The notes beneath the pieces are model-generated. The model made no database searches, was not told the origin of the DNA, and saw nothing but the letters and a program-made list of their open reading frames with translations. This document shows, one piece after another, positions 1 to 64,000 of a stretch of DNA of 64,000 nucleotides. Position 1 is the first letter of the stretch; each line of letters opens with the position of its first letter. The stretch comes from Dethiosulfovibrio faecalis. GTDB lineage: Bacteria > Synergistota > Synergistia > Synergistales > Dethiosulfovibrionaceae. Made by a program: the position numbers and the translations under genes. The stretch covers positions 1-64,000 of the forward strand of contig NZ_JAKGUE010000001.1 in the NCBI RefSeq assembly GCF_021568795.1, in the 5' to 3' direction.

Positions 1-94
1 CATTATGTCCCCCTCTTTCTGAGACCTATGATACAGCAGCCTGTTCTTGACCTTAACCTAGCAACTTACTCGGTGGTCCATTTTTCCGGGTCCA
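1..94 (-). mobile_element. Probable left end of an IS3-like insertion sequence (partial)
   Basis: Read on the minus strand from about position 94, the sequence starts with TGGACCCGG, then an A-run and a second TGGACC. About 90 nt later come a G-rich ribosome-binding site (plus-strand C-run 9-13) and an ATG whose complement is bases 1-3. Terminal TGGACC-type repeats with a short leader into orfA are typical of IS3-family ends. The transposase would lie outside the window, so the family assignment is inference from the end sequence alone. Confidence 0.45.
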
Positions 95-99
95 CTATA

Positions 100-120
100 C
101 CCTTCCCAAAAAAGGAAGGG
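100..120. terminator. Hairpin between IS end and attL
   Basis: A perfect 7-bp inverted repeat, CCCTTCC at 100-106 and GGAAGGG at 114-120, encloses a C plus six A. Before phage integration it would have sat just downstream of tRNA-Ser(CGA), so it could be that gene's original terminator. A strong U-run is lacking, so function is uncertain. Confidence 0.4.
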
Positions 121-142
121 CTCTTTGATATATTTAGTTAAA

Positions 143-159
143 AAGTGGCGGAGGAGGTG
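143..159 (+). repeat. attL core (17-bp direct repeat)
   Basis: AAGTGGCGGAGGAGGTG here is identical to 40875-40891, where it forms the 3' terminus of tRNA-Ser(CGA). Identity stops at both flanks. This is the displaced tRNA 3' end expected after site-specific integration into a tRNA gene. Confidence 0.9.
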
Positions 160-224
160 TCTGTAGAACCGAATAAAAAGAAATCAGCTATTGCAAGGCT
201 TTGCAGGTTTAACATAAACGAAGA

Positions 225-244
225 GGTACGGTGATCGTTACGGT
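225..244. promoter_or_regulatory. Candidate integrase arm-type sites, left end
   Basis: GGTACGGT (225-232) and GTTACGGT (237-244) match the GTACGGT copies at the right end of the prophage (40684-40733). Short repeats shared by both ends about 70-190 bp inside the core are what a lambda-type integrase binds with its arm-binding domain. This is inferred from position and repetition only. Confidence 0.5.
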
Positions 245-384
245 TTTTTCTCCGCTTGTCCTTTTCCTTCGGAGCATTACCCCCTGAAATGCGGCTTTTC
301 GAAACTGATCCGTAAAACGGTTTGTAGCCCCTCCAGAACGCACTTTCGATGTAAAAGGCAATCTCCCCCCAGGTAGAGAAAGAA

Positions 385-507
385 ATGCCTCTGATGGCCG
401 TCCTGAAGGCCAGAGACGAAGAAAAGAAACAGGCACGCATTCGATACAACATCTGGCGAGCCGAAAGAAATAAGGCTTTACGAAAACTCATTTCTAAGGT
501 GATCTGA
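385..507 (+). CDS. Possible small basic protein or gene remnant (40 aa)
   Basis: An ATG at 385 opens a 40-residue frame rich in Lys, Arg and Glu, with a purine-rich stretch upstream (GTAGAGAAAG). An in-frame stop lies shortly before it. The composition (RDEEKK, WRAER) looks protein-like, but there is no recognisable family. It may be a decayed C-terminal fragment of a phage gene just inside attL. Confidence 0.25.
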   Translation: MPLMAVLKARDEEKKQARIRYNIWRAERNKALRKLISKVI

Positions 508-695
508 AAGTCTTTTTAGAACTCATTTTCAATGTTAAGCGCATGGAATTGCTTAACAAAGAAAGAAAAAACTCCTTTTTGGAGATCAACTATCATGGAT
601 ATTGGGTTAATGGGCAAGAATGTCATTCGAACGGATTTATACGATAATATTTAGCTATAAAAATTGTAAATTGACTAAAGTTATTTTTTTGTTTT
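508..695. other. AT-rich non-coding stretch with a stem-loop
   Basis: No convincing frame is visible. A 7-bp inverted repeat, GTTAAGC (534-540) and GCTTAAC (551-557), could end transcripts arriving from the minus-strand gene at 696. It lacks a strong U-run on that strand. Confidence 0.4.
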
Positions 696-2582
696 TTAGA
701 TCTCTATCTTTTGATTTCTTTTTAATATTTTTGCCCTGTAGTTTTGTTTGATTTTTTTAGGATAAAATAAAAAAAGTTTTTTTAAATCTATCTTGAATAA
801 CTTGACGCAATAACGAGCGCAATAAGCTAGCATTGCGATAATTCCTGGGAGAATGTAACTGTTTATCTTGTTTATGCAAAAAAGAATGTCTAGTATTTTT
901 TTGTAAAATGTAACTGTTGTTAAAATCAACAGTACTAAAATAGGTATAATTAGCTTTAGAATGAGACCTATAGTAGCTTCTCTTTTTGCCTCTTTTTTCT
1001 CTTGTTCTCTTATAAAATTCATCATGGCTTTGTTTTTATATTTATATGGATTTACGACTTCATCTTTTTTTAGTACTTCGTCAGTTATTAGGTCCTCTTG
1101 TCCTGCAGAAACATCATTTAAACGCTCAAGAGTTTCGTAAGTTTTTAGTAGCCCGTATGATTCTTCGGTAATCAAGCCTTTTGATTGCAGGTTTTGTGCT
1201 TGTTCGAATACTTTTTTGATGAATTTATCATCAGGTTTTGTAATAGAAGAAGCAAGGGCCAAGATTTGTTCTTGGGGAAGATGGGGTTTTTCTAGTGGTA
1301 TTTTTACCCAAGCTATGTTGATTAAGTCAAAATACGTTATTGCAGGTGGTATCGATTTTTCTGACTTTTGTTCTATGTCTATTTGATAAATTTTTGCTGC
1401 TTTTACTAGTGCATGATTTTGAGTAACGAAGATGCATTTACATTCAGATATTTTGTCTCTGTATGTGTCTTTTCTTTCTGAAAAAATGCATCTAATAGAG
1501 TTTATGTCATTTAGTAAGGCTTTTGGGTTTTTGTATTTTATAAATCTTTCAATTATTTCTTGTAATTCAGGCTCATTTATCTGGTATTTTGTATCTTTGT
1601 AACTTGGAGTTTGTACTATGCCCATGTAGTTTGATAGTGTTGTGGTTAGTTCCTTTGATTTTAAAATTAAATCAGATTTCTCTAGCTTTTGTTTTTTTGC
1701 TTCCCAGATAATACTTCCTTCAGCCTTAGGGTTATTGATATTTTTAGCGGCTGTCTCTATAGTAATTTGAGCCTCTTCGATGGAATGAGAAAAGCATTTT
1801 ATGTTGCCGTTTAATTTTTTTATTAAACTAAAAAGAGTTTTCATGGATTCTTCTTCTAATGACCCCTCTAGTCCTATTGTTTTAAAAAGCAATGGCGTAT
1901 CTACGTAAAAAGTAACATTTTTAAAGTTATTTTTTACGTTTTCCTTGTTTAGATCGTTGCAAAACATACTATTTGCAAAAATATTAGCTGTAACTAGTAA
2001 GGAAAAATATTCGAATAGTTCAATGTTGTGCAGGAGTTTATTTTTAATAAAAGAGCTTACTATTTTTATTTTTATATTCTTTTCATCTTTTACATCTGGA
2101 AGTATCGTTGTATTTGTGGAGTCTGAAATCAAACCCATGCAGGGAACTGAAAATTTTGATATGAATAGTATTAGAGCGTCAAGGGCTTCCTGTTTTGTTA
2201 GTGTTATTAGTGTGTTTGAGCTTGTTTTTGTGAACTCATGAAGTTCTGTTGTAAGTTGTTTTATTTTTATAGTGTTATTGCCTATCTCTTTTTTGAGATC
2301 GTGATCTGGGAATTGAATTAAAAAAACATATTTTTTGTTTTTTCGTTTTATTTTTTTTGATTTTATCATTCCCGAAATAGAGAGCTTTACCACTGGAGGA
2401 GGAATAAGTAGGGAGAATTTTTTATTTATTGCTTCAGAAGCTTCGTTCTCATCAAAAGGGACATTATAATCATCTATGCTATTTGTTATGAGTTCTCCTA
2501 TATATTCGTATGAATTGAGCCCCTTGTCAATTTGAGTTTTTAAAATAGCTAGACTGACAAGCGAATTATCAAGGTCATTCAT
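696..2582 (-). CDS. PIN-like nuclease candidate with C-terminal membrane helices
   Basis: The 628-residue frame starts at the ATG at 2582, behind GGAG. Upstream in-frame ATGs at 2594 and 2651 are possible, but the latter overlaps an immA remnant. Around residues 225-232 the motif FYVDTPLLF resembles the first strand and aspartate of PIN-like ribonuclease domains. Further acidic residues follow (IEEA near 269, LND near 359) and the segment FVTQNHALVKA near 385-395 resembles the PIN C-terminal strand. Two hydrophobic helices (about 538-560 and 576-594) precede a Lys-rich tail, so the protein is probably anchored in the inner membrane. The gene is far more AT-rich than everything around it, which points to recent transfer. 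It lies in a prophage accessory slot beside immA and the repressor, where phage-exclusion genes are often carried. A defence role is inference; the nuclease call is moderate. Confidence 0.6.
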   Translation of the reverse strand: MNDLDNSLVSLAILKTQIDKGLNSYEYIGELITNSIDDYNVPFDENEASEAINKKFSLLIPPPVVKLSISGMIKSKKIKRKNKKYVFLIQFPDHDLKKEIGNNTIKIKQLTTELHEFTKTSSNTLITLTKQEALDALILFISKFSVPCMGLISDSTNTTILPDVKDEKNIKIKIVSSFIKNKLLHNIELFEYFSLLVTANIFANSMFCNDLNKENVKNNFKNVTFYVDTPLLFKTIGLEGSLEEESMKTLFSLIKKLNGNIKCFSHSIEEAQITIETAAKNINNPKAEGSIIWEAKKQKLEKSDLILKSKELTTTLSNYMGIVQTPSYKDTKYQINEPELQEIIERFIKYKNPKALLNDINSIRCIFSERKDTYRDKISECKCIFVTQNHALVKAAKIYQIDIEQKSEKSIPPAITYFDLINIAWVKIPLEKPHLPQEQILALASSITKPDDKFIKKVFEQAQNLQSKGLITEESYGLLKTYETLERLNDVSAGQEDLITDEVLKKDEVVNPYKYKNKAMMNFIREQEKKEAKREATIGLILKLIIPILVLLILTTVTFYKKILDILFCINKINSYILPGIIAMLAYCARYCVKLFKIDLKKLFLFYPKKIKQNYRAKILKRNQKIEI

Positions 2583-2637
2583 GTCTAAGGTCATCTCCGT
2601 TCTTTGTCTATACTTTCTTTTTGTCCCCTCTATTATC

Positions 2638-2836
2638 CTATCTCCTTGCATCCTCCAGCCGTATCTGCATAGCCAGAGGGCTGACTCCGAATATCTGCGC
2701 CAGTTGCTTTGTGTCGTGCTTGTAGTGGATCGATTGAAGAGCCGTCTTGGACATAAGGAGTTCCGCCGCGAAGACGTTGGCCGCCTGTTCCGTTCTTGGC
2801 CCCCACGATTTCACAGGGGTCGATGCCTTGCCTTTT
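2638..2836 (-). pseudogene. 3' remnant of an immA/IrrE-type gene
   Basis: Read on the minus strand, this encodes a tail homologous to the intact ImmA at 4419-4880: KSWGPRTEQAANVFAAELL here against ESWLPREEQAANVFAAELL there. It continues to MQIRLEDARR and a stop at 2638-2640. There is no HExxH region and no start; the sequence begins directly after the stop codon of the gene at 2840. The last 141 bp are about 97% identical to the intact gene, while the upstream part is more diverged. It therefore comes from a related immA allele, or has been partly homogenised by recombination. Confidence 0.8.
2651..2791 (-). repeat. Direct repeat copy A (immA 3' segment, 141 bp)
   Basis: This copy aligns without gaps to 4432-4572, with four mismatches seen by eye. 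The two copies bracket the DUF4041/T5orf172 gene. Such repeats could recombine to delete that gene and restore a single immA. Confidence 0.9.
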
Positions 2837-2839
2837 TTC

Positions 2840-4360
2840 CTAATCCGCTGCGACAGCTTCCTCTTCTGTTTCTGCGCCTCCTTCCTCTAGCTCTTCAATC
2901 TCATCGTCGTTCAGGTCGATGAAGTCCTCCAGGGTCAGCTCCCGATTCAGCCAATCCTCTTTTGCTTGTGGATCTTCCTTTATCAGGCGGTCGATGGCCT
3001 GGCTTTCCTGATACTCTTTGGCCTCTGCCGCTATAGTCCACTTCGTCTCTACGCCTATCTCGTCAACTTGCCTGCGGATCTCCTGAAGAGAGGCTCTAAA
3101 GAACTCCTTGCGCCGGTTGACCTTATTGACCTGGGCCAGCGCGAAATGACGGTGTAGGGCATTCTCGAGTGAGGGAGCATCCTCGCTCCAGATCATGGCG
3201 TGTACATCGAACTCGAAGGGTACGCTTGCGTCGCCTAACTCCTTGATGCGGTCGAGGGGCTCCAAACGTCGAGTCATACCGATCTTGTAAACGTCCTCTC
3301 CGAAGGATCCGATATTGGAAATAACATAGACATGGCCGCGTTTAGTCTGCTGTGCCATGGAGATTGCCCTTTGGTTTCTCTCCTCCGCCTCCTTTACCTT
3401 TTGTTCCATCTCGGCAAGGCGATCTTCGTACATGGCCTTCTGTTCCTCGCTGGCATCCTCGTATTCCTTGCGAACCTTCGCCATAGCTTCCTGAAGGATT
3501 TTCTCTTCTTTTTTGGCTTCCTTGATTGCCTTTTCTATCTCCCTTTGCGCTCGTGCCTCTTCACGCATCTGGGTTTTTATCTGGCGTTGTTCCTCTTTTT
3601 CCTGGGCGCGTAACTCCATGACTACGACCATGAGACGTAACTCCTCCAGGCGCAGCGCCAAGTAGTTTTCATCGATATGGGAACTGGAAAATTTTGAGCC
3701 GTTGTAGTTCAGCAGGTTATAGACATCTATGATCTCCTGGTGGAGCTTGCCATAGTTGTCCTGCTTGACTCTGGTGAGGATGGATTCCACCTTGCCGTTG
3801 AACGCCTCCGTTATCAAATTGATAGCGGCGTCTTTTTTATCCTGGTCTTTCAAAGTGGATTTGGCCGAGCGACGGTCTTTTACGGCCCTACGGATAGCCT
3901 TACGGATGTCTTTCAGTCCTTCGGCGGTCTTCTTGTACCCGTATTCTTCCGCCAGCTCGTCTACGAGGGAACTTCGGGGAATAATGTATCTGTCCCCATA
4001 GCCTTCGATATGGTTCTTGATGGCTGTGAGGGTGTTTTTATAAGATTTTATCTCGCGCTGAACCTCCAGGCTTTTTTCTTTAAGCCTGGAAAGTTCTTCG
4101 TTGACATCGCGAATTGGACGGTACTTAATAAGAGTCTGATTCTCTTCGTAAAGTTTGACGTTTTCAGACAGGACTTTCTTTCGCTCTTCCTGACCTTCCT
4201 TGTATTCCTTGATGTGTTGAGCTTGGATGATTTTCAATGTTTCAATGGTCTTATTGGCCTTCTCAAGTTTTTGGTTGGCCTCCTTGAAACTTGATTGGAA
4301 GGTGATAGTTCCTAAAAAGAAGATAAGCAGTAACACGATATAAAAGATAGTCACCGGCAA
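2840..4360 (-). CDS. DUF4041 / T5orf172 GIY-YIG-like protein, membrane-anchored
   Basis: 506 aa from a TTG at 4360 (a GTG two codons on is possible). An N-terminal hydrophobic helix (about 4-22) is followed by coiled coil (25-110), a DUF4041-like helical region (about 115-250), a second long charged coiled coil (250-335), and a T5orf172 domain. That domain shows GHVYVIS at 342-348, VYKIGMTRR at 357-365, HRHF near 403 and KEFF near 418. T5orf172 is a GIY-YIG-superfamily fold found in phage and restriction-related proteins. The tail is very acidic (EEGGAETEEEA). The gene is inserted between an immA remnant and intact immA. Base composition is close to the prophage average, unlike its AT-rich neighbour. 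The molecular role is unknown; membrane tethering of a nuclease-like domain suggests phage exclusion, which is inference. Confidence 0.7.
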   Translation of the reverse strand: MPVTIFYIVLLLIFFLGTITFQSSFKEANQKLEKANKTIETLKIIQAQHIKEYKEGQEERKKVLSENVKLYEENQTLIKYRPIRDVNEELSRLKEKSLEVQREIKSYKNTLTAIKNHIEGYGDRYIIPRSSLVDELAEEYGYKKTAEGLKDIRKAIRRAVKDRRSAKSTLKDQDKKDAAINLITEAFNGKVESILTRVKQDNYGKLHQEIIDVYNLLNYNGSKFSSSHIDENYLALRLEELRLMVVVMELRAQEKEEQRQIKTQMREEARAQREIEKAIKEAKKEEKILQEAMAKVRKEYEDASEEQKAMYEDRLAEMEQKVKEAEERNQRAISMAQQTKRGHVYVISNIGSFGEDVYKIGMTRRLEPLDRIKELGDASVPFEFDVHAMIWSEDAPSLENALHRHFALAQVNKVNRRKEFFRASLQEIRRQVDEIGVETKWTIAAEAKEYQESQAIDRLIKEDPQAKEDWLNRELTLEDFIDLNDDEIEELEEGGAETEEEAVAAD

Positions 4361-4418
4361 TACACGCCCTTTCTACGTGCAATGCCCCTCCAGGGGAACC
4401 CCATTCCCCCTATTGTTT

Positions 4419-4880
4419 CTACCTCCCAATTTCCTCCAGCCGTATCTGCATAGCCAGAGGGCTGACTCCGAATATCTGCGCCAGTTGCTTTGTGTCGTGC
4501 TTGTAGTGGATCGATTGAAGAGCTGTCTTGGGCATTAGGAGTTCTGCCGCGAAGACGTTGGCCGCCTGTTCCTCTCGAGGAAGCCATGATTCCGGAGAGT
4601 CCAGGGAAAAGGCGGCTGGGTGGCCGAGGACATAGTGTCCCAGTTCGTGAGCCACGGTGAAGCGGCGGCGTTCGTAGGGTAGGGCGGTGGAGACAAGGAT
4701 AATCTTTCGGTCTCCGTGGATGAAGAGGGTGCCGTCGATGTGTCTGGCTTTACTGTGGCAGATTTCGATCCCCAGCTTCCGACAGAGCTTGCTCAGCCGA
4801 ATGGGGATCATCCGTTCCATTCCGTATTTGCCTAGCAGGGTTCGGGCCATGACCCGGATCCTGGTTCCGTTGTTTGTCAT
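4419..4880 (-). CDS. immA: ImmA/IrrE-type metalloprotease
   Basis: 153 aa with the zinc protease signature VAHELGHY around residues 76-83 and the family's EEQAANVFAAELLMP block. ImmA proteins cleave CI-like repressors of integrative elements in response to DNA damage, so this is the probable inducer of the adjacent repressor at 4930-5565. It follows the repressor with a gap of about 50 bp in the same direction, the usual immR-immA order. Its last 141 bp are duplicated at 2651-2791. Confidence 0.88.
   Translation of the reverse strand: MTNNGTRIRVMARTLLGKYGMERMIPIRLSKLCRKLGIEICHSKARHIDGTLFIHGDRKIILVSTALPYERRRFTVAHELGHYVLGHPAAFSLDSPESWLPREEQAANVFAAELLMPKTALQSIHYKHDTKQLAQIFGVSPLAMQIRLEEIGR
4432..4572 (-). 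repeat. Direct repeat copy B (inside immA 3' end)
   Basis: The partner of 2651-2791, of equal length and without indels. Homology ends at the GGAGGA six codons before the immA stop, which marks a recombination breakpoint. Confidence 0.9.
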
Positions 4881-4929
4881 TCAATCCTCCTGCGCTTGGT
4901 CTTTGGAATTTGCCTCTATCGCCTCCCTA

Positions 4930-5565
4930 TCAGTACTCATCCGTATGGTCCTCCAGCGTGATCTTGCCCAGTGCCGCTTTGAAGAGCGTTGCCAGGAACT
5001 CCCGGTCTTCCGGGGCCAGCCTGGTGACGTTCTTGGCCACGTGGCGGAACTTCAGGACTATGTCCGGATCCTCCGCCGCCAGCATCTTCATCAGAGTTTC
5101 GAGGTCTTCCTCGCTCTGTCCCTTCTTTTTCTCCGTCTCCTGCTGTGTTTCTCCGTCCCGGGCCGAAAGGTACCTTCCGTAGGCTTTGATGAGCTTCTGC
5201 TTGAGGACGCTATCCGCCCGATCCTCATATTTTTCCATCAGCTCGAGGTCCTCCGCCGGGAGATCTATCAATGCGGCGGCCTCGTCAAGTGAGAGCCCGG
5301 TTTCCTGCCTCATAGGGGCCAGTATGCCGCTGGGAACCTGCCTATCGGCTTTCTGTGGCGATGGATCGTTGGTTTCACCCATGAAGTAACCCGTCGGAAC
5401 TCCGAGAGCTCTTGCTATAAAAGAGGCTTGGATTATGTCGGGTACAGTTAAGCCTTTCTCCCACCTTTGCACGGTAGACCTAGATGCATTGCATTTTTCT
5501 GCAAGCTCTTCTTGGGACATACCGCATTTTTGGCGCATACCTTTGATTCGTTCATTAACCTTCAC
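4930..5565 (-). CDS. CI/ImmR-like prophage repressor
   Basis: 211 aa from the GTG at 5565, placed behind GGGTGG. The longer upstream frame has no ribosome site and would cover the promoter. Residues 1-60 form an XRE helix-turn-helix (MRQKCGMSQEELAEKCNASR). A linker follows, then a C-terminal helical region with EEDLETLMKMLAAEDPDIVLKF. No Ser/Lys autoprotease domain is visible, consistent with cleavage by the ImmA encoded next to it rather than RecA-stimulated self-cleavage. It is transcribed leftward, divergent from the Cro-like gene, and its promoter contains a repressor half-site in the spacer, suggesting autoregulation. Confidence 0.85.
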   Translation of the reverse strand: MKVNERIKGMRQKCGMSQEELAEKCNASRSTVQRWEKGLTVPDIIQASFIARALGVPTGYFMGETNDPSPQKADRQVPSGILAPMRQETGLSLDEAAALIDLPAEDLELMEKYEDRADSVLKQKLIKAYGRYLSARDGETQQETEKKKGQSEEDLETLMKMLAAEDPDIVLKFRHVAKNVTRLAPEDREFLATLFKAALGKITLEDHTDEY

Positions 5566-5590
5566 GATATATCCACCCTTTCCCCATTGC

Positions 5591-5619
5591 ATTGTCGCAA
5601 ATATGATGCAACGACTCAA
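5591..5619 (-). promoter_or_regulatory. Promoter of the repressor gene (PRM-like)
   Basis: On the minus strand TTGAGT (5614-5619) and GACAAT (5591-5596) are separated by 17 bp. The spacer contains GCATCATAT, the same half-site as in the operator at 5683-5698, so repressor bound here would contact or block the promoter. Confidence 0.6.
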
Positions 5620-5650
5620 GGCCCAATAGAGACGCCTTGGGGCTTCTTTT

Positions 5651-5680
5651 TTGAATCAAATGAGTCTCAAGACCTATTTA
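5651..5680 (+). promoter_or_regulatory. Early promoter (PR-like) of the Cro-like operon
   Basis: TTGAAT (5651-5656) and TATTTA (5675-5680) have an 18-bp spacer and lead rightward into the HTH gene at 5731. The palindromic operator starts three bases downstream of the -10, a position suited to repression. Confidence 0.5.
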
Positions 5681-5682
5681 CA

Positions 5683-5698
5683 GCTTCATATATGATGC
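5683..5698. promoter_or_regulatory. Candidate operator for CI/Cro
   Basis: GCTTCATATATGATGC is a palindrome apart from one mismatched pair. Its right half TATGATGC recurs at 5602-5609 inside the repressor promoter. Two related sites in the divergent intergenic region are the expected layout for a lysis/lysogeny switch. Confidence 0.6.
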
Positions 5699-5730
5699 GG
5701 TAAGGTGTTTGTAGATCGGAGGTGATGCTT

Positions 5731-6183
5731 TTGCTGGGGGTGGAAATAAAAAACAGGAGGCTTTCTCAGGGATATTCGCAAAAGAATTTGGCTAAAAATC
5801 TAGGCATTAGTCGAGCAACGCTTCAAAGGTGGGAATCTGGAACAACGGAACCGACAGCTTCTCAGGTTCTCTCGATGGCGGAGTTTTTAGAGGTTTCTTG
5901 CGATGAAATTTTGGGTTTTAGGACCTATCCAAGACATCGAAAATCATTGCAAGAGATCGATATTCAATCAATCCAGGGTCTCTTTTGTAACCTTGTCCGA
6001 ACCATCGGAGAGCTGTGCGAGCGATGCGATTCTCCTGAGGAGGTTATGGATCTCCTGCTGGACGTAGGCGAGGACGGTCGAATCAACCACCCGAAGAACG
6101 AGGCGTTTATAGATCTCCTGGAAGCCCTGGTCCCCCTGGCCGGGGAGGTGTTGAAGGCGGTGAAAAGCGATGAGTTGGCTTAA
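5731..6183 (+). CDS. Cro-like XRE-family regulator
   Basis: About 150 aa. The ribosome site GGAGGTGAT at 5718-5726 is a near-perfect anti-16S match, which makes TTG 5731 the best-spaced start; GTG 5722 and ATG 5725 lie inside that site. The first 60 residues form a helix-turn-helix (RLSQGYSQKNLAKNLGISR) closely similar to the divergent repressor's (RSTVQRWE there, RATLQRWE here). The C-terminal part is helical and unrecognised. It heads the rightward early operon. Confidence 0.72.
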   Translation: MLGVEIKNRRLSQGYSQKNLAKNLGISRATLQRWESGTTEPTASQVLSMAEFLEVSCDEILGFRTYPRHRKSLQEIDIQSIQGLFCNLVRTIGELCERCDSPEEVMDLLLDVGEDGRINHPKNEAFIDLLEALVPLAGEVLKAVKSDELA

Positions 6184-6730
6184 TGCGATTCTGTTTTATC
6201 GTCGGGCGATCGACAAATTCACGATGGAAATCGAACCGTGGCCACTTGTGTTCGATGCTCCCGAAGAGTGGTCCAGACGCCCGTCGAAACCGGCTCCGGC
6301 CATCGAAATACAGACCGGTAAGACTAGGCCGTTCCCTCTAGCCATTCGACAGGATCCGGACGAGCTTTTAGCGATCGAGTCGTATGACTACGATGCTTCA
6401 AACGAAGATTTTATGGCATATGCGAAATCTCGTCTGGGAAAAACTCGGTTTAACGATTCCCGAAATTGGTTCGGAAAAGCCGTGAGGTCGGTTTCTTTGA
6501 CGAAAAGGGAGTTCATGGAGTCGAAGGCCTGTGTGTTTCGCAAAATCTATTTGCAGGGACGCAGACGTATCGCAAGAGGTGGAAAGATCCGCAAACTGAA
6601 ACTCCGGCATGTACAGATTATCCCGGATTCCAGAAGGTTGGAAAGCTGGGAGATCATTCAAATAACCAGGGGGCATTTGCAGGATGTATGGGAGCTGTGG
6701 AGAAGGGAAGTGCGCCGTGGCTTGTGTTGA
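6170..6730 (+). CDS. Hypothetical early phage protein
   Basis: 186 aa, starting inside the end of the Cro-like gene (14-nt overlap), which implies translational coupling. The N-terminal half is acidic and Pro-rich and the C-terminal half strongly basic (RKIYLQGRRRIARGGKIRKLK), which would suit nucleic-acid binding. No family is recognised. An AT-richer spacer of about 175 bp without clear signals follows. Confidence 0.55.
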   Translation: MSWLNAILFYRRAIDKFTMEIEPWPLVFDAPEEWSRRPSKPAPAIEIQTGKTRPFPLAIRQDPDELLAIESYDYDASNEDFMAYAKSRLGKTRFNDSRNWFGKAVRSVSLTKREFMESKACVFRKIYLQGRRRIARGGKIRKLKLRHVQIIPDSRRLESWEIIQITRGHLQDVWELWRREVRRGLC

Positions 6731-6905
6731 ACTAACTGGCCTAGCCACGGTCAAGTATTCGATTGCGGTCTGGCAGAGGACTTCGAGTTTGGGTGGTATG
6801 TACGAAGTTTTTTAGCCACGGCGCAAGTGTAAGTTAGCATATTCTAAGATTTTGTGCATGGTTTTTCTTCCCCCAATAGGGGGGCTCATGGGAAGGAGTG
6901 AGGCC

Positions 6906-7160
6906 ATGAAGCGGCTGAGGCCGGTAAATAGATCCTATCGCAATGGTTCGGTTGTCAGGGTGCGTAACAAGTGGGTGGCTATGTCCGACATCGACACGGC
7001 CAAGGCGGTAGTCGAGGTCGCCAGAGGGATGCCGGAGGATGCCACGATCTACGATCTGTACGACGAAACCCGAGATCGAGGGATCCATTCGGATGAGCCT
7101 GTGGAATGGGGGCTAGATGATATGGATGTCCGCTGGTGGCGGGAGAGGAGGCGAGGATAA
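6906..7160 (+). CDS. Hypothetical early protein (84 aa)
   Basis: The ATG at 6906 is preceded by GGAAGGAGTG. It is a small charged protein whose middle part (KAVVEVARGMPEDATIYDL) looks like a compact alpha/beta unit, with a C-terminal DVRWWRERRR. It is unrecognised. It abuts the next gene with no gap. Confidence 0.55.
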   Translation: MKRLRPVNRSYRNGSVVRVRNKWVAMSDIDTAKAVVEVARGMPEDATIYDLYDETRDRGIHSDEPVEWGLDDMDVRWWRERRRG

Positions 7161-7457
7161 GTGGACGTTGTTGCGATGGAAACTATCTTGACGGAGCTCC
7201 AGGAAACACGGCGAGAGCTCAATGAGACTCGCCAGGAGGTTCAAGAGACCAGACGTCTTTTGGAGAAATACCACAACCCTAATCGATGGATATCGGTTAA
7301 AGAGGCGGCTGAAATAGCTGATGTTTCGGAGAGACAGATTTTTCGTTGTGTAAAAAGCGGAGAGGTCTTTTCGAGGAAGTTCGGAGGAAGCCGAAGGATA
7401 TCGTTTGCCAGTCTTGTAGCCTACACGGCTGAAAGGGCTGCGAAAGCTACTGCATAA
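7161..7457 (+). CDS. Excisionase-like / MerR-type HTH protein
   Basis: 98 aa from GTG 7161 (ATG 7176 is possible). Residues 10-40 form a heptad-like coiled coil (LQETRRELNETRQEVQETRR). Residues 43-90 are a winged helix of the excisionase type (WISVKEAAEIADVSERQIF, then a basic wing GGSRRIS). It could be the Xis partner of the integrase at 39516-40649, although it lies in the early operon far from the integrase. A transcription-factor role is also possible. Confidence 0.6.
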   Translation: MDVVAMETILTELQETRRELNETRQEVQETRRLLEKYHNPNRWISVKEAAEIADVSERQIFRCVKSGEVFSRKFGGSRRISFASLVAYTAERAAKATA

Positions 7458-7469
7458 GGAGGGGAAATC

Positions 7470-7796
7470 GTGTCAAAGAAAAAACCGGTGTTGATTTCTG
7501 CCTACTCGAAACAGCGGCAGATGATGGTCAGCGACCGTAAAAAGGCCATGGAGGAGGCTAGAGAGAACCGCATCAGGGCGGCGATGAACTGCCCGGTGGT
7601 GTGTCGTATGTCGGCATCGCAGGAGCTTCAGGATCTTAGGGATCGTTTGGAACTGGAACGGGCCGAGCTGGATTATGCGGCCAGGTTGGTCGAGAGATAC
7701 AAGGACTCGTCGGCCAGGAACCGTTATCGCAGAACGGAGCTACAGGTGGCCACTCTGGAACGTCGAGTGAGATCCGCGGAAAGGGCGGTGTATTGA
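7470..7796 (+). CDS. Hypothetical coiled-coil early protein
   Basis: 108 aa from a GTG behind AAGGAGGGG. A basic N-terminus is followed by a long helical region (about 48-108) with heptad character (LQDLRDRLELERAELDYAARL). No known family. Confidence 0.55.
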   Translation: MSKKKPVLISAYSKQRQMMVSDRKKAMEEARENRIRAAMNCPVVCRMSASQELQDLRDRLELERAELDYAARLVERYKDSSARNRYRRTELQVATLERRVRSAERAVY

Positions 7797-7988
7797 ATGA
7801 GGTTGATGAAGGCGGTTGAGAGGTTGAAGAGGCATAGGAGAAAGACTCGCTGGTATCGGGTGAACATGCAGAACTACGCCAGGCGGACCCTGGACATGAT
7901 TGCCGCCGAGGGGCCGGAGGGAGATCTTAGAAGCCGTATCACCTTAGGTCAGGTCGAGGTTTTACGTGCCATGGCGGGGAGGTCGTAA
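7797..7988 (+). CDS. Hypothetical small basic protein (63 aa)
   Basis: Starts immediately after the preceding stop codon (TGA then ATG), so translation is coupled. The first 20 residues are very basic (RLKRHRRKTRWYR). Not recognised. Confidence 0.5.
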   Translation: MRLMKAVERLKRHRRKTRWYRVNMQNYARRTLDMIAAEGPEGDLRSRITLGQVEVLRAMAGRS

Positions 7989-7990
7989 TC

Positions 7991-8239
7991 GTGCCGTTTT
8001 ACGGAAAGTTGTTGCGGGAACTCCGTCGTCAGGAGCAGGACGCTCTGAGGCAGGAGCGTGACGCACTGAAACGAGAGATCTCCATGGCCAGAGAGCTTAT
8101 CGTCGTTCAGGACATAGCCTTCGAGCGTCAGCAAAAGAAGCTGGAACGGGCGATAGATGAAAACCTGTCCCTGAAAGAGGACCTGGCCGAGATCGAGTCT
8201 CGCCTGGGTGGGATAGTCGGCGGCGAGGAGGCGGTTTGA
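7991..8239 (+). CDS. Hypothetical coiled-coil protein (82 aa)
   Basis: A GTG start two bases after the previous stop. It is almost entirely predicted helix with heptads (RQEQDALRQERDALKREI). It ends in TGATG, overlapping the next start. It probably oligomerises; function unknown. Confidence 0.5.
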   Translation: MPFYGKLLRELRRQEQDALRQERDALKREISMARELIVVQDIAFERQQKKLERAIDENLSLKEDLAEIESRLGGIVGGEEAV

Positions 8240-8463
8240 TGCCTATGCCTGTGCGGCGTTGTGCCAAGTGTGGGTCGATCATCGGGAAAATCATGTACCT
8301 GGGACCTAGATGCACCGATATTTGCGAGGTGTGCGGCAACAGGCTGAGAGATGGATTCGATGTGGGCAAGGACGTGGCGGGACAGATTTACCTGGGGGAC
8401 GTGTCGGAGGGTAAAAAAAGAACCCGCTCGGCGGCAACCGAACGGGCGTGTGTAAGCAGATAG
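8239..8463 (+). CDS. Small zinc-ribbon protein
   Basis: 74 aa. Two Cys pairs (CAKCG near residue 8 and CEVCGNRL near 30) form a probable zinc ribbon. The basic C-terminal tail (GKKRTRSAATERA) overlaps a GC-rich hairpin region. It starts in the TGATG overlap with the previous gene. Function unknown. Confidence 0.55.
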   Translation: MPMPVRRCAKCGSIIGKIMYLGPRCTDICEVCGNRLRDGFDVGKDVAGQIYLGDVSEGKKRTRSAATERACVSR

Positions 8464-8483
8464 CTGATCTACATACATTACAA

Positions 8484-8508
8484 GGCAGGGAGGTACGAAC
8501 TCCCTGCC
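8484..8508. terminator. Perfect 9-bp stem-loop in early region
   Basis: GGCAGGGAG (8484-8492) and CTCCCTGCC (8500-8508) enclose a 7-nt loop. It lies between two early genes. It lacks a U-run, so it may be a processing or antitermination structure rather than an intrinsic terminator. Confidence 0.4.
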
Positions 8509-8544
8509 TCCAAGTATATCACATACGGAGAGGACGTGATCTTT

Positions 8545-8832
8545 ATGGAAAGCACCACCACCACGCAATCGAAGCCGATCCGTCCGGAAAAGAAGGTCCG
8601 CCGGGTAGCTCGGAAGGAGCATCGCTGCGACTGGTGCGGAGGGGTTATCTATCCGGACGAGAAGTATGTATTTCTGGAGTTCTTCGTAGAGGAGCGAGAC
8701 AGATTCGTCGATCGAAAGTATCACGAGGATTGTTTCGAAGCCATGGAGCACGACCCGGCGGTAAAGTCCGGCAGGCATCGTCGCAGAGGCCAGATCAGAG
8801 GCTGCACCGTCGAGGAGAGCTACAGGGGGTGA
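8545..8832 (+). CDS. Small zinc-binding protein (LIM/HNH-like Cys-His)
   Basis: 95 aa from ATG 8545, 11 nt after GGAGAGG (GTG 8536 is too close to it). CDWCGG at about 29-34 and YHEDCF at about 64-69 give a C-x2-C...H-x2-C zinc site of the kind found in small phage proteins. A basic C-terminal RHRRRGQIRG follows. It lies just upstream of the replication gene. Confidence 0.55.
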   Translation: MESTTTTQSKPIRPEKKVRRVARKEHRCDWCGGVIYPDEKYVFLEFFVEERDRFVDRKYHEDCFEAMEHDPAVKSGRHRRRGQIRGCTVEESYRG

Positions 8833-8836
8833 CCAT

Positions 8837-9703
8837 GTGGAGCGCAACATAGTAATAGACAACCGAAAGTTCTGGTTCGCCAGGGTGGACATCTCCGTAC
8901 TGCTGGACGAAGGAATAGACGCCTATGCCAAAGCCACCTACGCCGTACTGTGCGCCTACGCCGGTTCCGACAGGGAGTGTTTTCCAAGTGCGGAGACATT
9001 GGCCAAAAAGGTGAAGTGCAGTAGAGACCGACTCTTCAAGAGTCTCAGGATACTGGTGGAGTTCGGGGTGTTGGAGAAGGTGACCCAGTCCAACAAATCA
9101 TTCCAGACGGTCAACAAATACATCCTAACGGGAGGCTCCGATTCCACTCAGGCAGTCCGCCAAACGGACACCGAGAGTCCGTCAGAAAGACTCCCGCAGT
9201 CCGTCTCACGTACCCCCGGTGTACGCCAGGCGGACCCCCGGTGTCCGTCAGACGTACACAGAACTAGAGACATAGAACTAGAACCAAAGAACGATAAAGA
9301 CATAGTGGGCAAGTCCGCCGAAGACACGGCGGGACTTCCCCTCGACCCCGTGCCCGGGGAGGAAGTCGTACCCCAACCGGTTGAGACTCCGCCTCCCTGT
9401 CCCTACAGGGCCATAGCCGATCTCTGGGACGAGGTGATGGTCCCTATGGGCAAGCGAGGCGTCAGGATCCTCTCGGAGACCAGACAGAATACCCTGAGAT
9501 CCCGATGGAGGACCAAAGGAGACCCCGGAGCCCCTCCATGGCCATGGGCCGACCTGAAAACCTGGCGGGACTACTTCCTCTACGTCTCCCAGAGCAAGTT
9601 TCTGGTGGACGGCAGATTCTGCGACTTCGACTGGGTGATAAAGAAATCCAACTGGATCAAGATCCGGGAGGGCAAATATCACCAGGAAGGAGACTGCCGA
9701 TGA
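8837..9703 (+). CDS. Phage replication initiator (lambda O-like), contains origin iterons
   Basis: 288 aa from GTG 8837. Residues 1-95 form a winged helix (YAVLCAYAG, CFPSAETLAKKVKCSRDRLFKSLRIL) of the type used by phage O-like or DnaD-like initiators. Residues 105-175 are a low-complexity linker whose DNA is a tandem array of five 22-bp repeats. The C-terminal domain (about 185-288) is helical with many Trp and probably recruits the helicase or loader. Placement of origin iterons inside the initiator gene matches lambda O. Because 22 is not a multiple of three, the repeat also shows in the protein as VRQTDTE and VRQADPR 22 residues apart. It ends in ATGA overlapping the next gene. Confidence 0.72.
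   Translation: MERNIVIDNRKFWFARVDISVLLDEGIDAYAKATYAVLCAYAGSDRECFPSAETLAKKVKCSRDRLFKSLRILVEFGVLEKVTQSNKSFQTVNKYILTGGSDSTQAVRQTDTESPSERLPQSVSRTPGVRQADPRCPSDVHRTRDIELEPKNDKDIVGKSAEDTAGLPLDPVPGEEVVPQPVETPPPCPYRAIADLWDEVMVPMGKRGVRILSETRQNTLRSRWRTKGDPGAPPWPWADLKTWRDYFLYVSQSKFLVDGRFCDFDWVIKKSNWIKIREGKYHQEGDCR
9155..9264 (+). repeat. Five 22-bp iterons, candidate prophage replication origin
   Basis: Units start at 9155, 9177, 9199, 9221 and 9243, exactly 22 bp apart. Each begins with GTMCGYC and contains an imperfect inverted repeat of the form GTCCG-N5-CGGAC or CGTAC (for example GTCCGCCAAACGGAC at 9155-9169). Units 3 and 4 share the tail CCCCCGGT. A dimeric initiator site repeated every two helical turns is the layout of an iteron origin. 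Confidence 0.8.
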
Positions 9704-10134
9704 TCCGTCAGGCCTGCGGTCCCGATCTCGTCGGTGACCTGAGGGAAATGCTGGCCCGTAGGGGCATAGCCGTCAGGGAACGCTCCGAGGAAGAGCGGTG
9801 GAACCGGGTCATGGCCTACGTACGCAAAAGGCTGAACTACATAGGCCCCATAACCCGGGAACTCTTCCCTGAAGAACTCTGCGACTACGAAACCCTGGTC
9901 GACTGGGGGGAGCACTGCGACAGCTGTAGCAACCCGGCGAAATGCCCCCACTACGGTTACAGGGGCGAGATCCGGATGAGGAAATACTGGAAAGGCAAAC
10001 ACTACGCCTCGGGCGTGTTCGTGCCCGAATACTACGGCGGGAAATGCGGTGCATATCTGGATGCCAAGAAGGAAAAGGAGCGGGACAAGAAAGACGCCCC
10101 GTCGGGATCTCCCTCCGGAGGCTTCCGGTGGTGA
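9700..10134 (+). CDS. Hypothetical replication-region protein with Cys cluster
   Basis: 144 aa starting in the ATGA overlap with the initiator gene. Residues about 73-82 hold CDSCSNPAKC, a C-x2-C-x5-C site followed by HYGYRG, probably zinc-binding. There is no Walker motif, so it is not a complete helicase loader. Lambda has its helicase loader (P) in this position. A loader-like role is only positional inference. Confidence 0.5.
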   Translation: MIRQACGPDLVGDLREMLARRGIAVRERSEEERWNRVMAYVRKRLNYIGPITRELFPEELCDYETLVDWGEHCDSCSNPAKCPHYGYRGEIRMRKYWKGKHYASGVFVPEYYGGKCGAYLDAKKEKERDKKDAPSGSPSGGFRW

Positions 10135-10156
10135 GAGGAAAGGATGGCGGTGTAGA

Positions 10157-10381
10157 ATGAACTTCACCGAACGAGAGCTCTGGGAAATAGAGGACAAGCT
10201 GGAGAGCGCCCTTAACTCCAGGGCGACGGCTAGATACATAGTGGATTGCGTCAGAGAACGGGATGAAATGGAAGACGCTCTTGACGTGATGTATTCCGAG
10301 ATTCGGGATATAAAGGACTCGCTTCGTAGGATAGATTTTGAGATCCCCTCCCGTCCCAGGGAAAGCACTGTATTCCGATAG
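10157..10381 (+). CDS. Hypothetical helical protein (74 aa)
   Basis: The ATG at 10157 follows a purine-rich segment (GGAAAGGATGG). It is acidic, almost fully helical and coiled-coil-like (RERDEMEDALDVMYSEIRDI). No family is recognised. Confidence 0.5.
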   Translation: MNFTERELWEIEDKLESALNSRATARYIVDCVRERDEMEDALDVMYSEIRDIKDSLRRIDFEIPSRPRESTVFR

Positions 10382-10399
10382 ATCGAAAGGGAAACGACC

Positions 10400-11110
10400 A
10401 TGAACGACAGGATAAAGGAACGGATAAGAAAGCTACTCAAGATAGCCGAGGACTCGCCCTATCCCGCCGAGGTGGAAACCGCCCTGCTGAAGGCTCAGGA
10501 ACTAATGGCGCTCAACGGCCTGGAGAATGGCGACATCGATCCCTCCGAGCGGGGAGACGTGGTGGAGAAGGACATCGACCTGGGGGGCAGAGTGGAAAGC
10601 TGGAAGGGGTATCTGTCCATAGTGTTGGCGGAAAACTTCCGGTGCATGGCCTACAGGTCCAGAAGAGTAAGGCATGGCGATAACGGGGCTCCTGCCGTTT
10701 TCTATAGCGTCGTCGTGATCCTGGGAAGGGGCGAAGACGTGAAGATAGTCTTCGATGCCTTCTGTAAATGCGTCACGGCGGTAAGCAGATTCGCCATGGA
10801 ATACAGAAAGAGAACCGAGGAGCGGTGGCGTACAGTCAGGAACAGCTACTTCATGGGATTTGTCCGAGGGCTGGAAGACCAATTCGAGGAACAGAGAAAG
10901 AAAAACCCCGAATGGGGGCTGGTGCTGGTGAGAGATCCCGAGGTCGAATCGGCCTACGAAGCCCTGGGATTGAAAAACGGCGGAGCCAGCCGAACCGTCC
11001 TACGGGGACAAAACGCCTATGCGGACGGTTACGCCAGAGGCAAGGGCTTCTCCCTAGAAGACGACCCTTCTTTGAGGGAGGCTGCCAGCCTGAAAATAGC
11101 GGCCACGTAA
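10400..11110 (+). CDS. DUF2786-family phage protein
   Basis: 236 aa. The N-terminus (RIKERIRKLLKIAEDSPYPAEVETALLKAQELMA) matches the DUF2786 pattern in which a short helical pair precedes a longer C-terminal domain. The C-terminal region has YFMGFVRGLEDQF and YADGYARGKGF. DUF2786 proteins are common in phages and prophages, often near replication or recombination genes, but their role is not established. The stop overlaps the next start by one base (TAATG). Confidence 0.65.
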   Translation: MNDRIKERIRKLLKIAEDSPYPAEVETALLKAQELMALNGLENGDIDPSERGDVVEKDIDLGGRVESWKGYLSIVLAENFRCMAYRSRRVRHGDNGAPAVFYSVVVILGRGEDVKIVFDAFCKCVTAVSRFAMEYRKRTEERWRTVRNSYFMGFVRGLEDQFEEQRKKNPEWGLVLVRDPEVESAYEALGLKNGGASRTVLRGQNAYADGYARGKGFSLEDDPSLREAASLKIAAT

Positions 11111-11277
11111 TGATCCCCGGAGTTTATGATACCGAAGACCCCGACGAGGTGGTGGCCTGTAGGGCTCCGTGGAGACACAACGAATACGGAATGGGGTGCT
11201 CCTGGCGGCCTGAGGGCTGTCGGGAGTGCCGCTATGCGGTGACCAGGAGGAATAAAGAAGAACTGGAACGCAAATAG
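11110..11277 (+). CDS. Hypothetical Cys-containing small protein (55 aa)
   Basis: Starts in the TAATG overlap. It contains C-x11-C-x6-C-x2-C (ACRAPWRHN, GCSWRPEGCRECRY), a possible zinc site. It is translationally coupled to the DUF2786 gene. Function unknown. Confidence 0.5.
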   Translation: MIPGVYDTEDPDEVVACRAPWRHNEYGMGCSWRPEGCRECRYAVTRRNKEELERK

Positions 11278-11293
11278 AGAAGGGGGCTTCGGT

Positions 11294-11794
11294 GTGGATC
11301 AGGTGGAACGGTTGGCCAGGGCGATAGACATCCTGGTCGAATACTATCCTTGCGCTTTCAGTGTTTTGCTTGGCGAGGCCGAGCCCCCGACCGACGACGA
11401 ATGGATAGAGATAATGACCCGCCGGAGGCTCTATGTCTCCGGAGCGGCGGAGGACCCGGGCGTCAGGATAGACAGGGACCCGGATCACGACGGGATACTG
11501 AACCAGACGATAGCGCTGGACGAGGTCCGGGGGGTGATAGAGAAAGCGGGCTGGCCGGCCATAGTGGAATCGGCCAGAGCCATAAAGACCTTCTTTGCCG
11601 AGGACTGGGAGATCTTCTGTCTTCACGTCCGTTTCGTAACAGGCAAGACCAGGTTGGGCGGGAAGTCCCCGTTACAGAGAGTGGCCGACAGGGTCGGAAT
11701 GTCACCCGGCACCGTGACCAGGAAGAGGCAGGAGATCCCGATGATGATAGCCCGGGATGCCCTGAAGGGGTTTCAGATAGCTCTGAAATGGTGA
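11294..11794 (+). CDS. Late-gene regulator candidate with C-terminal HTH
   Basis: 166 aa from GTG 11294. Residues about 128-152 (PLQRVADRVGMSPGTVTRKR) form a sigma-region-4-like helix-turn-helix at the C-terminus. That arrangement, at the end of the early operon upstream of packaging genes, is typical of ArpU/RinA-type late activators. Its stop codon overlaps a cluster of ACGTTAT repeats that could be its target. The assignment rests on HTH and position, not a clear family match. Confidence 0.5.
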   Translation: MDQVERLARAIDILVEYYPCAFSVLLGEAEPPTDDEWIEIMTRRRLYVSGAAEDPGVRIDRDPDHDGILNQTIALDEVRGVIEKAGWPAIVESARAIKTFFAEDWEIFCLHVRFVTGKTRLGGKSPLQRVADRVGMSPGTVTRKRQEIPMMIARDALKGFQIALKW

Positions 11795-11848
11795 CGTTAT
11801 GACGACGTTATGACGATGATAGTTGTTACTATATCGTTGCTATAACGT
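11794..11848. promoter_or_regulatory. Tandem 11-bp repeat plus inverted copy
   Basis: ACGTTATGACG occurs twice head to tail (11794-11804 and 11805-11815). The inverse motif ATAACGT lies at 11842-11848. The cluster sits exactly at the stop of the HTH gene and before the TA module. It could be a binding site for that regulator. Confidence 0.45.
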
Positions 11849-11937
11849 GGATGATAAATTTGAAAACGGCCTTATACTGATAGTGTGCCACAACAAGAGA
11901 GCAGCCCGGGAGTGCAGGCCCGGGATTTCCCGATATA

Positions 11938-11961
11938 GCCCCGACGCCCCAGCGCCGGGGC
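11938..11961. terminator. Terminator-like hairpin between late regulator and TA module
   Basis: GCCCCGACGC and GCGCCGGGGC pair (10 bp, one mismatch) around a CCCA loop, followed on the plus strand by ATTATCTTTT. It separates the rightward early transcript from the convergent toxin gene and could act in both directions. Confidence 0.6.
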
Positions 11962-11962
11962 A

Positions 11963-12235
11963 TTATCTTTTGAGGATGTCCGAGTGGGTACCGGTTCTGA
12001 TCAGTGAAATGGCTTGTTGATCGACTTTGTATATCAGGATCCAATCGGGTTCTATGTGAAGCGAGCGATGGCTGCCCCAGTTTCCTAGCATGGGGTGATC
12101 ATTGTATTGTTCGGGAAGTTCCTTACCTGAGACTAGGATTTGGAGTGCCTTCTTCAGCTTGTCCGTGTCTTTGCCCCGTTTTACCTGTAGTTTTACGTCC
12201 CGTTTGAACTGACTTGATCGTTTCAGCTTCGGCAT
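11963..12235 (-). CDS. YafQ/RelE-family mRNA-cleaving toxin
   Basis: 90 aa with the RelE/ParE-superfamily pattern: a basic N-terminus (KLKRSSQFKRDVKL), HPMLGNW, HRSLHIEPDWILIYKV and a C-terminal RTGTHSDIL carrying the histidine characteristic of YafQ. It starts in a TGATG overlap with the upstream antitoxin, the standard coupling of antitoxin and toxin. It probably cleaves mRNA on the ribosome when released. It lies on the strand opposite the phage operon, a common arrangement for maintenance modules. Confidence 0.85.
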   Translation of the reverse strand: MPKLKRSSQFKRDVKLQVKRGKDTDKLKKALQILVSGKELPEQYNDHPMLGNWGSHRSLHIEPDWILIYKVDQQAISLIRTGTHSDILKR

Positions 12236-12495
12236 CAGATACCGAGATCTTCATACAGGTCGTCGAGAGACTGAAACTCTTCTCCTTCTCCGGAAGCGAC
12301 CTCGGCCATAGCCTGCCTGGTCTTGGCGTTGGGGATCTCTACCGGAAATGGAAGTCGTCCGCTCGTTCCGATCTGTACCAGCGTCATCCTGACGGCGTCG
12401 GATATGGATAGCCCCATCTGAGAGAGGACTTCCGATGCTTTCTGTTTGGTTTCGCTGTCTATGCGAACTCTGATAGAACTATCACAGGCGGTCAT
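12235..12495 (-). CDS. RelB/DinJ-type antitoxin
   Basis: 86 aa from ATG 12495 (a longer frame reaches 12528, but the ribosome site GGAGG favours 12495). The N-terminal ribbon-helix-helix (SSIRVRIDSETKQKASEVLSQMG, then SISDAVRMTL) is the DinJ DNA-binding fold. The acidic C-terminus (GEGEEFQSLDDLYEDLG) is the toxin-binding part. It probably represses its own promoter together with the toxin. Confidence 0.85.
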   Translation of the reverse strand: MTACDSSIRVRIDSETKQKASEVLSQMGLSISDAVRMTLVQIGTSGRLPFPVEIPNAKTRQAMAEVASGEGEEFQSLDDLYEDLGI

Positions 12496-12661
12496 ATTTA
12501 TCGCCTCCTTGTAGCCACATTGTATCAACGTCTTGGAGGATGATCAATTAAGTCTTTCTTCGGATCTGGCGATTATGCCGAGGGCCCGAAGTCTCGTATG
12601 CCATCTCTTTCTTGGAGGTGGCCTTTTTTTATGTCTTGCGAAAGACAGGAGGGGGTTGGAC

Positions 12662-12862
12662 ATGTACGTTATCTGGTGTCGTAAAGAGGGACGGGGCGGG
12701 TTGCGTGTCGGTGTCTCCGACGCCAGATCTCCCATTCCCTACATGGCCGATCCCATCACCATCGTCGAACCCTGCGACGTGCGCCTCATGCGGCGCTGGC
12801 TCAGGCGTAGGGCGAAGAAGGGATGGAGCCTGGAGCGGTTGAGAAGGTCTTGCGAGGGATGA
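12662..12862 (+). CDS. Hypothetical basic protein (66 aa)
   Basis: The ATG at 12662 follows AGGAGGG. The C-terminal half is rich in Arg (RLMRRWLRRRAKKGW). It is followed within 13 bp by the recombinase gene in the same orientation. Not recognised. Confidence 0.5.
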   Translation: MYVIWCRKEGRGGLRVGVSDARSPIPYMADPITIVEPCDVRLMRRWLRRRAKKGWSLERLRRSCEG

Positions 12863-12875
12863 GGAGGGAGCGGGA

Positions 12876-13538
12876 TTGAAATACACGAGTCCCTTCCGAG
12901 GCAGGAGGCAGATCAACCGGATGAAGCGGGCCATTCTGGAAAGGCCGGGGAGATTCAGCCGGGAGGCGGCTTTGAGGGATTACGCCCTTTTCGTCTTCGG
13001 GATCAATTCGGCCCTCCGGATCGGAGATCTGCTCGACCTCAAGGTGGACGACGTCCTGGCCGGTAGAAGCTGTCGTCTCAGGATAGAGGAGGAAATACGG
13101 CTTCGGGAGGGAAAGACCGGTAACATCCGGACGTTCCCCCTCGTAGACAAAAGCCGGGAGGCCCTAAAGGACTATCTGCGCTACAGGAAGGATCTCAGGG
13201 GCTTGGCTAGAGACGAGCCCCTATGGGCCGCCGTCCGCCGAAAGGGAGAGGATATGCGGGCCATATCGAGGATGCAGGTCTACCGGATGCTGAACGATGC
13301 GGCGGTACGAGCCAACGAGGCATCGCCTCCGGCGGAGCGGATCAACCTTCGAACCACGTCCATCGGCTGTCACTCCATGAGGAAGACCCTGGGGTACATG
13401 CTCTATTACGAGGGTGATTCGGTGCCTCTGGCGGATATCCAGACCATGTACGGCCACTCGTCGGAGAAGGTTACTCTGCGTTATCTGGGCATCACGAAAG
13501 AGATAACGGACGGCCACTACAGGGCCTTGAATCTGTGA
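12876..13538 (+). CDS. Short tyrosine recombinase
   Basis: 220 aa from TTG 12876. The catalytic elements of the tyrosine recombinase fold are present: the first Arg in NSALRIGDLL, Lys in EGKTGNIRTF, HSMRK (H-x2-R), GHSS and the Tyr in LRYLGI. It lacks the N-terminal arm- and core-binding domains of integrases, so it is a catalytic-domain-only form. It sits just upstream of the terminase rather than at an att site, and a full integrase exists at 39516. Likely a phage resolvase-like or accessory recombinase. Function not established. Confidence 0.8.
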   Translation: MKYTSPFRGRRQINRMKRAILERPGRFSREAALRDYALFVFGINSALRIGDLLDLKVDDVLAGRSCRLRIEEEIRLREGKTGNIRTFPLVDKSREALKDYLRYRKDLRGLARDEPLWAAVRRKGEDMRAISRMQVYRMLNDAAVRANEASPPAERINLRTTSIGCHSMRKTLGYMLYYEGDSVPLADIQTMYGHSSEKVTLRYLGITKEITDGHYRALNL

Positions 13539-14111
13539 TTGATTTGGATTCATAATGCCACATTTTAAATCAATCATGGAATCGAGCTCGTCTTGTTTGG
13601 TCCTTGATCGGGCCGTAGGGGTTAAACATCGGGGTTTTCGGGGCTCATTAGCGCCGAATCGAAGAAAAGAATCCGGTGTTTGCAAGGCTTCCCGGCGTCG
13701 GAGGGTTAATAATGAGATGGTCTGAAACGGTCGTTTTTAATCATTTTTCGACTATCTTCGAGAAAAAGCCCGTTTCCGAGTTTAATAATCTTCCGCTCGA
13801 AGGCTATCCAAGCCGGTAGTGGGGCGGTTTTCCGAAAGAGGTTGTTCTACGTTACTCCCTATCATTGAGTTACGCTGTAGAGAATCCCGAAGAGGTCGAT
13901 TTCGCCCGATTCGACAAGCCGTGAGCCCGGTAGTCGCAAAGGGAAAACGTTACGGGTCCTTCCTGGGGGGTGGGGGCCTCAGGGGTCGGTTGCACCGATG
14001 GAAAAATCTCGATTAAAATACGAAATTGGGGTTAAGGGTTAAGCATCAAATATCAATAAGCATAGAACATTAAACGCCGAAATGGGGTGGAAACTAGAGT
14101 TTACTTAGGGG
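13539..14111. other. 573-nt non-coding region upstream of terminase (expected cos/packaging region)
   Basis: No credible gene is visible on either strand. The DNA alternates AT-rich motifs (TTAATAAT at 13706 and 13782, GGGTTAAG near 14030) with a G-run segment at 13964-13985. A lambda-type packaging set starts immediately after it, and in lambda the cos and terminase-binding sites lie directly upstream of nu1. The cleavage site itself cannot be identified by eye. Confidence 0.5.
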
Positions 14112-14642
14112 GTGATCCGCCTGGCGAAACCCAACATCAAGGTCGAGGGCGACAGGATAATGCTCTCCACCAAAAGATGCGCCGCCTTTTTCGGGGTGAC
14201 CTCCAAGACGATGTCGGAGTGGAAGAGATCCGGCTGTCCTCAGGCCGGTAGAGGGTGGTGGGATCCGGAGGAGGTTTATAGGTGGCGGTGCGGACTGGAG
14301 AGCGACAGCCCCGACAACGACGGTAACTGGCAGGCGGTAAAGCTGAAAGCCGAAGCCGAATATCGCAAGGCGAAGGCGGCTCAGGAGGAGATCCGTCTTA
14401 AGGTTCTGGAGGGGCGGTACATTCCGTTCGAGCAGGTTCAGGATGCCTGGGCCGATCGTCTGGTGATCTGCCGGACCAACATGTTCGGCTGGGTCAATAC
14501 TCTGCCTCCTCTGCTGGAGGGCATGTCTCGGACGGAGATGGAGAAGATTCTGGGAGAGGAGATCCGGATTCTCTGGGAGGGGTATTCGAGAGACGGCCCC
14601 TTCACACCGGCGGGCAAGAAGGAAAAGGAGGTGGTTCGTTGA
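14112..14642 (+). CDS. Terminase small subunit (lambda Nu1-like)
   Basis: 176 aa from GTG 14112. ATG 14160 is also plausible because homologous proteins begin close to the HTH. Residues about 17-45 (LSTKRCAAFFGVTSKTMSEW) form the winged-helix DNA-binding motif seen in Nu1, with WWDPEEVYRW after it. A long helix (about 75-100) follows, and the C-terminal tail is basic. It recognises the packaging site and recruits the large subunit, whose gene overlaps its end. Confidence 0.82.
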   Translation: MIRLAKPNIKVEGDRIMLSTKRCAAFFGVTSKTMSEWKRSGCPQAGRGWWDPEEVYRWRCGLESDSPDNDGNWQAVKLKAEAEYRKAKAAQEEIRLKVLEGRYIPFEQVQDAWADRLVICRTNMFGWVNTLPPLLEGMSRTEMEKILGEEIRILWEGYSRDGPFTPAGKKEKEVVR

Positions 14643-16519
14643 TCGTGCCTTGGACATCCGCGGAACTTGCGGCCTGCAAGCCTCCGGAAAGAATGACCGT
14701 GAGCGAGTGGGCGGACCGTTATCGGATCCTGACTCCCAGGCTTGCCGCCAAGCCCGGACCGTGGAGGACTTCCTACATGCCCTATCTCAAGGGGATCATG
14801 GATGCCTGGAACGAGCCGGGAGTGGAGGAGATCGTTCTGTGCAAGGGAGCTCAGGCGGGGGCGTCGGAGGCGGCGAACAACTGTCTGGGTTACACGGCCT
14901 GTCAGGATCCCGGGGCGGCTCTGGTGGTGTATCCCACCGAGGATATCGCGGAATGGGCCAGCGAAAACCGGCTTCAGGACATGATAAAAACCAGCAACGT
15001 ATTCAATGGGATCTTTCGGGAGAGGGAGTCGGATCGTCTGGAGCTTCAGTTTCGGGGAATGTATATAGCTCTCACCGGAGCGAACAGCCCCGCCGCTCTC
15101 TCCGCCATGCCTATGAGATACATAATCTTCGACGAGATCGACAAGTATCCGAGGTATTCGGGCCGGGAGGCTAATCCGCTGAAGCTGGGGAAGGAGAGGA
15201 CCAAGACTTTTCCCAACCGAAAGCTGATGTACATATCCACTCCGACCCTGGAGACCGGGAACATCTGGCGGCTTTTGCAGAGGTGCGACGTCGTCTATCG
15301 GTACGAGGTTCCCTGTCCTCGTTGCGGAGAGCTCCTCTCCTTCTCCTTCAAGGATGTGTCGTGGCCCGAGGATCTCACGGAAGCCCTCAGGAAGGAGGAC
15401 GATCCCACCGCCAGACAGAAGATAATTCGCCAGGTGGAGGATCGGGCGTGGTATCGCTGCCCTCACTGTGAAGGAAGGATAGAGGATCGGGACAAGTCTT
15501 TTATGCTTGGCGAAGGCAGATGGGTTTCGGAAGGAGCCGAGCCGGGGAAGATCCGTCGGATAGGTTTCCACTGGAACTCGATATATTCTCCTCAGATTTC
15601 GTTCGGTGCCGTGGCTTCGGAGTTCCTTCGGTCGAAAGACAGTCCGGAGGATCTTATGAACTTCATAAACTCCTGGCTGGCCGAGCCCTTCAGGGAGTCG
15701 GTGGCCAAGGCGGAGCCGGAGAAGGTTCTGGAGGCTTCCGGAAATTATTCCCGAGGAGAGGTGCCGGACGAGGCGGTGGCCATTACCGCCGGAGTGGACG
15801 TTCAGAAGTCGGAGGCCTATTACGTGGTGCGTGCCTGGGGTCCCGGGCTTACGTCCTGGCTTATCGAGTATGGCCGGTTCGACACCTGGAACGAAACGGA
15901 CCTTCAGGACGGTCTGAGGGCCCATATAGTGGAGCCGGTCTATCGTTTCGGCGACGGTCGTCTGTGTCAGATCGGCTACTGCCTTGTCGACTGCGGCTAC
16001 AGGACCGACGAGGTTTACGACGCCTGCGTGGTGTACGGCGATGTTCTGGGTCCGGTCAAGGGGGCCTCTCGCAGGATGGACGGTTATTACCGCCGTCACG
16101 TGGTGGACCGCAAGGGCCGGAAAGACGGCCTCACCATGCTGGAGGCGAATACGTCTCTGCTGAAGGATTTCATTTTCGGACGTATGACGAAGGAGCCCGG
16201 GACTAGAGGGTCGTGGTCGCTTTTCAGGGACTGCCCGAGAGGATACGCCGAGCAGATAGCGTCGGAGCACAAGGTGATGGTGACGGATGCCAGGACAGGT
16301 TCCAGTCATCACGAGTGGAAGAAGATCTCCGGACACGCCGCCAACCACCTTCTGGACTGCGAGGTTTATGCGACTCTGGCGGCCAGAATGCTCAACCTGC
16401 ACTACATGCCGACGGAGGAGGAGCGGGAGGCCATGAGGCCGTCGTCTTCTTCCGTGGATTCCGCCGAAGGTGCGGGATGGCTGAAGGGCGGCGGTTCGGG
16501 ATGGTGGAAAGGGAGGTGA
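14639..16519 (+). CDS. Terminase large subunit (lambda gpA family)
   Basis: 626 aa from a TTG overlapping terS. The ATPase domain shows a Walker A-like CKGAQAGASE near residue 62 and Walker B IIFDEIDKY near 160. CPRCGE and CPHCEG (near 222 and 273) form the zinc element seen in GpA-family terminases. The C-terminal nuclease half contains VDVQKSEAYYVV and VDCGYRTDEVYDACV. Length is close to lambda gpA. It cuts and translocates DNA into proheads. Confidence 0.93.
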   Translation: MIVPWTSAELAACKPPERMTVSEWADRYRILTPRLAAKPGPWRTSYMPYLKGIMDAWNEPGVEEIVLCKGAQAGASEAANNCLGYTACQDPGAALVVYPTEDIAEWASENRLQDMIKTSNVFNGIFRERESDRLELQFRGMYIALTGANSPAALSAMPMRYIIFDEIDKYPRYSGREANPLKLGKERTKTFPNRKLMYISTPTLETGNIWRLLQRCDVVYRYEVPCPRCGELLSFSFKDVSWPEDLTEALRKEDDPTARQKIIRQVEDRAWYRCPHCEGRIEDRDKSFMLGEGRWVSEGAEPGKIRRIGFHWNSIYSPQISFGAVASEFLRSKDSPEDLMNFINSWLAEPFRESVAKAEPEKVLEASGNYSRGEVPDEAVAITAGVDVQKSEAYYVVRAWGPGLTSWLIEYGRFDTWNETDLQDGLRAHIVEPVYRFGDGRLCQIGYCLVDCGYRTDEVYDACVVYGDVLGPVKGASRRMDGYYRRHVVDRKGRKDGLTMLEANTSLLKDFIFGRMTKEPGTRGSWSLFRDCPRGYAEQIASEHKVMVTDARTGSSHHEWKKISGHAANHLLDCEVYATLAARMLNLHYMPTEEEREAMRPSSSSVDSAEGAGWLKGGGSGWWKGR

Positions 16520-16523
16520 TCTA

Positions 16524-16715
16524 ATGACCCTGACGGAAGAACTGGCCATGTACGAAAAAGCCGAGGCCGAGATACTGGAGGGGGGACAGGCCTTCGAGGA
16601 TAACGGATTGAAGATAGACAGACCCACTCTGTCCCATATACAGAAACGGATAAAGGAGCTTCGGGGCATGCTGGCCATGGAAGAGGGAGGAGGTCCTCAT
16701 GTCGTGGTTTGGTAA
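16524..16715 (+). CDS. Head-completion protein (lambda gpW-like)
   Basis: 63 aa lying between terL and portal, the position and size of lambda gpW (68 aa). Helices (TLTEELAMYEKAEAEIL, SHIQKRIKELRGML) bracket a short basic turn. It plugs the filled head before tail joining. Its end overlaps the portal start by 17 nt. Confidence 0.75.
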   Translation: MTLTEELAMYEKAEAEILEGGQAFEDNGLKIDRPTLSHIQKRIKELRGMLAMEEGGGPHVVVW

Positions 16716-18249
16716 GGCGGGTTACGTGCTGGACCGGGCCGTGGGACTGGTGGCTCCCGGAGCCGGTGCCAGACGTATGGACGACAGGGCCAAGATGGAG
16801 GCCCGATGGGAGAAACGCAACTACGACGCCGCCAGGATAGACCGCTACGGAAGCGGTTGGGTGGCGGTGAATAAAAGGCCGGACGAAACCGACCGAGTCT
16901 ACAGGGATAGGATAAGGGCCAGGGCGAGAGACCTCGAACGAAACAACGGAATTGCTCAGAGCGTTCTGCTTGCCATGGAGCGTCACGTCGTAGGCACGGG
17001 GCTACGGCCTCAGGCTAAAATCCTCGATGCCGACGGAACGGAGAACGAAAAGCTGAACCGGGAGATAGAGGCCCTGTGGGAGGTGTGGGCGAAGCCGAAG
17101 AACTGCGACATAACCGGCCACGACGGGTTTTACGGTCTTCAGCGGATGATGGTCCGCCGGATGGTTACGGATGGAGAGATATACCCGATTCTCACGGCTC
17201 CGGAGGACGGATTCATTCCGTTGCAGATACAGATGATGGAGGCCGACGCCCTTGCGACCTGGATGCCCCGGGCGAAGGATAAGCGGATAGTTTCGGGAGT
17301 GGAGGTCAACGAGTACTGGCGTCCTCTGGCCTATTGGTTCTACAGGGACGACATGGAGACGTCCTCTTTCGGCAGAACCACCGAGGCGGTGAGAGTGGAT
17401 GCCGGGCGGGTGTTGCCGATGTTCGTAAAGACCAGACCTCAGGCGGTGAGGGGCATAAGCCAGTTCGCCCATGTCATGGGCAATATCAGAGACTCGGGAG
17501 AGTACATGGATGCCGAGCTGATGGCGGCCAGGATAGCGGCGTGCTTCGCCGCCTTCATAAAGACGGGAAGCGGGAACACTCCGTCGATAGGAAGGAACGC
17601 CACGGTCCAGGACGCCCTGGGCAGGGATAAGAACGTCACCAGACTCGAGCCGGGAATAGTGAATACCCTTCCGGACGGGGCGGATGTGGAGTTCGCCAAC
17701 CCGACCCACCCGAATACCGGTGCCTCTGATTTCGTGGCTTTGCAGCAGAGACTGATAGGGGCGGGAACAGGGCAGAGCTACGAGGTGGTGAGCAGGGACG
17801 TCAGTCGAACGAACTACAGCTCGGCCAGGGCCGCATCCCTCGAGGACGAGGAAGGATACAAGGTGCTGAGGCAGTTCATGGTCGAGAGGGTCCTCGAGCC
17901 TCTATGGGAGGCCTTCGTCTGTGCCTGCGTTCTGTCCGGAAAGCTGAACATACGGGATTATTTTCAGCGTCCCGATGTGTATAACCGGTGCCGGTGGGTT
18001 CCTCCCGGAAGGCAGTGGGTGGATCCACTCAAAGAGGTATCGGCTATCACGAAGGAGATGGAGGCCGGAATAACAACCCTTCAGGATGTATGTGCCTCCA
18101 AGGGCAAGGATTGGAGGGAGGTGTTGGAGCAGATATCGCGAGAGAGGGAGTATATGACGTCCCTTAATCTCGGAGGTCTTGCCGGATCTTCCGGGATAGG
18201 GCAGGAGGCTCTTTCGTTGATGGCTCTGGATAACGGGAAAGGAGAGTGA
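16699..18249 (+). CDS. Portal protein (lambda gpB family)
   Basis: 516 aa from ATG 16699 behind GAGGTCC. Family features include an N-terminal RARDLERNNGIAQ segment, a VGTGLRPQ loop, the GASDFVALQQRLIGAGTG stretch and DVSRTNYSSARAA near residues 370-382, which is very characteristic of lambda-type portals. It forms the dodecameric DNA entry channel. Confidence 0.93.
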   Translation: MSWFGKAGYVLDRAVGLVAPGAGARRMDDRAKMEARWEKRNYDAARIDRYGSGWVAVNKRPDETDRVYRDRIRARARDLERNNGIAQSVLLAMERHVVGTGLRPQAKILDADGTENEKLNREIEALWEVWAKPKNCDITGHDGFYGLQRMMVRRMVTDGEIYPILTAPEDGFIPLQIQMMEADALATWMPRAKDKRIVSGVEVNEYWRPLAYWFYRDDMETSSFGRTTEAVRVDAGRVLPMFVKTRPQAVRGISQFAHVMGNIRDSGEYMDAELMAARIAACFAAFIKTGSGNTPSIGRNATVQDALGRDKNVTRLEPGIVNTLPDGADVEFANPTHPNTGASDFVALQQRLIGAGTGQSYEVVSRDVSRTNYSSARAASLEDEEGYKVLRQFMVERVLEPLWEAFVCACVLSGKLNIRDYFQRPDVYNRCRWVPPGRQWVDPLKEVSAITKEMEAGITTLQDVCASKGKDWREVLEQISREREYMTSLNLGGLAGSSGIGQEALSLMALDNGKGE

Positions 18250-18253
18250 TTGC

Positions 18254-20308
18254 GTGACCGGTTTTAGAGGTGAGAGGGCTGGAACCTGCTACAGGGATGT
18301 CCCTGTAGACGGGACCTACTACAGGGAGATAGCCGGAGTTGAAACCAAGGGCACTGAGAGCTCCAGAACGGTGGAGCTCTCTTTTTCGTCCGAGTCTCCG
18401 GTTTCTCGCTGGGGAGAGGTGGAATATCTATCCCACGATCAGGGTGCCGTCGATTTGAAACGATTGGAGGAAATGGGAGTCCTGCTCTGGAATCACAAAT
18501 CCGACGTTCCAATCGGTTCGATAGAGAAGGTCTGGATAGATGAATCTTCCAGGAAGGGGCGGGCGCTAGTCCGGTTCGACGACGACGAGGAAAGCGACAG
18601 GATCTACAGAAAGGTTCTGGCCGGATCTCTCAAGAGCGTATCGGTGGGCTACAGGGTGGAGAACTGGGAAAAGGTTCCGGCCGGTGGTACGTCCAGCAAC
18701 GGTCGTTTTGCCGGGCCCTGTTACGTGGGTACCAGATGGGAAGGACTGGAGATTTCCATCGTGTCGGTTCCCGCCGATCCGTCGGTGGGAGTAAACAGAA
18801 ATACTGAAGGAGGAGATGACGACGTGAGAAGAGATCTACCTTTACCTGAGCCTGAGAACGGGGTAGGAAACAACGGGGCGGCTGCGAATCCGGAAAAAAC
18901 TCTCCCCGAGGGGGAGGCGGGGGGACGGTCCGCCGACGGCGGGAATCAGAACAGATCCACAAACGACATCCCCCCTTCTCATAGGAATTTCCCCGTAGGA
19001 GGAGCTCCAGATAGCAATGTGCTTCAGATCCTCAGGGCCGAGCGGGAGAGGGTGGCGGAGATCCAGGAGATGGGAAGATCCTTCGATATCGATCTTGGCG
19101 AATTCATCCGTTCCGGTGCGGAACTCGACACGGTGAGAGCCGAGGTCATGAAAAAGCTCAAGGAGACGCGGCAGGCAATCTCCGTTCCCGGCAGGGTGAC
19201 GGAGGACGAGAAGGAGAAGTTCCGTTCCGCTGCCAGAGATGCGCTCTTGATCCGCGGCGGTCTGCCCGTAGAGGAACCTGCCGCTGGCTCCATGGATCTG
19301 AGAGGCTACAGGCTGGAGAGAATGGCCGAGGAATGCCTGACCCGGATGGGCGAGCGGGTCGGGGGAAATCCCATGGAGATGATAGGCCGCGCCCTGACCA
19401 CCTCGGACCTTCCCGTCATCCTGGGAAGCGTTGCGAACGTCTCTCTTATGGAAGGGTGGGGCGTTCAGGAGGAGAGCTATCTTAAGTGGATGGACGACTC
19501 CGGCGTCGTGACCGATTTCAAGGAACACACCGGGGCGAGGGCCGGAGAGGTGGACGATCTGCTTCCTCTGCCGGAATCCGGAGAGTACAAGAGCGGATCC
19601 ATGGGCGAGGAGTCGGAGGCCTGGAAGATAGGGACCTTCGGTCGTACGTTCTCCATATCCAGACAGTCGATCGTAAACGACGCTCTGGGCGTACTGACCG
19701 ATATTCCCCGGAAGATGGGCGAGGCCGCCAGGCGCAAGGTGGCCGACGTGGGCTACCAGGCTTTTCTGGATAACCCCAAGATGGGCGACAAGAAGGATCT
19801 TTTCTGTACCCATCACGGAAACCTTCAGCCTGCGGCGGCTTTCAGCTTCACCGATTTCGAGGCCACTTTGACGGCGCTAAGCCTCATGGTGCAGGCCATG
19901 AAGCGGCAGACGGACCTTTCCGGAAAGAGGCGGCTGAACATCATTCCCAAGTTCCTGGTGGTGCCGGTGGCTCTGGAGCTTGCGGCCAGGAGGTTCCTCA
20001 AACAGACCGAAACTCCTCTGTCGGTGGACACCGCGGCGAACAAAGCCAACGGAGGAGGAGCAAACCCCTACGCCGGAGCCTTCGAGCTCGTGTCCGATCC
20101 CAGATTGGACGACGTGAGCGAGACCGCTTTCTACATGGCCGCCGAGAAGGGCAAGACGGTAAAGCTGTTCTTCCTGAACGGGATCAAGGAACCCTATCTG
20201 GAACAGCAGCAGGGATGGAACGTGGACGGAACGAGCTACAAGGTGCGAATAGACGTGGGGGCCAAGGCCATGGACTGGCGCGGTTTCCAGAAGAACCCCG
20301 GGGCGTAG
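18254..20308 (+). CDS. Fused prohead protease - scaffold - major capsid protein
   Basis: 684 aa from GTG 18254 in one uninterrupted frame. Residues 1-185 form an HK97-type prohead protease (U35): LLWNHKSDVPIG with the catalytic-type His at 81 and LKSVSVGY with the Ser near 128-130, then the family's LEISIVSVPADPSV. Residues 185-330 are low-complexity and helical, as in a scaffold or delta domain. Residues 345-684 are an HK97-fold capsid protein of the Mu gpT-like group (NDALGVLTDIPRKMG, FLVVPVALELAARRF). Protease, scaffold and capsid are usually separate genes or nested frames. Here a single polyprotein must be matured by its own protease. Confidence 0.85.
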   Translation: MTGFRGERAGTCYRDVPVDGTYYREIAGVETKGTESSRTVELSFSSESPVSRWGEVEYLSHDQGAVDLKRLEEMGVLLWNHKSDVPIGSIEKVWIDESSRKGRALVRFDDDEESDRIYRKVLAGSLKSVSVGYRVENWEKVPAGGTSSNGRFAGPCYVGTRWEGLEISIVSVPADPSVGVNRNTEGGDDDVRRDLPLPEPENGVGNNGAAANPEKTLPEGEAGGRSADGGNQNRSTNDIPPSHRNFPVGGAPDSNVLQILRAERERVAEIQEMGRSFDIDLGEFIRSGAELDTVRAEVMKKLKETRQAISVPGRVTEDEKEKFRSAARDALLIRGGLPVEEPAAGSMDLRGYRLERMAEECLTRMGERVGGNPMEMIGRALTTSDLPVILGSVANVSLMEGWGVQEESYLKWMDDSGVVTDFKEHTGARAGEVDDLLPLPESGEYKSGSMGEESEAWKIGTFGRTFSISRQSIVNDALGVLTDIPRKMGEAARRKVADVGYQAFLDNPKMGDKKDLFCTHHGNLQPAAAFSFTDFEATLTALSLMVQAMKRQTDLSGKRRLNIIPKFLVVPVALELAARRFLKQTETPLSVDTAANKANGGGANPYAGAFELVSDPRLDDVSETAFYMAAEKGKTVKLFFLNGIKEPYLEQQQGWNVDGTSYKVRIDVGAKAMDWRGFQKNPGA

Positions 20309-20342
20309 GCTTCGGGGTTTTCTTTCGAAGGAGGCGATTCGT

Positions 20343-20666
20343 GTGAGAACTTACGTGGAGATAGGCGGCAGGATGGATTACACGCCGACCGAGGATGTGT
20401 CCGTAGACGATGTGGTCGTTTTGGGGGGAAGGATCGGAGTGGCTACTACCGATATACCGGCTGGGAAGATGGGAGTTCTGGCCGTGGTGGGGGTGTTCCG
20501 GCTGCCCGCCGTGACGGGGACGGCCTTCGCTCCCGGAGAGGCTCTTTACTGGGATGCCTCTGCCGGAAGCCTGACCAGGGACGGTACGGGCGACAAACCC
20601 CTGGCGGGGTACGCCTGGACTCCGAAGGCGGCTTCGGCGAACTTCGGAGAGGTGAAAATCGACTGA
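20343..20666 (+). CDS. DUF2190-like capsid decoration/stabilisation protein
   Basis: 107 aa, GTG start behind GGAGGCG. Pattern VVLGGRIGVATTDIPAGKMGVLAVVGVF and GEALYWDASAGSLT is that of DUF2190 proteins, small beta-rich proteins encoded after the capsid gene. Its stop overlaps the next start. Confidence 0.75.
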   Translation: MRTYVEIGGRMDYTPTEDVSVDDVVVLGGRIGVATTDIPAGKMGVLAVVGVFRLPAVTGTAFAPGEALYWDASAGSLTRDGTGDKPLAGYAWTPKAASANFGEVKID

Positions 20667-20983
20667 TGGGATCTTTTCGGGATCACCTGACATCTACGGT
20701 GGAAGCCCTTTTCAAAGGTGATTGGGCCGACACGGTGGTCTATAACGGTAGCGAGATCCGGGCGATCATCCGTAAGGGCAGGACCGGAACCGACGGAACG
20801 GGCTTCGGGTCGGACGGTTCCTCCACGGAAGGAACTTTGAGGATAAGACTTTCCGATGTGGATCCCTGCGAAGGAGACGAGGTCGTCGAGGCCGACGGAA
20901 AGGTCTGGTCGGTGGTTAGAGAGATCTCCCGTTCCATGACGACGGCTCTGTTGGAGATCCGGACGGATCGGTCGTTTCTGTAA
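20666..20983 (+). CDS. Head-tail connector protein
   Basis: 105 aa. A beta-rich protein with DPCEGDEVVEADGKVWSV, resembling the gpFII/head-tail attachment-type proteins found just after the capsid gene. It is assigned mainly by position (capsid, decoration, connector, gpG-like, terminator) and by compact beta composition. Confidence 0.55.
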   Translation: MGSFRDHLTSTVEALFKGDWADTVVYNGSEIRAIIRKGRTGTDGTGFGSDGSSTEGTLRIRLSDVDPCEGDEVVEADGKVWSVVREISRSMTTALLEIRTDRSFL

Positions 20984-20998
20984 TGGGGAGGTGATCCT

Positions 20999-21637
20999 GT
21001 GTCCGTCACAGTTTCCTGGAAGGATATGGCCACTCCATGGGTGGAGGACGTTATCAGGGAGTTTCCCGAATTTCGCCGGAGGGCCTTGAAGTCTGTCGGG
21101 TGGATGATGCAGAAGGAGATAAAAAAAGGCATAGAGAGCGGAGCTCCCGGAGGAAGACGCTACGCTCCTCTGTCCGGCGTAGCCCGCGGCGTCAAGGCGA
21201 AGTCGAAACTCAGGGTCATGAAAAAAAAGAAGGTAAGAAGCGGACCTCTCGGCAAGCTTCGAAAGGCCGTGGGCTATCAGTATAAAGACGACGGCTCCCT
21301 GACCGTGGGGTGGCTCTCGAAAAGCGCCGTGTATCTGGGGTCTATGCAGGAAAAGGGACGGCGTCTTCCGGTTACCGAAAAGATGCGGCGGTTCTGGTGG
21401 TCTGGAGCCAGAGCCAAAAAATGGCCCAAGGTGCTGAAAAAAGGCGTACGTCTTCGGAAAGAGACGAGGGAGATAATCCTCCCCGCCAGGCCGACCATAG
21501 GTCCTATGAGGGAGGTTCTGGTTCCCAGAATTCCGGGATATTTCGTGAAGAAGATCGACGGCTACATGGAGGACGATATGAAGAGGTCCACGAAAAAGAG
21601 CAAGAGAAAATACAGAGTCTACGGAAGCTGGTGGTGA
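20999..21637 (+). CDS. Virion morphogenesis protein (gpG / HK97 gp10-like)
   Basis: 212 aa from GTG 20999 behind GGGGAGGTGAT. It is strongly basic, with a region FRRRALKSVGWMMQKEIKKGI that resembles the start of Mu gpG/HK97 gp10-type neck proteins, and conserved VYLGSMQEKGRRLPVT and LPARPTIGP motifs typical of that family. It has a role in head-tail joining or tail completion. Confidence 0.65.
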   Translation: MSVTVSWKDMATPWVEDVIREFPEFRRRALKSVGWMMQKEIKKGIESGAPGGRRYAPLSGVARGVKAKSKLRVMKKKKVRSGPLGKLRKAVGYQYKDDGSLTVGWLSKSAVYLGSMQEKGRRLPVTEKMRRFWWSGARAKKWPKVLKKGVRLRKETREIILPARPTIGPMREVLVPRIPGYFVKKIDGYMEDDMKRSTKKSKRKYRVYGSWW

Positions 21638-21641
21638 CGAG

Positions 21642-22079
21642 GTGAGATTGACTCAGGTAATGATGGAGATAAGAGACTCCATAGCCCGGTCCGAAGAGGT
21701 CCGGGCTTTCTGTTTGGACCGTTTCGGCAGAGAGCCGACCGTGATGGCCGGATATAACGCCCGGCGTCCTCCCGGAAACGACGAGCTTCCTACGATCGTG
21801 GTCGCTCCCGACAGGAGTGATTTCGATGGAGTCGGTCGTGGAGAGCACAAGATAGATCTCATGTGGGCGGTGTTGAACGACGGAGGAGAGGAGCGGGACG
21901 GCAACAAGATAACGTTCCCCGGCTTTCTGCAGGTGGACGAACTGGGTGAGCTGGTGCTGTCCTCCCTGGAGGTGGTGGGGAGCGAGTACAGAATAACCTA
22001 CACCGGATACGATCTTTTCAGCTCCGATCAGTCTCCCGCCTTCGTGGGGGAGATGGAGCTGACGGTTACGGAATGGTGA
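21642..22079 (+). CDS. Tail terminator-like protein
   Basis: 145 aa from GTG 21642. By position (between gp10-like and tail tube) and size it fits the tail terminator or completion protein (lambda gpU type). Visible features are an N-terminal helix (LTQVMMEIRDSIARSEEV) and a beta-rich remainder (KIDLMWAVLNDGGEE). Homology is not obvious by eye. Confidence 0.5.
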   Translation: MRLTQVMMEIRDSIARSEEVRAFCLDRFGREPTVMAGYNARRPPGNDELPTIVVAPDRSDFDGVGRGEHKIDLMWAVLNDGGEERDGNKITFPGFLQVDELGELVLSSLEVVGSEYRITYTGYDLFSSDQSPAFVGEMELTVTEW

Positions 22080-22095
22080 GAGAGGGGCGATAGGA

Positions 22096-22866
22096 ATGGC
22101 GAACGTAAGGAATTCCAACGATATAGTTCTGGGATCCGGCCGCATGTTCCTCGACGGCGAGGATGTCGGTCAGCTGAAGGACGATCTGACCTTCGAGCAC
22201 GGAAAGGAGATGTACGAGCTGAAAGCCGGGTTCCCGGCGACGGTGGTCCTTTCTGCTCTGGTCAGTGAGGAGCTGACCCTGAGCTTCAATCTGCTGGAGA
22301 CGAACCTGGATATGGTCTGCCGTCTGATGCCGGAATACGATCCGGTAACAGAAAACGCCGGAACCGCCACCGTCGCCGACGAGCTTGTGACGCTGTTCGA
22401 TTCCGTCCATACCATGCTCGGCAAGGGCAGGGTGGAGGGGGACGCCACGGTAACCACCGTGGACGGCACGGCTTTGACCGAGGGAGTGGACTATTATCTG
22501 GACCGGTTGAACGGAACCATCTACAGAGTGCCCGACTCCGCCAAGATAGCCGACGGCGACGACGTCAAGGCGTGCTACACGTATAAAACCTACGAAAGCA
22601 AAGGGTTCGGCGTCGGCGGCGGAACCTCGACGGACAAGACTTTCCGGGTCGATTTCTATCACAAGCGCAGAGACGGAAAGTATCGTCACGTCCGGATATG
22701 GAAGGGCAAGGTGAAGGGTAACTTCTCCATGGCGTTCAAGGAGGCTTCCGAGTCGCCTCTGGCCGTGGAGGTTACGGCCATAGCGGACAGCACGAAACCG
22801 GCGGGGCGTCAGCTTATGACGGTTATGGATGTGCCGGCGGAGGCGGTTCCCGGAGGGGGCTGGTGA
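22096..22866 (+). CDS. Major tail tube protein
   Basis: 256 aa. The N-terminal part (DIVLGSGRMFLDGEDVGQLKDD) and LTLSFNLLETNLDMV resemble siphovirus tube proteins. The middle part (GVDYYLDRLNGTIYRV) looks like an inserted beta domain. It lies between the tail terminator and the tail chaperone. It is produced in many copies, so translation signals are expected to be strong. Confidence 0.7.
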   Translation: MANVRNSNDIVLGSGRMFLDGEDVGQLKDDLTFEHGKEMYELKAGFPATVVLSALVSEELTLSFNLLETNLDMVCRLMPEYDPVTENAGTATVADELVTLFDSVHTMLGKGRVEGDATVTTVDGTALTEGVDYYLDRLNGTIYRVPDSAKIADGDDVKACYTYKTYESKGFGVGGGTSTDKTFRVDFYHKRRDGKYRHVRIWKGKVKGNFSMAFKEASESPLAVEVTAIADSTKPAGRQLMTVMDVPAEAVPGGGW

Positions 22867-23423
22867 TGCGCCATTTCCCCGAGCCTGCCCGGTTGGTCGT
22901 TACCATAGGCGGGCGGCCTCATAAACTGCGGTATCTGACGAGGGCGGACGTTTCCGCCCTCGTCGTGTCCATAAGGGAGCTGTGCGACGGCGAGATTCCC
23001 GAAGACGGCAGAGAGGCCATGGATGCCTTGCTTGCAGAACGGAGGGTTCTGGACCCTATATTGATGGATGCCTTCCCTACGGCGGATTCCATTCCGGCGG
23101 AGGATGCCGATGTGAAGTCCGGTCTATTGGCCATAGTCTGGGAGGTCAACAAGGTGCCGGATATATTGGAGGATCTCAAGACCCACGGCGAGGACGGAGC
23201 GGACGACTCGGAGGGGGATCCTCTGGCATGGCCGAAGTTCTGCCTTCATATGAGGCGTAACTTCGGAATAGACGAGGAGACCATGTTCCATCGCTGGACC
23301 TACTGGCAGTTCGTGGGCTTTATCGAGGCCGCACAGGAAATCCTGGACCCCGACGAAGAGCGGGGCAAGGGAAAGCGACGGACGATAGAGGACCTGGTAA
23401 AGGATGGGGTTGCGGGGATGTAG
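22866..23423 (+). CDS. Tail assembly chaperone
   Basis: 185 aa from ATG 22866, overlapping the tube stop (TGATG, one base). It is acidic and helical, with a C-terminal FIEAAQEILDPDEERGKG. It precedes the tape-measure region as lambda G does. No canonical XXXYYYZ slippery heptamer leading into an extended frame was found at its end; the accessory island starts right after it. A second chaperone product therefore seems absent or has been displaced. Confidence 0.6.
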   Translation: MRHFPEPARLVVTIGGRPHKLRYLTRADVSALVVSIRELCDGEIPEDGREAMDALLAERRVLDPILMDAFPTADSIPAEDADVKSGLLAIVWEVNKVPDILEDLKTHGEDGADDSEGDPLAWPKFCLHMRRNFGIDEETMFHRWTYWQFVGFIEAAQEILDPDEERGKGKRRTIEDLVKDGVAGM

Positions 23424-23433
23424 GGGTGGAATG

Positions 23434-23462
23434 TTGTCGATGCTACGACACTATCGTATAAT
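23434..23462 (+). promoter_or_regulatory. Sigma70-type promoter of the late-region moron
   Basis: TTGTCG (23434-23439), a 17-bp spacer and a perfect TATAAT (23457-23462), beginning 10 bp after the tail chaperone stop. A housekeeping promoter inside the late operon would let the following genes be expressed in the lysogen. Confidence 0.75.
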
Positions 23463-23491
23463 TAGTAGGCATCGGAAGGGAGGAGAGTTCC

Positions 23492-23665
23492 ATGAAGAGA
23501 AAAGCATGTTTCAGCCGAAGTGTCGTTTTACTCGCTGCGGAGCGTGTCCGCTCTGGAGCTTGTCCTGTGTCTTGCCCTACTGTGAGAACGGAAAAAACGC
23601 AGGAGGAGATCGACAGAGCTTTTAGAGCTGCGTCCAAGGCGTTGGATCGCTCGGAAAGTCGATAG
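23492..23665 (+). CDS. Hypothetical moron protein (57 aa)
   Basis: The ATG at 23492 lies behind GGAAGGGAGGAGAG. The frame ends TEKTQEEIDRAFRAASKALD, an amphipathic helix, and a Cys-rich stretch (GACPVSCP) is in the middle. It is the first gene after the promoter at 23434 and sits six bases before the membrane protein. The overlapping frame 23404-23625 also has Cys pairs, but lacks this ribosome site. Confidence 0.45.
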   Translation: MKRKACFSRSVVLLAAERVRSGACPVSCPTVRTEKTQEEIDRAFRAASKALDRSESR

Positions 23666-23670
23666 GCTGC

Positions 23671-24123
23671 ATGTCTCGCAAGCAGTTCAATTTCATCTAC
23701 GATAAGCTTGTAAAGGACGAGAACGATATTCTCGGCCATATCGCTTACTCGATATATAAAAACCAAAAACGTGAGGAAATAGCGAAGATAAAGTCGAAAA
23801 ACGGAGGTGCCGACGTTACTGACGAGGACTTGGCTCCGTTTGTAGACCTATCTCAAAGCAACTCCCAGGTTGGGTTTTATAAGGATAGAGCAACGGCGCT
23901 TGCTCAACTATTTCTTGATGAGGTCGTAGGACAAGAGCTGGAAGAGGCGAAACGAAAACAAGAGGCGGATTTCATCCGTAACCACAAGGCACATGGTTTT
24001 ATATACGGTGTTTTGCAGGGGTTTGTCGCCTCGGTGTTGTTCGTGCTTGTCGGGCTCGTTTTCCTAATTTATACCGGTGGAGCGGCCGTGGTTGGCAGAG
24101 CTCTAATTGAAATAGCGAAATGA
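23671..24123 (+). CDS. Moron membrane protein (150 aa)
   Basis: Cytoplasmic, charged residues 1-108 (YDKLVKDENDILGHIAYSIYK and REEIAKIKSKNGG) precede one strong hydrophobic helix (about 112-138, FIYGVLQGFVASVLFVLVGLVF) and a short tail. Codon use is more AT-rich than the flanking tail genes. It is flanked by its own promoter and an intrinsic terminator, the definition of a moron. A single-span inner-membrane protein expressed from a prophage could act in superinfection exclusion (inference). Confidence 0.6.
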   Translation: MSRKQFNFIYDKLVKDENDILGHIAYSIYKNQKREEIAKIKSKNGGADVTDEDLAPFVDLSQSNSQVGFYKDRATALAQLFLDEVVGQELEEAKRKQEADFIRNHKAHGFIYGVLQGFVASVLFVLVGLVFLIYTGGAAVVGRALIEIAK

Positions 24124-24124
24124 A

Positions 24125-24152
24125 AGGTCCCTCAGATGAGGGGCCTTTTTTG
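24125..24152 (+). terminator. Intrinsic terminator after the moron
   Basis: GGTCCCTC and GAGGGGCC pair over 8 bp around AGAT, followed by TTTTTTG, directly after the stop codon at 24123. Confidence 0.85.
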
Positions 24153-24217
24153 TTGAGGGTAATATCTATCTCCCTGGGCTTTGTAGAAGGAAAACATCGT
24201 GAAGGTTTCTCTTGGCT

Positions 24218-24391
24218 TTAAAGATGGCGAAGGGATTCTCTTTTACGAGTATATTTGGTGTCTTCAGGGGAGTCGTTGGGAACCTTCGGGAGGCACATCA
24301 CGTCGAAGTTTTGCATCTGGTTTTCGGAAAAGCTCCCCGCTTCGTACAGGTCACGAGCTGTTTCGTGCATTTCTTCAAGAATACGGCTCAT
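24218..24391 (-). pseudogene. Truncated HigA-like antitoxin / XRE N-terminal fragment
   Basis: On the minus strand an ATG at 24391 behind AAGGAGGT opens 57 codons: MSRILEEMHETARDLYEAG..., then MQNFDVMCLPKVPNDSPED. This matches the N-terminal module (EMHETARDLYEAG, DVMCLP) of HigA/XRE-type antitoxins of roughly 95 aa. The following helix-turn-helix and WE..G region is missing, and the downstream DNA does not restore it in another frame. Because its ribosome site is intact, a short protein may still be made. Confidence 0.5.
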
Positions 24392-24442
24392 TGTGATGGA
24401 CCTCCTTTGTTAGAACAATCCAATTTGACGGGATAAGCCCCT

Positions 24443-24472
24443 TTGAAAGTGTGGCATTGCTAAACGTATAAA
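24443..24472 (+). promoter_or_regulatory. Promoter of the ribbon-helix-helix gene
   Basis: TTGAAA (24443-24448), an 18-bp spacer and TATAAA (24467-24472), 30 bp upstream of the TTG start at 24504. Confidence 0.65.
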
Positions 24473-24503
24473 CATGTGATACTCTCTTTGTGGAGGTGAT
24501 AAT

Positions 24504-24653
24504 TTGGGAAAGCGAAAATCATTTACCACGACGATTGACTCCGATATCCAGAAGCAATTCAAGTTGGCGTGCGTCGAGCGGGATGAAAAAATGAACGATG
24601 TTTTGGAACGATTCATGGTTTACTACATTGAGGAGAAGAAAAAACCCGAATAA
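24504..24653 (+). CDS. Ribbon-helix-helix repressor (Arc/Mnt-like, 49 aa)
   Basis: TTG start behind GGAGGTGAT. The sequence KRKSFTTTIDSDIQKQFKLACVER is the ribbon and first helix of an RHH fold, and MNDVLERFMVYYIEEKKK the second. At 49 residues it has the size of P22 Arc. It is followed after 120 bp by a BRO-type antirepressor, reproducing the Arc/Mnt-Ant order of P22 immI, which also lies among late genes. It probably represses its own or the antirepressor promoter. Confidence 0.7.
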   Translation: MGKRKSFTTTIDSDIQKQFKLACVERDEKMNDVLERFMVYYIEEKKKPE

Positions 24654-24735
24654 CCGATCATCTTGGCGGAGACGGTTACTCGGGCCCAACAGCAAGGGGC
24701 AAAGCCCTCACATGGGTTAATTGTACCATGTAGAT

Positions 24736-24772
24736 GGCTCCCTGTCCCTATGGACGTAAGGGGGCTTTTTTT
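24736..24772 (+). terminator. Attenuator-like terminator over the antirepressor ribosome site
   Basis: GGCTCCCT (24736-24743) pairs with AGGGGGCT (24759-24766). An inner GTCC/GGAC stem has a CTAT loop, a 3-nt bulge lies between the stems, and a run of seven T (24766-24772) abuts the ATG at 24773. The 3' arm AAGGGGG is the only Shine-Dalgarno candidate for that ATG, so the hairpin would both stop transcription and hide the ribosome site. Confidence 0.75.
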
Positions 24773-25903
24773 ATGCTCGAAATTAAGGAAAAAGCAGGAA
24801 GTAAGAATGTTCAAGGCCGGGAATTGATAAAAAGGGCTGTAGATGACGTTTTTTCGTATAGATCGTCGGGGTTGCGTGATCTGCCTGAAAACGTCGATAA
24901 GAGAACTTTTTATGGCTGGGTCGTGTATGTGGCATGGCTTTACGTAAATCGGATGGAGGTACAGGGGCGTTCCGTCGATCTATCGGAAACCGTCGCCGTG
25001 ATGGAAAGAAACGACGAGAAAGGCGAGATAAGGTCCGTTTTCGATTTTTTTCGTGCCGCAGAGAGCCGAAGGGAGGCAGAAGAGATGATAGACGTGTTGG
25101 AGGTTAATCCCGTAGCTGGTGATTCTGATTTGAGGTTATTCGAGTTCGAGCGGAAGCCCGTAAGGATTGTCTTTATAGACGGTAATCCTTGGTGGGTGGC
25201 TAAGGATGTGTGTGAGGTTTTGGAGATTTCGCGAGTAGATAGCGCTCTGAGGGCTTTGGACGCAGACGAAAAGGGTACTCAAATTTTGAGCACCCCCGGA
25301 GGAGACCAGGCAATGTCTGTTATTTCCGAATCCGGTCTCTACACGCTGATCATGCGGTCGAACAAGCCAGAGGCCAAACGATTCAAACGCTGGGTTACCC
25401 ACGAGCTTCTGCCGACCATACGAAAAACCGGGAGCTACGCTCTTCCCGGCGTCGATCCATCCAAGAACGGCAGAAAGGAAGAGCTTGCGGAGAAACGTCT
25501 CGCCATCATGGAGCGAAACGCCAACTGTCGAATGGCCAAGATGATCCTGAAGGGCATGGACGCCTTCAGGGACGTCATGACCAAAGAGTCCAAGACCGTC
25601 TTTATGGCCAAGTACGGCGAGCTGGTTACAGACGCCGATCTGACCCGTCTGCTTCCCAGATCCGCCGAGCCGATGTACTCGGCCACCGATATAGGGAAGG
25701 AGTGTGGAGTATCCGCCCAGGTGGTGGGGAAGGTGTCCAAGTCCCATCATCTGAAGAGCCCGGCGGGGGAGGACGGAGAATACGGCTACTGGATAAGAAG
25801 CAAGTCCCGCTATTCCAGCAAGGAGGTCAACACCTTCGTGTACAACGAAAGAGGCAGGGAGTGGTTTATGGATCACTTCGGTATAACTGCCATGGTGGAG
25901 TAG
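24773..25903 (+). CDS. BRO-N domain antirepressor (Ant-like)
   Basis: 376 aa from ATG 24773; an in-frame ATG at 24734 lies before the terminator and has no ribosome site. Residues 1-115 are unrecognised and helical. Residues about 120-220 form a BRO-N domain (VFIDGNPWWVAKDVCEVLEI, VISESGLYTLIMRSNKPEAK, RFKRWVTHELLPTIRKTG). Residues about 300-376 are a DNA-binding-like C-terminal domain (MYSATDIGKECGVSAQVVG). Proteins of this type inactivate phage repressors by direct binding. It is preceded by an attenuator-like hairpin and followed by a terminator. Confidence 0.85.
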   Translation: MLEIKEKAGSKNVQGRELIKRAVDDVFSYRSSGLRDLPENVDKRTFYGWVVYVAWLYVNRMEVQGRSVDLSETVAVMERNDEKGEIRSVFDFFRAAESRREAEEMIDVLEVNPVAGDSDLRLFEFERKPVRIVFIDGNPWWVAKDVCEVLEISRVDSALRALDADEKGTQILSTPGGDQAMSVISESGLYTLIMRSNKPEAKRFKRWVTHELLPTIRKTGSYALPGVDPSKNGRKEELAEKRLAIMERNANCRMAKMILKGMDAFRDVMTKESKTVFMAKYGELVTDADLTRLLPRSAEPMYSATDIGKECGVSAQVVGKVSKSHHLKSPAGEDGEYGYWIRSKSRYSSKEVNTFVYNERGREWFMDHFGITAMVE

Positions 25904-25923
25904 AGGTTGACCAATCCTGATTA

Positions 25924-25952
25924 AAGTCGTCCCTCAGGGGCGGCTTTTTTTT
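25924..25952 (+). terminator. Terminator after the antirepressor
   Basis: AAGTCGTCCC and GGGGCGGCTT pair with some G-T pairs around TCA, followed by eight T. It closes the accessory island just before the tape-measure ribosome site. Late tail transcription must read through it, which suggests antitermination. Confidence 0.8.
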
Positions 25953-25974
25953 ATTTCTCTCCGGAGGTGATCTT

Positions 25975-28602
25975 TTGTCCAAGCGGGACGTACAGATAAA
26001 CGTAGGGGCTCGTGTAGATCAGGCCGTGAGCGCCTTCGACAGATTGCAGAAAACCCTCTATCTGAACGGTCACCGCCTGGAGACCTACGGCCAGTCGGTA
26101 GGGAAGGTCTTCGATCCGGCTATGAAGGGGCTGGTGGCGGCAGGCCTTGCGGCCAAAGCCGCCGCCGCGGGAACCGGATTGGCCGCTTTCTCGGTGGCTC
26201 AGGACCTCGAGGAGGCCATGGCGGTCGTCGTCCAGAAAACCGGAGAAGGCGAAGAGGCCCTGAAAGAATACGAGGACATCGTCAGAAGGCTTTTCAGGGA
26301 AAACCCGGTGTCCGGATACGGAGAGGTGGCCCAGGCTCTGGCGGCTGTTCGGGTGGCGACCGGGGCCGCCGGTGAGGCTCTGGAGAAACTGACCCAGCAG
26401 TATCTGTCCCTGTCGGACGTCACCGGAGTGGATCTCAACAACGCGGTTCGTCTGGGTTCCAGGCTCTTCGGAGACTGGTCCATCTCGACGGATAAACAGA
26501 CCGAGGCGCTGGATGCGCTGTTCGTTGCGTCCAGATCGACGGGGGCTTCCATAGAAAACCTGGCGGAGAAGGCCGTTACCTATGGAACCAAGTTCAGGCA
26601 GCTGGGTTTCTCCCTGGAGGAGGCTCTCGGGTTGTTGGGCAAGTGGGAAAAGGAAGGGGTCAGCACCGAAAAGGCCCTCTCCGGTCTTGGCCAGGCGATA
26701 ACCAACATGACCCGAAGCGGTGTCCGGAATCTGGTTCAGGGATGGAAGGACCTTACGAATAGCATAAAGAACGCCACCACCGAAGGAGATGCCATAAACA
26801 AGGCCGTGAAATACTTCGGCGCCGATGCAGGTCCGGACATGGCGGCGGCTATCAGGGAGAACCGCTTCGAGCTTGGAGCGTTGGTGGATGTCTTGTCGAA
26901 GGCCGAGGGAGCGATCGAAACGGCCGACGAGGAAACATCTACGTTGATAGAGTCTCTTCAATCACTTAGGAATACCGCGAAAGACAAGCTCCTTGAGCCG
27001 TTGGGAGACGAGGTGTCTCGATATGTCGCCCACGTTGCCGAACTGCTGGAGGTTCTCGTCGAATGGGCGGACGAGAACCAGGTGCTTAAGGGTTCGGTTG
27101 ATGCCTTCTTCGAAGGATTGGGGTTAGGCAATATACAAGTGGAAGAGTTCAAAGAGGCGTTGCAGAAGGTCGATGTCGCCTCCTTCACCGATCAGTGCGA
27201 GACCTTCGGCAGAATGCTGAAGGCTATCTATCGATCGTTTAAGACCATAGCCGACATGATCCCCTGGGAGCTCCTGATAGAACACGCCGACAGCCTGACC
27301 AAGATCATAATATACGGGTGGGCCTCCGGTAAGGTTTTGTCCATAGCCGGAGGAGTTCTAAGCCTTGCGGGATCTTTTGGCGATTTGGCCGACATGATGG
27401 AGAAGTTCAACAAGGTGGCGGCTTTTATCGAGGGTACTTTCATCGCTAAGTGGCTTATAAAAAGCGGGGCGGCATTATCGGAGACGATCGATAAGTTGGG
27501 AGACAGTGGACGACTGTCCCGCTGGGCCAAGGACTTTCGCAACGAGATGCGGGCGTTGATCAAGTACAAGGGAGCTTTGTTCTACGAGCTTAAACTCGCT
27601 CTTGGCGGTGCCGGGGCGAATATAGGCCTGGATATGGGGCTTGAGGATCTGGAAAGGTTCGAAGAGGCCTTGAAGGGAGATAAAGAGGCCCTCGAAAGTC
27701 TGCCTGAACCGATTCAGGAATGGATAGAGAAGAACAAAAAGACGAGTGTATCGCTGAAGGAAACCTCCAAGGCCGTCGAGGATTTGGACGATAAGATCAA
27801 AAACGTATCGGATGATATGAAAAAGCTTGAAGAGGAGCCGTTGTCTCTTACGAGTCTATTCGATGATGAAGAGCTTTTTGATAACCCCGACGATCTCCTA
27901 GCCAGGTGGGTTAGCGATAAGCCGATCAGAAAGATAGATTTAGCCATCTCGGACCTTAAGAAGCGTGTAGTGGAGATAAAAGCCGGCGGCAAAGAGGCGA
28001 TGGAAACATTGGGAGTCTCCGCCGAAGAGGCCGGTGCCGTGATGAGAGACTCCATATTGAAGGCGGTAGAGGAGATAAAGAAGTCTCTCGCCGACGAGGA
28101 TCCCTATATGGCCACCGCCTTCGTATCCGCCATGGAGAAGATGGGAACGGAGGGAGGAGACGCTCTTATGGCCTCCATAGCCGGGGCCATGGGCAAGGGG
28201 CAGGATTCCATCGTAAAGATTCTGACCGGGGCCATTCAGGACGGCTTTATAAAAGGTCCCGCTCTGACGGAGGCCATGAAGCTCATTCAGAAGAGGACGG
28301 ACGAGCTCGTCAAAAAAACCGGAGATCGGATAGAAAAAGAATATGCCGGTATGAAATTCAGCTCCGCCTTGATGGGAGATCTGAAAGCCTACCACGCCAA
28401 GCTGGAGCTTTCAAACCTGGGGGTTCAAAGCAGAATGCCGAATTTCTCCGGCAAGGGCGGATTCGGCGGAACGGTCAACAAGGTTTCCGCCCCTATATCG
28501 ATACAGATAGGCACGGTCAACGTAAAACGTCCGGAGGATGCGGACAAGACCGGTCGGGAGATCGGCCGGGGGATAGTCAAGTCCTTCGATCTGGGGTACT
28601 GA
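25975..28602 (+). CDS. Tail tape measure protein
   Basis: 875 aa from TTG 25975 behind GGAGGTGAT. The N-terminal half carries the TP901-type core (AQDLEEAMAVVVQKTGEGEE, SLSDVTGVDLNNAV, KLGGWSIST-like DWSISTDKQTEALDALF, FSLEEALGLLGKWEK). Hydrophobic stretches follow in the middle (about 430-480), then coiled-coil-rich C-terminal sequence. Length sets tail length, here implying a tail of roughly 130 nm by the usual 0.15 nm per residue. Confidence 0.9.
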   Translation: MSKRDVQINVGARVDQAVSAFDRLQKTLYLNGHRLETYGQSVGKVFDPAMKGLVAAGLAAKAAAAGTGLAAFSVAQDLEEAMAVVVQKTGEGEEALKEYEDIVRRLFRENPVSGYGEVAQALAAVRVATGAAGEALEKLTQQYLSLSDVTGVDLNNAVRLGSRLFGDWSISTDKQTEALDALFVASRSTGASIENLAEKAVTYGTKFRQLGFSLEEALGLLGKWEKEGVSTEKALSGLGQAITNMTRSGVRNLVQGWKDLTNSIKNATTEGDAINKAVKYFGADAGPDMAAAIRENRFELGALVDVLSKAEGAIETADEETSTLIESLQSLRNTAKDKLLEPLGDEVSRYVAHVAELLEVLVEWADENQVLKGSVDAFFEGLGLGNIQVEEFKEALQKVDVASFTDQCETFGRMLKAIYRSFKTIADMIPWELLIEHADSLTKIIIYGWASGKVLSIAGGVLSLAGSFGDLADMMEKFNKVAAFIEGTFIAKWLIKSGAALSETIDKLGDSGRLSRWAKDFRNEMRALIKYKGALFYELKLALGGAGANIGLDMGLEDLERFEEALKGDKEALESLPEPIQEWIEKNKKTSVSLKETSKAVEDLDDKIKNVSDDMKKLEEEPLSLTSLFDDEELFDNPDDLLARWVSDKPIRKIDLAISDLKKRVVEIKAGGKEAMETLGVSAEEAGAVMRDSILKAVEEIKKSLADEDPYMATAFVSAMEKMGTEGGDALMASIAGAMGKGQDSIVKILTGAIQDGFIKGPALTEAMKLIQKRTDELVKKTGDRIEKEYAGMKFSSALMGDLKAYHAKLELSNLGVQSRMPNFSGKGGFGGTVNKVSAPISIQIGTVNVKRPEDADKTGREIGRGIVKSFDLGY

Positions 28603-28615
28603 GGAGGGTGGTCCC

Positions 28616-28978
28616 ATGAGCTACGACCCGGTGGCCAACTACGAACTTACGGACATAGAGGAGATCCCCCACGGCGAGATGGTGGTCACAGCCTCGGGGG
28701 AGACTGTTTTCGTCCGTCGCCCCGGCGGCAGGGTCCGTTTCAGGGCCACCTTCCAGGGGCATTTCACCTCTCACCCTGCGGGGTTTTTCACGGTAGGGGA
28801 GGTCTTCTCCCACCAGGGAATAGAGTACGTGGTGGAGCAGATAAAGCTGTCGGGGCTTCACCGGATAAAGGCAGTCGACGGGGAGTTTTTCGACGGTCGG
28901 TCCTACGAGATACAGGCTTTGTCCACCAGGGCCTACGATGGAAGCCTGGCTATAGACGAACCTATGGCGGGGGAGTAG
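28616..28978 (+). CDS. Tail-tip protein (120 aa), unrecognised
   Basis: Starts 13 bp after the tape measure stop, behind GAGGAGGG. It is beta-rich with GEMVVTASGETVFVRRPGGRVRFRA-type strands (two segments joined by turns). Position directly after the tape measure is that of small distal-tail components. No family is recognised. Confidence 0.5.
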   Translation: MSYDPVANYELTDIEEIPHGEMVVTASGETVFVRRPGGRVRFRATFQGHFTSHPAGFFTVGEVFSHQGIEYVVEQIKLSGLHRIKAVDGEFFDGRSYEIQALSTRAYDGSLAIDEPMAGE

Positions 28979-28981
28979 CCC

Positions 28982-29758
28982 ATGGATAGCGTATCCTGCT
29001 GGGCAAGTCTGCATCTTTGCGGCGGGGAACCGCCTCTCTGCCTGGCTGTCAGCCTGAACGGAGAGCCCGAGACGGCGGTAGCCAACGTTACGAGGCAGGA
29101 GACCCACGATGCTTTGACCCTGGAGGTGGAGCCTCACACCCCTATGACGTATATAGAGGCTCTCCGCGTGGGGACGAATCAACTGACTCGCCCGGATATC
29201 AGGTTCTCCGCACTCACCAACGCGGGGAAGCTGACCAGATTGGACGTGTCCTTTAGGGGGCTGCGATCCGAGGACATGCAGGTTTTTCGTCCCTTCGGCT
29301 GGCTATGGTGGCCCGTGGAGGCGGATGCCAGCGTATCGCCTCGGTGGGTAGTGGACCGTCCGGTATTCGGAGAGACCGGACGACTCTGCGATTGGGAGGA
29401 CCTTTTCGTCTCTGGGGCCATGAGATGGACCTCGGAACTCTCCGCCGTCCTTTCCAGAGGCGAGGCGGCGTCGGTGGATCTCTCGGGCGTTCCCGCCTGG
29501 GTATCGGGGCTTCCGGCGTCGGCCCACATGATAAGGCCCCGGGCGGATGTGAACGGCGTGGCCCGGACTACCAGAGAGATTCCGGTGTCGATACATCCAT
29601 CTGGCGGAGTGGTCTACGGATGGGTCGGATACCTGCCGATGTGGTCGGTTTTCCTGCCGGTCGAGGGATCCTCCGGCGGAGATCCCATGATAGCGGTGAC
29701 ATCGAGGACCAGGCGGTCGGACGTCGCCGAGGCGGAAGTCGTATTGGAGGTGAAGTAG
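28982..29758 (+). CDS. Distal tail protein candidate (258 aa)
   Basis: Mostly beta with several Trp (FGWLWWPVEADASVSPRW). It follows the 120-aa protein after three bases. Position after the tape measure suggests the distal tail (Dit-like) component. Sequence alone does not prove it. The stop overlaps the next GTG (TAGTG). Confidence 0.45.
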   Translation: MDSVSCWASLHLCGGEPPLCLAVSLNGEPETAVANVTRQETHDALTLEVEPHTPMTYIEALRVGTNQLTRPDIRFSALTNAGKLTRLDVSFRGLRSEDMQVFRPFGWLWWPVEADASVSPRWVVDRPVFGETGRLCDWEDLFVSGAMRWTSELSAVLSRGEAASVDLSGVPAWVSGLPASAHMIRPRADVNGVARTTREIPVSIHPSGGVVYGWVGYLPMWSVFLPVEGSSGGDPMIAVTSRTRRSDVAEAEVVLEVK

Positions 29759-32232
29759 TGCGGGAAATACAGGCCCCGGCCCTGCCGGATGGATATGTGG
29801 AGTTTTCCTATAGAAGAGAATTACGGGCCCTCATAGGGACATGGCAGGGAAAGGTACTGTTGCCTGCGGGGAGTCCTCCGGAGCTTGGTGAATCTTGGAC
29901 GGTCCCGGGGATCATGGAAAACGGGTTGGTTTCCCGGGCGGATAAACTGGGGGACGCCGAGGACGGACGGGTGTTGTGGTCCCTCTCCGGCTATGATGCG
30001 GGGTTCCGGCTCATGAAAAGCCCTTTGCTGCCTCACCAGATAAAAGGGTCCACCCTGGGAGATGTCTTGTCCGAGCTGGCGGAGGGGTGCGGGTTGAAAG
30101 CGGACGTGACTCTGGACAGAGACGTCCCGGTGGACGCCCGACACCTGGTTTCGGGCCAGACGGCGGCGAACGCCGTTTTGGACCTCTCCACCCTCGGGGG
30201 GGCCGTAGCCTACATGGTTCAGGACGGAACCCTGAAAATAGCTCCGCCCCGGCCTTGTAAAACCTATCCCTGCAAGGGCTTGGGGCTGGACGACGTACAG
30301 GCCCGGGATCTGGATCTAGACGGGTACGCCTCCGGCGTGGTGGTTATCCTGGGACGCCGGGGAGACGCATCCGGTTCGGGGTACGGCGACGGAGATGGAT
30401 GGAGCGGATCCGGGGGCGGGTATTCCGGGACGACCCCTCCCGGTTCATTGAAGCGGATCACGAAGTGGGGGACCACCGCCTTGCCGGGTGGAACCCTGTC
30501 TTGGAGATATAACCTCTTGTCGCCTATAAACGTGGTCGAATCATACGAGGCGACTTTGTTTCTTCCCGGAGCCGGTATCAGAAAAAGCATAGTGTCGAAC
30601 TACTCCTATGACGTGGAGTCCTCCGTGGTAAGAGTAGGCGACCAGGAACAGCGGCTGTGGAGATTCTGCCTCGTCGAGGCCGGAAGCATCGAGGACACCG
30701 CCGTCGATGCGGTCTATTACGATCATGCCACGGGCGGGTTAGCCACCGAGACGGTCGAGCACGTCATGGAATACCAGGTGAGACGATCCTACGACATGGA
30801 TAAAACCCACATCTTGAAGGAAGTAGTGGAGATCGACTCGTATGATCCCGACAGGCGAAGAAACGACGTCCCCTACACTCACAAGACCGAACGGGCCTGG
30901 ACGTGGGACGACGATCACGGATACAGAGGGCTCACCGAGAGGGAATGGAGCTATGAGGAGAGAGACGTCGGAGAGGCGGACCTGGTGACGGGATCGGACG
31001 GGAACCCTCTTACCTGGGTGGGGAGCGACGGCCAGACCAGGTACATACAGCTTCCGGCCTATCAGACCACCACGATGATAAAGAGGGAGCGGCAGAGACA
31101 GATAGACGAGGTTTTCGACGACGACGGTAAATGCGTCACCCGGATAGAGAGGACGACCGACGACAACGGACTGGCGGATATGTTGGAGAGAGGGCTTTTC
31201 GGCGACCTTTACGACCCTGAAAACTCCAGGGCCGGGGAGGCCCTGGCTCAGATGAAAACGCTACTGCAAGACGGCTCCATGAGGATAATTCAGGTTCCAG
31301 GAGGATCCTCCATCTCGGAGGAGGTCGGAACGCTGTCTCAGCCCGGAAGGAGATACAGGAAAAAGACGTCGGGCGAGGACGGTGGAAACCGCTATATCGA
31401 CGGGATCTGGTCGGAAGAGACCTGCCCGTTTTTGTGTAGCGACGGAACCTGCGGGGTCGTAGAGTCTCCCTCGGCGGTCTCCGCTCCCGGGACGTCGAGG
31501 CCGAAGCCTTCGGGATGGGACGGAAGCGGCGTCGAGACGGTAGACGGTCCGGTCCACTCGACGGAAGACTCCGAATCGGATTCGGAGGATTACATCGAAG
31601 GTGATCCCTGCGGCTATCTGGAGGACGGAAAAACTCCGGGGTACGAGAGGTGTCCCAGGTACAAGGCTTTCCGCCATCTGGCGGGGTCGACCTCCGGAAC
31701 CTCTCCGGTGTCTCCTGTGGTCGGGATGTCCGGAGGCGGGAGTATATGGACTGAGAAGGAGCTGTACATAGACGAGCATCTCTCGGAGGATCGAGCCAGG
31801 TCGATAGCCCAGACCATCGCAGACAACATCCTGTCGGTCAAGAAGGTAAGCAGGGGGATAGTGGAGACGGTCACGGTACCTCTGGACATGAGGGTCCATC
31901 CGGACGGAGGAGTGATGGCGGTGGAACACAGTTTCGACAGGCTACGGACCTCCATATCCTTCCGGCCTTCGGATACCACTCCGCCGGAGTATCTGATGTT
32001 GCTCAACTCCGGATCCACCGCCGCCAACGTCTACGCCAGGGAGAGTATCGGCAAGGGCCGGAGCGCCTTCGGGCGGGTGGTTGACGTCCGGCCGGACAGG
32101 GCTCTGGTCATACTGGGCGGTCGTCCGGTCAGCTGTACCTCCTCCATACGGATCAAGAGAGGAGACAACGCCCTTGTGTTCCTTCCTCCCGGGAGCGTCT
32201 CCAGCGGCGTGATTCAGGCGGTGATGAAATGA
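29758..32232 (+). CDS. Tail hub/Tal-like protein (824 aa), unrecognised
   Basis: GTG 29758 overlaps the previous stop. The open frame extends 450 bp further upstream, but that part is antisense-quality and overlaps the preceding gene. Residues 1-190 (RRELRALIGTWQGKV, LSGYDAGFRLMKSPLLP, GSTLGDVLSELAEGCGL) resemble the start of phage hub proteins of the gpD/gp44 type. The middle contains a Gly/Ser linker (about 203-224) and a Cys-bearing loop (CPFLCSDGTCG). The C-terminal part (RSIAQTIADNILSVKKVSRG) again has hub character. Probably the central tail hub. Confidence 0.5.
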   Translation: MREIQAPALPDGYVEFSYRRELRALIGTWQGKVLLPAGSPPELGESWTVPGIMENGLVSRADKLGDAEDGRVLWSLSGYDAGFRLMKSPLLPHQIKGSTLGDVLSELAEGCGLKADVTLDRDVPVDARHLVSGQTAANAVLDLSTLGGAVAYMVQDGTLKIAPPRPCKTYPCKGLGLDDVQARDLDLDGYASGVVVILGRRGDASGSGYGDGDGWSGSGGGYSGTTPPGSLKRITKWGTTALPGGTLSWRYNLLSPINVVESYEATLFLPGAGIRKSIVSNYSYDVESSVVRVGDQEQRLWRFCLVEAGSIEDTAVDAVYYDHATGGLATETVEHVMEYQVRRSYDMDKTHILKEVVEIDSYDPDRRRNDVPYTHKTERAWTWDDDHGYRGLTEREWSYEERDVGEADLVTGSDGNPLTWVGSDGQTRYIQLPAYQTTTMIKRERQRQIDEVFDDDGKCVTRIERTTDDNGLADMLERGLFGDLYDPENSRAGEALAQMKTLLQDGSMRIIQVPGGSSISEEVGTLSQPGRRYRKKTSGEDGGNRYIDGIWSEETCPFLCSDGTCGVVESPSAVSAPGTSRPKPSGWDGSGVETVDGPVHSTEDSESDSEDYIEGDPCGYLEDGKTPGYERCPRYKAFRHLAGSTSGTSPVSPVVGMSGGGSIWTEKELYIDEHLSEDRARSIAQTIADNILSVKKVSRGIVETVTVPLDMRVHPDGGVMAVEHSFDRLRTSISFRPSDTTPPEYLMLLNSGSTAANVYARESIGKGRSAFGRVVDVRPDRALVILGGRPVSCTSSIRIKRGDNALVFLPPGSVSSGVIQAVMK

Positions 32233-35048
32233 CGAAAGCGAGAGTCTACACGGGGCCGGTCGGGCGGTTGTCCGGCCATGTACTGGGCAGGGTTCCCTTC
32301 GCCGTGCCGGAGACGGTTAAAATCCGTCTCCTCGATAGGGAGGCCGGGAAGCCGGACGAAACCGGAGAATTGATCGAGGTATCGGGGGATGGGCGGATCT
32401 GGCTTTTCGAGAGCGGTGTATATATATGGAATCGAGAAGAGGGGGTAGGCGAGGGCCTGTCCCCTCTTTCTTTATGCGATGAGGCGGTCCTGTCGGGGTA
32501 CGACTGGGCTCTGGTCTCCGGCGGCCTGGTCGTGGACGGGGCTTTCGTCTCCGTGGAGATGCCCTGCCCGATGCCCGACGCCGCTAACTCCGGCTGGTGG
32601 GTGGACCGGTGCGACGATAGCGACACGGCTCCGTTCGTTCCATCTCTCTCCTCTGTTGAGTCGGCTTTTTTCGGCCGGTGGTGCTATACGCCTTTGAGTT
32701 TGGCCTACTGCTGGGAGCGGGAGGAGTACCGCAAACTTCGAGAGGCGGCAGACAACTCCAAAGGTCTGGAACGGGCGGCTCTTGCCGTCAGGCTGGAGGA
32801 AGTGGAGCGGTTCGAGATCGGAGATATTGCCGGTCCCTCCGGGGTCTACGGCGTAACCTGGTACGATTGCGACCCCGCCGCGGAAACCGAGATGGCAGAG
32901 CCTTCCTTCGGCGGGCTGTGGCTGGACGGTGGCGTCTTGTATGGGGCTGGGAGCAAGTCGGCTGGGAGGGCCTTGCTGGTGCCTACTTCCTTCGACTCCG
33001 ACGGCACCTGTCTGGGGTTGTCGGTGGTCCATAGCGGAGAGCTCCAGGGGCAAGAACCGGGACAGGTTATCCCGGTACGAGGCGGAGCTGTCCATGTAGC
33101 GGGGGGAGAGGGGGATCCTCGAGGCCGGTTGTTGCCGGTCCGCGGTCCTTATGCCCTACATCTATGGGGGGAGGAAACGAGGCTATATGAGATCGAGGAG
33201 GGCTTTCTATCTCCCCGATGGGGTTATCTGGCCCTCCCCGGGGTTCTTTCTCTGGACGGGAAAGTCTCTCTCTGGTGGTCTTGCGGAGAGATCCCTTCGA
33301 AACTGGGAGGGGCGGCAAAGACCATGGAGCGATGGTGTTTCCCCGGAGAAGCAGAACCGGTCGATGCGGCGGGGCCTCTTCTGATCGCCGAGGCCCCCTG
33401 CGGGGCTGTTATCACGGATATGCGTACCATGCGGCGGCACATAGTCCCGGAGGTGGGAGATATCCGGGCTTCGGAGGAACTTAGCCTCGTCCGGTCCCAT
33501 TCGGCTAACGAGAAGGTCTGCCTTGAAAGTAGCTCCCCGGTGGAGACGGTAGGCGAGGGAGGAGAGCGTTTTTCCCAGGACGTGAAGCCGGAAGACCTCT
33601 GCATCCCCTGGCTGGGCAGGGCGGGGGAGCCTCTGGAAATAGGCTGGTGGGAATGGCCGGATCTGGGAGTTCGGGGAAGCCCTCCGAACCTGGAAGGCTT
33701 GGGCGATAGCGACGGTTCAAACGACTTTCATGACGGAACTCACAGGGACAACCGAAAGGGTATGTCGATAACTTCCGACGGCCTGATCTACCTGACCGGG
33801 GACAACTACGAAGACGAGGCCCTCGATGTGATGGCATGGAAGTACGACGGTGAACGCTGGGAGAGAAACCGGGTTTCATGGCCCTGTGCCGAGCGGCTGG
33901 TGGCTCCGTATGGACAGGGGAACTACCAAGTTCACCACTTCCCCGGGGCCGACTGGAGTCTGTTCCACGCCCCGGTAGGAAGGATACGGTACCAGAAATT
34001 ACTGGAGACCACGGACTGGTCTTTCCTGTCCGTCTTGACCGGATTGGGCGGAGGCTTCGCTCTCCACAACGCTCTCATGGTGCAGGAGGCTTTCAACAAG
34101 TATCTGGAGGACTCCTTCGGAAATGCGATGCTGGTCTACACGATTCCGAACCAACGGCTGTACGTCGGAGATCCCCTGTTCCGGGAGTGGAAAGAGGTGG
34201 ACGTCGGACGTGGCTACTTCTGGACTTTCGCCGGATGGGCTACGGTCAGAGACGAGCCTATGGCTGTCTTTTCCAAATTGAAAGAGGCCACCGGCAACGA
34301 CCCCAAGCCGGAAGTCTGGGGGGTCTGTCGGAGCGGGGCGCGCCGGATCGACCCGGAGGAGGCGGGAGAGGTAGGAGAAAAGGCCGCCGGATTGGTCCCC
34401 TCCACCTACTGGGCTCGTTGGGGAACCTGGCCGGGAGGAAGCGGAGGTATCCAGGAAGACATAGACTCCATTCTCGGGAACCAGCCCTGTCTGTATCCTC
34501 TTCCGGAGCCGACGGGGAACCCCGAGGCGGCGCTGGCGGAGAACATGGTGGAGAGGATGGATCTGTGGAGAGAGAAAGCCCAGGACATAAACCGCCCGGC
34601 GGTCGTGATGGGGCAGACCTACGATCATCAGATACTTTCTGCGGCGGCCATAGACCCCACCGTCCCTCTGGTAGATGCGAGGCTGGAGGTCGACGAGGAC
34701 GGAGCGGCCTGGGTGATGCTACGACACTGGACGGGAGTCTGGCTGTCGGTGAGATGCGATACACGGTTGTCGCCGTATGTCTTGGAACAGCCGACCGAGT
34801 GGGAGCTGGTAAGTCTGGGACCCCGGGAGGACGGGGCGATAGTGGCTCTGTTCGGTTGCGGTAAGTGTTCCCTCTCCGTCGGAGATTACGACTCGATGCT
34901 GGCTTTGTTCGGATTCGGCAAGTGGTGGACGAGGATGGCTCTCCATTCCTGGTACGCCCGGTTTTTCCCGGTGGTAATAAGACAGTCTCCGGAGGAACTG
35001 GACCGGATGGCCCGGCTATGGAAAGAGGAAGAGAAAAGGGAGGAATAG
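32229..35048 (+). CDS. Very large tail-tip protein (939 aa), unrecognised
   Basis: Overlaps the previous stop by four bases (ATGA). It is rich in Trp, Gly and beta-strand patterns throughout (WLFESGVYIWNREEG, HHFPGADWSLFHAPVGRI, GGGFALHNALMV). No signature is recognised. It lies between the putative hub and fibre genes, so it is probably a structural tail-tip or baseplate component. Confidence 0.45.
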   Translation: MTKARVYTGPVGRLSGHVLGRVPFAVPETVKIRLLDREAGKPDETGELIEVSGDGRIWLFESGVYIWNREEGVGEGLSPLSLCDEAVLSGYDWALVSGGLVVDGAFVSVEMPCPMPDAANSGWWVDRCDDSDTAPFVPSLSSVESAFFGRWCYTPLSLAYCWEREEYRKLREAADNSKGLERAALAVRLEEVERFEIGDIAGPSGVYGVTWYDCDPAAETEMAEPSFGGLWLDGGVLYGAGSKSAGRALLVPTSFDSDGTCLGLSVVHSGELQGQEPGQVIPVRGGAVHVAGGEGDPRGRLLPVRGPYALHLWGEETRLYEIEEGFLSPRWGYLALPGVLSLDGKVSLWWSCGEIPSKLGGAAKTMERWCFPGEAEPVDAAGPLLIAEAPCGAVITDMRTMRRHIVPEVGDIRASEELSLVRSHSANEKVCLESSSPVETVGEGGERFSQDVKPEDLCIPWLGRAGEPLEIGWWEWPDLGVRGSPPNLEGLGDSDGSNDFHDGTHRDNRKGMSITSDGLIYLTGDNYEDEALDVMAWKYDGERWERNRVSWPCAERLVAPYGQGNYQVHHFPGADWSLFHAPVGRIRYQKLLETTDWSFLSVLTGLGGGFALHNALMVQEAFNKYLEDSFGNAMLVYTIPNQRLYVGDPLFREWKEVDVGRGYFWTFAGWATVRDEPMAVFSKLKEATGNDPKPEVWGVCRSGARRIDPEEAGEVGEKAAGLVPSTYWARWGTWPGGSGGIQEDIDSILGNQPCLYPLPEPTGNPEAALAENMVERMDLWREKAQDINRPAVVMGQTYDHQILSAAAIDPTVPLVDARLEVDEDGAAWVMLRHWTGVWLSVRCDTRLSPYVLEQPTEWELVSLGPREDGAIVALFGCGKCSLSVGDYDSMLALFGFGKWWTRMALHSWYARFFPVVIRQSPEELDRMARLWKEEEKREE

Positions 35049-35050
35049 AT

Positions 35051-36076
35051 ATGCCGATAATGCAGTTGAGAACGAGCGACGATGCGTATCCACTGAGCCG
35101 GTTGGACTTCGGGGCCATAGACACCGGGACGACCAGCGTACAGATAGGGTTTCGTCTATGGAACGACAGGCCGACTCAGGTGTCCGGCGAGTTGCTGGGG
35201 ACCGCCGATGGAGCGAGGGTCAGTTTCGCCACCCAGTTCAAGCCGCTGGTGAATCATCCGGAGGCTCCAGTGGCGGTCAAGGTGGACGGCTCACCTGCGA
35301 CGGGGGTCTCTGTGGACCACGAGAACGGTCTGATTGTCTTTTCGACTCCTCCGGCCGACGGGAAGGTGATTACCTGCGATTATGCCTACTCCGTAGGGTC
35401 CACCGACGCCAACGCCGTAATAGTCACCATGGAGCAGGTGGCTGGATTTGCCGGAGACGGGGTGACTAGATCCTTTCCCCTCCCGTCCAGATGTCTGACG
35501 CCGTTGAAGTTATTGGTGGGAGGGGTGGAGATACCGGAGGGGACCGGCTTCGAGATCCGAGACGACGGCGAGAGCCTGTACATAATGGAGCCTCCGGAAG
35601 CCAACGAGTCCGTGCTGTTCTCCTACGTGGACCCCGTCTGTCAGGGGGGGTATTACGAGACGAGGAGCTCCGGTCTTGATAACCCCTACGATCAGAGCAA
35701 TATGGCCGACGATGCGGAGGCCGCTTTTTTCAAGCTGGGCGGGGCCTTCTCCGTGGAGAACCGTCTGGTTGGAACTGGAGACGGGAGTAAAAAGATATTC
35801 GACACCGGCACGCCTTTGATACGGGGAGTCTCGAAGGTGCTGGTAGGGGGGCAGGAGGTGACGGACTACGCCCTCAACAACGTAAAGGGAACGGTGACGT
35901 TCGGGGCCGCTCCGGCCGTGGATTCGGAGATCCGTATGGATTACTCCTACGAAAGGGGGCACGCCATAGGCAATATACGACAGTGGAGCGGAAGACGGTG
36001 TTTTCTAAGGGCGTCTCTGCCCTACGATGCGCCGAACTCGGTACTGACGGCCCGGTTCAGGGTCATTTCTCAATAG
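35051..36076 (+). CDS. Tail protein with repeated beta domains (341 aa)
   Basis: ATG 35051, two bases after the previous stop. Three related segments occur: GTADGARVSFATQFKP, FAGDGVTRSFPLPSR and GTGDGSKKIFDTGTP. Each is followed by a V..KVLVGG- or VKVDG-type strand and a D.AYS or MDYSY ending (CDYAYSVGS, FSYVDP, MDYSYERGH). This is an internal triplication of a roughly 90-residue beta domain, of the kind seen in phage fibre or adaptor proteins. Confidence 0.6.
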   Translation: MPIMQLRTSDDAYPLSRLDFGAIDTGTTSVQIGFRLWNDRPTQVSGELLGTADGARVSFATQFKPLVNHPEAPVAVKVDGSPATGVSVDHENGLIVFSTPPADGKVITCDYAYSVGSTDANAVIVTMEQVAGFAGDGVTRSFPLPSRCLTPLKLLVGGVEIPEGTGFEIRDDGESLYIMEPPEANESVLFSYVDPVCQGGYYETRSSGLDNPYDQSNMADDAEAAFFKLGGAFSVENRLVGTGDGSKKIFDTGTPLIRGVSKVLVGGQEVTDYALNNVKGTVTFGAAPAVDSEIRMDYSYERGHAIGNIRQWSGRRCFLRASLPYDAPNSVLTARFRVISQ

Positions 36077-36088
36077 GGAGGTAATGTA

Positions 36089-37393
36089 ATGGCGGTAAAA
36101 AGAGTCGATACTCTGGGGTGTCATCCCCTGGTGCTCATGAAGAAATTGGCGGCCATAGACGGTTTGGAGATACTCAAGGAGGAAAAGCACGTCCACGACG
36201 GGGTGGAATACCCCTACCGCATCGTGGCGAAGGTGAAAGACGGGCTGTACGTGGAGGCGAAAGACCCTCTATACGAACAAGCAACGGCTCCGGAAAAATT
36301 GCCCCAAAAGATAGACTCGGATGAAGTGACGACGGAGTTTTTGCAATTGGAATGCTCCCAGTCGACGCTGACAAGCCCCAATGTTTCAAATAGATATATC
36401 GTAATTCCTTCGGAGCAATCGCTTGTTATGGAGGCTTACGGGGCTAGTTTCCTGGTTGGCAGTCCAGCGGGACCGACCTCTACTCGTAAATGTACAGTTG
36501 CGACTTGCGTCGAAAGTAGTCCAAAAGATTCGGGGATATATTCCTTTGGTGCCCCTGTATTGTCGTTTCCAAGCGGGGCGAAGATCTCCGGCAAGGATAA
36601 TGTAGAGGAAGCTCCTTTTAGCATCTCTTTCACGGGGAACGACTGGGCTTATTTTGAGAACGATGATGGAACTGTTGACGGGTATCTCAAAGGGATACAG
36701 TTAAATCACACCGATGCTAGCGGGGCTGGGTGGAGTGGTTTTGGCGTCTGCCTCAACGTAGAGGCCCTTCACGATCTCGAATGGGAACCCGTTTATTCAA
36801 AGGGCTACGGAACTCGAAAGGTGCTTTTCTTGGGCTCTCAAAGGAACTGTTCCGTTTTAGTCGTCTCCGGGACAGTCTTCAGGGTTAGTAGCTCGGTTTC
36901 TCCCGAGGGGGATTTAGTCTTTCCCTCTACTTGGCAAACTCTCCCATGCGTTCCTACAGTGATGACAAACCAGGGAGGGCTTTTCTTTTGCTATAACTCT
37001 GCTGAAATTCGCTCGGGCGTGATCGCGGCAATCACACTGGACACATCAAAAGGCAATGGCCTTGAGGGATCTTTCCCTGCTATCTATGACTCAGGGGTTT
37101 TGTGCGGGGTTCATGCTGTGGGAGGAGAAAGGCTCCATGTACAAGGATCTCCCAGCAACCCGTCAGGCACGGTCGCAATGCAGGTCTTTGTGCCGGAGGT
37201 TCCTATCCCCACGGATTCCGTCAGCGGCGGACCGGTAGTTACGGACCTGTTTGCCTACAGCTCTCAGGAAATCAGGGGAGCGTTGCCCGGACTATTGGGG
37301 GTTCCGGAGGCTCTTTCCGTCGGGTCCGTGGGGTGGCTGGACGGCAAGAGGTATCGGGTCCATCTTCCCGGACGTATGCTCCAGATAGGGTAG
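36089..37393 (+). CDS. Tail fibre / receptor-binding candidate (434 aa)
   Basis: GGAGGTAAT precedes ATG 36089. Residues 1-85 and 365-434 have the GC-rich codon use of the neighbours. The central part (about 36340-37150, FLQLECSQSTL to HAVGGERL) is visibly more AT-rich and Ser/Gly-rich with beta character. A conserved N-terminal attachment part and a foreign centre suit a host-range determinant acquired by recombination. No enzymatic motif is visible. Confidence 0.5.
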   Translation: MAVKRVDTLGCHPLVLMKKLAAIDGLEILKEEKHVHDGVEYPYRIVAKVKDGLYVEAKDPLYEQATAPEKLPQKIDSDEVTTEFLQLECSQSTLTSPNVSNRYIVIPSEQSLVMEAYGASFLVGSPAGPTSTRKCTVATCVESSPKDSGIYSFGAPVLSFPSGAKISGKDNVEEAPFSISFTGNDWAYFENDDGTVDGYLKGIQLNHTDASGAGWSGFGVCLNVEALHDLEWEPVYSKGYGTRKVLFLGSQRNCSVLVVSGTVFRVSSSVSPEGDLVFPSTWQTLPCVPTVMTNQGGLFFCYNSAEIRSGVIAAITLDTSKGNGLEGSFPAIYDSGVLCGVHAVGGERLHVQGSPSNPSGTVAMQVFVPEVPIPTDSVSGGPVVTDLFAYSSQEIRGALPGLLGVPEALSVGSVGWLDGKRYRVHLPGRMLQIG

Positions 37394-37397
37394 AGCC

Positions 37398-37805
37398 ATG
37401 CCTACGTACAAAAACGAAAAGTCCTACCCGATATCTTTCGGGCGGCATTACTGGGTACCCGGCGAGGAAAAACGGGTGCCCTTTTTCATTCCCGCCGAGG
37501 AGATCGGACTTACCGTCGTCTCCGACGATCCTAAGCCTCGCTCTCAGGTGCTGTATTCCGGAGAGGTGACCGTCCCGCCCGGAGAGACCGTGACATTGCC
37601 GGTCCCCTATTGCAGAAAGCTCTCTCTCCAGGCGGCCACCGAGGGGGACGACGTTGCGGAGATCCATCTGGGGGAAAGATCTATAAAGCTGGATGGGAAA
37701 TACGGGCTCGACCTCGACCGCTTGGCCTGGGGAAGGCTGGGCGAGATCTCCCTGTCTTCCTCGGCGGGGGCAACCGTGAATCTTCTCGTTATGGAGGTGT
37801 CTTGA
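37398..37805 (+). CDS. Hypothetical tail-region protein (135 aa)
   Basis: Starts five bases after the fibre gene. Beta-rich (RHYWVPGEEKRVPFFIPAEE, GETVTLPVPYCRKLSLQA). Ends in TGATG with the next gene. Probably structural; no family. Confidence 0.45.
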   Translation: MPTYKNEKSYPISFGRHYWVPGEEKRVPFFIPAEEIGLTVVSDDPKPRSQVLYSGEVTVPPGETVTLPVPYCRKLSLQAATEGDDVAEIHLGERSIKLDGKYGLDLDRLAWGRLGEISLSSSAGATVNLLVMEVS

Positions 37806-37990
37806 TGGGACGTTTCACAAAACAGCTGGACGTAGACCTCTCTCCGGTGTTGTCGGGAATGGGTGGTTTGTCTTCGAAGATGGACCGGATATGGGATCAG
37901 ATAAAGACGCCTGGCGCTCCTCCGAAGAGCAACGTCGTCATGGTGGGAGCTTTGAGGTTGGGTATGGAATTGGAGACGCCGGAGGCGTAG
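37805..37990 (+). CDS. Hypothetical small protein (61 aa)
   Basis: ATG within the preceding stop. Short amphipathic sequence (LSPVLSGMGGLSSKMDRIWDQI). Not recognised. Confidence 0.45.
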   Translation: MGRFTKQLDVDLSPVLSGMGGLSSKMDRIWDQIKTPGAPPKSNVVMVGALRLGMELETPEA

Positions 37991-38063
37991 CGAACGGCAT
38001 AAAGTTTCGGGGAAGCTCGGCGTGGGCTTCCCTTTTTTTGTTCCGAAAAGAGGAGGAATCCCG

Positions 38064-38516
38064 ATGAGAGAGAACGTCGAAAAGATCAAGGAAGCTCTGA
38101 GTACTCTGGTGGCCGACGCTAAGTATCTGAAAGAGCGGATGAACGAACTGTCCGAGTGGAACAGTCTCAAGAAGGTAAGGGAGAACCTATCGAATGTGGT
38201 CGACTTCGTTGGGCGTATAGTCGTGTTCGCCGAGTTGGCCACCTCGCAGGTGAAGGACGAGATCTCGGGGCTTCAGTCGAAGGACAAGAGAGACGCCGTC
38301 GTGGAATACCTGGATGGCTTGATAGTCCTTCCCTGGTTTCTGGAGCCCTTCGACGGCCCCATCATCCGAGGACTGGTGGACTATGCCGTGGACAAGCTGA
38401 ACGAGCGCCTCGGTCACGACTGGGGGCTGGACAGGATAGAGGAGCTGGCGACCCATGGCAGGGACATATTGGATATAGCGGGCCCTTTGCCCTGGGAGGC
38501 GAGGGGGACGAAGTGA
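38064..38516 (+). CDS. Hypothetical protein upstream of lysis genes (150 aa)
   Basis: ATG 38064 follows GAGGAGGAAT; the ORF extends upstream without a ribosome site. Helical with heptads at the N-terminus (NVEKIKEALSTLVADAKYLKERM). Its stop overlaps the endolysin GTG by three bases. It may belong to the lysis cassette. Unrecognised. Confidence 0.5.
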   Translation: MRENVEKIKEALSTLVADAKYLKERMNELSEWNSLKKVRENLSNVVDFVGRIVVFAELATSQVKDEISGLQSKDKRDAVVEYLDGLIVLPWFLEPFDGPIIRGLVDYAVDKLNERLGHDWGLDRIEELATHGRDILDIAGPLPWEARGTK

Positions 38517-39115
38517 CGGACAGGTTCTCTGAAGTCCTCTCCGTGGTCCTGGGATTCGAGGGCGGATATGCGGACGATCCGGACGATAGGGGAGGACGGA
38601 CCAATTACGGCATAACGGAAGATACCCTTAGATCCGCCTATGAGAGAAAGATAGTCTCCCATAACGACATAAGATCTCTATCGAAGGCCGACGCCGCCCT
38701 GATCTACTGGTCCGACTACTGGGAACCTATAGGAGCCGATGGGATGCCGGAACCGCTGGATCTCGTCATGTTCGACTGTGCCGTGAACCACGGCGTGGGA
38801 GGGGCCGTAAAGCTTCTACAGGAGGGGCTCAACTCGATATTGAAAGACACAGTCCTCGCAGTCGATGGAGCGATAGGTCCGAGGACCAGGGCGGCACTGG
38901 CGACTCTGAGGAAAGAGGACGCCAGGCTGACGAACGGAAGCGGCGACGTGAAGCCTTATTCCCTCCTTCGCTATCTCTGCCTTGAGGTTTTGATGAACCG
39001 TACGAGGCTGTACGATCGCCTAGCGGATAGGAATATGTCGCAACGTAAGTTCCTGCGAGGGTGGATTCACAACAGGGTAGTGAAGCTGGGGAAATCGGCG
39101 GGACTGGAGGATTGA
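38513..39115 (+). CDS. Endolysin (glycoside hydrolase 108-type)
   Basis: 200 aa from GTG 38513. LGFEGGYADDPDDRGGRTNYGIT gives the GH108 signature with catalytic Glu16 in EGGY. VMFDCAVNHGVGGAVKLLQ and DGAIGPRTRAAL correspond to the attached peptidoglycan-binding domain. No signal peptide is evident, so it needs the holin encoded just downstream for export. Confidence 0.88.
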   Translation: MTDRFSEVLSVVLGFEGGYADDPDDRGGRTNYGITEDTLRSAYERKIVSHNDIRSLSKADAALIYWSDYWEPIGADGMPEPLDLVMFDCAVNHGVGGAVKLLQEGLNSILKDTVLAVDGAIGPRTRAALATLRKEDARLTNGSGDVKPYSLLRYLCLEVLMNRTRLYDRLADRNMSQRKFLRGWIHNRVVKLGKSAGLED

Positions 39116-39128
39116 AGGAGGCCTGACT

Positions 39129-39443
39129 TTGCTTGATGACATCATGGAGACGTTGCGTCATATCCTGGCTCTTCTTTTGCCGCCCGCCTTGATGGCCATG
39201 GGAGGGTCGGCGGTTAAATATGGCCGCCTTCACCGGTCCGAGTCCTTCTCCTGGAGAGATTTTATGGTCGGGATGGCAACGGCCGGTTTTGCCGGAGTGG
39301 TTATGCACTGTCTTTGCCGCGGCCTGGGACTGAACATCTGGATCACTTCGGCTGTGGTGGCCATGTCCGGATATAGCGCAGGTCAGCTGTTGGATTACGG
39401 ACAGGAACTGCTTCTGAAGTGGCTGGAGCGTAAGGCGAGATAA
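39129..39443 (+). CDS. Holin candidate
   Basis: 104 aa from TTG 39129 behind GGAGG. Three hydrophobic helices are visible (about 12-26, 45-63 and 70-88) with a charged C-terminus (LLKWLERKAR). Size, membrane topology and position next to the endolysin fit a holin; the order lysin-holin is the reverse of lambda. Confidence 0.72.
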   Translation: MLDDIMETLRHILALLLPPALMAMGGSAVKYGRLHRSESFSWRDFMVGMATAGFAGVVMHCLCRGLGLNIWITSAVVAMSGYSAGQLLDYGQELLLKWLERKAR

Positions 39444-39449
39444 CAACAC

Positions 39450-39477
39450 GCCCTCTCGGGGATCTCCTCGGGAGGGC
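39450..39477 (+). terminator. Hairpin after the lysis cassette
   Basis: GCCCTC (39450-39455) pairs with GAGGGC (39472-39477), with partial inner pairing. An AT-rich tail (TATATATAATG) follows instead of a T-run. It separates the rightward late operon from the convergent integrase. Confidence 0.6.
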
Positions 39478-39515
39478 TATATATAATGTAAGAACTTTTT
39501 ATCCCGTCGATTATT

Positions 39516-40649
39516 CTATGGTCTAATCTCTTCTCTTTGTTCGTCTAGCCAGTCTGCCCACCATTGCATAAGCTCACGTCGTTGAGGCAGATATTCGGCG
39601 TGGTTGTAGGCGGCTCGTACGGCGTTCTTGGGGACGTGTGCGAGCTGCCTTTCTATGACGTCCGGTGGCCAGCCATGCTCGTTGGCGATTGTCGAGAACA
39701 TCGAACGGAATCCGTGACCGGTCATCTCCTCTTGAGTGTATCCTAATCTGCGTAAAGCAGCTAAAACGGTGGCGTCGGACATCGGCTTGACCGTAGACCT
39801 TATCGATGGAAAAAGATACTGGGATTTGCCGGAGATCTCCTTGAGCTTATTGAGGACCTCTACTGTTTGACGTGATAAGGGGACCCAGTGAACTCGTTTC
39901 ATCTTCATCTTTTCAGCCGGTATTTTCCAGGTGGCGTCGTCGAATTCAATCCATTCTGCCTTCCTCAATTCGCCAGGTCGGGCAAATGTGTATGCCTGGA
40001 ATAAGAGTGCGTACTTGATCTGTCCAACCAATCCGGCATCGATATCTCTCATGAGTTGCCCAATCCGGGCGGGGTCGGTGATGGTGGCCATGTGGGTAGT
40101 CTTGACCGGTTGCAGGGCTCCCTTGAGGTCGGCGGCGACATCTCTGTCGCACCTTCCTGTTGCCACTCCGTATCTAAGGATCTGCCCACACATCTGGCGA
40201 GTTCGTCTGGCGGTTTCTATAGTTCCTCTGGCCTCTATTTTCCTGATAACTTGCAGCAACTCTGGAGCTGTAAGGGATCGGACGATTTTATCCCCTATAT
40301 GGGGAATTAGCAGGGTGTCTATTTTATAGACCAGAGTCTCTATATATCGAGGCGCTTTCGTCGGTCTCATACGGACCGCAAGCCATTCGTGGGCCAGTTT
40401 TGCGAAGGTTGTGTCTGTGGGGGATGTTGAAGACGATTTGATCTCATCTCTTATCTGACGAGCTTTCATGAGGGAGACCCCAGGATATTCTCCTAAGGTC
40501 TTTTTGCTCTCTTTTCCGTTCTTCCAGATCCTAAGTTTCCATACCTTTCTACCTGTAGGACGAATCTCCAGAGACAGGCCCCTTTCGTCCACCAGCCGGA
40601 TAACCTTATCGCCCGGTTTTGTTTTGCGTATTTCAACGTCAGTGATCAC
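39516..40649 (-). CDS. int: P4-type tyrosine integrase
   Basis: 377 aa. An N-terminal DUF4102-like arm-binding domain (LSLEIRPTGRKVWKLR, KKTLGEYPGVSLMKAR) is followed by a core-binding domain and a catalytic domain with FARPGELR (Arg), HGFRSMFST (H-x2-R), QLAHVPKN (His) and AAYNHAEY (Tyr). It is adjacent to attR in tRNA-Ser(CGA), its target. Candidate arm sites lie upstream at 40684-40733 and at 225-244. Confidence 0.95.
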   Translation of the reverse strand: MITDVEIRKTKPGDKVIRLVDERGLSLEIRPTGRKVWKLRIWKNGKESKKTLGEYPGVSLMKARQIRDEIKSSSTSPTDTTFAKLAHEWLAVRMRPTKAPRYIETLVYKIDTLLIPHIGDKIVRSLTAPELLQVIRKIEARGTIETARRTRQMCGQILRYGVATGRCDRDVAADLKGALQPVKTTHMATITDPARIGQLMRDIDAGLVGQIKYALLFQAYTFARPGELRKAEWIEFDDATWKIPAEKMKMKRVHWVPLSRQTVEVLNKLKEISGKSQYLFPSIRSTVKPMSDATVLAALRRLGYTQEEMTGHGFRSMFSTIANEHGWPPDVIERQLAHVPKNAVRAAYNHAEYLPQRRELMQWWADWLDEQREEIRP

Positions 40650-40683
40650 TACGGTTTGCCTCCTTTGTAGAGACAGAGACGAG

Positions 40684-40733
40684 GTACGGTGATGATTGCT
40701 GTTTTTCGGCAGGGGTACGGTAATAGGTACGGT
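40684..40733. promoter_or_regulatory. Candidate integrase arm-type sites, right end
   Basis: GTACGGT occurs three times here (40684-40690, 40715-40721 and 40727-40733) between the integrase start and attR. Matching copies lie inside attL. Confidence 0.6.
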
Positions 40734-40796
40734 TTTGTTTGTCCTTTACCGTCATCGCTTGTCAATTTTGCCTCGTATCTCCAGTTGGAGTATAGC

Positions 40797-40823
40797 AAAA
40801 AACCCCTGGAATTCCAGGGGTTT
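40797..40823 (-). terminator. Terminator downstream of tRNA-Ser(CGA)
   Basis: The palindrome AAACCCCTGG-AATT-CCAGGGGTTT has six T on the minus strand (plus A-run 40797-40802). It lies inside the prophage end, so the phage supplies the terminator for the tRNA it occupies. Confidence 0.8.
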
Positions 40824-40874
40824 GAGGTGTTTTTGTCGTAGGCTGTCACTGGTCGACAGAATGATTAAATTTTG

Positions 40875-40891
40875 AAGTGGCGGAGGAGGTG
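40875..40891 (+). repeat. attR core (17-bp direct repeat)
   Basis: Identical to 143-159 and overlapping the last 14 nt of tRNA-Ser(CGA), including the CCA end. Integration thus leaves an intact tRNA. Confidence 0.9.
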
Positions 40892-40968
40892 GGATTTGAA
40901 CCCACGGAGGAGCAGAGCCCCTCACTTGATTTCGAGTCAAGCGCCTTCGACCGCTCGGCCACTCCTCC
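40878..40968 (-). tRNA. tRNA-Ser(CGA), prophage attachment site
   Basis: 91 nt on the minus strand, 5' GGAGGAGTGGCCGAG to 3' CTCCTCC-G-CCA with CCA encoded. The anticodon loop CTCGAAA gives anticodon CGA. The long variable arm is typical of serine tRNA. Confidence 0.95.
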
Positions 40969-41023
40969 TCGACAGGAAGCAATTATACCTATCGGAATCC
41001 CTTTTTGCAAGGGGAGCTAGTTT

Positions 41024-41512
41024 TTAGGGGCTTCCTAGAGAAGTATCGTTGGTTTTCCTTTTTTTATTTCGACATTCGACGAAGAAGTCCTGTAGCATCT
41101 TTCTGCATCTGTTCTCTTCGATTCCTTTTATGACCTCGCACCTGTGGTTCAACCTGGTGTCCCTGGTTATGTCGTACAGGGTTCCGCTTGCTCCAGCTTT
41201 TGGATCGGTGCAACCGTAAACCACCTTGGCTATCCTCGACTGAACGATAGCTCCGGCACACATCGGGCAGGGTTCGAGAGTTACGTATATCTCGCATCCC
41301 GAGAGGTTCCAGCTTCCTCTTGCTTTCGCTGCCTCCCTTATGGCGACTATCTCCGCATGGGATGTGGGATCGTGGTCGATCCTTCTCAAGTTTCTGCCTC
41401 TCCCGATTACCTCGTCTTTGTAAACGACCACGGCACCTACGGGAATGTCTCCCTCAGAGGCGGCTTTTTTCGCCTCTTCTATGGCTAAATCCATAAAATT
41501 TTTGTTCCTCAT
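41024..41512 (-). CDS. tadA: tRNA adenosine(34) deaminase
   Basis: 162 aa from ATG 41512 (start in an ATGA overlap with the upstream gene). Zinc deaminase motifs are HAEIVAIREA and PCPMCAGAI, with VYGCTDPKAGASG. It converts A34 to inosine in tRNA-Arg(ACG). It is probably co-transcribed with the beta-propeller gene at 41509-42591. Confidence 0.93.
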   Translation of the reverse strand: MRNKNFMDLAIEEAKKAASEGDIPVGAVVVYKDEVIGRGRNLRRIDHDPTSHAEIVAIREAAKARGSWNLSGCEIYVTLEPCPMCAGAIVQSRIAKVVYGCTDPKAGASGTLYDITRDTRLNHRCEVIKGIEENRCRKMLQDFFVECRNKKRKTNDTSLGSP

Positions 41513-42591
41513 CGCCCTTCCTTTATCGAGTAGACCGATCCGTCCATGGTACCTATGAAAATACTTCCTTTGGAGATCACGGGAGTGGAGACCAGGTTCG
41601 ATCCTAGATCTATTGACCAATACTCCTCACCGGTGTTCCCGTTAAGACAGTGAAGTTTGCCGCTTTGTTCTGGGACATATAACCTGTCTTGCGAGGCCAT
41701 CGGAGAAGCGGCGATTCCTCCCTCCATCTTGATGGACCACAGGGAGGCCCCATTTTCGGTTCCTACGCAGTAAAGGGTTCCGGATGACGTCCCTAGATAG
41801 GCCCGTTTTTCCGATAAAACTATGTCTGTGGTAGCTGCTCCGTCGGCTTTGAAGCTCCACAGGGGGGTAACTCCCTTTACCCTTATGGCGTGCAGTACCC
41901 CATCCCATCCGCAGTAGTAGACTACCCCGTTGGAGTAGGCAGGAGTGGCATCGATAGGTCCGCCTGAAGATCCGCCCCATGTTCTTTTTCCCGAATCCAG
42001 GCTTAAAGCATGAAATATGCCAGCGTGGTCGCCTACGTAGACAAAGGGAGGAGCTATCAGCGGGGAGGACAGAATTTCTCTGGAGGCCTTGAACCTCCAT
42101 CTCTCCTCTCCCGTTTGAGTGTCCATTCGAACTACTTTTCCCTCTAGATTGGCCGCTATAAGAGCGTTTTCATGTAGTGCTAAAGAGGAGTTTATTCCTC
42201 CTGATCCCAGCTTATCCGGAGCGTCTGCTAGATTTTTGCTCCAGTAGGTGGTGCCGTTTACGATCGATAGACAGTACACTACACCCGCTCCGGATCCCAC
42301 GTAAAGCCTGTCTTTCATGACTGCCGGTGTTCCGTAAAGCAGTACGTCGAAAGCCCTCTGCCATTGAAGTTTGCCGGTTTCTCCGTCCAGGCAATAGAGG
42401 TTGCCGCTTCCGTCGGAGAAGAATAGTCTTTCTCCGTCCGTCGCCATATCTCCTGTTATTCCGTGGAGCGCTTTATAGTGCCAGGATATGTTTTGCGATA
42501 GGTCCCTGTCGGCAATAGGCGTTTCGGCCCATGCAAGAGACGCCGATAGGATCATAAACGAGCTGTAAAAAAGTGCGAAAAACCCCTTCAT
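41509..42591 (-). CDS. Secreted PQQ-type beta-propeller protein
   Basis: 360 aa with a signal peptide (residues 1-21, cleavage near LAWAET). It carries repeated blades of the form LYCLDGETGKLQWQ, VYCLSIVNGTTYWS, HALSLDSGKRTWG, LYCVGTENGASLWS and LHCLNGNTGEEYWS. This is the eight-bladed PQQ-like fold used by BamB and by periplasmic dehydrogenases. There is no lipobox cysteine and no quinone-binding evidence, so it is probably a scaffold or BamB-like protein rather than an enzyme. The ribosome site is GAGGTGATCT before ATG 42591. Confidence 0.75.
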   Translation of the reverse strand: MKGFFALFYSSFMILSASLAWAETPIADRDLSQNISWHYKALHGITGDMATDGERLFFSDGSGNLYCLDGETGKLQWQRAFDVLLYGTPAVMKDRLYVGSGAGVVYCLSIVNGTTYWSKNLADAPDKLGSGGINSSLALHENALIAANLEGKVVRMDTQTGEERWRFKASREILSSPLIAPPFVYVGDHAGIFHALSLDSGKRTWGGSSGGPIDATPAYSNGVVYYCGWDGVLHAIRVKGVTPLWSFKADGAATTDIVLSEKRAYLGTSSGTLYCVGTENGASLWSIKMEGGIAASPMASQDRLYVPEQSGKLHCLNGNTGEEYWSIDLGSNLVSTPVISKGSIFIGTMDGSVYSIKEGR

Positions 42592-42678
42592 CTAGATCAC
42601 CTCTTCAACTTTTTTGGGCTACAATATCACTATATCATTGCCGAGACATTTATGTATGTAATAGGGGAGGTGGCGTCC

Positions 42679-43695
42679 ATGTCGGAAAGGGTCTCGAAAA
42701 ACGAAAATCAGGAAAACGAAGCGGTCGATGAAGGAGGCAGGATAAAGACGTTCTTCTCTAGGCTGAATTCGATAATCCTATCTCCCTTCAGGGTGATTCT
42801 ATCGGCTAAAAGCAGGGGCTCCGTGTTCGTCCTTGCCATGGTGGTGTCGACTTTGGGTGGTGTGGGGTGGATATTATACGACAGCTGGAGAGAGAAAGAC
42901 TCCCTGCCTGTCGGATGTGTGGATCAGAATGCTATGATGGCCGTAGGTGGTCTGGAAAAGGATGAGCCTTTCCTGGTCTACGTATCTGAGAGGCGAAGGT
43001 TGGAGGATGTCTCCGCCGATTTCTACTCCCTTTTCCCCGGATACCCGGTGGACTCCATGGCCGTCGTCTTCTCTCCCGACCGAGAAAGGGAAGTCGGATT
43101 TTCCTCCGCCGTTTTCTGTCTGGATTGGCTCGAACTGGGAAGCGATGTCAGAAAAAAACTGGTGGAAATACAGAGAGGGAGGTCGAAGGATCCCTCTTTT
43201 CTGTTTGGAGAAAATCCTGTAGGAATCTCTCCCGACGGAGAAATCGACAATATTCCGGTTTTTAAGGCGGTTTTCTCGTCTCGAGAGATGCTGTTCGTAT
43301 CCTTCGGTAACGCTCTGTTGCTTTCCAGAGATAGGGATTCCATGATCGATTCCTTGAAAGCCTTAATTCATGCTATGACCAGACTATCCTGGGACGAGGG
43401 AGGGCGGATAGTCCGTTCTTTTGTCGAAGGCGACAGACGGTACAGATTGTATCTTTACTCGTCTTCGAAGGATCTCTACAGCGTCCTACCCAGAAGAGCT
43501 CATCAGAGTCTGTCGGTGGATCTATTGCTGGATATGGCTATGGAACAGGTGGCTTCCTCACGTTACTCCGATGAGATACTGTCGTGGCTTATTCGAAAGG
43601 AGGGTGCCGGTATCGATGATATTACCTTTGCTACGGATCCGATTCTTTATCCTAGCCTTTCTCGTGTCGATTTTGCCCTGCGTGGCGATAGCTGA
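42679..43695 (+). CDS. Hypothetical single-span membrane protein (338 aa)
   Basis: ATG 42679 follows GGGGAGG. Charged N-terminus, then one transmembrane helix (about 50-72, GSVFVLAMVVSTLGGVGWIL), and a large extracytoplasmic domain with LPVGCVDQNAMMAVGG and LVYVSERRRLEDVSADFYSLFPG. Not recognised. It overlaps the next gene by 80 nt, indicating a tight operon. Confidence 0.55.
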   Translation: MSERVSKNENQENEAVDEGGRIKTFFSRLNSIILSPFRVILSAKSRGSVFVLAMVVSTLGGVGWILYDSWREKDSLPVGCVDQNAMMAVGGLEKDEPFLVYVSERRRLEDVSADFYSLFPGYPVDSMAVVFSPDREREVGFSSAVFCLDWLELGSDVRKKLVEIQRGRSKDPSFLFGENPVGISPDGEIDNIPVFKAVFSSREMLFVSFGNALLLSRDRDSMIDSLKALIHAMTRLSWDEGGRIVRSFVEGDRRYRLYLYSSSKDLYSVLPRRAHQSLSVDLLLDMAMEQVASSRYSDEILSWLIRKEGAGIDDITFATDPILYPSLSRVDFALRGDS

Positions 43696-44389
43696 GGGAG
43701 GGGTGCTGTCTGGAATTTCGTTTTCTACGATAAACGGAACCGTGATGGTCGAGGACGTAGAATCTCGGAGTGCCGCAGAAGATGGCGGAATTATTGTTGG
43801 AGATCGGATCGTCTCCGTCGACGGTCAAGATACCTCGTTGGCGGAAGAAATGGATTCGTACGTGGAGGAAAAACTGGCCGAGGGATGTTCGGTTATAGTG
43901 GAGGTAGAGGGATCGGGAAAGCGAAGACTGGTTTGGATTCGCCTGCCCAAAATGTCCAGGTCTGACTCTCGGTTTTTGGATGTCTATGCCCATATCAGAG
44001 AACACTGGAACAATATGGTCTCCGTTTGGGACTCTGCTTGTTCCCTCTATTACGATGTTGCGTCTGGGTCTGAGGACGAGGATCTTTTTAGGTCGTCGGT
44101 CTTGAAGGATACAGGAGAGATTCAACGCTTGAGGACCGTTTTGATAGATACAACGATACCCTCTCTCCCTGGTCCTTTCTGGACGGAGCTTTCAAGGGCT
44201 AAGGAATTTATGGAATGGACCGCCTTTGCCATGGATGAGGCCATCCAGAACATGGCTTTGGAGGTGGGGAATAAGAACGCTGTTCGACGGAGGATGAACT
44301 CGGTCAGGTGGGGCCGTTCCGCCGTGGAGAGGCATCTTTCCCTTGCTTTTAGAGAATCCGGAGTGGTAACAGAAAGGAGCTTTTTCTGA
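43616..44389 (+). CDS. Secreted PDZ-domain protein
   Basis: 257 aa from ATG 43616, whose ribosome site AAGGAGGG lies inside the upstream gene. Signal peptide (residues 1-27, ending CVAIAEG). Residues 30-105 resemble a PDZ domain (GISFSTINGTVMVEDVESRSAAEDGGIIVGDRIVSVDGQD, shown in parts: AAEDGG, GDRIVSVDG). The remainder is helical and unrecognised. No protease domain is present. Confidence 0.65.
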   Translation: MILPLLRIRFFILAFLVSILPCVAIAEGGVLSGISFSTINGTVMVEDVESRSAAEDGGIIVGDRIVSVDGQDTSLAEEMDSYVEEKLAEGCSVIVEVEGSGKRRLVWIRLPKMSRSDSRFLDVYAHIREHWNNMVSVWDSACSLYYDVASGSEDEDLFRSSVLKDTGEIQRLRTVLIDTTIPSLPGPFWTELSRAKEFMEWTAFAMDEAIQNMALEVGNKNAVRRRMNSVRWGRSAVERHLSLAFRESGVVTERSFF

Positions 44390-45087
44390 TGGTGAAAAAA
44401 ATTCTCTTGTCTTTGTTGTCGGGGCTTTTAGTCTTTGTCGCATCTTCCGGCTTTGCCGTTACCTACATAGCGGAGCCCGTTCTGGTTACCCAGCCGGTCT
44501 ACGATGGAATGAGTTTCTATGTCTACCGTCCTTACAATATGCCTGCCGGATGGTTTGTGACATACGATGGATATCCCGTTTCTCGAGGAAACGAGGGTAA
44601 TTGGGTTTACGGCGTTCCTCAAAACGACGGGACCCTGGTCCGTACCGGCTATGTTGTCGGCTCGGTCGTTCCCTTCCAGCAGGCCAACTTGACCCCTGTT
44701 GTTACAGTTCCCGTGAACAACGGGGTCATGTCTTCCGGTTCGGGGCCTACTCCTAGATGGATGGTGGACGATAACTTCCTTGTGGTTACCGGATGGCAAA
44801 GAATGGTCGATCGCCTAGCCGTTTTACACAAGCCTAAAATCCCCTTGGCTTGGAAGGGAGATCGTCCTGAGGTCCTATATGGATGGACTGGAAAGAGCTG
44901 GTATCAGATGATCTGTAAGGACGGAGAATCGCCGGCTGAGACCCTTAAACGCCACGTATACGAATTGACCAAGATGAGCAAGCAGAGCGGTTACAGATGG
45001 AACGACAGGGATACCGCTATTTTAGCGGCCCAGGCTCCGGCGTGGGGTTTTCTCTGGATGGGTCGAATATCACCTATAAATCTCTAG
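44389..45087 (+). CDS. Secreted protein of unknown function (232 aa)
   Basis: Overlaps the previous stop by one base. Signal peptide (1-23, ending SSGFAVT). Residues 47-75 contain AGWFVTYDGYPVSRGNEGNW, a pattern repeated in the next gene (EGYYLTKDGYSVVRTPEGGW). The C-terminal part (PKIPLAWKGDRPEVLYGWTG) is unrecognised. Confidence 0.55.
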   Translation: MVKKILLSLLSGLLVFVASSGFAVTYIAEPVLVTQPVYDGMSFYVYRPYNMPAGWFVTYDGYPVSRGNEGNWVYGVPQNDGTLVRTGYVVGSVVPFQQANLTPVVTVPVNNGVMSSGSGPTPRWMVDDNFLVVTGWQRMVDRLAVLHKPKIPLAWKGDRPEVLYGWTGKSWYQMICKDGESPAETLKRHVYELTKMSKQSGYRWNDRDTAILAAQAPAWGFLWMGRISPINL

Positions 45088-45099
45088 GAAGTGATCTCC

Positions 45100-45456
45100 G
45101 TGACCCGTGGTTTTATCGCTCTGCTACTATCGTTTTTCCTGGCATCGAATGCAGATGCCGTGATGGGCAATGCTCCCGCTCTGCTGGCCCACCCCGACTA
45201 CCATAACGACTATGTCGTTCCACTTCAGGTTCAAGAGGGGTATTATCTCACCAAAGACGGATATTCGGTGGTTCGAACTCCTGAAGGAGGCTGGGCCTAC
45301 TTAGACGTTACCCCGACTTTTATATTCGGCGGTGAATTGGCCGTGATATGGTTTCCTGTTACCTTTATTGAACGGAAAAGTCCGGAGGTTCTCTCTCTCT
45401 CTGACGGTGGATATACAGGGGTGGAACCGTCTCACTATACCTACGAACTGCCCTGA
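45100..45456 (+). CDS. Small secreted protein, paralogous to upstream gene
   Basis: 118 aa; GTG 45100 is 10 nt after AGGA (GTG 45091 is the alternative). Signal peptide (LLSFFLASNADA). The domain EGYYLTKDGYSVVRTPEGGW aligns with the upstream protein. It appears to be a single-domain paralogue. Confidence 0.55.
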   Translation: MTRGFIALLLSFFLASNADAVMGNAPALLAHPDYHNDYVVPLQVQEGYYLTKDGYSVVRTPEGGWAYLDVTPTFIFGGELAVIWFPVTFIERKSPEVLSLSDGGYTGVEPSHYTYELP

Positions 45457-45554
45457 CCAGAATTTATGTAGCACAACGACCGCAACCGTTTTGTTGTATA
45501 ATTCAAAATGTGCGGTTGTGTCGCCGCCGTCTCGTATATGATGGAGGTGTTGAG

Positions 45555-46583
45555 ATGGGGTTGTTCGGTCTTAACGAAGATAGTAGCGATGTAGTCAAAA
45601 TTCTGATAGCCAACGATTCCAGACTTGAAAAACGCATCCTTTTCGACGGAATAGATCGCTTTTTCCCCGATAGATCTCGTCTCATAGTAGAGAACTGTTC
45701 GAGAGGCGACAAGGCTTTGGATTACATACTCAAAGAGAATCCCGATATGGTGTTTCTCGACTGGGTCCTGCCGGGGATCGAGGGGCCCGAGATATGTCGT
45801 TCCGTAAGGGAAAAAGAGGGAGACGACGACTTCGGATACTGTTACATAGTAATGACCACTTCGATGGACGATAGAAGTTCCATCGCTCACGGTCTTTCAT
45901 CCGGTGCGGATGACTTCATCACGAAGCCCTTCCATTCCGAGGATATAGAAGCGAGGATTACCGTAGGACTTCGTCTCGTGGAAGCCTATCGAAAAGTCTT
46001 GAGGCAGAAGGAAGCTATAGATAGGATGTCCAGAACGGACGAGTTGACAGGTATCCTCAACAGACGTTACGTTTTGTCCTGTTTAGAGAAGAGCCTTGAT
46101 AGGGCTCAGAGAGAAAACCGTCCTCTTTCTATCTGCCTATGCGACGTGGATTTTTTCAAGCATATCAACGACACCTACGGGCATCAGGCAGGAGATTTCG
46201 TCCTGAGAAAACTGGGCTATTTTATGGAAACTTTCTTGGAGAAGCGCGGCGTAGCCGGCAGGTACGGCGGCGACGAGTTTCTGTTCGTTTTTCCCGAAGC
46301 GGATGAGGCGGAGGCCAAGGAGATAGCGTGTTCTCTGTACGAGAGGATAAGCTCTGCAAAGTTCGTTTTTAACGGCAAGGAGCTTCCGATCTCCCTTTCC
46401 TGCGGTTTTTCCTTCGTTCAGTCGCCTTTGGAACACGGGATGTGGAATTCCTCCAACCTGATAAAGATGGCGGACGACGCCCTTTACGAGGCCAAACGCA
46501 GAGGCAAAAACAGGATCTGCCTATATAGCGACGAAGGGATGGAGGAAATTTCCTCCGAACGAAGCTATCAGGATCTTGCCTGA
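45555..46583 (+). CDS. Response regulator diguanylate cyclase (REC-GGDEF)
   Basis: 342 aa from ATG 45555 behind GGAGGTG. Residues 15-140 form a receiver domain (DMVFLDWVLPGIEGPEI with the phosphorylated Asp, SSGADDFITKPF with Lys). Residues 165-330 form a GGDEF domain with an intact active site (GRYGGDEFLFV) and DELTGILNRR. There is no RxxD inhibitory site five residues before GGDEF, so product feedback is probably absent. It makes c-di-GMP when phosphorylated. No kinase is adjacent. Confidence 0.92.
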   Translation: MGLFGLNEDSSDVVKILIANDSRLEKRILFDGIDRFFPDRSRLIVENCSRGDKALDYILKENPDMVFLDWVLPGIEGPEICRSVREKEGDDDFGYCYIVMTTSMDDRSSIAHGLSSGADDFITKPFHSEDIEARITVGLRLVEAYRKVLRQKEAIDRMSRTDELTGILNRRYVLSCLEKSLDRAQRENRPLSICLCDVDFFKHINDTYGHQAGDFVLRKLGYFMETFLEKRGVAGRYGGDEFLFVFPEADEAEAKEIACSLYERISSAKFVFNGKELPISLSCGFSFVQSPLEHGMWNSSNLIKMADDALYEAKRRGKNRICLYSDEGMEEISSERSYQDLA

Positions 46584-46619
46584 TGGGATAAAACGTGTTA
46601 GAATTCCTCTCGTTGATCT

Positions 46620-46710
<91 letters not shown>

Positions 46711-46715
46711 GATTG

Positions 46716-46747
46716 AGCCGTCGTGCCTTGCACGACGGCTTTTTTTT
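46716..46747 (+). terminator. Intrinsic terminator after tRNA-Ser(GGA)
   Basis: A perfect 10-bp stem AGCCGTCGTG/CACGACGGCT with a 5-nt loop, followed by seven T. Confidence 0.92.
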
Positions 46748-46825
46748 ATTCTCAGGGCTTGATCTGTTGTATGATTGTTCTGGTTCGAGTATGTGCTTTA
46801 GAGATCTTTTGAGAGGAGGTTCGTT

Positions 46826-47908
46826 GTGGATTTTAGATCGATTTTATCGCTGGCGGTCTTGGTCGCTTTGTTGCTGTTTCTTAAGTTCGTAAAGGATAAA
46901 TCCTCGTCTGGGGAGGATATCTCCCGGCATCTCGCCTTTCTTAATCGGCTGCGGTCATGGGGGAAGAAGGTCGTTTTGTCGGTCTTACTTGCTTTGATCG
47001 TCTTGGTTGGAGCTCTGGACGGGATATACATCGTTCCGTCCGGTTCTCAGGGAGTGCTTTTCCGTCTGGGAGAGGTAAAGTACGTCGCGGACCAGGGGCC
47101 TCATGTGAAGATCCCCTTCGTCGACGTAGTGGAGATAGTCAACACCGAGAACATCCGTCGTTTCGAGTACGGCTACAGGACGGTAAGCGTAGGTCCTCCC
47201 GCCAGGTACAGAGATGTACCCGACGAATCGAAGATGTTGACCAGGGACAACAAGATCATAGAGATCGATTGGGTACTTCAGTATCAGATATCCGATCCGG
47301 TCGACTACGTAACCCATATCCCCGAGAACCAGAACATGAGGGAGAGGATGATAAGGGATATAGCCGAATCCTTCATGAGGGAGGTCATAGGAGCGAGGAT
47401 CCTGGACGATGTCCTGACGAAGGAGAAGCAGGCGATCCAGACCGAGGTCAGGAAGGGGCTTCAGGACAAGATGAACGCTCTCTCCACAGGAATTTTCGTT
47501 TCTTCCATCTCCTTGCAGGACGTTATTCCCCCTCAGGCAGTTCAAAAAGCCTTCAACGCGGTCAACTCGGCCAGAGCGGAGAAGGAGAGGATGATACTTG
47601 AGGCCGAGCGCTACGCTAAGGAAATAGCCTCTGAGGTGGCAGGAGACGTCGAGAGGATCCTGAACGAGGCCAACGCCTACGCCTTTAGAAGGGTGGCTTT
47701 GGCAGAGGGAGATGTCGCTAGGCTCAGTGCTTTGAACGAAGCCTACAGGGTCGATCCCGATCTGGTAAAGTTGAACCTCTGGATGGAGACTATGACCGAC
47801 GTGTGGAAGGAAATCAATCCCCTGTTTCTTCGGTCCTCCGAGGCCCTGAAGTTTCTGCCTTTGGACCGGTTTATCGAGTCTTCCGAAAGAGACGTCAAGG
47901 GCGATTGA
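46826..47908 (+). CDS. hflK: HflK-like membrane stomatin/prohibitin protein
   Basis: 360 aa from GTG 46826. Transmembrane helix at about 49-70, then an SPFH domain (GIYIVPSGSQGVLFRLGEV, WVLQYQISDPVDYVTHI, QDVIPPQAVQKAFNAVNSAR). A second hydrophobic segment at the extreme N-terminus is unusual for HflK. It pairs with HflC to form the membrane cage that modulates the FtsH protease. 12 bp separate it from hflC. Confidence 0.9.
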   Translation: MDFRSILSLAVLVALLLFLKFVKDKSSSGEDISRHLAFLNRLRSWGKKVVLSVLLALIVLVGALDGIYIVPSGSQGVLFRLGEVKYVADQGPHVKIPFVDVVEIVNTENIRRFEYGYRTVSVGPPARYRDVPDESKMLTRDNKIIEIDWVLQYQISDPVDYVTHIPENQNMRERMIRDIAESFMREVIGARILDDVLTKEKQAIQTEVRKGLQDKMNALSTGIFVSSISLQDVIPPQAVQKAFNAVNSARAEKERMILEAERYAKEIASEVAGDVERILNEANAYAFRRVALAEGDVARLSALNEAYRVDPDLVKLNLWMETMTDVWKEINPLFLRSSEALKFLPLDRFIESSERDVKGD

Positions 47909-47920
47909 GGAGGTGGAGGG

Positions 47921-48778
47921 ATGACTAAACAGCTCAAAACAGTGTCTATCGTCGGGGTGATGCTATTTTTTATGTTACTCCTGTACGGTTCCTTTTACGT
48001 GGTTCGTCAGGACGAGCAGGTAGTGATACTCAGACTGGGAGAGATCGTCTCGACCAGGCGAGATCCCGGCATAGCCTTTAAGGTCCCTGTCATCGATACG
48101 GTAGTGAAATACACTAAAAGGCTTATAGAGTACGATGCCCATCCGGTTTCGGTGGTGATGGCCGACAAAAAAAATCTCATATTCGACTCCATCGCGGTTT
48201 TCCAGATAACCGATCCGGCCACCTTCAGAAAGAGGGTCCGAACCATATCCGCTGTCCAACAGAGGCTGGACGACTCGGTGTATGCCGCCGTCAGAGCCGT
48301 GGCAGGGCAGGTTACCTTCGACGAGATCCTTTATCTCAAGAGGGAGGAAGCGGAGGCTCAGGCTCTCAGGATCGCGGCGGAGGAGAGCGAGAAATACGGT
48401 GTCACCATAAGGACCGTGGAGTTCAAGAGACTGTTTCTCCCACAGGAGAACGAGGAGGCCGTCTATCGTTCGATGGAGGCGGGGAGAAACAGGATGTCCG
48501 CCCAGTTGAGGTCGGAGGGGAAGGCCGAGGCCATGAAGCTGCGTTCAGCAGCGGACAGAAATAGGGTGGAGGTCTTGGCCTCCGCCATGAAAGAGGCCGA
48601 ACAGATCAAGGGAGAGGGCGACATGAAGGCTCAGAAGCTGTTAAGCGACGCCAATCGTGCCGTCAAGGGCCTTTATCCCTTTATGAAAAAATTGGAGTTT
48701 TATAAAAAGGTCCTGCCGGGCAGAAACGTCATAGTCGAGAGCGAAGAGGGTATCTTCAAGGGTATGGACCGCCCCTGA
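47921..48778 (+). CDS. hflC: HflC-like SPFH protein
   Basis: 285 aa, ATG behind GAGGTGGAGGG. One N-terminal helix (about 8-26), then the SPFH core (SFYVVRQDEQVVILRLGEI, FDSIAVFQITDPATFRKRV) and a long helical region (RSEGKAEAMKLRSAADRNR). It forms the cage with HflK on the periplasmic face. Confidence 0.92.
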   Translation: MTKQLKTVSIVGVMLFFMLLLYGSFYVVRQDEQVVILRLGEIVSTRRDPGIAFKVPVIDTVVKYTKRLIEYDAHPVSVVMADKKNLIFDSIAVFQITDPATFRKRVRTISAVQQRLDDSVYAAVRAVAGQVTFDEILYLKREEAEAQALRIAAEESEKYGVTIRTVEFKRLFLPQENEEAVYRSMEAGRNRMSAQLRSEGKAEAMKLRSAADRNRVEVLASAMKEAEQIKGEGDMKAQKLLSDANRAVKGLYPFMKKLEFYKKVLPGRNVIVESEEGIFKGMDRP

Positions 48779-48829
48779 CGTATTGTAGTTTCATCTTTTG
48801 TGATATACTCGGTCGAGAAAAATAGAATA

Positions 48830-48960
48830 TCCGACATCTTTAGATCAGGGAATCCGGTTAGACTCCGGAGCGGCCCCGCCACTGTAAGTTCGAATTTCGA
48901 ACGAGCCAGAATGCTGTTCTCGAGATGACGATGTGTCTCTGCGCGGGCGGATTTCACATG
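48830..48960 (+). ncRNA. Cobalamin riboswitch
   Basis: Contains the core AGGGAATCCGG, CCGGAGCGGCCCCGCCACTG (B12 box GCCACTG near 48886) and a downstream GAGCCAGA segment. It precedes cbiK. A terminator hairpin at 48970-49001 forms the probable expression platform, so cobalamin would reduce expression. Confidence 0.9.
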
Positions 48961-48969
48961 ATGTCTATG

Positions 48970-49005
48970 GAGGCCCCGTGGCGATTTCGCTTCGGGGTCT
49001 CTTTG
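48970..49005 (+). terminator. Riboswitch expression platform (terminator)
   Basis: GAGGCCCCG (48970-48978) pairs with CGGGGTCTC (48993-49001), followed by a short T-run, 24 nt before the cbiK start. Confidence 0.7.
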
Positions 49006-49028
49006 GTCATAATATATCGGGAAAGGTG

Positions 49029-49913
49029 ATGTGTTTGTTGAAAAAGTTGGTCTCGGTTTTGTTGTTGTTTTCTGCGATCTTTGTCGCTGGTGTCGCGTGG
49101 GGAGATGATTCGGTGAGCAAGAAAGGCGTGTTGATGGTATCTTTCGGAACGACCGTTCCGTCCGGTCAGAGGGCGATAGATAACCTTTTTGCGACCCTCA
49201 AGTCGGCCTGTCCCGACAAGGAGGTTCGACTGGCCTATACGTCCAACATAATCAGGCGTAAATTGGCTAAAGAGGAGAATAAGACGATCGATAGCCCAAT
49301 GATCGCTCTGTCCAAGATGAGGGACGAGGGATTCACCGACGTCGTGGTGGTGTCCACCCACATCATCCCTGGGGAGGAGTATGGAGACCTGGAGGAGATC
49401 GTCAGGGCCTTCCAGTCGGTCAGGGGAAAGTACGGCTTCGATCGTCTGGTGCTGAGCGAACCTTTGCTGTATCATGAGGAAGACTTCGAGGCTATGGCCG
49501 GTTTCCTCGACAGGACCTACGGCGATAAAGTCGACGAGGACAGAGTCGTGGTCCTGATGGGACACGGTACCCCCGATTTTGCCAACGCCGCATACGGGCA
49601 TCTCCAGGCTGTTCTGGAGTCGTCGCTTCCTGGTTTCATCGTGGGAACCGTCGAGGGGGCTCCTACTCTGGACGACGTCCTGCTTCGTCTGAAGGCTAAG
49701 GGAGCTCGTAAGGCGACCTTGGCTCCCTTGATGATAGTCGCCGGAGACCATGCTACCAACGATATGGCCGGTCCTGAGGATGATTCCTGGGTCACCGTGA
49801 TCAAAGGCGAAGGGTATCGAGTCTCCTCCGTCCTGAAAGGTCTGGGCGAATACGACGAGATCGGTGCCATGCTGGTCCGGAAGTACCGGGCCGCTGCCGG
49901 AGATGGCTTTTAA
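49029..49913 (+). CDS. cbiK: Sirohydrochlorin cobaltochelatase with signal peptide
   Basis: 294 aa from ATG 49029. A signal peptide (about 1-24, ending VAWGDD) precedes the CbiK fold: VLMVSFGTTVPSGQRAIDN, VVVSTHIIPGEEYGDL and LMGHGTPDFANAAYG with the metal-binding histidines. Exported CbiK is known from Desulfovibrio, where a periplasmic role in metal or heme handling was proposed. Regulation by the riboswitch ties it to cobalamin. It is followed by its own terminator. Confidence 0.88.
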   Translation: MCLLKKLVSVLLLFSAIFVAGVAWGDDSVSKKGVLMVSFGTTVPSGQRAIDNLFATLKSACPDKEVRLAYTSNIIRRKLAKEENKTIDSPMIALSKMRDEGFTDVVVVSTHIIPGEEYGDLEEIVRAFQSVRGKYGFDRLVLSEPLLYHEEDFEAMAGFLDRTYGDKVDEDRVVVLMGHGTPDFANAAYGHLQAVLESSLPGFIVGTVEGAPTLDDVLLRLKAKGARKATLAPLMIVAGDHATNDMAGPEDDSWVTVIKGEGYRVSSVLKGLGEYDEIGAMLVRKYRAAAGDGF

Positions 49914-49940
49914 GGGCAACTTGGATCGATTTTAGTCTCT

Positions 49941-49980
49941 GCGTCCGAAGCCTGTTTCAGGTTTCGGACGCCTGTTTTTT
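49941..49980 (+). terminator. Terminator after cbiK
   Basis: GCGTCCGAA.CCTG pairs with CAGG.TTCGGACGC around TTT, followed by TGTTTTTT. A strong intrinsic terminator. Confidence 0.9.
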
Positions 49981-50006
49981 ATCTACTGGTAAGGGGAGGG
50001 ACCGTC

Positions 50007-50996
50007 TTGAGGATTACCGATCGCATAAGGCAGGATAGGAAGAGGGCTTTTCTATGTGGGTCCCTTCTTTCGGTCGCTTTGATCGCTTTGTTCTTCTGGC
50101 GTATAACCTCTGGAGATGTCGACCTGTCTCTTTCGGATGTGGCAGGGGCCCTTCTGGGGTGGGGATCGAACGACCAGGCCCATGTAATCGTCAGGGTGGT
50201 GAGGCTTCCCAGGATAATGGCCTCCATGGGGGCCGGGGCCTCTCTAGCTGTATCGGGAGTAGTTCTGCAAGCCCTTCTCGCCAACCCTCTGGCTGAACCC
50301 TACACTCTAGGAATAGCTTCAGGCGCGGCTTTCGGGGCGTCTTTGGCGATATTGTCAGGTTGGGTCGTTACGATATCGGCCTTTGCCGGAGCCCTCGTAG
50401 CCCTAGCTTTGGTCATGGCCATTTCCTGGCGTTCAGGCGGATCCACGGGACACACCGTCCTGGCCGGGATAGTGGTGGGGTCCTCTTTGTCCGCCGGGGT
50501 GACCTTGGCGAAAGCCCTGGCCGGAGATAAGGTGGCTGGGATAGTCTTCTGGCTCATGGGAGGGTTCTCCGGGGCCTCCTGGGGAAGCGTCTTTTGGGTC
50601 TGGTTCGGTGTCTTGATCGTATCTTCGTCTTTATTCTTCTCCTCCGATCTGGACGCGCTTTCCCTGGGAGGAAACAACGGAGCCGTGCTGGGAGTCGACG
50701 AGAGGGTGCTGAGGCCTTTGTTGGCGGTTGCCGCGGCTTTCTCTGCCGCCTCTGTGGTCTCGTTTTTCGGGGTGATCGGCTTCGTCGGCCTCGTCGTTCC
50801 TCATCTCGTAAGAATCTCCATAGGCGCCTCTCACAGAGTTCTTCTTCCCCTGTCGATGTTGACCGGGGCTCTTCTTCTTTCTGGAGCGGATGGAATCGTC
50901 AGGGAGCTGGGAGAGCTGCCGGTCGGTGTCCTGACCTCCCTGGTAGGAGGTCCTTTTTTCTGCTGGATCCTTATAAGAGAGAGGGGAAGAGGATGA
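50007..50996 (+). CDS. FecCD/BtuC-type ABC permease
   Basis: 329 aa from TTG 50007 behind AGGGGAGGG. The family pattern VVRLPRIMASMGAGASLAVSG (in parts RLPRI, GASLAVSGV) and NPLAEPYTLGIASGAAFG is clear, with about 9-10 hydrophobic helices and GVIGFVGLVVPHLVR near 245. It imports cobalamin, heme or siderophore. Proximity to cbiK and the riboswitch favours corrinoids. ATGA overlap with the ATPase gene. Confidence 0.9.
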   Translation: MRITDRIRQDRKRAFLCGSLLSVALIALFFWRITSGDVDLSLSDVAGALLGWGSNDQAHVIVRVVRLPRIMASMGAGASLAVSGVVLQALLANPLAEPYTLGIASGAAFGASLAILSGWVVTISAFAGALVALALVMAISWRSGGSTGHTVLAGIVVGSSLSAGVTLAKALAGDKVAGIVFWLMGGFSGASWGSVFWVWFGVLIVSSSLFFSSDLDALSLGGNNGAVLGVDERVLRPLLAVAAAFSAASVVSFFGVIGFVGLVVPHLVRISIGASHRVLLPLSMLTGALLLSGADGIVRELGELPVGVLTSLVGGPFFCWILIRERGRG

Positions 50997-51760
50997 CTTC
51001 ACTGGTTCTGGACGATATCTCCGCCCTGTATCCAAGTGGCGGTGGCGTGGCCTCCATCTCGGCCGAGGCCAAGGGCGGAGAGATAACCGTTTTGATAGGT
51101 CCTAACGGAAGCGGCAAAAGCACTCTATTGAAGGCTATAGCGGGGTTGATAGACTATGACGGTTCGATCAGGCTGAACGGAGTCGACCTGGAAAGCATGG
51201 GCCGAAGGTCGAGGGCCGCTCTCTTCGCCGTGGTCGATCAGATCCCCTCCATGAACTATCCCTTTTCCGTGACCGAGGTTTTGGCTATGGGGCGCCTACC
51301 TCACGGCAGGGACGAGCCTAGAAAAAACTCGACACTGAGGAGCGTCCGTAGAGCGGCAATCGCCATGGACCTGTCGGATCTATGGGATCGACCGGTTACG
51401 GAGCTTTCTGGAGGGGAGAGACAGAGGGTGGCCATAGCGAGAGCTATCGTTCAGGATAGCCCGGTTATGCTGATGGACGAGCCATCCTCCGCTCTGGACC
51501 CAGGTCACGTGTCCTCTCTCTTCTCGTCCCTCAGGGGGATGGCGAATCGGGGTCATGCCGTTATCGTCACGGTTCACGACGTCAATCTGGCGGCCATGTT
51601 CGCCGATAAGGTCTGGCTTATGGACGAAGGTCGTCTGGTGAAATACGGGAATCCGGAGGACATCCTCTCTCGGGAGAGGCTGTCTCAGGTCTACGGAGTC
51701 AATTTTTATCGATACGACGGAGAAAGGGGGAGGTCTCTTTGGTTTTTCGAGCTGGATTGA
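50993..51760 (+). CDS. ABC ATPase of the corrinoid/heme-type importer
   Basis: 255 aa from ATG 50993 (the open frame extends upstream inside the permease gene). Walker A GPNGSGKST, signature LSGGERQRV, Walker B VMLMDEPSSALD and switch His in VTVHDVN are all intact. It overlaps the binding-protein gene by 22 nt. Confidence 0.93.
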   Translation: MTSLVLDDISALYPSGGGVASISAEAKGGEITVLIGPNGSGKSTLLKAIAGLIDYDGSIRLNGVDLESMGRRSRAALFAVVDQIPSMNYPFSVTEVLAMGRLPHGRDEPRKNSTLRSVRRAAIAMDLSDLWDRPVTELSGGERQRVAIARAIVQDSPVMLMDEPSSALDPGHVSSLFSSLRGMANRGHAVIVTVHDVNLAAMFADKVWLMDEGRLVKYGNPEDILSRERLSQVYGVNFYRYDGERGRSLWFFELD

Positions 51761-52641
51761 TGGCTTTCTATCTGTTCTTCGCGGGGATTGCCTTTGCCCA
51801 GGGGAGGATAGTCGTTCACGACGACCTGGGGAACTCTGTATGTCTCTCCGGTCCCGCCACGAAGGTGGTCTCTCTCTATGCCGGACATAGCGAGACACTG
51901 TTGGCCATGGGCTATGGGGATCGGCTGGTGGCGGTGTCTCAAAGCGACGATGGAGAGCTTTTCCCAGGGATACCCAGGCTGTCTCGTAACTTCGATCCCG
52001 AATCGATCATAGCGCTGAACCCAGACCTGATCCTATCGAGACCTATGCTGGAGGGTACCCACGGTCGAGCGCTCGACGTCCTTAGACGGACCGGTATTCC
52101 CGTGGTGAACCTGGATCCTCCGGTGTGGACGTCACTGTTCGATTACGTCAGGACCATAGGAGAGCTCTTCGGCGATAGAGACGACGTCCAGGTGGATCTT
52201 CTGGCCCGTTCCATCGAGCGACTTTCCATAATGGCGGAGACCCGCAGGGCAGGCGGGAAAAAACCGGTTTTCTTTTTGGAGACCGGCGAAAAAGGCATAA
52301 GGACCTGTTCTCCCGACAGCTGGGCCGCCGGAATTCTCGAATTGGCCGGAGGGGTAAACGGAGCGTCCGATGCTTCTCCCCTGAGAGAGGGGAGTCCCTT
52401 GGCCCCTTACGGAATGGAGCGATTGATCGGTATAACTCCGACCTTGGATGTCTACATAGTCCAGCAGGGTGCCATGAACGACGTGACGGAAAAATCCGTG
52501 TACGAAAGGCCCTGGATAGAGATATTGAGGGGAAAGAGGATCCTCTTTATGGACGAGAGAGACCTGAGCCGTCCGTCGGTCTACAGGATGGAGTCCTCCG
52601 TTAAACGGTTGACGGATTTCTTTTTTCCCGAGGATCTTTAG
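51739..52641 (+). CDS. Periplasmic binding protein (BtuF/FepB family)
   Basis: 300 aa from TTG 51739 behind GGGGGAGG. Signal peptide (1-20, IAFAQG). A TroA-like fold is indicated by VVSLYAGHSETLLAMGYGDRLVAVS, NPDLILSRP and AAGILELAGGVNGASD. No lipobox cysteine is visible. It delivers substrate to the importer. Confidence 0.88.
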   Translation: MVFRAGLMAFYLFFAGIAFAQGRIVVHDDLGNSVCLSGPATKVVSLYAGHSETLLAMGYGDRLVAVSQSDDGELFPGIPRLSRNFDPESIIALNPDLILSRPMLEGTHGRALDVLRRTGIPVVNLDPPVWTSLFDYVRTIGELFGDRDDVQVDLLARSIERLSIMAETRRAGGKKPVFFLETGEKGIRTCSPDSWAAGILELAGGVNGASDASPLREGSPLAPYGMERLIGITPTLDVYIVQQGAMNDVTEKSVYERPWIEILRGKRILFMDERDLSRPSVYRMESSVKRLTDFFFPEDL

Positions 52642-52647
52642 GCTGTG

Positions 52648-53553
52648 ATGGATTGGGGACTATGGGGTGACTTCATGAGAGGGGAAGCCATCCTGACCGT
52701 GAACGTCCTGATAGGCCTGTTCTTCGGGTGGCTCCTGGTGCGCTTCGGGGTCTCTGACAGGCTTTTGGCCCGTATAGGACCGAAAATCGCGAGATGGGGA
52801 ATCCACCCGGACATAGTGACGGCTCTGGCCTTGAGCCTGGGGTCGTCAAGGGTAGCGGCCGGAATGCTGGCCTCTGCGGCGGAGCAGGGAAGGCTTGAGG
52901 AAAGAGATTTGGTATGGGGAGTTCAGCTCATCTCCTTTCCAGGATATCTGAGACGTTGGTCTACGTCCACTCTGGGGATGTCCATAGGATTGGCCGGTCT
53001 CTCCGGTGGAATATACGCTTTGTCCCTTTTGCTCAGAAGCGCCGTCCGATTCTGTTTTTTTCTTGGACTTGTGTTGAGACACGGTCGGTCGGTCGACCTG
53101 GAGGAGGTCAACTGGCAAGGCAGCGGGAAGGTCCCCTCTCTGTGGGGAATGCTATGCAGGACGTTGCCGTGGGGATGGTTTTTTTTCGCCCTGGCATTCT
53201 GGGGGATGCCCTTTTTGGAGCCGATGTTCAGGGAATGGGGCAGGGGGCTGTCCATGTCTCCCTTGGGCTGGTCCGTAGCCTTGGCGGGAATGGCCCATAA
53301 CTCCGCCGCCTTGGCCGCCGCTGGAGCAGCCGTCTCCGGAGGCCATATCTCCTCTGCGGAGGCCGTTTTAGCCCTTCTTGTGGGAAACTCTTTGGGAAGT
53401 CTGTCCAGGATAGGGAGGCAGAATCTGGCTTTTTGGTCCGGCCTCTTTCCGAGAAAGACAGTGTTTAAACTCTTGGGGTGGTATCTTGGAACTCTGGTGC
53501 CTCTCATGGCCCTTTGGATTTTAGCGGCCGTGTTGTTTTGTCGAGTTGTATGA
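52648..53553 (+). CDS. Polytopic membrane protein (nucleoside-recognition/Gate-like)
   Basis: About 301 aa with 8 or so hydrophobic helices. Features: ALALSLGSSRVAAGMLASAAEQG and MAHNSAALAAAGAAVSGGHISS, resembling the Gate (nucleoside_recog) fold that occurs in pairs in spore-maturation and transport proteins. It is the last gene of the importer operon, so a substrate-release or accessory transport role is likely. Not assigned to a known family with confidence. Confidence 0.55.
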   Translation: MDWGLWGDFMRGEAILTVNVLIGLFFGWLLVRFGVSDRLLARIGPKIARWGIHPDIVTALALSLGSSRVAAGMLASAAEQGRLEERDLVWGVQLISFPGYLRRWSTSTLGMSIGLAGLSGGIYALSLLLRSAVRFCFFLGLVLRHGRSVDLEEVNWQGSGKVPSLWGMLCRTLPWGWFFFALAFWGMPFLEPMFREWGRGLSMSPLGWSVALAGMAHNSAALAAAGAAVSGGHISSAEAVLALLVGNSLGSLSRIGRQNLAFWSGLFPRKTVFKLLGWYLGTLVPLMALWILAAVLFCRVV

Positions 53554-53589
53554 TTTACCCAGTTCTGATACAATGGCCTCCGTCATCGA

Positions 53590-53716
53590 AAAGCTCCCTA
53601 CAGGGGGCCCAGTCCCGTGCGGCGAGAGCCCGTGAACCCCGTCAGGTCCGGAAGGAAGCAGCGGTAAGCGGTGTCCCTTGGGTGCCACGGATCCCTGGGT
53701 CTCCTGTAGGGAGCTT
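53590..53716 (+). ncRNA. ffs: Signal recognition particle RNA, small bacterial type
   Basis: The conserved SRP domain IV (GTCAGGTCCGGAAGGAAGCAGC at about 53640-53662, in parts GTCCGGAAGGAAGCAG) lies within a long pairing between AAGCTCCCTACAGG and CCTGTAGGGAGCTT. It binds Ffh. Confidence 0.95.
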
Positions 53717-53719
53717 TCT

Positions 53720-54025
53720 CTATTTTATCGGCGCTATGTCCACCAGTGCCTCTATAAGTTTCTGGAGCCTCTTCACGTCGACGTCGTTTTCGGATAGACC
53801 GTCGGTCATGCAGATGGAAATGTAGTTCTTGAGTATCTCCAGACAGGCGTTTTGAAGCGCCTTTCTTGCGGCGGAAAGCTGTAGCAGAACGTCGCAACAA
53901 TCCTTTTCCTCTATTATCATCCTCTGGATTCCCCTGAGCTGTCCCTCGACCCTTCGAAGTCGATTGAGCATGGCCTTTCTCTCCGGAGAGAGATCGTCCA
54001 GTTGTTCTATCAAAGACTGTGTCAC
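53720..54025 (-). CDS. CsoR-family repressor, possibly CstR-like persulfide sensor
   Basis: 101 aa with the DUF156 four-helix core (MLNRLRRVEGQLRGIQRMI). The metal-site positions read Cys43/44, Tyr68 and Cys72 where copper sensors have Cys-His-Cys. Loss of the His with retention of two Cys is the pattern of persulfide-sensing CstR rather than copper-sensing CsoR. No target operon is adjacent. Confidence 0.8.
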   Translation of the reverse strand: MTQSLIEQLDDLSPERKAMLNRLRRVEGQLRGIQRMIIEEKDCCDVLLQLSAARKALQNACLEILKNYISICMTDGLSENDVDVKRLQKLIEALVDIAPIK

Positions 54026-54109
54026 TGTGCTACCCCTTCCCTTTTTGAGGATACTCTATCCGAGTCTCTCACGATTCAAAAAACCTCGGTCATGGTAATA
54101 TGAAGCTTC

Positions 54110-54266
54110 TTGATGGTCAAGTCCGACTATGCTATACTTTCCGATGGCCCATATTTATATGGGGCGCATTCCACACATCGGGTCGGAGGTCGGGGTGGTG
54201 CCTTTTTGGTTCCCGTTCTCGTAGCCCGGTGGAGGATAAAACCACATTCATTAAGGAGGAAACACC
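54110..54266 (+). promoter_or_regulatory. rpsB promoter and leader
   Basis: TTGATG (54110-54115), a 17-bp spacer, TATACT (54133-54138). The leader of about 120 nt has G-rich segments and a CCTTTTTGG stretch. A structured rpsB leader bound by S2 is known in other bacteria. Whether this one folds alike is inference. Confidence 0.6.
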
Positions 54267-55064
54267 ATGTCCGTAGTCAGCATGAAGCAGCTTCTCGAGT
54301 GCGGTGTCCATTTCGGTCACCAGACCCGCCGCTGGAATCCCAAGATGAAGCCGTTTATCTTCACCGAGAGAAACGGCGTCTACATCATCGACCTTCAGAA
54401 GACCGTCAAGGGACTTGAGAAGTCCTATTCTTTCCTGAGAGAGGTCTCCAAGGAAGGCGGCAGCGTTCTTTTCGTAGGGACCAAGCGCCAGGCTCAGGAC
54501 ACCATCAGAGAAGAGGCCATCCGCTGTGGCCAGCACTACATCAACCAGCGTTGGCTCGGTGGCTTGCTCACCAACTTCCAGACCATCCGTAAAAGGGTTC
54601 TCAAGATGGTCGAGCTCGATCGCATGGAGTCTGACGGCTCCTGGAACGATCTTACCAAAAAAGAGGTGGTCCTGCTCAAAAAGCAGAAGGCCAAACTTGA
54701 GAAGTACCTTCTCGGCATAAAGAACATGAAGGTCCTTCCCGATGCACTCTTCATTATCGATCCTCGTCGTGAGGACATAGCAGTCAAAGAGGCCAGGAAG
54801 ATTGGTATACCGGTCATCTCCATAGTCGATACGAACTGCGATCCCGAGGTCATCGACTATCCCATCCCCGGAAACGACGACGCCATAAGGGCCATCAAGC
54901 TCATCTCCGGGCTCATGGCTGACGCCGTAATAGAGGGACGTCAGGGAGTGGACGGAGCCAACGGATCCGACGATTCCGACGATGTCAGCGACAACGACAT
55001 CATCGAGGTCAAGGAAAAGCTCACCGAGGCATATGGAGAAGACACCGCCGAGGGTGAAGACTAA
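54267..55064 (+). CDS. rpsB: 30S ribosomal protein S2
   Basis: 265 aa behind TAAGGAGG. Signatures [22 protein letters not shown] (in parts [16 protein letters not shown]), [11 protein letters not shown] and [13 protein letters not shown]. An acidic C-terminal extension ([14 protein letters not shown]). First gene of the rpsB-tsf operon. Confidence 0.98.
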
Positions 55065-55124
55065 TATCAGGACGGCCGTCGATAGAGCTGTCTTCTTTTT
55101 AAAGGAATAAGGGAGGATCTGACC

Positions 55125-55718
55125 ATGGCAATCAGCGCATCTGACGTCAAGAGTCTTAGAGAACGTACCGGTTGTGGCATGATGGACTGCAAGAACGCTC
55201 TTACCGAGTGCGACGGCAACGTTGAAAAGGCAGTTGACTATCTTAGGGAAAAGGGATTGGCTAAGGCGGCAAAGAAGGCCAGCCGTGCGGCCAAAGAGGG
55301 AAGGGTTTTCTCCTACATCCATACCACCGGTAAGATCGGTGTCCTTCTCGAGCTCGACTGCGAGACCGATTTCGTGGCTAAAACCGACGAGTTCCAGGAG
55401 CTGGGACACGAGATAGCCATGCACGTGGCCGCTGCCGCTCCGCTCTACGTTTCTCCCGAGGAAGTACCCTCGGAGGAGCTCGATCGCGAGATAGAGGTTT
55501 ACCGTCAGCAGGCCCTTCAGGAGGGCAAACCGGAGAATATCCTGGACAAGATCGCCGAGGGCAGGGTCCGCAAATACTACGAGACCGTGTGTCTTATGGA
55601 ACAGCCTTGGATCAGGGACGGCGACAAAAAGATCAAGGATCTCGTTATAGAGGCGGTCGCCAAGCTTGGCGAGAACATGGTGGTCCGTCGTTTCGCCAGA
55701 TTCTCGATCGGAGAGTAG
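55125..55718 (+). CDS. tsf: Elongation factor Ts, short form
   Basis: 197 aa. N-terminal [16 protein letters not shown] and [17 protein letters not shown] (in parts [10 protein letters not shown]) are diagnostic. It is about 90 residues shorter than the E. coli protein, like the short forms in Thermus and some other phyla. Followed by a terminator. Confidence 0.97.
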
Positions 55719-55733
55719 TTAGATCAACGATAG

Positions 55734-55770
55734 AGGGGCTCAGGGATTCCTTATCCTGGCCCCTTTTTTT
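55734..55770 (+). terminator. Terminator between tsf and pyrH
   Basis: AGGGGC.CAGGGAT and ATCCTGGCCCCT pair around a short loop, followed by eight T. pyrH and frr must be reached by read-through or a separate promoter. Confidence 0.85.
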
Positions 55771-55795
55771 TGGAAAAACACGGGGGGATTCGTCA

Positions 55796-56518
55796 GTGGC
55801 AGAGTTTAAATACAAGAGGATATTGTTGAAGCTTTCCGGAGAGGTGTTGGCCGGCAAGCTCGGTTTCGGATTGGACTTCGACGCCATCAGAAGCATATCC
55901 CACCAGATCGTGGAGATCTCGAGAGCAGGAGTCGAGGTCGGACTGGTCGTAGGGGGGGGCAATTTCTTCAGGGGTAAACAGGCCGTCGACGAGGGCATAG
56001 AGAGGTCTCAGGCCGATTACATGGGAATGCTTGGTACTGTTATAAACTCCCTGGCTCTTCAGGACGTACTGGAGAAACAGGGCATCCCCACCCGGGTTCA
56101 GACGGCCATCCAGATGCAGGAGATAGCCGAGCCCTATATCCGAAGAAGGGCCCTCAGACATATGGACAAGGGACGTGTTCTCATCTTCTCCGCCGGGACA
56201 GGCTCTCCCTATTTTTCCACTGACACGGCAGCGGCTCTTCGGGCCGCAGAGATAGGTGCCCAGTGTCTCGTGAAGGCCACCAAAGTCGACGGCATATACG
56301 ATAAAGATCCCATGAAGAACTCCGATGCCGTCCTCTATTCCTCCTTGACCTATATGGATGCTCTGAGGCAGAGAATAGAGGTCATGGATGCCGCTGCCTT
56401 CTCCCTGTGTATGGAAAACAAGATTCCCATAGTGGTCATGAACGTTCTGGAGGACGGTAGATTGGCCGATTTCTTGATCCGAGGTAAGAAGATTGGTACG
56501 ATAGTTTCGGGGGAATAG
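55796..56518 (+). CDS. pyrH: UMP kinase
   Basis: 240 aa from GTG 55796 behind CGGGGGGA; the upstream part of the open frame overlaps tsf. Signatures ILLKLSGEVLAG, VVGGGNFFRG and STDTAAALRAAEIGAQ, and KVDGIYDKDP. Phosphorylates UMP. It lies in the common rpsB-tsf-pyrH-frr order. Confidence 0.97.
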   Translation: MAEFKYKRILLKLSGEVLAGKLGFGLDFDAIRSISHQIVEISRAGVEVGLVVGGGNFFRGKQAVDEGIERSQADYMGMLGTVINSLALQDVLEKQGIPTRVQTAIQMQEIAEPYIRRRALRHMDKGRVLIFSAGTGSPYFSTDTAAALRAAEIGAQCLVKATKVDGIYDKDPMKNSDAVLYSSLTYMDALRQRIEVMDAAAFSLCMENKIPIVVMNVLEDGRLADFLIRGKKIGTIVSGE

Positions 56519-56559
56519 CCGGATCACAGATCAGCGCCACCGAAAAGGAGAGTGTTTCC

Positions 56560-57120
56560 ATGAGCGAGGTAACGAAGTTCGATCTTGAAGAGAAAATGGA
56601 GAAAGCGGTGGACTTCCTTAAAGGGGAGTTCGTAGGAATCAGGACGGGAAGGGCTCATCCTGGTTTGGTAAGCGACATCAAGGTGGACTACTACGGAGCG
56701 TCGACTCCGCTTAAACAGCTTGCCACCATAAGCGTTCCGGAGGGGAGATCTCTTCTTATAACTCCCTTCGACAAGACCGTCCTTAAGGACTTGGAGAAGG
56801 CCATCTTAGCCTCCGATCTCGGCGTAACCCCCCAGAACGACGGACAGGTCATAAGGCTGAACCTGCCGGAACTCACGGGAGACAGGCGTAAAGAGCTTAC
56901 CAAGATGGTCCATAAGCTTTCCGAGGAGGCCAGGATCGCGGTAAGAAACCTGCGTAGGGACTGTAACGATTTCTACAAGAAAAAGCTGAACGAATCGGAG
57001 ATAGGCGAGGATCAGTACCATGACTTTTTGGATCAGATCCAGAAGATAACCGATGGGTACATACAGGATATCGACAAGGTCATGAAGGACAAGGAAGAGG
57101 AGATCCTCACCAAGTTCTAG
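56560..57120 (+). CDS. frr: Ribosome recycling factor
   Basis: 186 aa, full length. Signatures IRTGRAHPGLV, YYGASTPLKQLA, TPFDKTVLKDLEKAI and VRNLRRDCND. Dissociates post-termination ribosomes with EF-G. Confidence 0.97.
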   Translation: MSEVTKFDLEEKMEKAVDFLKGEFVGIRTGRAHPGLVSDIKVDYYGASTPLKQLATISVPEGRSLLITPFDKTVLKDLEKAILASDLGVTPQNDGQVIRLNLPELTGDRRKELTKMVHKLSEEARIAVRNLRRDCNDFYKKKLNESEIGEDQYHDFLDQIQKITDGYIQDIDKVMKDKEEEILTKF

Positions 57121-57130
57121 CCTTTTTAAA

Positions 57131-57168
57131 AAGCGGAGGAGAAGGGAACCCCCTTCTCCTCCGCTTTT
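57131..57168. terminator. Bidirectional terminator between frr and ade
   Basis: A stem AAGCGGAGGAGAAGGG / CCCTTCTCCTCCGCTT, 16 bp, with T/A runs on both sides, between convergent genes. Confidence 0.93.
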
Positions 57169-57179
57169 ATATGTTCTTT

Positions 57180-58895
57180 TCATACGAAAAGATCCAGCAG
57201 CCCCCCAGCGTCCAGATCGACGTATCCCTGATCCGTCAACTTGAGCGTAGGTATCACCGATAGAGACAGAAAGGCCATGATCATAAAAGGATGTTCCAGA
57301 GAACAGCCCAGCTTTTCGACCGATATCTCCATCCTCTCGTATTGCCCCATGATCTCTTCGGGGCTTTCCTGGCTCATAAGCCCTCCGACCGGCAGTGGTA
57401 GGGAGGACAGGATTTTTCCGTCCAACACGGAGACGAATCCACCACCTAATCGTCTCAGCTCCTGGAGAGCCGACACCATGTCGTCGTCGTTCGTCCCTAT
57501 GACGCCGAAATTATGAGCGTCGTGGGCCACCGAGGATGCTATGGCACCTCCTGTTAAGCCTATTCCGTGAACGAACCCTATGCTCACCCTGCCGCTGTCG
57601 GTGTTTCTGTCGACCACCGCCATCTTTACGACGTCCTTCTCGATGTCGGATATAACAAAGCCGTCTTTTATCTTTGGGGGCATTATGAGATGCTCCGTCA
57701 CCAGCTGTCCCGGTTTTGTGCCTATCACCCTTATATTCCCGCCTTGGAATTTTACCTTCAGATCTTCCGAGTCGGGGATCTTGGTCGTCTTGGACGGCGA
57801 TGGATAGCGTCCCTCTCTGGCAAGAGGGTAGTTGGACAGGGACCCGTTTTCCGCCACCAACGTACCGTCCTTCCAGACCATCTCGGCTCTGCAGTTTTCC
57901 GTGGAGTCGATGAGGACCATGTCGGCCCTGTAGCCCGGCGCAATGGCCCCTCTGTCCTTCAGTCCGAAATAGTCCGCGGCGGAGAGAGTCACCATCCTGA
58001 GAGCGGTCAGGAAGGATATCCCGAGCCTCTGAGCCATCCTGAGCTTCTCGTCCATGTGTCCTCTGCTTAAGATGTGGGGGACGTTGAGATCGTCGCTCAC
58101 CATCATGGATCGACATCCCCGTCTCTCGTCCTGGACTATCATCGGGGCCAGATCCTCCAGGTTGTGCTCGCTCGCTCCCTCTCTTATCATCACCCACATG
58201 CCTCTGCGAAGCTTTTCTACCGCCTCGTCCAGCTCGTAGGATTCATGGTCCGAATCGCATCGGCTCAGGAGGTAGGCGCACAGGTCCTTTCCCGTGAGGC
58301 CCGGAGCGTGTCCGGTCTTCACCTGATCTCCCGAGACGAGTATCTTGCCCCATAGATCGGGATCGCCTTCCAAAACGCCCGGGTAGTTCATAACCTCTCC
58401 GAGGCCGGTGCACCATCCTTTTCGAAACATCCGGTCCAGGGCCATAGAGTCCAGTCTGTCGAAGGGGGTCTCGAAGGGGGAGGCCGGAACGCAGGACGGA
58501 GCGTTCAGGAATACGTCCATAGGAAGGGTTCTAGAGGCCCTGTGCATATACTCCAGACCGGCCATTCCGGACGTGTTGGCTATCTCGTGAGGATCGGCGA
58601 ATACCGCAGTAGTCCCTCTAGGAAGGACCAACTCGGCGAATCCCTCCGGAGTCAACATGGTGCTCTCTATGTGACAGTGTCCGTCTATGAACCCTGGAAC
58701 CAGATATTTCCCGGCCCCGTCAACTGTTCTCTTGCCTGTGTATCCTTCTCCTACCCCGACTATGAGGTCGCCCGAAACGGCTACGTCGGTCACCTCCAGC
58801 TCGAAACTGAACAGATTGGGAACCGTGACGTTGGATATAACCAGGTCCGCCGTCTTTTCGCCTCTGGCCTGAGCCAGCATGGATTTCACGTTCAT
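57180..58895 (-). CDS. ade: Adenine deaminase
   Basis: 571 aa from ATG 58895, nine nt after AAAGGGGAG. Amidohydrolase motifs GFIDGHCHIEST and FADPHEIANTSG, then VSGDQVKTGHAPGLTG and the C-terminal AHDAHNFGVIG and VGGLMSQ of the Ade family. It deaminates adenine to hypoxanthine. The purine permease directly upstream supplies the substrate. Confidence 0.95.
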   Translation of the reverse strand: MNVKSMLAQARGEKTADLVISNVTVPNLFSFELEVTDVAVSGDLIVGVGEGYTGKRTVDGAGKYLVPGFIDGHCHIESTMLTPEGFAELVLPRGTTAVFADPHEIANTSGMAGLEYMHRASRTLPMDVFLNAPSCVPASPFETPFDRLDSMALDRMFRKGWCTGLGEVMNYPGVLEGDPDLWGKILVSGDQVKTGHAPGLTGKDLCAYLLSRCDSDHESYELDEAVEKLRRGMWVMIREGASEHNLEDLAPMIVQDERRGCRSMMVSDDLNVPHILSRGHMDEKLRMAQRLGISFLTALRMVTLSAADYFGLKDRGAIAPGYRADMVLIDSTENCRAEMVWKDGTLVAENGSLSNYPLAREGRYPSPSKTTKIPDSEDLKVKFQGGNIRVIGTKPGQLVTEHLIMPPKIKDGFVISDIEKDVVKMAVVDRNTDSGRVSIGFVHGIGLTGGAIASSVAHDAHNFGVIGTNDDDMVSALQELRRLGGGFVSVLDGKILSSLPLPVGGLMSQESPEEIMGQYERMEISVEKLGCSLEHPFMIMAFLSLSVIPTLKLTDQGYVDLDAGGLLDLFV

Positions 58896-58939
58896 GTCGA
58901 ATAACTCCCCTTTCTGTTTCATCTCACCCACTATAGAGA

Positions 58940-58972
58940 GGGGCAGGGCTCTCTAAACGAAAGCCCTGCCCC
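58940..58972. terminator. Hairpin between purine permease and ade
   Basis: GGGGCAGGGCT (58940-58950) and AGCCCTGCCCC (58962-58972), an 11-bp perfect stem. There is no U-run on the minus strand, so it may attenuate or stabilise rather than fully terminate. Confidence 0.6.
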
Positions 58973-58993
58973 TTCTTTGTCGTTCGGTGAGTT

Positions 58994-60295
58994 TTACACG
59001 AATATCTCCTTGAGAATGAATATGACGAAAAGTCCCCACATTACGGGGCTTATCTCGTTTTTCTTACCGGCCGCGAACTTGAGGATCACGAAAGTGAGGA
59101 TGCCGAACTCTATCCCGTTGGCTATGCTGTAGGTGAAAGGCATGATAAATATAGCTATAGCCGCCGGAATAACGTCGGTGTAGCTGTCGAAGTCCAGGTC
59201 CTTGAGGCTCATCATCATGTAGACCCCGACCATGATCAGAGCGGGAGCGGTCGCACAGGCCGGAACGATGGACACTATGGGACTGAAGAAAATGGCCAGA
59301 AGGAAGAGTACCGACGTCACGAGAGCGGTGAGCCCGGTCCTGCCGCCCTGTTCGACTCCGCTGGCGCTTTCGACGAAGGACGTGATAGTAGAGGTGCCGA
59401 GAACAGCTCCGCAAGTTGTCCCTATGGCGTCCGCCATTAAGGCGTTTCTGGCCCTGGGTAGGTTGCCCTTGTCGTCGAGAAGTCCGGCTCTGTTGGTGAC
59501 CCCTACCAGAGTGCCGACCGTGTCGAAAAAGTCCACGAAGAAGAACGTAAAGACTATTATCCAGAAGGTTCCGTTCGCCAGCTGGGAGAAATCCATCTTC
59601 ATGAAGATCGGAGCGATGGAGGGAGGCATGGAGACTATCCCTTCCGGCATGGAAGCCACTCCCATAGGCACAGCTATGGCAGTTACGGCCAGGATTCCCC
59701 ACAGGATGGCTCCCTTGACTCTGTGGGCTTCCAGGGCCATCATTATGACGAAGCCTATTATCGTAAGTATGACCGGCTTGGAGGCCAGATTGCCCAGACC
59801 TACCAGGGTGGCGGGATTGTCTACGACGATTCCCGATCCCTCAAGACCTATGAGGGCTATGAAAAAGCCTATTCCGGTGGAGATGCTGATCTTAAGGGAT
59901 TTCGGTATACTGTTGACTATAGCCTCTCGTACCTTGGTCAGTGTAAGGACTATGAATAGGAGTCCTTCCACGAAGATCGCCGCTAAGGCCACTTCCCAAG
60001 GTATGTTCATACCCAGCACCACGGAAAAGGCGAAGAAGGCGTTGAGTCCCATGCCGGACGAGAGAGCTATGGGGTAGTTGGCCATTAACGCCATGAGTAA
60101 AGTTGCCAGAGCGCTGGCGAGACAGGTCGCTACCATGAGAGGACCGAAGGGCATCCCCGTTTTGGACAATATGCCCGGGTTGACGAAAATTATGTATCCC
60201 ATGGTCATGAAGGTGGTGATACCGGCCATAACCTCCGTCTTAACGTCGCTCCCGACTTCTTTCAGCTTAAACTGCCTTTCTAGCCAACTTGCCAC
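58994..60295 (-). CDS. NCS2 purine permease (AzgA/PbuG family)
   Basis: 433 aa from GTG 60295, behind AGGAGGGA; the open frame extends upstream through the promoter. Signatures AGITTFMTMGYIIFVNP (N-terminal NCS2 motif), SSGMGLNAFFAF, FVDFFDTVGTLVGV and VESASGVEQGGRTGL. About 12 hydrophobic helices. Imports hypoxanthine, guanine or adenine. Same direction as ade. Confidence 0.93.
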   Translation of the reverse strand: MASWLERQFKLKEVGSDVKTEVMAGITTFMTMGYIIFVNPGILSKTGMPFGPLMVATCLASALATLLMALMANYPIALSSGMGLNAFFAFSVVLGMNIPWEVALAAIFVEGLLFIVLTLTKVREAIVNSIPKSLKISISTGIGFFIALIGLEGSGIVVDNPATLVGLGNLASKPVILTIIGFVIMMALEAHRVKGAILWGILAVTAIAVPMGVASMPEGIVSMPPSIAPIFMKMDFSQLANGTFWIIVFTFFFVDFFDTVGTLVGVTNRAGLLDDKGNLPRARNALMADAIGTTCGAVLGTSTITSFVESASGVEQGGRTGLTALVTSVLFLLAIFFSPIVSIVPACATAPALIMVGVYMMMSLKDLDFDSYTDVIPAAIAIFIMPFTYSIANGIEFGILTFVILKFAAGKKNEISPVMWGLFVIFILKEIFV

Positions 60296-60347
60296 GATGA
60301 TCCCTCCTGAAATAATGAAGATGTCTTTACTTAAAGAATATAATATA

Positions 60348-60376
60348 AGTATAGACCTGGTTGAAAAGCATTTCAA
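60348..60376 (-). promoter_or_regulatory. Promoter of the purine permease
   Basis: On the minus strand TTGAAA (60371-60376), a 17-bp spacer and TATACT (60348-60353), 53 bp before the start codon. The -35 lies in one arm of a palindrome (AAAGCATTT at 60365-60373 and AAATGCTTT at 60409-60417). Confidence 0.7.
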
Positions 60377-60473
60377 CGAGATGCCCTGTCGCAGGGGATC
60401 AGGATTTTAAATGCTTTCTCTCCGAATCGTCTTATGATACCTTTGAGATGCTCTGTTGAAAAGGAGGAATACC

Positions 60474-61430
60474 ATGAATAAAGTCTATGTATGCCATAAA
60501 ATTCCGGAGGCCGGTTTAAATTTATTGAATGGAAAAGTAGAATATCGGTGCTGGGACGGAGATGGACCGGTTCCGAGGGATCTGCTTTTGAAGGAGATAT
60601 CCGACGTGGACGGAGTTATCACCATGTTGACCGAGAAGGTGGACTCGGAGTTCTTCGACAACGCCCCGAGGGTTAAGGTGGTCAGCAACTACGCGGTAGG
60701 TTACAACAACGTCGACGTGGAGGAGGCCACTTCTAGAGGGGTAAAGATAACGAACACCCCTGGCGTTCTGACGGAGGCCACCGCCGACATAGCCTTCGGG
60801 TTGCTTGTGGCGGCGTCCCGCAGGTTCACCGAGGCGGAGAGGTATCTTCGTTCCGGAAAATGGACCTGTTGGCATCCCACCATGTTGTTGGGACGGGAGA
60901 TATTCGGCAAGACCCTGGGCTTGATAGGCTTCGGAAGAATAGGGAAGGCCGTGGCCCGAAGGGCGGCCGGATTCGGCATGAAGGTAATCTATCATACCCC
61001 TTCGGGAGGTCCTGCGACGGCTCAGGACGACTGTCCCCGATGGGTCTCATTTGAAGAGATCCTGGAGAAAAGTGACTATCTAAGCCTCCATTGCCCTCTG
61101 AACGATCGTACGAGAGGGCTTATCGGTAAGAAAGAGCTGGAAAGGATGAAGCCGGACGCGGTTCTGGTGAACACATCCAGAGGCCCTGTCGTGGACCAGA
61201 CGTCACTCTACGAGTCTCTCAGAGACGGGGTCATCGGCGCCGCCGGTTTAGACGTCTACGACGAGGAACCGATATCGTCGGATGATCCCCTACTGTCGCT
61301 CGAAAACGTGGTCATGTTGCCCCATATAGGCAGCGCCACCAGGGAGGCAAGGGATGCCATGGCTACAATGGCCGCTTCCAATATGCTGGACGTGCTGGAA
61401 GGAAAGGAACCGAGAAACCCGGTGAATTGA
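60474..61430 (+). CDS. D-2-hydroxyacid dehydrogenase (glyoxylate/hydroxypyruvate reductase-like)
   Basis: 318 aa from ATG 60474 behind AAGGAGG. NAD-binding GFGRIGKAVARRA, catalytic Arg in NTSRGPVVD, Glu in DEEPI and His in LPHIGSAT. VSNYAVGYNNVDVEEA is typical of GyaR-like enzymes. The usual Asp after the second strand is replaced (YHTPSG), so cofactor preference is unclear. Confidence 0.9.
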   Translation: MNKVYVCHKIPEAGLNLLNGKVEYRCWDGDGPVPRDLLLKEISDVDGVITMLTEKVDSEFFDNAPRVKVVSNYAVGYNNVDVEEATSRGVKITNTPGVLTEATADIAFGLLVAASRRFTEAERYLRSGKWTCWHPTMLLGREIFGKTLGLIGFGRIGKAVARRAAGFGMKVIYHTPSGGPATAQDDCPRWVSFEEILEKSDYLSLHCPLNDRTRGLIGKKELERMKPDAVLVNTSRGPVVDQTSLYESLRDGVIGAAGLDVYDEEPISSDDPLLSLENVVMLPHIGSATREARDAMATMAASNMLDVLEGKEPRNPVN

Positions 61431-61452
61431 CATCGTGTATAGGGGGAGTTCG

Positions 61453-61800
61453 ATGAAAAAGTATCTTGCGATTTTCTCAGCTGTTTTGCTGGCCTTAGCT
61501 TCGATAGGGACGGCCTGGGCGGCCTTGCCAGACTCGGGCAAGGTGGACGGTTATTTCAACCTGTCCTGGAGCAAACCTCATATAAAGTGGAATCGTCTCT
61601 ATGTGACGGTAAAAAACGACGGCGAGCTCTTTCAGCCCCTGAAGGCGAAGGTAGTCTTTCAGGGAGCGGGAGGAGAAGACCTTGGAATAGCTGTGTTCGA
61701 CGTTGGCATCCCTCCCAAAAAATCCCTCAGGGTCTACGGGCCTATAGAACGGGGGGAAAATATCGGCGAGGCGGTGAAGCTCGTCTGGTCTGCCAATTGA
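61453..61800 (+). CDS. Small exported protein (115 aa)
   Basis: ATG 61453 behind AGGGGGAG. Signal peptide (1-22, ending TAWAAL). The rest is beta-rich (KWNRLYVTVKNDGELFQPLKAKVVFQGAG, in parts), like an FxLYD-type domain for extracytoplasmic beta proteins. Function unknown. Confidence 0.6.
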   Translation: MKKYLAIFSAVLLALASIGTAWAALPDSGKVDGYFNLSWSKPHIKWNRLYVTVKNDGELFQPLKAKVVFQGAGGEDLGIAVFDVGIPPKKSLRVYGPIERGENIGEAVKLVWSAN

Positions 61801-61813
61801 ACGGTAACGGTGG

Positions 61814-62380
61814 ATGTCCGAGATGGGTGTGGTAGTAGCTACGGCGTCCGCCCTGGCGATGGACGCTTTCTCGGTCTCTCTAGGCGCCGGGGCCTGTCGG
61901 TGCGGCATGCCGGTAAGGCAGATCCTACGGATGGCCTCTATGTTCGGTTTTTTTCAGTTTGCTATGCCTCTGTTGGGTGGGGTTTTGGGAGCTACCGCCG
62001 TGTCATTCGTGTCGGCCTGGGATCACTGGATAGCCGCCGGTCTTCTCTGGTTTGTCGGGGGAAACATGATATTCGAGTCTATCAAGCCAGACAAAGACTG
62101 CTCCGGTCTAGACACGGCCAAGACCAGGGTCCTGCTGGGATTGGCCGTGGCTACCTCTATAGACGCCATGGCGGTCGGTTTTTCCACCGCCACTTTAGGG
62201 GAGTCCGTCATGCCTTTGGCCCTCGCTGCTGGGGTTATAACCTACCTTCTTTCCGTCTTCGGAGCGATGGCCGGGTGTCGTCTGGGAAGCGCCACTGGAC
62301 ACAGAGCGGAGATGTTGGGAGGCCTTTGTCTCTGCCTAATAGGTTTGGAGATATTGGCAAGCCATATGAATTGGATATAG
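61814..62380 (+). CDS. mntP: Manganese efflux pump
   Basis: 188 aa with six hydrophobic helices. Duplicated motif ALAMDAFSVSLGAG near 12-25 and TSIDAMAVGFS near 113-123, with the acidic residues used for Mn export. No yybP-ykoY riboswitch is evident upstream. Confidence 0.9.
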   Translation: MSEMGVVVATASALAMDAFSVSLGAGACRCGMPVRQILRMASMFGFFQFAMPLLGGVLGATAVSFVSAWDHWIAAGLLWFVGGNMIFESIKPDKDCSGLDTAKTRVLLGLAVATSIDAMAVGFSTATLGESVMPLALAAGVITYLLSVFGAMAGCRLGSATGHRAEMLGGLCLCLIGLEILASHMNWI

Positions 62381-62388
62381 GTAAAGTA

Positions 62389-62416
62389 AACGGGGTCCTC
62401 TTCGAAGGGCCCCGTT
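62389..62416. terminator. Convergent terminator between mntP and aminotransferase gene
   Basis: AACGGGGTCC and GGGCCCCGTT pair over 10 bp around an 8-nt loop between convergent genes. Confidence 0.8.
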
Positions 62417-62434
62417 CGTAGTACGTCGTTTCGT

Positions 62435-63625
62435 TTAACTCAGCTTCTCTATGAACTCCTTGAGTCGTCTCATTCCCTCTACGATCTCCTCCGTCGAGTT
62501 GGAGTATGAAACCCTTATGTGTCCCGGTGCGAAGAAGGCGCTTCCTGGAACCATGGCCACATAGGATTTCTCCAGCAGTTTCTGACAGAAATGGACATCG
62601 TCGGTCAGTTTCTCTCCGTCGCTGCTTTTGCCCAGGGCTTTTTTAACGTTGACCAGAACGTAGAAAGCCCCCTGGGGTTCTACGAACTCGATCAGAGGTA
62701 TCTCGCCGAGGAGCTTGAGGATGAGGTCTCTTCTGTCGGAAAAATGACCGTGCATCTTCACGATGTCATCGTCGGCTTCCTTGAGAGCTCCGAGGGCTGC
62801 GTACTGAGCGATGGAGCAGGGATTGGAGGTGAGATGTCCCTGCACCGCTCCCACCTTGGCCATCAGTTCGGACGGTCCCAGGGCGTAGCCTATTCTCCAT
62901 CCCGTCATGGCGTAGGCCTTGCTGACCCCGTTTATAATTATCGTATGATCCCGGACCTCAGGAGCCAATGCGACTATCTGATGGTGAGCGGCATCGCCGT
63001 AGACCAGCTGTTCGTATATCTCGTCGTATATTATGACTATGTCTTTCTCAACAGCGATGGCGGCCAATCCCTTAAGGGTATCCTCGTCGTAGACGGCACC
63101 GGTGGGGTTGTTAGGCGAATTTATCATCATGCATTTCGTCTTGTCCGAGATCATCCGTTTTACCTCGTCCAGGTCCGGTATGGAGTTGGTTTCGGATGTG
63201 TCCACTATGACCTCTTTGCCCCCGCATAAGCGGATTTGTTCCACGTAGCTGACCCAGGCGGGAGCGAACACCATGACCTCGTCTCCCGGATCTACGATAC
63301 AGCTGAGGGCTTCGTAGAGAAGTATCTTGGCTCCCGCTCCTACGACGACGTCTCCTGGGGCGTACTCCAGGCCGAATCTCTTGGAGTAGTAGGAACACAC
63401 GGCCTCCTTGAGCTCCGGTATTCCGGTTCCGGGAGTATAGTGGGTGTAACCTTTTTCCATTGCCTCTACTGCGTACTTGAGGGCGGACTCGGGCGAGTTG
63501 AAGTCCGGCTCTCCGGCACCGAAGGAAATTACGGGCTTACCCTCCCTCTTCATCGCCTTTGCCTTGGCCACCACGGCCAGAGTGGCCGAGGGTTCAAGCG
63601 TTCGTGCCCTTTCAGAAAGAACCAT
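62435..63625 (-). CDS. Class I aspartate aminotransferase
   Basis: 396 aa from ATG 63625, nine nt after AAGGAG; ATG 63634 is too close to the ribosome site. Fold type I motifs SFGAGEPDFNSP, NSPNNPTGAVY, IYDEIYE and the PLP Lys in NGVSKAYAMTGWRIG. It is the AspB-type (subgroup 1b) common in bacteria. It interconverts aspartate and 2-oxoglutarate. Confidence 0.93.
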   Translation of the reverse strand: MVLSERARTLEPSATLAVVAKAKAMKREGKPVISFGAGEPDFNSPESALKYAVEAMEKGYTHYTPGTGIPELKEAVCSYYSKRFGLEYAPGDVVVGAGAKILLYEALSCIVDPGDEVMVFAPAWVSYVEQIRLCGGKEVIVDTSETNSIPDLDEVKRMISDKTKCMMINSPNNPTGAVYDEDTLKGLAAIAVEKDIVIIYDEIYEQLVYGDAAHHQIVALAPEVRDHTIIINGVSKAYAMTGWRIGYALGPSELMAKVGAVQGHLTSNPCSIAQYAALGALKEADDDIVKMHGHFSDRRDLILKLLGEIPLIEFVEPQGAFYVLVNVKKALGKSSDGEKLTDDVHFCQKLLEKSYVAMVPGSAFFAPGHIRVSYSNSTEEIVEGMRRLKEFIEKLS

Positions 63626-63835
63626 TCCGCTCATCTCCTTAGATTATTTGTCGTTCCGGAATCGCGTATAGCCATTTAAACAAAAAAAACGAGGAAAAGC
63701 TACAGCGCTCTCGTCCTTTTGACGAAAGTCGTTTATACTTTATGTAAGCCTCCATCGGTTGCAGGGATGTGAGGACAGGTGTTAAAATACGATTGCGTAG
63801 ATAGACGCACCTGTTGGAGGAAGGGAGGAAATAGA

Positions 63836-64000
63836 ATGGACATTCGTTTTGTTGCTCGCAACGTGGAACTGGCGGACGAACTGAAGGAATACATGGAGAG
63901 GAAGCTCTCCAAACTGGAGAAATTCTTCCCCAAGATCCTTGATAACCAGATCGTCCTCAATCTCAGTCGGGGTATTCACACCGTCGAGGTGACCTCCAAC
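63836..64000 (+). CDS. hpf: Ribosome hibernation promoting factor (partial)
   Basis: The first 55 codons only; the gene runs off the right edge. DIRFVARNVELADELKEYMERKLSKLEKF is the Hpf/YfiA N-terminus (in parts ARNVELADELKEY, KLSKLEKFF). ATG follows GGAAGGGAGG. Long or short form cannot be decided here. Confidence 0.93.
   Translation, partial: MDIRFVARNVELADELKEYMERKLSKLEKFFPKILDNQIVLNLSRGIHTVEVTSN

What the first reader, a model, noticed from the sequence alone, without database searches (positions are those of the whole stretch)
2638..4572. Duplicated immA tail brackets a cargo gene: a recombination-driven accessory slot
The last 141 bp of intact immA (4432-4572) recur at 2651-2791 with four mismatches and no gaps. 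Between the copies lies the DUF4041/T5orf172 gene, and beyond the remnant lies the AT-rich PIN-like gene. The remnant also extends upstream as more diverged immA-like coding sequence. The simplest reading is that cargo genes enter this slot by homologous recombination within immA. Each brings its own immA 3' end, pushing older cargo outward and leaving a scar. That would be a general mechanism for stacking prophage defence genes beside the immunity region.
Basis: partly seen in the sequence, partly recalled or inferred. Interest (0 to 1): 0.78.

Follow-up and report, generated by a model that had tools for sequence, protein, structure and literature searches.

The report
Prophage defence slot with recombination scars
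In this prophage a broken leftover of the immA immunity gene separates two stacked accessory genes; related prophages in the same genus carry different defence genes at the same place and similar leftovers of the immunity genes, so this is a gene-swapping spot whose recombination history can still be read.

Summary
The repeat is real: 2651-2791 equals 4432-4572 at 137/141 positions. The remnant (2638-2810, minus strand) covers immA nt 290-462 and lies 30 bp past the stop of the DUF4041 gene, a homologue of the known defence gene PD-Lambda-1. Five genomes of the genus carry the same cI-immA operon in prophages. Foreign genes sit between cI and immA (slot A) and between immA and attL or integrase (slot B). 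immA stays about 76-97% identical while both flanks change. Many cargo genes match defence families (RM, PD-Lambda-1, PD-Lambda-5, IetAS, SIR2-like). Truncated cI or immA pieces occur at cargo junctions in three other genomes, one a single-contig assembly. The slot, the scars and breakpoints inside immA are supported. Defence hotspots beside cI and integrase are already known. New are the readable scars of cargo stacking and a hairpin shared by eight slots.

The parts
4930..5619 (-). cI-type repressor (HTH_3); its C-terminal part is conserved among the related prophages
   Evidence: Pfam; comparisons
4881..4929 (.). slot A (cI-immA gap), empty here (49 bp); holds cargo genes in L033, L036, L038 and L039
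4419..4880 (-). intact immA (Peptidase_M78, 153 aa)
4432..4572 (-). repeat copy 1, inside intact immA
2840..4360 (-). cargo gene, PD-Lambda-1 homologue (DUF4041 + MUG113/T5orf172-type domain, 506 aa)
2638..2810 (-). immA remnant (immA nt 290-462), the scar
2651..2791 (-). repeat copy 2, inside the remnant
696..2651 (-). outer cargo gene, 651 aa, 31% GC, function not recognised
143..159 (.). attL core (17 bp), outer border of slot B
40875..40891 (.). attR core, at the 3' end of tRNA-Ser(cga) 40878-40968
39516..40649 (-). tyrosine integrase of the prophage

Best explanation
The cI-immA operon at the attL end of this prophage is an accessory-gene (largely defence-gene) hotspot shared by a family of prophages in one bacterial genus. 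Cargo sits in two slots: between cI and immA, and between immA and attP/integrase. Contents change in two ways. (1) Homologous exchange inside conserved anchors (the cI 3' part, immA, perhaps a short hairpin after immA) swaps cargo and mostly leaves no trace. (2) Misaligned, non-homologous crossovers between two such prophages (resident, superinfecting or co-resident) add cargo: the cargo end of one prophage is joined to the middle of an anchor gene of the other, leaving a truncated anchor. The window is a product of type 2: [cI-immA-PD-Lambda-1] joined to [immA 3' end-651-aa gene-attL]. Shown: the slots, the different cargo, breakpoints inside immA and cI, scars in four genomes, att-bounded slot B in three prophages. 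Inferred: the number of crossovers, the partner prophages, the enzymes, and that selection for intact cI/immA and for useful cargo keeps the products.
For: Same cI-immA operon with different cargo in both slots in 5 genomes; immA homology stops at its start codon and at about nt 449-482. L036/L039: 98% identical cro-cI, different slot A, immA homologous only from nt 107; L037/L038: 96-97% identical cI 3' part and immA and 96% identical integrase side, different cargo. Scars: L033 (immA1 broken at nt 355; 15-nt cI tail before immA2), L157 (30-nt cI piece; cI tail + immA start), L163 (43-nt immA tail), L164 (last 16 nt of immA). The remnant meets the outer gene at immA nt 449, the usual slot-B joint. 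Defence-type cargo. Shared outer att core in the window, L035 and L036.
Against: Neither partner prophage of the window ([cI-immA-PD-Lambda-1-attL] or [immA-651-aa gene-attL]) was found. Several cargo genes have no defence match. The 92 mismatch-free bp next to the immA stop hint that homologous exchange or conversion also acted in the tail. Only seven genus genomes were available.
Confidence: 0.62

Rival explanations
1. One reading: incoming cargo enters by homologous recombination within immA, bringing its own immA 3' end and pushing older cargo outward. Close variants are homology-facilitated illegitimate recombination (one homologous and one illegitimate joint) and a Campbell-type single crossover of a circle carrying an immA tail plus PD-Lambda-1.
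For: Identical 92 bp at the tail end with the four mismatches clustered (P 0.013 for all four in the far 49 bp; 0.067 for any such run); 5' of that the remnant sides with other alleles against the intact copy at several sites. Crossovers inside immA did occur in L039.
Against: The DUF4041-remnant joint has no immA homology on the DUF4041 side, so a second, non-homologous joint is needed anyway; a single misaligned crossover is simpler. Scars also begin in cI (L033, L157).
Confidence: 0.25
2. Site-specific or cassette-like insertion: a recombination site (such as the hairpin after immA) and a dedicated recombinase insert cargo.
For: The hairpin CACCGCCAGGGGTGGCGG (up to 2 mismatches) occurs 8 times in 7 genomes, every time in a cI-adjacent cargo slot.
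Against: The window slot has no such hairpin; joints lie at scattered places in immA (nt 107, 290, 355, about 420, 449) and cI; no recombinase gene was recognised among the cargo. With a T-run in L163 the hairpin reads as an ordinary terminator.
Confidence: 0.05
3. Assembly artefact: two prophages wrongly joined at the shared immA tail.
For: The genome is a draft of 43 contigs.
Against: A wrong join inside the repeat would give immA directly followed by the outer gene, not DUF4041 joined to the middle of immA with no repeat at that joint. The copies differ at 4 sites in 141 bp. Comparable scars occur in G004 (1 contig) and G001 (3 contigs).
Confidence: 0.03
4. The remnant is kept for a function, for example translational coupling or a start region for the outer gene.
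For: It keeps an open frame of 58 aa, and its stop (2638) overlaps the start of the listed downstream ORF (2651).
Against: Scars elsewhere are of different genes, parts and lengths; a short open frame is expected for a young remnant; the outer gene has further possible starts downstream (seen in the sequence).
Confidence: 0.04

Closest known systems
Prophage antiviral hotspots between cI and integrase (K139-like Vibrio phages) and between a regulator and a peptidase next to the integrase (Bacillus prophages), Rousset et al. 2022, PMC9122126
   Same: Variable defence genes in the repressor-integrase interval of related prophages
   Different: Here two slots around immA, and truncated cI/immA pieces mark individual joining events
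P2 and P4 defence hotspots (PMC9122126; Vassallo et al. 2022, PMC9519451)
   Same: Exchangeable defence genes at a fixed phage locus; DUF4041 defence protein described there
   Different: Located at cos or portal-proximal sites, exchange proposed through cos and homologous flanks; no immunity-gene scars found in the passages read
Phage mosaicism by short conserved boundary sequences or illegitimate recombination (discussed in PMC3029335)
   Same: Sharp joints at gene edges; a short conserved hairpin next to several joints
   Different: Repeated at one operon with partial anchor genes left between stacked cargoes
Homology-facilitated illegitimate recombination (PMC3240628)
   Same: One homologous plus one illegitimate joint could give this structure
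   Different: Described for linear DNA in transformation and conjugation; not shown here

Membership tests
Prophage defence hotspot (repressor-integrase/att type) | Same conserved phage genes on both sides in related prophages | tested here: met
   cI and immA on one side, att core or integrase on the other
Prophage defence hotspot (repressor-integrase/att type) | Different cargo at the same place in different prophages | tested here: met
   Slots differ in all loci compared; only L033 and L036 share a restriction block
Prophage defence hotspot (repressor-integrase/att type) | Cargo includes known defence families | tested here: met
   PD-Lambda-1, PD-Lambda-5_A, RM, Vsr, IetAS, PDC families
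Prophage defence hotspot (repressor-integrase/att type) | Cargo protects against phages | not testable with these tools
   Needs plaque assays
PD-Lambda-1 (gene 2840-4360) | Full-length match to the PADLOC model, DUF4041 plus C-terminal nuclease-type domain | tested here: met
   E 9.7e-119 over residues 6-466 of 506; MUG113 and DUF4041 in Pfam
ImmA/IrrE family (gene 4419-4880) | Peptidase_M78 domain with HExxH, next to a cI-type repressor | tested here: met
   E 5.4e-22, HELGH in the protein
PIN-domain protein (gene 696-2651) | Match to a PIN family or fold | tested here: inconclusive
   No family match; structure model unusable
Integron-like cassette system | Constant recombination site at every cassette joint plus a dedicated recombinase | tested here: not met
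   Joints scattered in immA and cI; hairpin missing at the window joints; no recombinase recognised in the slots

The most novel reading that the evidence does not exclude
The cI-immA-hairpin segment is itself an evolved cargo-capture platform: conserved anchors and a terminator hairpin act as joints at which prophages repeatedly swap and stack defence genes, and successive scars record the order of acquisition.
Probability: 0.25. Interest if true: 0.72.

Novelty: new variant of a known kind. Interest (0 to 1): 0.55.

Why it matters
How prophages refill defence hotspots is mostly inferred from end states. Here truncated immunity genes between cargoes show individual joining events, locate breakpoints to a few bases and point to prophage-prophage recombination in the immunity operon as the way cargo is stacked. 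The 141-bp direct repeat also makes a direct prediction: PD-Lambda-1 should be lost by recombination between the two immA tails, leaving cI-immA-651-aa gene.

Tried and rejected
Assembly artefact: argued against, since comparable scars occur in other and better assembled genomes. Fixed recombination site: rejected for the window, although a hairpin recurs at eight slots. Generality: immA compared with the rest of its own locus in 123 loci gave only the known G001 copy (L120) plus two short repeats of sequence outside immA or in inverted orientation; L076 proved to be a repeated stretch upstream of immA. Genome-wide and viral searches with immA gave distant relatives only, apart from L120, which is the G001 locus itself. 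Donors of the 651-aa gene: none in viral contigs, phages or 188 genomes of the phylum; only 21-28% identical proteins on plasmids, one of which also has no Pfam match. Structure model of the 651-aa protein: unusable. Function of the remnant itself: considered, no support. An E. coli generality test was dropped because the immA homologues found in two coliphage records are not in a recognisable cI-immA pair. First cargo scans with wrong coordinates failed.

Full report
Observation. The minus strand reads cI (4930-5619), immA (4419-4880), a DUF4041/MUG113 gene (2840-4360), an immA remnant (2638-2810) and an AT-rich 651-aa ORF (696-2651). The repeat 2651-2791 versus 4432-4572 is 141 bp, ungapped, with four mismatches. 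Homology beyond 2791 fades and ends at about 2810, 30 bp past the stop of the DUF4041 gene. The remnant is thus immA nt 290-462, still recognisable as Peptidase_M78. No third copy was found in the genome.

Setting. The element is a prophage bounded by a 17-bp att core at 143-159 and 40875-40891, the latter at the 3' end of tRNA-Ser(cga), with its integrase at 39516-40649 next to attR. The cargo region therefore lies between immA and attL. The contig starts at a repeated sequence, probably an IS end, outside the prophage.

Relatives. Five genomes of the genus (the window's own, G001, G003, G004 and G005) carry close immA copies. In the loci compared, cI and immA are kept while the genes between cI and immA (slot A, 17-2233 bp) and after immA (slot B, 1.3-5.2 kb where its outer end was located) differ. 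DNA homology of immA runs from its start codon to about nt 449-482 and stops. In several loci the last few codons and the stop codon of immA are unlike those of the other copies, so those joints lie inside the end of immA. L035, L036 and the window share the same outer att core, yet their slot B genes differ.

Cargo. The window DUF4041 gene is a PD-Lambda-1 homologue. Others: type II RM genes and Vsr, SIR2-like PDC-S21, PIN_8, UvrD/PD-(D/E)XK with a methylase, PDC-M59A, PD-Lambda-5_A, DUF6932/PDC-M63A, Mrr-like, SLFN/AlbA, IetAS. Some cargo has no match.

Homologous exchange inside anchors. L036 and L039 (different species) are 98.2% identical through cro and cI, have different slot A genes, and become homologous again only at immA nt 107. 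L037 and L038 have a 96-97% identical cI C-terminal part and immA, and a 96% identical integrase region, with different cargo in both slots. In several pairs the cI N-terminal (HTH) part differs while the C-terminal part is kept.

Scars. Beside the window: L033 (G001) has cI, a PIN_8 gene, immA1 broken at nt 355, other sequence, then a 15-nt cI tail with a second immA and a SIR2-like/RM block. L157 (G005) has a different cI, a PD-Lambda-1 homologue, a 30-nt cI piece, a 156-aa gene, then a cI tail with the immA start, then IetAS. L163 (G004) has an unrelated cI, an Mrr-like gene, a 43-nt immA tail with a terminator hairpin, then a SLFN/AlbA gene. L164 (G004) has only the last 16 nt of immA after cI. 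The hairpin occurs eight times in the seven genus genomes at up to two mismatches, always in such a slot, against five hits of the reversed control pattern.

Mechanism. The scar joint (DUF4041 end to immA nt 290) is non-homologous. One misaligned crossover between [cI-immA-PD-Lambda-1...] and [cI-immA-651-aa gene-attL] gives the window in one step, and also explains why most scars keep the 3' part of the anchor followed by other cargo. The remnant meets the 651-aa gene at immA nt 449, the usual slot-B joint, so that gene was probably once the direct neighbour of a whole immA. A homologous step inside immA is possible: the 92 bp nearest the stop are identical and the four mismatches cluster, but the support is weak (P 0.013 to 0.067). 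Because a crossover joins two existing arms, the window alone does not tell whether the outer gene is older.

Limits. Seven genus genomes were available, five with close immA copies, all seen only as sequence. Donors were not found. Among 122 distant immA loci none showed a duplicated immA segment, so the process is shown for one genus only.

Known versus new. Defence hotspots beside cI and integrase, including one between a regulator and a peptidase in Bacillus prophages, are published (PMC9122126), and phage mosaicism by conserved boundaries or illegitimate joints has long been discussed (PMC3029335). The readable partial immunity genes between stacked cargoes, the two-slot layout around immA and the shared hairpin are the new details. 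Only open-licence papers could be searched, so earlier reports in other journals may exist.

Noticed in passing
L037, L038, L039, L157, L163, L164, L165, L166 (cI-adjacent slots): A hairpin CACCGCCAGGGGTGGCGG (up to 2 mismatches) recurs eight times in the genus, always in cI-adjacent cargo slots, usually without a T-run (L163 has one). It may be a leftover terminator or a short recombination joint.
   Followed up: partly
L157:4837-10998 (G005 contig 9): A PD-Lambda-1 homologue and an IetAS pair are stacked with two cI fragments between them; both fragments begin at the same cI nucleotide.
   Followed up: partly
L033:7575-7934: Imperfect tandem repeats (offsets of 63, 126 and 189 bp) in the ORF following the broken immA1.
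   Followed up: no
L034:7849-7927 (G001): An isolated 79-bp immA fragment (92% identical) beside what looks like an integrase fragment near the end of another prophage.
   Followed up: partly
window 12876-13538 (+): A second Phage_integrase-family protein (220 aa) inside the prophage early region.
   Followed up: no
L033:12235-14208 and L036:8598-10569: The same restriction gene block (92% identical DNA) lies behind different first cargo genes in two species, although their immA genes are only 83% identical.
   Followed up: partly
L160, L151: PD-Lambda-1 relatives in other lineages also lie near cI-type regulators.
   Followed up: no

Follow-up and report, generated by a model that had tools for sequence, protein, structure and literature searches.

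A putative ant moron, P22 immI-like in layout and apparently built largely from different parts, among the tail genes of a Dethiosulfovibrio prophage

The prophage in our window (the whole stretch of 64,000 nucleotides that was analysed) carries within its tail-gene block a cassette that appears to be P22 immI-like in layout and built largely from different parts. We read it as an "ant moron", a self-contained tail-gene cassette that would lock an antirepressor through a repressor and antisense attenuation, with the antirepressor (Ant) lifting lytic repression; we give this reading a probability of about one half. What appears to be new here is an exchangeable small repressor, a predicted antisense RNA and leader switch in the gap between the repressor gene and ant, and domain swaps that are uncoupled between the phage repressor (CI) and Ant. 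The features are:

4930-5619, minus strand: CI-like repressor, putative target of Ant (Pfam HTH_3, 1.7e-16)
22863-23423: putative tail chaperone, on the upstream side
23671-24123, plus strand: neighbouring moron, a 150-aa protein with a C-terminal hydrophobic, transmembrane-like segment (PHROG_22648, function unknown, 5.4e-10)
24391-24218, minus strand: truncated HigA-type antitoxin relic (its DNA matches, at 89%, the 5' portion of a HigA-type gene that is intact in prophage G001A)
24443-24472, plus strand: predicted promoter TTGAAA-18-TATAAA (10 of 12 consensus matches)
24504-24653, plus strand: gene for a 49-aa ribbon-helix-helix (RHH) protein, an Arc-like repressor (PHROG_3180, 9.5e-11)
24640-24684, minus strand: stem-loop with T-run at the RHH 3' end, predicted terminator of the antisense RNA
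24713-24637, minus strand: predicted antisense RNA of about 77 nt with two hairpins
24720-24748, minus strand: predicted antisense promoter GGGACA-17-TACAAT with preceding TGG (extended -10)
24690-24772, plus strand: constrained ant leader with three hairpins
24695-24749, plus strand: candidate antiterminator, AGGGGCAAAGCC (24695-24706) with GGCTCCCTGTCCCT (24736-24749), from forced folds
24737-24772, plus strand: candidate attenuator, a terminator hairpin with T7 abutting the ant ATG, from sequence and folding
24773-25903, plus strand: ant, a Bro-N antirepressor of about 376 aa (Pfam Bro-N, 6.8e-25; PHROG_130, 2.6e-53)
25145-25357, plus strand: swapped cassette in the Bro-N domain, Ant residues ~125-195
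25923-25947, plus strand: terminator 3' of ant
25975-28602: tape-measure gene, the next downstream of the cassette (PHROG_991, 2.3e-30)

The layout of RHH gene, ant and terminator between the putative tail chaperone and the tape measure is confirmed. The preliminary description had proposed a 49-aa RHH gene, a BRO-type antirepressor and a terminator after it; the family matches bear out both genes, and the terminator is found in the window sequence. Of the two flanks that it named, the tape measure is secured by its family match, whereas the chaperone, which matches no family, is assigned from position and size alone. The cassette thus lies inside the late (virion) operon, with the major tail protein and the putative chaperone on one side and the tape measure on the other. 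Both the neighbouring moron and the HigA relic lie between the putative chaperone and the RHH gene. The moron gene has a promoter-like site of its own (23434-23462) and a terminator too, and its product is a candidate superinfection-exclusion or conversion protein.

The RHH ORF has a TTG start and a strong Shine-Dalgarno sequence. Its Pfam matches are all sub-threshold (ParG, 0.0083), and a sequence search against solved structures returned only weak matches, to ORF E73 and ParG. However short, it is a genuine gene, because comparison with two other prophages gives a dN/dS of ~0.10 (six synonymous and three non-synonymous changes); the protein is 92% identical among the prophages that carry both RHH and ant (the window, G003 and G006). 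The claim that this gene has its own promoter is borne out in part: TTGAAA-18-TATAAA is a plausible promoter, and its support is moderate, since the -35 is lost in G006 though the promoter is retained in G003. No clear conserved operator palindrome for the RHH protein was found across the three prophages compared. The mechanically called ant ORF starts at 24734, but the in-frame ATG there has no Shine-Dalgarno sequence, and a stop that relatives lack lies immediately 5' of it in the window; therefore, ATG 24773 is the most likely start. Ant is under purifying selection (dN/dS 0.16).

The 119-nt gap between the two genes, with its predicted antisense RNA and foldable leader, looks like an RNA control device. 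The stem-loop at the RHH 3' end ranks 10th among 637 hairpin-plus-T candidates on both strands of the window, and TGNTAYAAT, the motif of the minus-strand extended -10 (TGGTACAAT), occurs three times on the two strands together; these rarity figures are not formal P-values because these signs were sought with P22 as the template. The T-run of the hairpin is present on the minus strand only. Each of the four prophages with the leader retains the -10; the -35 (GGGACA) is poor. The two hairpins of the predicted RNA are joined by four bases, and their fold is stabler than that of shuffled sequences in the window (z = -4.08), G003 (-4.68) and G001A (-4.75), compared with -5.26 for P22 sar as a control. 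Across four sequences, 98.7% of cells are paired, as against 41-51% in slid controls, and four pairs have changed on both sides, as against none or one. Compared with the window and G001A, both G003 and G006 carry the 41-bp stem-loop (24645-24684) in the opposite orientation, and the stem is nonetheless kept. An Rfam search of the gap gave no family at gathering score; sub-threshold matches to CopA-like RNA and RybB were read as reflecting a two-hairpin shape rather than homology. We also rejected the idea that a sar-type RNA spans the ribosome site of ant, as a promoter search and inspection by eye gave no good promoter 3' of the ant ATG.

The ant leader shows constraint. Against G003 it has four mismatches (plus a small gap) in 83 nt, where about 21 are predicted from nearby synonymous sites (P ~5e-7); the comparison of the window with G001A alone, a closer and uninformative pair, showed none (P 0.36). 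Folding predicts that the leader can adopt two mutually exclusive forms, a terminator with a hidden ribosome site or an antiterminator. The attenuator hairpin is identical in four prophages, and its 3' arm contains the ant Shine-Dalgarno sequence, which is paired in the full leader fold. In each of the four leaders, the fold forced to contain the competing helix, AGGGRCAAAGCC with GGCTCCCTGTCCCT, comes within 0-2.1 kcal/mol of the optimum; if the 3' arm is kept from pairing altogether, the gap between folds is 3.1-5.8 kcal/mol. The on-form is stabler than 98.4-99.8% of shuffles (P 0.002-0.016) and the gap between folds smaller than in 90-98.6% (P 0.014-0.10), so that the switch in these four leaders, which are related sequences, goes modestly beyond shuffles. 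In some on-forms the Shine-Dalgarno sequence is still partly paired. The 5' strand of the antiterminator helix lies within the stretch that the predicted antisense RNA covers.

These elements suggest the following mechanism. The promoter would drive the RHH gene and then ant, and the RHH protein, by analogy with Arc and CopG, would bind near its own promoter and shut the unit. The minus-strand promoter in the gap would make the antisense RNA of about 77 nt, ending at the RHH 3' end; its structure is conserved and its transcription is predicted. In the off-form, a terminator before the ant ATG would hide the ribosome site, and in the on-form the antiterminator would replace it; by pairing with the 5' strand of the antiterminator, the antisense RNA would push the leader to the terminator form, as folding suggests for a pT181/pIP501-type device. 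Ant would be made when a new infection begins or the small repressor is lost, and would derepress the lytic genes, its likeliest point of attack being the constant C-terminal domain of CI; this is the weakest step. Put in its most specific form, the idea is of an antirepressor under antisense-driven transcription attenuation, in which a P22-style layout is joined to a switch of the plasmid copy-control style and the repressor is interchangeable, with the RNA device and ant as the fixed parts; we advance this form tentatively, at less than even odds.

Antisense attenuation of the pT181 type is the same kind of leader control as that of pIP501. The predicted arrangement resembles pIP501, in which CopR works jointly with RNAIII (PMC4981023), in having a small repressor, an antisense RNA (predicted here) and a leader terminator just before the regulated gene, with mutually exclusive folds. 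It also resembles copG-RNAII-repB of pMV158, where an RHH repressor is cotranscribed with the regulated gene and a short countertranscript (predicted here) lies between them (PMC4485353). On the other hand, pIP501 and pT181 control a plasmid replication gene rather than an antirepressor, and the mechanism here is a predicted one; in pMV158 the target is repB translation, and ant is unrelated to repB.

P22 immI is the model second immunity region, combining a repressor protein with an antisense RNA. The cassette had been described as being of this type, and the analogy of layout stands, whereas membership does not. As in P22, a promoter, an RHH gene, ant and a terminator form a moron within late genes, the layout known as the P22 "ant moron" (PMC2629481). 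The antisense RNA predicted here, also with two hairpins, would occupy the corresponding position and terminate where the RHH gene ends, and a membrane-protein moron adjoins (sieA in P22; here the gene at 23671-24123, whose position recalls sieA). However, the window RHH protein gives no match to PF03869 (Pfam Arc) at E-values up to 1, whereas P22 Arc and Mnt both belong to it (Arc at 5.4e-31). There is no divergent mnt; the minus strand upstream holds only the HigA relic. Window Ant has Bro-N only, whereas P22 Ant consists of P22_AR_N (4.6e-44) and P22_AR_C (7.2e-31). In P22 (NC_002371), sar runs on the minus strand (15021-15090) from the base before ant, which begins at 15091, to the arc stop codon, where its terminator lies, and it pairs with ant mRNA and blocks its translation (PMC13397905); the predicted RNA in the window, in a gap of 119 rather than 68 nt, does not extend to the ribosome site of ant, which is taken up instead by the candidate attenuator hairpin. 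The window prophage, with its tape measure, is also that of a long-tailed phage in a distant bacterial host.

We compared the window with four congeneric prophages (G001A, G001B, G003 and G006). G003 and G006 carry RHH and ant together, as the window does. In G001A, an unrelated 62-aa HTH-like gene, whose only match is to an excisionase family (PHROG_2655, 4.4e-5), replaces the RHH gene; it has its own promoter (TTGACG-17-TATCCT) and is followed by the same leader and ant, which makes the small repressor a replaceable part. In G001B, a deletion has eliminated the leader together with the RHH gene and has cut 58 residues from the start of Ant. By this comparison, the site between chaperone and tape measure is a moron hotspot, differently filled in the five prophages; its contents include a protein with a transmembrane-like segment and a HigA relic or whole HigBA, to which inspection by eye alone adds a CHAT-like and a PIN-like protein and an IS3-type transposase. 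Such variety agrees with the rapid turnover of the P22 "ant moron" (PMC2629481). G001A has its intact HigBA-like pair (L091 10538-11211; RelE, 1.5e-43) across ant from where the window has the relic. In G006, a 291-aa opposite-strand protein upstream of the RHH gene (L096 1344-2219) is CHAT-protease-like by eye and possible defence cargo.

The putative target of Ant is the CI-like repressor. The preliminary description had placed it together with ImmA, and both are indeed there: an ImmA-type protease (Peptidase_M78, 5.4e-22) adjoins the repressor on the minus strand. If Ant does act on this repressor, the prophage might have the two separate induction routes which that description proposed. 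Among the five prophages, CI identity is 29-82% in the HTH and 78-100% in the C-terminal domain, which reads as a clear example of domain exchange that switches immunity. CI relatives in L092, L099, L100 and L097 show the swapped HTH with a nearly constant C-terminal domain, and so, by eye, does the Cro-like gene at 5722-6183. Ant has exchanged a segment of its own: between the window and G001A, synonymous sites in the Bro-N cassette are saturated, with dS of ~0.1 in the outer flanks. The two exchanges are uncoupled. G003 and G006 have identical Ant cassettes (100%) and a CI HTH identity of 41%, whereas G001A and G003 share 82% of the CI HTH and 45% of the Ant cassette. Since the cassette is independent of the HTH, the constant C-terminal domain is the likelier face if Ant binds CI. 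Counting against our reading, G004 has the same CI C-terminal domain without such an ant. The early region of G001A (L092) holds a second antirepressor-like gene near the repressor, Rha/KilA-type by eye and 254 aa long.

The same independence from the CI HTH would be seen if Ant were a DNA-binding transcription factor rather than a CI-binding antirepressor, with the Bro-N cassette setting DNA specificity. The structure model of Ant (mean pLDDT 72; Bro-N part mostly >90) has a Bro-N part that resembles DNA-binding domains and, with low-confidence regions, a MerR-like C-terminus. Foldseek matched it, at weak E-values, to DdrC, Mbp1 and the MerR-like RacA and BldC, all of them DNA-binding domains. 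A sequence search against solved structures gave nothing convincing for Ant, and its first 117 residues match no family and are poorly modelled. By this model, Ant may act on DNA rather than on the repressor. However, with low-confidence regions and weak matches the fold is of limited weight as an argument, and the closest families are annotated as antirepressors (names, not tests); we regard a DNA-binding Ant as somewhat unlikely. It would concern the step of lytic derepression alone and can coexist with the RNA control.

That control is itself what a simpler explanation would do away with: an autoregulated RHH gene and an antirepressor, with the hairpins serving as the terminator of the RHH transcript and as a barrier to stray or read-through transcription, and no regulatory antisense RNA. 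Hairpins that hide a ribosome site from read-through are common, and a strong terminator does stand before ant. Yet the T-run of the first hairpin is on the minus strand only, its stem has compensatory changes, and the rare extended -10 lies at the right distance, and we consider this explanation unlikely. Clearly less probable is that the cassette is a decaying moron with no present role in induction, its RHH gene or ant being lost or altered in relatives. The G001B deletion and the truncated HigA relic point that way, and P22-like phages too carry decayed ant morons (PMC2629481); in the window, however, both proteins are under purifying selection and the leader is constrained. RHH proteins are also common antitoxins and true toxin-antitoxin genes occupy the same hotspot in a relative, but here the partner is a Bro-N antirepressor that belongs to no toxin family. 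We therefore ruled out a toxin-antitoxin pair on family grounds, as highly improbable.

If the reading as an ant moron with a repressor-plus-antisense lock is true, it would suggest that such locks on antirepressors have evolved or spread more widely, to other families, a distant host and an unrelated contig (L009), and would show phage induction control using the attenuation trick of plasmid copy control. The CI and Ant domain swaps also make recognition by Bro-N antirepressors, which is poorly known, directly testable. L009 (IMGVR_UViG_3300042256_000017) is an unrelated phage contig in which an RHH gene accompanies a Bro-N ant; it has a terminator on the minus strand (-24.2 kcal/mol, z -4.15), and the sole TGNTAYAAT of the 7-kb locus lies at the ant start on the minus strand. 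It differs from the window in its location among head rather than tail genes, in its RHH protein (~35-37% identical) and in that no leader terminator was seen. Among 105 Bro-N loci it is the only one with an RHH gene immediately 5' of ant; L106 and L114 have weak divergent RHH candidates. Minus-strand terminators are no commoner upstream of 100 Bro-N ant genes (5%) than in control regions (5.6%); therefore, the device belongs to the RHH-ant type and not to Bro-N ants at large. Two other loci with strong minus-strand terminators, L074 and L068, have by eye no RHH gene in front.

A close-relative scan of viral contigs found no RHH relatives, whereas a profile scan found two, on the contig of L009 and in L155. 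Annotated phages gave weak RHH matches, and in the two that were inspected (A403 and phiOE33PA) the gene does not adjoin ant. L155 is a replicon, and the stretch that was fetched has no ant gene. Its RHH gene (2924-3175) is 56% identical to that of the window, in a replicon with an integrase and a replication-like gene, and a stem whose T-run is on the minus strand comes after it, as judged by eye; the L155 gene suggests a link to CopG-type control. Elsewhere in the window, a YafQ toxin (8.1e-30) and RelB antitoxin (1.6e-18) are encoded in the early region (11963-12528, minus strand) and are unmatched in relatives, and the phage integrase gene (39516-40649, minus strand) adjoins a tRNA-Ser gene (40878-40968), the likely attachment site.
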